A DNA stretch of 11,897 nt from Candidatus Cloacimonadota bacterium (lineage in GTDB: Bacteria; Cloacimonadota; Cloacimonadia; JGIOTU-2; B8-G9): assembly GCA_003647765.1 (NCBI GenBank), contig QMNM01000014.1, positions 1-11,897 of the forward strand, given 5' to 3'. Below the pieces are notes generated by a model. That model saw only the letters and a program-made list of their open reading frames with translations. It made no database searches and was not told the origin of the DNA. Positions 1-11,897 of this stretch are shown here, piece after piece. A program made the translations under genes and the position numbers. Numbering within the stretch: position 1 is the stretch's first letter; every line of letters starts with the position of its first letter.

Positions 1-767
1 AGGTCTTTTACCAGCCCTTTTGGTTTTCCATTTGTATACATAAAAAGAGGCCTTGCGAGTTTGTATTCTCCAGAAACTACTGTTTTATTACTCGGTAAGA
101 CATTATCAATTCTTAGAGCTTTAACATCAGCAGAAAGATATCCAAGTCCTATGTAGCCAATTGAACCGGGAGTTTGTGACACAGTTGTTGCTACTGCTTG
201 GTTTGAAGCAAGCATCAGTGCACCATCTCTGACCTTATCACCTTTTAAAACTAACTTTTTAAATACCTCAAAAGTGCCTGATGCAACATCTCTTGAGACC
301 ACAACAATAGTTCCAGATTCTCCTCCCACATCTCGCCAATTGCTTATTTTTCCAATATAAATATCTTTTAATTGAGAGAGAGTAAGTGCTTTTACTGTGT
401 TATCAGGATGCACAACTATAGCAATGCCATCTTTTGCAACAATTGTCTCTACGGGATTAATGCCTTTTTCTCGTGCTTTTTTTAATTCTTTTGTTTTCAT
501 TGGTCGTGAAGCATCAGCAATATCACATGTGCCATCAATAAGTGCTGCAATACCAACTCCAGAGCCACCACCTCTTACAGAAATATTGGCTTCTGGATGG
601 ATATCCATAAATGTCTCTGCTGTCTTCTGTGCTATTGGTAATACAGTAGTAGAACCAGTAAGGGTAAGAGTATTTGACTTTTTCTTTGCCCAGGGCCATT
701 GGAATGCAAAAACCTGGGTTGTGATAAGCAGGAGTATTCCTGCAATTAGTAGACTTTTTGTTTTCAT
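1..767 (-). CDS. pstS: Phosphate ABC transporter substrate-binding protein PstS (3' end outside window)
   Basis: Periplasmic high-affinity phosphate-binding protein that delivers phosphate to the PstCAB importer. The first 255 codons are present and the frame stays open to the left edge, so the C-terminus is missing. Residues 1-21 form a signal peptide (MKTK, hydrophobic core to about 18, TQVFA cleavage). The PstS family is recognised by TGSTTVLP at 37-44, RGGGSGVGI at 65-73, SRPM at 87-90 and SRDVASGTFE at 158-167. The GST, GSG and SGT segments match the phosphate-coordinating loops of the family. The ATG at 767 is preceded by AAGGAG at good spacing. It lies 95 bp downstream of the porin-like gene on the same strand, separated by a repeat hairpin, and is probably co-expressed with it from the Pho-box promoter (inference). 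The pstCAB genes would be expected past the left edge. It could be a SphX-type paralogue, but the ligand loops are standard. Confidence 0.93.
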   Translation of the reverse strand, partial: MKTKSLLIAGILLLITTQVFAFQWPWAKKKSNTLTLTGSTTVLPIAQKTAETFMDIHPEANISVRGGGSGVGIAALIDGTCDIADASRPMKTKELKKAREKGINPVETIVAKDGIAIVVHPDNTVKALTLSQLKDIYIGKISNWRDVGGESGTIVVVSRDVASGTFEVFKKLVLKGDKVRDGALMLASNQAVATTVSQTPGSIGYIGLGYLSADVKALRIDNVLPSNKTVVSGEYKLARPLFMYTNGKPKGLVKD

Positions 768-786
768 TTTTTCTCCTTAATAAATA

Positions 787-858
787 GCCACGAAGGCACC
801 AAGTCACTAAGATTATTTTAAACTTATATTTCGCTTTGTGCCTTTGTGTCTTTGTGGC
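787..858. repeat. Inverted CAC-AAG octamer repeat (intergenic hairpin, copy A)
   Basis: The arms 787-811 and 834-858 are 25 nt each and pair at about 19 positions. Each arm is itself periodic, with units of the form CACxAAGx spaced 8 nt apart. It fills nearly all of the porin-pstS gap. No clean T-run follows, so it may be a transcript-stabilising or attenuating stem rather than a full terminator (inference). Related copies lie at 2606-2674, 6722-6790 and 8851-8867. Confidence 0.75.
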
Positions 859-862
859 ATAA

Positions 863-1855
863 TTACAGTTTTGTTGAAAATTCCCAGCGGAGTTGTGCTA
901 TAAACTTATCTTTTGAATCTTTGCTGGAATCTTCGTAAGAAGTATTCTCATAATTAACTTGTAACATCACCGCTGGTTTCCCTTTTGCTCTTCGCATAAT
1001 ATAGTAGTTAATCCCACCAATTATAAGAGTTTGTTTGTCATTATCCTCATCAGTATTAGGCTCCCAGTTATCATAACGAGCAACAAGTTCAAACTTATCT
1101 GTTAATTTTACAATTGGCATAATCATAAATCCTTGCCCAACAGTACCATCATCCTCTTTTGACAAAAACTCAAATTGAATATCCAAAGGACCGAATGCCA
1201 ATCTCCCTACCGCTGCATAAGCGGAATAATCTGTTTTATCAGTCCCCTTTTTCTTTGTGTAGTAAGAACCACCAATAGTAATCCCTGAAATTGGAATGAA
1301 TCGAAGATTCGCAAGATAAGCCGGACTTGTATTTACATTATCACCTGCTTTTTTATAACCTTCACCATTAGTAACAGCCAGTGCATACTCTCCCATTCCA
1401 TTCGGAATATAACCATATAGAGCAATTCCATAATCAGTAGAGCTTATGAACTTATACTTATCTGAAGGTGCTTTCTCCATTACAACATAAGTCCAATCAT
1501 AGATAGTTCCAAAGTAGTTCTTTAGTAGTCCAAATGTGAATTTACTTTCTGGAATAGGAATAAGATTTTTGAAATCAAGGTATGCATATTTGAGTTTCAC
1601 TCCAACACCATGAACATCTTCATCTTTGTCGCTTGAGAAGAAATCCAGATTAAATCTACCACTGATATCATCCGAGAACGTGTGGTTTAATCGGAAATAC
1701 CCTCTTTCTAAAGAGAAGGTATTTGTTTCATCTTTCTCATAAGTATACCTGTTCCAGAGATACATCTCCAGTTTGGTCTCGCCTGCAATTGCGATACTAC
1801 TTGTTAAGAACATTAGCAATAGTGTGAGTAAATACCAACTTTGCTTTTTTTTCAT
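863..1855 (-). CDS. Outer-membrane beta-barrel porin, phosphate-selective porin (OprP/OprO)-like
   Basis: A 330-aa predicted outer-membrane protein, probably a channel for anions such as phosphate. Residues 1-24 form a signal peptide (MKKKQ, a Leu-rich core, SSIAIA). The rest alternates aromatic and polar residues like amphipathic beta strands: LEMYLWNRYTYEKD, FSLERGYFRLNHTF, GRFNLDFFSSD, VKLKYAYLDF, GIALYGYI, LANLRFIPISGITIGGSYY, FELVARYDNWEP and a closing IAQLRWEFSTKL. No transmembrane helix is visible. The final residue is Leu rather than the usual aromatic, although Trp and Phe lie just before it. The ATG at 1855 has AAAAGGAG upstream. It sits between the Pho box and pstS, which supports a role in phosphate uptake. 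Barrel proteins diverge fast, so the OprP/OprO label rests on fold features plus context; the substrate is inferred. Confidence 0.75.
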   Translation of the reverse strand: MKKKQSWYLLTLLLMFLTSSIAIAGETKLEMYLWNRYTYEKDETNTFSLERGYFRLNHTFSDDISGRFNLDFFSSDKDEDVHGVGVKLKYAYLDFKNLIPIPESKFTFGLLKNYFGTIYDWTYVVMEKAPSDKYKFISSTDYGIALYGYIPNGMGEYALAVTNGEGYKKAGDNVNTSPAYLANLRFIPISGITIGGSYYTKKKGTDKTDYSAYAAVGRLAFGPLDIQFEFLSKEDDGTVGQGFMIMPIVKLTDKFELVARYDNWEPNTDEDNDKQTLIIGGINYYIMRRAKGKPAVMLQVNYENTSYEDSSKDSKDKFIAQLRWEFSTKL

Positions 1856-1896
1856 GCTTTACTCCTTTTCCCGATTCTCTTCGGAATTTTTATTTA

Positions 1897-1902
1897 ATTA
1901 TA
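1897..1902 (-). promoter_or_regulatory. -10 element (TATAAT) of the porin-pstS promoter
   Basis: A perfect TATAAT on the minus strand, about 42 nt upstream of the porin start codon. No good -35 box is found at 17 nt spacing (CTACGA is there instead). That fits a promoter activated by a PhoB-type regulator, where operator repeats replace the -35 box. The nearest operator unit ends 8 nt upstream. Confidence 0.65.
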
Positions 1903-1910
1903 CTTCAAGA

Positions 1911-1950
1911 GTATTAATTTCGTAGAAGGATTGTGTTAATTTTGTGTTAA
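1911..1950 (-). promoter_or_regulatory. Pho box: four 7-nt units in 11-bp phase
   Basis: On the minus strand the units begin at 1950 (TTAACAC), 1939 (TTAACAC), 1928 (CTTCTAC) and 1917 (TTAATAC), each exactly 11 nt apart. The first two are identical and extend to TTAACACAA. Tandem 7-nt repeats on an 11-bp period are the hallmark of OmpR/PhoB-type operators: E. coli PhoB uses CTGTCAT-like units and Bacillus PhoP uses TTAACA-like units. These resemble the latter. The regulator encoded at 4513-5193 is the obvious candidate binder (inference). Confidence 0.72.
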
Positions 1951-1952
1951 GA

Positions 1953-1982
1953 TAAAAGCCCTCTAGTAGAAACCAGAGGGCT
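1953..1982 (-). terminator. Intrinsic terminator after the sigma factor gene
   Basis: The stem pairs 1957-1964 with 1975-1982 (AGCCCTCT with AGAGGGCT, 8 perfect pairs) across a 10-nt loop. On the minus strand it is followed by a short T-rich tail (TTTTAT, overlapping the stem's last base). It lies 38 nt past the sigma gene's stop and just before the Pho box, so it ends the regulator-kinase-sigma transcription unit and insulates the porin promoter. Confidence 0.75.
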
Positions 1983-2019
1983 GTCTGCGAAACCCCAAAA
2001 ATAAACTATGATGAATAAT

Positions 2020-2538
2020 CTATTCTGACTTATATTTGTGTTGTTGAATCCTTCTTAATCTCCTCAATCCTTTTTCTTTTATCTGCCTTACACGTTCTCG
2101 TGGCAAATCCAAGATTTTAGATATTTGAGTTAAATCATAAGAATTATTATCAGCCAATCCATAAAGTAAGGTAAGAACCTTTTTTTCAAGTTCTGGAAAA
2201 TCTTCAAGGTTGGCAAATGTTTGCTGATTATATTTGATGTTTTCGGTAGTAGTTTTATTTTCAACCTTTGAGATTTTTATATTTTCGTTCAGAGATAGAG
2301 CATTTAATGATGTCTTTCTTTCTCTTTCCAATGCTTCTAATATTCTTTTTTTTATCCAATATGTTGCATAAGTAGAGAATTTAGTCCCTTTCTTTGGGTC
2401 AAATTTTTCAATAGATTCCCACAGACCAATAAGTCCATCCTGAATTAAATCATCTAATGGAATACCATAATCTTTATATTTATTTGCGATGCTTTTTATA
2501 AGTGGAAGGTTTTCTTTAATAATTTCTTCTTTTTTCAT
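2020..2538 (-). CDS. Small sigma-70 family RNA polymerase sigma factor (regions 2 and 4 only)
   Basis: A 172-aa sigma factor directing RNA polymerase to a subset of promoters. Region 2 covers about residues 10-76: LPLIKSIANKY, PLDDLIQDGLIGLWESIEKFDP, then FSTYATYWIKKRILEAL, the core-binding and -10-reading part. Region 4 covers about 113-165: FPELEKKVLTLLYGL, then a helix-turn-helix with LPRERVRQIKEKGLRRLRRI, the -35-reading part. The 36-residue linker (77-112) is polar and does not look like region 3; region 1.1 is also absent. Region 2 resembles housekeeping SigA/RpoD types more than ECF factors. The ATG at 2538 is chosen because GTGAGG lies 9 nt upstream as ribosome-binding site; a GTG five codons earlier falls inside that site. 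It follows the PhoR-like gene after 209 bp of palindrome-rich DNA and ends in an intrinsic terminator. No anti-sigma gene is visible. A link to phosphate control is positional only. Confidence 0.88.
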   Translation of the reverse strand: MKKEEIIKENLPLIKSIANKYKDYGIPLDDLIQDGLIGLWESIEKFDPKKGTKFSTYATYWIKKRILEALERERKTSLNALSLNENIKISKVENKTTTENIKYNQQTFANLEDFPELEKKVLTLLYGLADNNSYDLTQISKILDLPRERVRQIKEKGLRRLRRIQQHKYKSE

Positions 2539-2562
2539 CTGAAAATACCTCACCGCACCCGT

Positions 2563-2588
2563 CCTCCGTAGCAGTGCAACTGCGGAGG
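2563..2588. repeat. GC-rich palindrome upstream of the sigma gene
   Basis: CCTCCG at 2563-2568 and CAGT at 2572-2575 pair with ACTG (2579-2582) and CGGAGG (2583-2588). That gives a 10-bp stem with a 3-nt bulge and a 3-nt loop. It is much richer in GC than its surroundings and looks like a REP-type element. It lies 25 nt upstream of the sigma start codon, so it would be in that gene's leader. Confidence 0.6.
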
Positions 2589-2605
2589 GTGGAGAGACGC
2601 AAAGA

Positions 2606-2674
2606 ACACAAAGAATAAAGAAATAGAAATATAATAACTTCTAAATTAAATACCATTTTCATACTTCTTTGTGT
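2606..2674. repeat. CACAAAG inverted repeat (copy C)
   Basis: ACACAAAGAA at 2606-2615 is matched perfectly by TTCTTTGTGT at 2665-2674, separated by 49 bp of AT-rich DNA. The CACAAAG core ties it to the repeats at 787-858 and 6722-6790. Confidence 0.5.
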
Positions 2675-2675
2675 C

Positions 2676-2692
2676 CCCGATTTGTTGTCGGG
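2676..2692. repeat. Short CCCGA/TCGGG palindrome
   Basis: CCCGA (2676-2680) pairs with TCGGG (2688-2692) over a 7-nt loop. With one bulged C the stem can extend by three more pairs (TGT with ACA). It is one of a chain of palindromes between the kinase and sigma genes and has no T-run on either side. Confidence 0.45.
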
Positions 2693-2726
2693 ACATGTAG
2701 GTTTCATCTGGAAATGAATTTTGTAG

Positions 2727-2745
2727 TAGCCGACTCCGTCGGCTA
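2727..2745. repeat. Perfect 8-bp palindrome just after the kinase stop
   Basis: TAGCCGAC, loop TCC, GTCGGCTA. It lies 2 nt past the kinase stop codon and back to back with the palindrome at 2749-2767. No T-run follows on the minus strand, so a classical terminator is unlikely. Confidence 0.65.
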
Positions 2746-2747
2746 TA

Positions 2748-4511
2748 TTAGGCGAGAGACTCGCCTACTCCATAATAAGGAATAGTTATAATAAATTTTG
2801 AGCCTTCCCCTACTTTACTTTCAACATCTATTTTTCCATTATGAGCAAGCACAATGTGTTTTACGATAGAAAGTCCCAATCCTGTTCCACCCAACTTTCT
2901 GGAACGGGACTTATCAACCACATAAAATCTCTCAAATATTCTTGATATATCCTCTTTGGGGATACCTATCCCTGTGTCTTGGACTTCAATCTTTATATCA
3001 TATTCATGATGAGATATCTTTATAGCAATCTGTCCTTCTTCAGTATATTTTATCGCATTGTCTATTAAGTTTATAAACATCTGCTCAAGCAGAAACGGAT
3101 CTGCTTTTATATGAGAATACTTCTCTGGTATATCTAATTCAAAATCCAATTCTTTATCTTTTAATTGCTTCTCAAAAATTTTGATAATATCTTTAATCAT
3201 AACTTCCAAATCAACATCTTTTATTTCTATGCCGAGATGGGTCTCAAGATTAGAAAGCAAAAGAAGGTCTGAAACTATGTTAATCAATCTATCTGTATTT
3301 GACCTTATGATTTGCAGGAATCGTTTTTGCCCGGCATCTGCCTCTTCCTCCAATGTTTCTGCAAATCCTTTTATTGCAGTAAGGGGCGTTCTCAATTCAT
3401 GGGCTACATTGGCAACAAAATCCGCCTTTACCCTTTCTACTTGTTTAAGCTCGGTTATATCATGTAAGACCACTATTATCTTTTTCCCTGAATCTTCTGG
3501 AACTAACGCACAAGTCCCAAAATAAACTTTTTCACCAAGTTGAATTTCACGAGTTTTGGGCTCACCACTTTGAGATACAGATTTTACCAATTTATCAATA
3601 TCTACATTTTGTAATACCTCCCAATATCGTTTATTATGTAGTTGTGTCTCATCTGAAACACCTACCACATCCCAAAAATTCCTGTTTGATAAAACAATCT
3701 TTCCTTCCCTATTGAGAACAACTAAACCTTCAACCATTGATGATATAATTGCCTGAAGTTCCTCTCTTTCTGCGGTTAATCTGTCAAATGAACTCCGCAA
3801 TCCACGTGCCATCTCATTTATTGCATTTGAAAGTTTACCTATCTCGTCTTTTCTTTTTGTAAATGTTCTCGTTGCAAAATCTCCATTTTTGATTTTTTCT
3901 GCTGCATTGGCTATCTCCTTTATTGGTTTTGTGAAAGTGCGTGATGAAACAATTGAGAATAATAAAACAACGATGGTCAATACAATAGCTAAATAAGCAA
4001 TCTTTTTATTAACAGTACCAAGGCTCTTTTTAATCTCTGGAATAAAAGAACTTGTTCTGACAACTCCTAATATTTTATCATTTTCTTTAATTGGAATAGC
4101 AACATACAGCATCTTCTCTTTGACTGTTGAACTATATCTGATTTTTGTTCCTATTTTGCCTTGCAATGCTTGGACAATCTCTGGTCTTGTTGAATGGTTT
4201 TCCATTTTGTATGGGTTTTTTTCTGAATCTCCAATAACTACACCATCTTTTCTTATGATAGTAATTCTGGTATTTATCCTTTTTCCAATCTCTTTTACAA
4301 GAGTATCTAACTCCTCAATATTTCCAGAAACTATTAGACCTGTAACCACATTTTCTATTAGTTCAGCTTGTTCCTCAAGATTTAACTTTACAGTATTTAA
4401 ATAATGTTTTTTTATCTCCCTTGAAGCAAAGAATACAATAAGAGAAGTGGTCAAAACAATGATGAGAAAATATCTAAAAAACTGTTTCCACATTATCCCC
4501 ATTCGTCTCAT
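2748..4511 (-). CDS. phoR: PhoR-type sensor histidine kinase
   Basis: A 587-aa membrane histidine kinase that should phosphorylate the adjacent PhoB-type regulator. Order of parts: transmembrane helix about 11-29 (FFRYFLIIVLTTSLIVFF), extracytoplasmic sensor domain about 30-168, second transmembrane helix about 170-190, HAMP about 191-243, PAS about 250-355, HisKA with FVANVAHELRTPLTAIKGF (phosphoacceptor His371), and an ATPase domain with N box NLIDNAIKY (Asn485), G1 box DTGIGIP (512-518) and G2 box GGTGLGLSIV (541-550). All catalytic motifs are intact. TM, HAMP and PAS ahead of HisKA match the PhoR architecture, with a larger sensor domain than E. coli PhoR. The ATG at 4511 is preferred: it lies 1 nt after the regulator's TAG with GGAG upstream; a start 8 codons earlier would overlap the regulator. 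The last residues come from a palindromic repeat. The phosphate signal is inferred from the neighbours. Confidence 0.9.
   Translation of the reverse strand: MRRMGIMWKQFFRYFLIIVLTTSLIVFFASREIKKHYLNTVKLNLEEQAELIENVVTGLIVSGNIEELDTLVKEIGKRINTRITIIRKDGVVIGDSEKNPYKMENHSTRPEIVQALQGKIGTKIRYSSTVKEKMLYVAIPIKENDKILGVVRTSSFIPEIKKSLGTVNKKIAYLAIVLTIVVLLFSIVSSRTFTKPIKEIANAAEKIKNGDFATRTFTKRKDEIGKLSNAINEMARGLRSSFDRLTAEREELQAIISSMVEGLVVLNREGKIVLSNRNFWDVVGVSDETQLHNKRYWEVLQNVDIDKLVKSVSQSGEPKTREIQLGEKVYFGTCALVPEDSGKKIIVVLHDITELKQVERVKADFVANVAHELRTPLTAIKGFAETLEEEADAGQKRFLQIIRSNTDRLINIVSDLLLLSNLETHLGIEIKDVDLEVMIKDIIKIFEKQLKDKELDFELDIPEKYSHIKADPFLLEQMFINLIDNAIKYTEEGQIAIKISHHEYDIKIEVQDTGIGIPKEDISRIFERFYVVDKSRSRKLGGTGLGLSIVKHIVLAHNGKIDVESKVGEGSKFIITIPYYGVGESLA
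2749..2767. repeat. Perfect 8-bp palindrome overlapping the kinase 3' end
   Basis: TAGGCGAG, loop AGA, CTCGCCTA. It encodes the last kinase residues (VGESLA) and supplies two bases of its TAA stop, so the repeat appears to form the C-terminus of the protein. Confidence 0.65.
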
Positions 4512-4512
4512 T

Positions 4513-5193
4513 CTAATCTCCAAATTTATAGCCAATTCCTCTTACTGATTTAATTAATTTGCTATACTCACCCAGTTTTTTCCGCAGTTGTGTAATATGC
4601 ACATCAATAGTTCTATCAAGGACGATTTTATCTTCTCCCCACAATTTATCAAGAAGTTTATCTCTTGAGAATACCCATCCAGGTCGCTCAGCAATAATAG
4701 AAAGCAATTTGAATTCTGTTGTTGTTAGATTAATTTCTTTGCCTTTGATTGTTACTTTATACTTTGCCAAATCTATCATCAAGTCATTTCTTTTAATTAT
4801 TTTTGGCTTTTCGGTTTTGGCTTCTGCTCGTCGTAATACTGCTTTTATCCGAGCAATAAGTTCTCTTGGGCTGAAAGGTTTCACGATATAATCATCAGCT
4901 CCTAATTCCAAGCCGACAACTTTATCTGTTTCAGTTCCTTTAGCTGTAAGCATTATTATTGGAATAGTGGCAGTTCGTTCATCTCTTTTGATAATTCGGC
5001 AGATTTCTAAGCCATCTATCTCTGGTAACATCAAATCTAAAATTATTAAGTCCGGGCATTTTGCTTCAAGATAGGATAGAAAAGTTTCACCATCATAGAA
5101 CTGCTTTACTTTGAAATTTTCTTTCTCCAAATGGTGAGTTATAAGTTCTACAATATCAGGTTCGTCATCAACAACCGCGATTAGTTTAGTCAT
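4513..5193 (-). CDS. phoB: PhoB/OmpR-family response regulator
   Basis: A 226-aa transcription regulator, the normal length for the family. The receiver domain (about 1-122) has the acidic pocket Asp9, Asp10 and Glu11, phosphoacceptor Asp53 (LIILDLMLP), Thr83 (IIMLTAKG) and Lys105 (YIVKPFSPREL). The C-terminal winged helix (about 128-226) contains LTTTEFKLLSIIAERPGWVFSRDKLLDKLWG and the family-typical DRTIDVHITQLRKKLG with a terminal SVRGIGYKF. The start is set at the ATG at 5193 because GGGAG lies 6 nt upstream; a start nine codons earlier has no site and would include it. It is followed after 1 nt by the kinase gene, a classic two-component operon. It probably binds the phased repeats at 1911-1950, by family knowledge plus context. 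DrrA- or PhoP-type naming would be equally valid. Confidence 0.93.
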   Translation of the reverse strand: MTKLIAVVDDEPDIVELITHHLEKENFKVKQFYDGETFLSYLEAKCPDLIILDLMLPEIDGLEICRIIKRDERTATIPIIMLTAKGTETDKVVGLELGADDYIVKPFSPRELIARIKAVLRRAEAKTEKPKIIKRNDLMIDLAKYKVTIKGKEINLTTTEFKLLSIIAERPGWVFSRDKLLDKLWGEDKIVLDRTIDVHITQLRKKLGEYSKLIKSVRGIGYKFGD

Positions 5194-5220
5194 AAAATAC
5201 TCCCTTTTAGTCATTAGCAA

Positions 5221-5226
5221 ATTATA
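5221..5226 (-). promoter_or_regulatory. Candidate -10 box for the phoB-phoR operon
   Basis: TATAAT on the minus strand, 27 nt before the phoB ATG. No convincing -35 hexamer lies at 17 nt. TTTACA occurs three times upstream (minus strand, starting at 5285, 5278 and 5260), but not in 11-bp phase, so I do not call a Pho box here. Confidence 0.35.
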
Positions 5227-5346
5227 GAAGTATATTCCCGAGAAAGTAGTGCTTTGTAAAGTAATATCTGTGTGTAAAATGTAAAGAACCTAATCCTAAC
5301 CTATTCAGTGAATTTTAGAGTAAGATTATTATTTTTTGAAAATTTT

Positions 5347-5390
5347 TATTGTAAGTTAATCCTTGTACTATCTGCGTAATGTAAGTTAAT
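5347..5390. repeat. 14-nt direct repeat at the murA 3' end
   Basis: TATTGTAAGTTAAT (5347-5360) and TAATGTAAGTTAAT (5377-5390) differ at one base and are 30 bp apart. The second copy covers the murA stop codon. It could be a small duplication or a binding-site pair; nothing in the sequence decides this. Confidence 0.55.
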
Positions 5391-6651
5391 AAATCCGCTT
5401 TATATCTGCACCTAGTTTGGATAATTTCTGTTCAATTTTTTCATATCCGCGATCAAGATGATAAATACGAGATATTTCTGTTTCACCTTCTGCGGCAAGA
5501 CCAGCTAAAATTAATGCAGCACTCGCTCGTAAGTCAGTTGCCATTACTGGTGCACCAATCAATTTCTCAACCCCTTTAACATAAGCAATGTTATCCTTAA
5601 CTTTAATATTCGCACCTAACCGATTTAGCTCGCTAATATGCATAAATCTTTCAGGGAAAATATTATCCTTAATTATACTTTCGCCCTGCCCAATTGATAG
5701 AAGTGCTGTTAATTGTGCTTGTAAATCAGTTGGGAAATCAGGATAAGGAGCAGTGGAAACCATCAATGGCTTGGTTGTTGGTTGTTGGTTGTTGGTTGTT
5801 ATAGTTATATTGTTTTCTCCAATTCCAAGTTTATAACCACACTCCCTTAATTTTTCTATTACAGATGATAAGTGCTTTGGCTCACAATCAATTATTGTCA
5901 ATTCGCTATTAGTTATAGCACCAGCAATCAAAAAAGTTCCGGCTTCAATTCGGTCTGGAATTATCTCTGCTGTTATTGGCTTTAATGCTTTCACACCTTG
6001 TATTATTAGTTTTGAAGTGCCAATACCTGATATTTTAGCACCCATTTTTGTTAAAAATTCTGCAAGTGCTGTTACTTCTGGCTCACAAGCGGAGTTCTCC
6101 AAGATAGTAGTTCCTTGTGCTTTTACAGCTGCCATCATCACATTAGCTGTTGCACCAACACTGGATTTATCAAAATAAATATGATTTCCGATTAGTTCCT
6201 TTGCTTCTGCTAAAATATAGCCACGCTCTACGCGAATATTTGCACCCAATTTTCTAAATCCTTTTAAATGTAGGTCAATAGGCCGCTGACCAATAGCACA
6301 TCCACCTGGAAATGATACATTTGCTTTACCAAATCTGCCTAATAAAGGACCCATCACATAAGTAGAAGCACGCATAGTTTTTACTAATTCATACGGTGCT
6401 TCCCAAAATGAACAGTTGGAAGTATCTATATTGAGAATATGCGCATCTGGTTCATATTCTACTTTTGCTCCAATAATTCTTAATAAATGAGACATCGTAC
6501 GAATGTCTATTAAATTTGGAACATTTGTCAGAACAGTCCTGCCTTCTACTAATAAAGATGATGCCATTATCGGTAAAGCTGCATTCTTTGCTCCGCTTAT
6601 CCTAACTGTGCCAGAAAGTTTTTTTCCGCCTTTAATTATAATTTTATCCAT
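5386..6651 (-). CDS. murA: UDP-N-acetylglucosamine 1-carboxyvinyltransferase MurA
   Basis: First committed step of peptidoglycan synthesis: transfers enolpyruvate from PEP to UDP-GlcNAc in the cytoplasm. It is 421 aa, close to the usual 417-430. Key residues: Lys22-Asn23 in RISGAKNAALPIMAS, catalytic Cys118 in PGGCAIGQRPIDLH (Cys type, so fosfomycin-sensitive by family knowledge), TAPYPDFPTDLQAQ, FPERFMHISELNRLGA, ATDLRASAALILAGLAAEG and the terminal IYHLDRGYEKIEQKLSKLGA. The ATG at 6651 is chosen: AGAGGA is just upstream and MDKIIIKGG is the family's normal N-terminus. The frame is open 47 codons further, but that stretch is repeat-derived. A TTGGTTG heptamer tandem repeat encodes residues about 284-294 in a variable loop. 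It lies 192 bp upstream of phoB on the same strand; co-transcription is possible but unproven. Confidence 0.96.
   Translation of the reverse strand: MDKIIIKGGKKLSGTVRISGAKNAALPIMASSLLVEGRTVLTNVPNLIDIRTMSHLLRIIGAKVEYEPDAHILNIDTSNCSFWEAPYELVKTMRASTYVMGPLLGRFGKANVSFPGGCAIGQRPIDLHLKGFRKLGANIRVERGYILAEAKELIGNHIYFDKSSVGATANVMMAAVKAQGTTILENSACEPEVTALAEFLTKMGAKISGIGTSKLIIQGVKALKPITAEIIPDRIEAGTFLIAGAITNSELTIIDCEPKHLSSVIEKLRECGYKLGIGENNITITTNNQQPTTKPLMVSTAPYPDFPTDLQAQLTALLSIGQGESIIKDNIFPERFMHISELNRLGANIKVKDNIAYVKGVEKLIGAPVMATDLRASAALILAGLAAEGETEISRIYHLDRGYEKIEQKLSKLGADIKRIY
5771..5800. repeat. Heptanucleotide tandem repeat (TTGGTTG x4) inside murA
   Basis: Four perfect copies of TTGGTTG plus two bases, read on the plus strand. 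On the coding strand it gives a low-complexity Thr/Asn/Gln/Pro segment. Because 7 is not a multiple of 3, gain or loss of one unit would shift the frame of an essential gene; three units (21 nt) would be neutral. Confidence 0.9.
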
Positions 6652-7030
6652 ATATATTCCTCTATTAGCCCACGAGATCACAAAAAAATACAAAAAAAAT
6701 ATTAGACATTGAATCTCTTTAGCCACGAAAAGACCAAGATTATTTCTCTTTCTGTGGCATAAATTTTCTCTGTGCCTTTGTGTCTCTGGCAAAAAAAATT
6801 TATTTCTTGCTAATACAAAATAAGTTTAGATTTTTTGTCCATATTTTTCTGCTTCATTATGCAAAGAGCATTATTAAAAAATTAGTCAAATGAGTAAGAA
6901 ATTAGACGCAAATCAAACGCTAATTTTACAAATTCATCGCAAAAATTTAATTTACAAAAAATATATGTTCGCGTGAGTTCGTTCAGTTCGTATAAGTCCG
7001 CGTCTGCAATGTTTGATTGAAAGGTAGATT
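6652..7030. other. Divergent intergenic region between murA and the aminotransferase gene
   Basis: 379 bp without a supported gene. It holds the murA ribosome-binding site (AGAGGA), the CAC-AAG repeat at 6722-6790, an AT-rich stretch (about 6791-6966) where both promoters should lie, and a G+C-richer tract (6967-7005) with GTTCG-like words about every 10 nt. AGACGC at 6904-6909 is answered by GCGTCT at 7000-7005. I could not pick out a convincing -35/-10 pair for either gene. Confidence 0.6.
6722..6790. repeat. CAC-AAG type intergenic repeat (copy B)
   Basis: GCCACGAAAAGA at 6722-6733 pairs with 6747-6758 at 10 of 12 positions. A second, outer right arm at 6767-6790 (CTCTGTGCC followed by TTTGTGTCTCTGGC) has the same 8-nt CACxAAG periodicity as the copy at 787-858. 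It lies upstream of murA and would be in its leader or promoter region. Confidence 0.65.
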
Positions 7031-8221
7031 ATGCAAGTCGTAATTAGTAATAGGTTAAAGAATCTCTCTTTTTATCCGTTCAATGAATTAGATAGTATTG
7101 TGATAAAATTAAGAAAGAGTTGCATAGAACCGATAGATTTTGGTATTGGTGATTACAAAATTCCTACACCAAAATTTATTCGCAAAATGTGTCAAAAAGG
7201 GATTGAGCAGACAAAGAGTGATGGATATCCCAGTTATATCGGTAGTTATAGATTGCGTAGCACAATAGCAGAATGGACCAAGCACAAATATAATGTAGAA
7301 TTAAATCCGGACAAGGAAATAATGGTAACTTTAGGAGCAAAAGAAGCTGTATTCAATTTTCCAGAAGCATTCATAAATTCAGGTGATTATGTATTAGTGC
7401 CAAATCCTGGCTATCCTCCTTACTCACGAGGAACTTTATTTGCAGAAGGAAAAGTATATTATCTTAACTTAACAGAAGAAAATGATTTTTTGCCTAATTT
7501 GGATGATATTCCATCTGATATATGTGAAAAGGCAAAAATCTTATGGATTAACTATCCAAATAATCCAACAGGTAAAATAGCACCAGATGAATTTTATAAA
7601 AATGTAATTGAATTCGCTCAGCAGTATAACATTATTATATGTTCAGACGAGACATATTCAGATTTGTATTTTACTAAAAAGAGGCCAAAGTCAATCCTGG
7701 AATTTACTAAGGAAGGTGTGATTGTATTTCAGAGTTTATCTAAGAGAAGCATAATGACTGGCTATAGAGTTGGCTGGGTTGCTGGTGATGAAAGGATTAT
7801 CAATGCTTTTAGTAAATTAAAAACTAATATTGACTCAGGAGTGCCTAATTTTATTCAACTTTCTGCAATTGCTGCCTTAAAAGATGAACATCATATACGC
7901 AAGTTGAGAATTGAGCTTAAAAAGAAAATGAAGATTATGAATAAAGCATTTAAATCTATAGGACTGCCGAATAATAGGCCAGATGGCTCTATCTATCTCT
8001 GGCAAAAAATCCCAGATAATTACACTGCTGTAGAATTTGCTAAAACACTACTTGAACCAAATATTGCAATCATTACAACTCCTGGTTTATGGCTTGCTGA
8101 AACTGTTGATAACATAAATCCTGGAAACGATTATATTCGTTTAGCATTAGTACCAAGTATAGATGAATGTAAAAATGCTGCAAAACGACTAAAAATGTAT
8201 TCAGAAATTCTGATAAGATAG
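7031..8221 (+). CDS. PLP-dependent class I/II aminotransferase, diaminopimelate aminotransferase-like
   Basis: A 396-aa fold-type I aminotransferase. Residues visible: GIGDYKIPTP (38-47), YPSYIGSYRLR (66-76), NYPNNPTG (174-181, Asn178 contacting PLP), SDETYSDLYF (205-214, Asp206 with the PLP ring nitrogen and Tyr209), QSLSKRSIMTGYRVGW with Schiff-base Lys238 and Arg246, and DYIRLAL with Arg370 for the substrate carboxylate. The DFGIGD start and the KTNIDSGVPNFIQ segment resemble LL-diaminopimelate (DapL) and N-succinyl-diaminopimelate aminotransferases; SLSKRS is more typical of the latter. Either would supply DAP for lysine and peptidoglycan, which suits its position divergent from murA. Aspartate or alanine aminotransferase activity cannot be excluded. 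The ATG at 7031 has AAGG 7 nt upstream. No dap genes are adjacent in this window. Confidence 0.9.
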   Translation: MQVVISNRLKNLSFYPFNELDSIVIKLRKSCIEPIDFGIGDYKIPTPKFIRKMCQKGIEQTKSDGYPSYIGSYRLRSTIAEWTKHKYNVELNPDKEIMVTLGAKEAVFNFPEAFINSGDYVLVPNPGYPPYSRGTLFAEGKVYYLNLTEENDFLPNLDDIPSDICEKAKILWINYPNNPTGKIAPDEFYKNVIEFAQQYNIIICSDETYSDLYFTKKRPKSILEFTKEGVIVFQSLSKRSIMTGYRVGWVAGDERIINAFSKLKTNIDSGVPNFIQLSAIAALKDEHHIRKLRIELKKKMKIMNKAFKSIGLPNNRPDGSIYLWQKIPDNYTAVEFAKTLLEPNIAIITTPGLWLAETVDNINPGNDYIRLALVPSIDECKNAAKRLKMYSEILIR

Positions 8222-8323
8222 AAATATACTATAACAATCTCATCTTATTGGAATGCAATTAATTAATTATAGCGATTCACTCATTATCAAGCCCAAGCAT
8301 GGTAATGTCTAATGGAGGTCTAT

Positions 8324-8518
8324 ATGGAATGTAATCAGAGAAAAAATATGACAAAATGTAACTGTACTTATCCTTGTAACAAAAAGGGTATTTGTTGCGA
8401 GTGTATAGCTTATCATCGTAGTTTAGGAGAGCTCCCTGCTTGTTATTTCCCAAAAGATGCTGAGCGAACTTATGACCGCAGTATAGAATATTTTATAAAA
8501 ATTTATAATGAGCGATAG
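8324..8518 (+). CDS. Small cysteine-rich protein, DUF6485-like
   Basis: A 64-aa protein with eight cysteines (3, 12, 14, 18, 24, 25, 27 and 40). The core runs [20 protein letters not shown], followed by [23 protein letters not shown]. This pattern matches what I recall of the uncharacterised DUF6485 family. The CxC, CC and CxC spacing suggests binding of zinc or an Fe-S cluster, but no function is known. The ATG at 8324 is preferred because GGAGG lies 5 nt upstream; an ATG four codons earlier overlaps that site. There is no signal peptide or membrane helix. It is probably monocistronic: 102 bp after the aminotransferase gene and followed by a hairpin with a T-run. Confidence 0.82.
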
Positions 8519-8570
8519 TTAGATTTAATTATACTACAATTTGGTAGTTCTGTATAAGTAAGTAGTATTC

Positions 8571-8589
8571 AATCCTACGGGATTTTTTT
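8571..8589 (+). terminator. Intrinsic terminator with UACG tetraloop
   Basis: AATCC (8571-8575), loop TACG, GGATT (8580-8584), running into seven T residues (8583-8589). C(UACG)G is an exceptionally stable tetraloop, which offsets the short stem. It lies 53 nt past the stop of the cysteine-rich protein gene. Confidence 0.65.
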
Positions 8590-8593
8590 CACA

Positions 8594-8632
8594 GAAACTC
8601 GACTCGGGTTCTTTGAACTCGAGTCGGGTTTC
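8594..8632. repeat. 18-bp hairpin with 3-nt loop, also a 14-nt direct repeat
   Basis: Positions 8594-8611 pair with 8615-8632 over a TTT loop. All 18 positions pair, two as G-T wobbles when read as RNA. The same DNA holds a direct repeat: ACTCGACTCGGGTT (8597-8610) and ACTCGAGTCGGGTT (8617-8630), one mismatch. It is far richer in G+C than the flanks. No T-run follows, so it is not an ordinary terminator. Confidence 0.7.
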
Positions 8633-8712
8633 ACGGTCTATTGTCTGAAAATCGGTAATCCTGTATAAGTAGTTGTATCCAATTTAAGATGCTTTGGTTA
8701 ATAAATCATTCA

Positions 8713-8756
8713 CCACTACTTTTGTGGAACTACCTACAATTTTAGTTGTAGGTTTT
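8713..8756. repeat. Two tandem hairpins, second terminator-like
   Basis: CCAC (8713-8716) with GTGG (8724-8727) is weak. ACCTACAA (8732-8739) with TTGTAGGT (8746-8753) is a perfect 8-bp stem over a 6-nt loop, ending in TTTT. It could be a weak terminator in the plus direction. Confidence 0.45.
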
Positions 8757-8827
8757 AGAAAGAATAGCACACACTACTTCGCCAAAACCTTGTAAGGCAG
8801 GCTGAAAAACGCTGACTAAAAACATTG

Positions 8828-8881
8828 ACACTGATAAAAAATTAAAATTACTCTGTGTCTCTGTGGCTATTTTATCAGTGT
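8828..8881. repeat. 12-bp perfect inverted repeat around a CTCTGTG repeat (copy D)
   Basis: ACACTGATAAAA (8828-8839) and TTTTATCAGTGT (8870-8881) are perfect inverted arms. Between them is CTCTGTGTCTCTGTGGC (8851-8867), a relative of the CACAAAG repeats elsewhere in the window. It ends 33 nt before the ABC ATPase start codon, so it would fall in or next to that gene's leader. Confidence 0.65.
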
Positions 8882-8914
8882 TTTCCTGTCTTGAATTAAA
8901 AATTGGGCTTAATT

Positions 8915-9673
8915 ATGGAAAACATAATTTCAATAGAGCATCTATATGTAAATTATGAGCATTTAACTGTTTTAGAAAATATAAATTTAAAAGTTCATAA
9001 TAAGGATTTTTTATGTATTATCGGTCCAAATGGAGGTGGGAAAACTACTTTACTTAAAGTAATATTGGGATTAATTAAACCAGAAAAGGGTTCTATAACA
9101 GTTTTTAACCAATCTCCTGAACAAGCGAGAGATAAAATAGGATATGTGCCGCAATATCATACTTTTGATAGGAATTTCCCAATAGATGTATTTGATGCAG
9201 TATTGATGGGTAATATAAACAATAAAAAATATTTCAAAAAGTTCTCTATTAGAGAAAGAGAAAAAGCTGAGCAGTCATTAGCAGAAGTTGATATGTTAAA
9301 TTTTCTGCATAGGCAGGTTGGAAAACTTTCTGGTGGACAGATACAGAGAATACTTATTGCCAGAGCATTGGTGTCTAATCCTAAATTACTTCTTCTTGAC
9401 GAACCAACAGCAAGTATTGATACAAAAGTAGGAATGGATGTATATGATATATTAAGAAAACTAAATGAGGAAATTACAATAATACTGGTTTCCCATGATA
9501 TTGGAGTAATTTCCTCTTATGCAAAGCAGATTGCATGTTTAAATAAGTATCTTTATTATCACGAGACAAAAGAGATTACTGATGAGACAATACAAGCAAT
9601 GTATAAGTGTCCAGTGGATTTGATTGCTCATGGCGTTCCACATAGAGTTTTAGGTAGACATAAGTCAAAATAG
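8915..9673 (+). CDS. ABC transporter ATP-binding protein, ZnuC/MntB metal-import type
   Basis: A 252-aa cytoplasmic ATPase that should power a divalent metal (zinc or manganese) importer. Motifs: Walker A GPNGGGKT (37-44), Q-loop Gln80 in YVPQ, signature LSGGQ (138-142), Walker B LLLLDE (158-163), D-loop ASID and H-loop His194 in VSHD. The GPNGGGKTT form, the FDRNFPIDVFDAVLMG segment and the C-terminal VDLIAHGVPHRVLGRH point to the metal-uptake ABC family. Start: the ATG at 8915 gives the normal N-terminus; an in-frame TTG at 8903 adds four residues, and no strong ribosome-binding site is seen. No permease or binding-protein gene is in the window, as the next gene is dxr after 92 bp. The partners may be encoded elsewhere. 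Metal specificity is inferred from the family. Confidence 0.88.
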   Translation: MENIISIEHLYVNYEHLTVLENINLKVHNKDFLCIIGPNGGGKTTLLKVILGLIKPEKGSITVFNQSPEQARDKIGYVPQYHTFDRNFPIDVFDAVLMGNINNKKYFKKFSIREREKAEQSLAEVDMLNFLHRQVGKLSGGQIQRILIARALVSNPKLLLLDEPTASIDTKVGMDVYDILRKLNEEITIILVSHDIGVISSYAKQIACLNKYLYYHETKEITDETIQAMYKCPVDLIAHGVPHRVLGRHKSK

Positions 9674-9765
9674 CATACATTAGCGTAATGCGTATGGCGT
9701 AAAACACACAAGAAGAGATCAGACATTTAAATGAACACAAGTAATTTTTATAAAGGTGGTTTTGT

Positions 9766-10929
9766 ATGAAAAAGAGAATTGCACTTTTAGGAGCAACTGG
9801 TTTCATTGGAAAATATACTTGTGATGTAGTAAAAAACCATCAGGATAAGTTTGAGATTGTTCTAGCTACTGCTCATACAAATTATAGAAAATTAATGCAT
9901 ATTGCTCATAAATTTAATATTAAAATATTGGTATTAACTGATGAGTCCATGCATAGCAAAGTGCAGATAGAGAATTTGCCTATGGGAACAAATCTGTATT
10001 TTGGTGAAAAGGCACTAATATCTCTATTAAAGACAAGTGATTATGATATTTTGTTAAATGCGATCATAGGTTCTGCTGGTCTACAATATACAATTACAGG
10101 TTTGGATACAGGTAAGGACATTGCACTCGCTAATAAAGAATCATTAGTAATGGCTGGACATATCATTAAAAGAAAGCTCTCAGAAAAAAAATGTAAGTTA
10201 ATACCTGTTGATAGTGAACATAGTGCTATTTCTCAATGTTTAGGAAACAATCCCAGGTCTGAGATTAGGAGAATTATTCTCACAGCATCAGGTGGTCCAT
10301 TCCATAATTGGAGCCAAGAGCAATTTACGAAAATAGAGTTAGATGATGCACTTGCTCATCCTACTTGGAATATGGGCAGGAAAATAACAATTGACTCAGC
10401 AACTTTGGTGAATAAAGGGCTTGAAGTGATTGAGGCACATTGGCTTTTTGATATTGATTATGATAATATTGATGTTGTTATACATCCTCAATCTATTGTT
10501 CATTCATTTGTTGAGTTTGTTGATGGCTCTATTCTTGCTCAATTAAGTAATCCTGATATGAAAATACCCATTCAATATGCACTCTCTTATCCTCAAAGAA
10601 TTCCAGCTTCTGTTCCTTTTACTAAAATATCTGAATTACAACAATTGACCTTTAAAAAAGTGGATAAAGAAAAATTTCCTTTGCTATCTTTGGCTTATCA
10701 AGTAGGAAGAGCAGATGGAATAATGCCAACAGTATTTAATTCTGCAAATGAAACAGCAGTCTCGTTATTTTTAGCAGAAAAAATAAAATTTACAGATATT
10801 TTCTATATTGTTAAAAATACAGTTAATCAGTTCAGTAATTACCAGATAGAAAATCCTGATATAGAGACAATTTTTAGAATGAATCAAGAAGTTAAAGACA
10901 AGATAATAATCAGTAAGGATTCCGACTAA
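9766..10929 (+). CDS. dxr: 1-deoxy-D-xylulose 5-phosphate reductoisomerase (Dxr/IspC)
   Basis: Converts DXP to 2-C-methyl-D-erythritol 4-phosphate with NADPH, the committed step of the MEP isoprenoid pathway. It is 387 aa, a normal length. Visible: nucleotide-binding LLGATGFIG (7-15; GATGFIG in place of the usual GSTGSIG), LANKESLVMAG (121-131), metal ligands Asp149 and Glu151 in PVDSEHSAI, TASGGPF (173-179), HPTWNMGRKITIDSATLVNKGLEVIEAHWLF with the third ligand Glu220, and HPQSIVHSFVEFVDGS (240-255). The C-terminal helical domain carries FNSANETAV. The ATG at 9766 has AAAGGTGG upstream. Its TAA overlaps the ATG of the downstream DNA methyltransferase gene (TAATG), so the two are probably co-translated. 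In many bacteria dxr lies with cdsA, rseP or uppS; none is next to it here. Confidence 0.96.
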   Translation: MKKRIALLGATGFIGKYTCDVVKNHQDKFEIVLATAHTNYRKLMHIAHKFNIKILVLTDESMHSKVQIENLPMGTNLYFGEKALISLLKTSDYDILLNAIIGSAGLQYTITGLDTGKDIALANKESLVMAGHIIKRKLSEKKCKLIPVDSEHSAISQCLGNNPRSEIRRIILTASGGPFHNWSQEQFTKIELDDALAHPTWNMGRKITIDSATLVNKGLEVIEAHWLFDIDYDNIDVVIHPQSIVHSFVEFVDGSILAQLSNPDMKIPIQYALSYPQRIPASVPFTKISELQQLTFKKVDKEKFPLLSLAYQVGRADGIMPTVFNSANETAVSLFLAEKIKFTDIFYIVKNTVNQFSNYQIENPDIETIFRMNQEVKDKIIISKDSD

Positions 10930-11771
10930 TGGAAAATACAATACATAAGAAACAGAGTTCCGCGTTTGACGAATGGCTAAATACAATTCAGAATTTGGAC
11001 TGTATTGATGGAATGAAAGAATTCCCAGATAATTCAATTGACATTGTCGTAACTTCGCCTCCTTACGACAATATTAGAAAATATCACGGCTTTTCAGTAG
11101 ATTTATCTGCTGTTGGTAAAGAAATTTTTCGTATATTAAAAGATGGTGGAATTGCAGCTATGGTCATACAAGACCAGACAATAAATTATGGTAAAACATT
11201 GACTTCATTTAGAACAATCATTAATTGGTGTGATAATGCTGGCTTTAAATTGTTTGAATGCCTGATATACAAAAAACATGGAGCAGAAGGTGCATGGTGG
11301 ACTAAACGATTTAGAGTTGACCATGAATATATACCCATTTTTTTGAAAGGTAAAAAGCCACAGTACTTTAATAAGGAGCCGTTGAAAATACCATCTAAAT
11401 GGGCTGGCGTAACAATGACAGGTGGAGCTACAAGATTGACAAGTGGTGAGACATTAAAATCAAGAAAAATAAAGATAAATCCGATGAAGTGTAGAGGTAC
11501 TATTTGGGAATATCTTACTTGCGGAGATGGAGACAAATTAAAGCATCAACATCCTGCAACTTTTCCTGATAAACTGCCTTATGACCTTATTCAATGTTTC
11601 TGTCCACCAAAAGGCATTGTTCTTGACCCGTTTATGGGCAGTGGCACAACTGCTATAGCTGGGATTATACTTGATAGATATTTCATTGGCTTTGATATTT
11701 CCAAAGAATATTGCGAACTTGCGAATAAGAGGTTGGAAAAATATCACACCTTATTTAGCCGAAGAGATTAA
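10929..11771 (+). CDS. Site-specific DNA methyltransferase, beta class (N4-cytosine or N6-adenine)
   Basis: A 280-aa SAM-dependent DNA base methyltransferase. The catalytic motif IV TSPPYDNIRKY (42-52) precedes the SAM-binding motif I LDPFMGSGTT (232-241), the order of the beta class (PF01555-like). A HPATFPDKLPYDLI segment (208-221) and GFDISKEYCELANKRL (254-269) are also typical. TSPPY favours N4-cytosine, although some N6-adenine enzymes share it. The region between motifs (about 120-200, including GAWWTKRFRVDHEYIPIF and GVTMTGGATRL) should hold the target-recognition part; the target site cannot be read from sequence. Its start codon overlaps the dxr stop by one base, implying translational coupling. 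No restriction endonuclease is visible, so it is either solitary or its partner lies beyond the right edge. Confidence 0.9.
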   Translation: MENTIHKKQSSAFDEWLNTIQNLDCIDGMKEFPDNSIDIVVTSPPYDNIRKYHGFSVDLSAVGKEIFRILKDGGIAAMVIQDQTINYGKTLTSFRTIINWCDNAGFKLFECLIYKKHGAEGAWWTKRFRVDHEYIPIFLKGKKPQYFNKEPLKIPSKWAGVTMTGGATRLTSGETLKSRKIKINPMKCRGTIWEYLTCGDGDKLKHQHPATFPDKLPYDLIQCFCPPKGIVLDPFMGSGTTAIAGIILDRYFIGFDISKEYCELANKRLEKYHTLFSRRD

Positions 11772-11779
11772 TTTACTAT

Positions 11780-11897
11780 TTATTCAAAGGATAATAATGG
11801 CAGAAAAGCAAACTTTTTTTTATATCCAAGACATTGTTCAATATGTGCTAATATCCTCTCTGGATGCCCTATTACAAAATATTCTTTACCATTTTTA
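11780..11897 (-). CDS. Partial CDS, C-terminal about 38 residues of an unknown protein (tentative)
   Basis: The minus strand is open from the right edge to a TAA at 11780-11782, ending ...FAFLPLLSFE, with GHPERILAHIEQ upstream. The visible codons have a typical low-GC coding pattern by my hand count (G+C about 45%, 26% and 16% at positions 1, 2 and 3). It would be convergent with the methyltransferase, with 8 bp between stops. A GHP motif near a C-terminus occurs in some polysaccharide deacetylases, but this is too little to assign a family. The competing reading is a plus-strand gene starting at the ATG at 11797 (AAAGG upstream, MAEKQTFFYIQ...), which also stays open; its codon-position pattern is poorer. 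Confidence 0.45.
   Translation of the reverse strand, partial: KNGKEYFVIGHPERILAHIEQCLGYKKKFAFLPLLSFE

Follow-up and report, generated by a model that had tools for sequence, protein, structure and literature searches.

A conserved four-unit Pho-box promoter upstream of porin and pstS genes in Cloacimonadota, with a small sigma factor encoded beside phoR

Genes of the locus and architecture of the promoter

The window analyzed here, an 11,897-nucleotide stretch of DNA from a Candidatus Cloacimonadota bacterium, carries on its minus strand, in the order of reading, murA, phoB, phoR, a sigma factor gene, a terminator hairpin, a four-unit repeat, a TATAAT element, a porin gene, and pstS. The product of the response regulator gene (4513..5193, minus strand) has the PhoB model TIGR02154 as its best match, and since its score of 267.7 bits falls below the equivalog cut-off of this NCBIfam model (296.2), we refer to it as a PhoB-family regulator rather than as PhoB proper. 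The adjoining gene (2748..4535, minus strand) encodes a PhoR/PnpS-type sensor kinase with sCache, HAMP, PAS, HisKA, and HATPase domains (NF046044 PnpS, 403.9 bits against a cut-off of 400). The third gene of the cluster (2020..2541, minus strand) encodes a short stand-alone sigma-70-family factor that has regions 2 and 4 and is devoid of region 3. An intrinsic terminator with an 11-pair stem and a T tail (1957..1982, minus strand; -19.4 kcal/mol, z -4.7) follows, which presumably ends the upstream phoB-phoR-sigma operon. Beyond the repeat lie an outer-membrane porin gene, whose product weakly matches the phosphate-selective porin O/P family Porin_O_P (863..1855, minus strand; PF07396, 21.4 bits against a cut-off of 20.9), and pstS (3..767, minus strand; PBP_like_2; TIGR02136, 266 bits, over the cut-off), the 3' end of which is cut by the contig edge. 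Elsewhere in the window, a cysteine-rich open frame of ~60 aa (8340-8520, plus strand) is located between an aminotransferase gene and an ABC transporter ATPase gene.

The repeat occupies positions 1911..1950 and, together with the -10 element TATAAT (1897..1902), is on the same minus strand as the porin and pstS genes. On this strand the element reads 5'-ATC TTAACAC AAAA TTAACAC AATC CTTCTAC GAAA TTAATAC TCTTGAAG TATAAT-3', with the four units TTAACAC, TTAACAC, CTTCTAC, and TTAATAC at 1950-1944, 1939-1933, 1928-1922, and 1917-1911, respectively. The units of 7 bp are separated by linkers of 4 bp and thus form 7+4 direct repeats with an 11-bp period, an arrangement also found in the relatives, and the TATAAT begins 8 nt past unit 4. 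No hexamer located 16-18 nt upstream of TATAAT agrees with TTGACA beyond 3 of 6 positions, and the promoters listed for the window include none that uses the TATAAT at 1902-1897. The preliminary description of this region, which gave coordinates only, had recorded the four 7-bp units repeating exactly every 11 bp, 8 nt, a TATAAT, and no -35 hexamer; read on the minus strand, this account is exact. It had not mentioned the conservation of unit 3, the G that immediately precedes the -10 element (base 1903, position -13), or the sigma factor gene located between phoR and the box, all of which are considered below.

In relatives with intact contigs, the genes downstream of the element follow the order porin-pstS-pstC-pstA-pstB-phoU, the first of the two pstA-like genes in this series being recognized as pstC. 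In the genome of the window, pstA-pstB-phoU were found on contig C202, and the operon that starts in the window is most likely porin-pstS-pstC-pstA-pstB-phoU, continuing onto that contig. This gene order supports the earlier proposal that the element controls the porin and pstS genes.

Conservation of the element and distribution of its sites

Of the 28 positions in the four phased units, 23 agree with TTAACAC, a level that was unreached in 4 Mb of Markov-1 random sequence. A matrix of 57 columns was then derived from 21 orthologous sites, the window and its two closest relatives being left out; with this matrix, the window site scored 32.5 bits, the second-best position in the window scored 0.0, and the maximum in random sequence was 15.9 bits (60 x 100 kb, both strands, that is 12 Mb). 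Porin matches were identified in 56 of 98 genomes; 30 porin loci were fetched, and 25 of them, including the window, were assessable because the porin gene comes first and the sequence before it is long enough, the other five having the porin inside a different operon (two) or being cut by contig ends (three). All 25 assessable loci carry the 57-nt element, ungapped and in register, with the same 8 nt between unit 4 and the -10 element. An origin of the element as a chance repeat within AT-rich sequence would have in its favor that two-unit matches are common: a two-unit IUPAC pattern gave 69 one-mismatch matches in the genome of the window, yet the reversed pattern gave 109, so that there was no enrichment, and a loose two-unit pattern in the window itself occurred at chance level only. 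As the two-unit pattern proved too weak a test, it was replaced by the 57-nt model. The significance resides in the four-unit phasing plus the -10 element, not in two-unit matches; this combination scores 16 bits over the best of 12 Mb of random sequence, and the chance origin, to which we assign a negligible probability, is refuted by this score and by the 25/25 conservation.

Across the relatives, unit 3 has the form (C/T)TTATA, or YTTATA, and unit 1 is the loosest of the four. The alignments thus indicate that unit 3 is a conserved variant rather than a product of decay. The sequences of the two identical and two related units that had been distinguished in the window are correct, and the description of unit 3 as merely related is to be amended in this respect.

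A sequence-only model of the 57-nt element was used to scan the 98 genomes. Because the model was built from porin promoters, its porin matches are not independent, whereas its non-porin matches are. At E<0.001 the scan gave 65 sites, distributed over 52 of the 98 genomes, compared with ~0.1 expected from the rough E-values. In the fetched loci, the matrix had 82 matches versus one for the reversed matrix. Sites outside the model training precede the phosphate genes phoB (L162, L221), phoU (L220), and pstS (L220, L227, L237), as well as genes for Na/Pi cotransporters (L225, L233) and further porins (L224, L227). The phoB genes of some relatives are therefore among those with a box, and phoB of the window has no box of its own. 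Across the 98 genomes, the Pho box and pstB were both present in 46 and both absent in 40, with six genomes having only the one and six only the other. In the genome of the window, which is a fragmented draft of 360 contigs with 88.8% completeness, only one site is strong (E 1e-6; the next at E 0.1), probably because pstSCAB-phoU forms a single operon. The enrichment before other phosphate genes that had been anticipated for this motif is accordingly seen across the relatives, and the genome itself contributes one strong site only. Judged from its genomic positions, the motif in the relatives marks a real Pho regulon. At 79 PhoB-like loci outside the phylum, the matrix gave nothing convincing.

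In relatives, sites were also found upstream of genes for secreted proteins that carry a type IX sorting tail. Three such proteins (L215, L216, L219) are under strong Pho boxes, and one of these has a lamin-tail domain; in genome G002, the box of a type IX-tail protein is kept though the PhoB orthologue, pstB, and the small sigma factor were not found. In seven genomes, a gene for a protein of ~790 aa that combines a PHP domain with a GT4 glycosyltransferase is under a Pho box from outside the model training (L148:809-3196, L153, L222, L223, L230, L232, L240); the genome of the window has no full-length match to it. This protein is likely a phosphate-saving enzyme and may act in phosphate-sparing glycolipid synthesis or membrane-lipid remodelling.

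The PhoB-family regulator and the linked sigma factor

In the E. coli PhoB-DNA structure, Arg201 forms a hydrogen bond with guanine, the contacts to thymines are made by Thr194 and Val197, and Arg219 reaches bases located between the half-sites (PMC3973317). Residues 197 and 219 are kept in all regulators of the relatives, and residue 194 in nearly all of them. Residue 201 is Gln in the regulator of the window, Asn in most relatives, and Gln or Lys within the order to which the window belongs. The change at this residue matches the change of the box from CTGTCA to TTAACA, a correlation between protein and operator sequences. The residues of the regulator thus fit the motif, and the product of 4513-5193 stands as the best candidate for binding the box, as had been suggested; its membership of the PhoB family agrees with this assignment, and genome G068, which has pst but lacks both a PhoB orthologue and a strong box, serves as a natural negative control. 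That the acidic patch known from E. coli (Glu177, Glu191) is missing was considered as a sign of a new sigma partner, an idea that was rejected, as most of the outside-phylum PhoB-like proteins compared also lack the patch.

The small sigma factor gene lies directly 3' of phoR in 31 loci, in open frames of 150-226 aa; in other families it is found just upstream of phoB, divergent from phoB, or beside pst. Matches at E<=1e-40 with frames of this size were detected in 54 of the 98 genomes, and they are followed by a gap down to the housekeeping RpoD at ~1e-26, so that by sequence comparison the small sigma factors are a separate family clearly apart from RpoD. A phylum search of 124 genomes revealed this sigma factor in 64, and it was found near phoB in none of the 79 PhoB-like loci outside the phylum. 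The protein passes the broad superfamily model TIGR02937, which also covers non-ECF sigma-70 factors. Its two-domain build, with regions 2 and 4 only, is that of ECF factors, but its region 4 is RpoD-like (PF04545), and its nearest solved relatives are RpoD, SigA, and RpoS; its closest resemblance is to regions 2 and 4 of RpoD/SigA and not to ECF factors. Its predicted structure has two ordered parts with a low-confidence linker between them, and its region 2.4 reads YWIKKRIL, compared to WWIRQSIT in the RpoD of the same genome.

A G directly precedes the TATAAT-like element at all 25 porin sites. When everything downstream of unit 4 was masked, 23 of 26 further sites scoring >20 also had G at -13. 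For comparison, the same 98 genomes contain 113 exact TTGACA-N17-TATAAT strings, 14 of which have G at -13 by a hand count; this control set exceeds its reversed counterpart (61) only 1.9-fold, so that about half of it is background. The polymerase at Pho promoters may therefore read something that ordinary -10 elements lack. Two other controls for the -13 position were discarded: loose -35/-10 matches showed no enrichment for T at -7 and hence are mostly chance, and tRNA promoters offered one usable case. The T at -7 was also compared, since its weakening in Pho promoters might point to a sigma factor without region 1.2, but the difference was not significant and the idea was dropped. The low number of exact consensus strings suggests that classic sigma-70 consensus promoters are rare in the phylum. 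An A in place of G before the -10 element was observed at L227:7385, which precedes pstS, and at L279:6866, in family f11; the porin promoter of L227 keeps the G, and in family f11 the sigma factor is not in its usual place after phoR.

Proposed mechanism, known Pho systems, and significance

The element and its conservation, the gene arrangement, the recurrence of the box before phosphate genes, and the fit of the regulator residues to the motif lead us to regard it, with high confidence, as a PhoB-type Pho-box promoter that drives porin-pstSCAB-phoU under phosphate limitation via the PhoR-like kinase and the PhoB-like regulator. Set against this reading are the score of the regulator below the PhoB cut-off, the single strong site in the genome of the window, and the lack of a box before its phoB. 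We infer that the regulator is phosphorylated and binds the box and that the system responds to phosphate. Upon phosphate limitation, the kinase (2748-4535) would phosphorylate the regulator (4513-5193), which would bind head to tail on the four 11-bp-phased units at 1911-1950 in place of a -35 element and bring RNA polymerase to the TATAAT at 1897-1902. As a result, the operon porin-pstS-pstC-pstA-pstB-phoU would be switched on, by a polymerase carrying either the housekeeping sigma factor or the small sigma factor encoded after phoR.

Several OmpR-family regulators bind direct repeats, and the box might accordingly be the site of another OmpR/PhoB-family regulator, for instance a WalR/YycF-like one, that controls phosphate uptake genes. 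The kinase of the window also scores 400 bits with WalK; this is below the WalK cut-off of 725, whereas the kinase exceeds the PnpS cut-off and PhoB is the best model for the regulator. Since, in addition, the targets across relatives are phosphate genes and the regulator gene clusters with pst in many loci, we consider the involvement of such another regulator highly improbable.

Compatible with the Pho-box promoter is a refinement in which the small sigma factor is dedicated to it as the partner of PhoB, the G before TATAAT being its signature. Its gene immediately follows phoR in 31 loci and is close to phoB or pst in others, the family is separate from RpoD, the divergence of region 2.4 and the G at the Pho sites point in the same direction, and PhoB and PhoP have precedents for working with alternative sigma factors (PMC4971064, PMC4415409). 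The box and the small sigma factor co-occur nearly one to one, with both present in 49 of the 98 genomes, both absent in 41, and only one of them in three and five genomes; however, these genomes are related, the co-occurrence may only reflect joint retention or loss of the pst-pho module, and G002, G084, and G087 have the box and no detected sigma factor. The sigma factor could also serve other promoters, and the G could mark activated promoters in general, in a comparison whose control is about half background. We therefore see the dedicated sigma factor as a credible refinement that comes close to an even chance. In its full form, which we advance tentatively, the phylum would possess a Pho switch of three components: phoB and phoR would share their operon with a sigma factor of their own, an RpoD derivative lacking regions 1 and 3, which would recognize G-TATAAT at promoters where the four-unit box replaces the -35 element, the activator and the sigma factor being made and working together.

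The Bacillus subtilis PhoP box consists of TT[ACT]ACA repeats, and its TTAACA unit and 11-bp phasing resemble the box of the window; unlike the present hosts, B. subtilis is a monoderm, and we know of no PhoR-linked sigma factor in it. In this species, PhoP acts together with sigma-A and sigma-E (PMC4415409). The resemblance to the Bacillus site had been called notable for a diderm, a remark that does not hold, as diderm cyanobacteria have similar SphR boxes, which comprise at least three repeats of CTTAACCT with 3-bp linkers and an 11-bp period (PMC1906773). The two boxes share this period, the TTAAC core, diderm hosts, and the location upstream of pst genes, and a third unit reading TTTATATT is likewise present in the SphR box before phoA (PMC1906773). 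The box described here differs from the SphR box in its four units, the fixed YTTATA of unit 3, the fixed 8 nt to the -10 element, and the conserved G at -13. With the E. coli PhoB box it shares 7+4 direct repeats that replace the -35 element upstream of pst and a PhoB-family regulator (PMC4415409). In contrast to the E. coli box, which has CTGTCAT units on an 11-bp period, the window units are of the TTAACA type, residue 201 of the regulator is Gln or Asn instead of Arg, and the distance to the -10 element is 8 nt rather than about 10 (PMC1906773). In Pseudomonas aeruginosa, sigma-VreI needs PhoB to bind its promoter (PMC4971064). If the small sigma factor is indeed dedicated, both systems would combine PhoB with an alternative sigma factor at Pho-box promoters (PMC4971064); VreI, however, is an ECF sigma factor with its own anti-sigma factor, has its gene in vreAIR rather than beside phoBR, and acts at promoters with a proposed -35 element, whereas here a short RpoD-like sigma factor adjoins phoR. 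Literature searches, which mainly covered freely accessible papers, found no phoBR-sigma operon and no Pho regulation in Cloacimonadota.

The type of switch is already known; what differs here is the fixed four-unit form, the G-TATAAT, and a sigma factor encoded with phoBR, and the interest lies in the sigma factor rather than in the box. The findings give an entire phylum that has been poorly studied a concrete phosphate regulon and an operator that can be searched for, and they suggest how the specificity of PhoB shifts between CTGTCA and TTAACA boxes, through residue 201 and a change from G to A. Should the small sigma factor turn out to be dedicated, the switch would represent a two-component system equipped with a sigma factor of its own.
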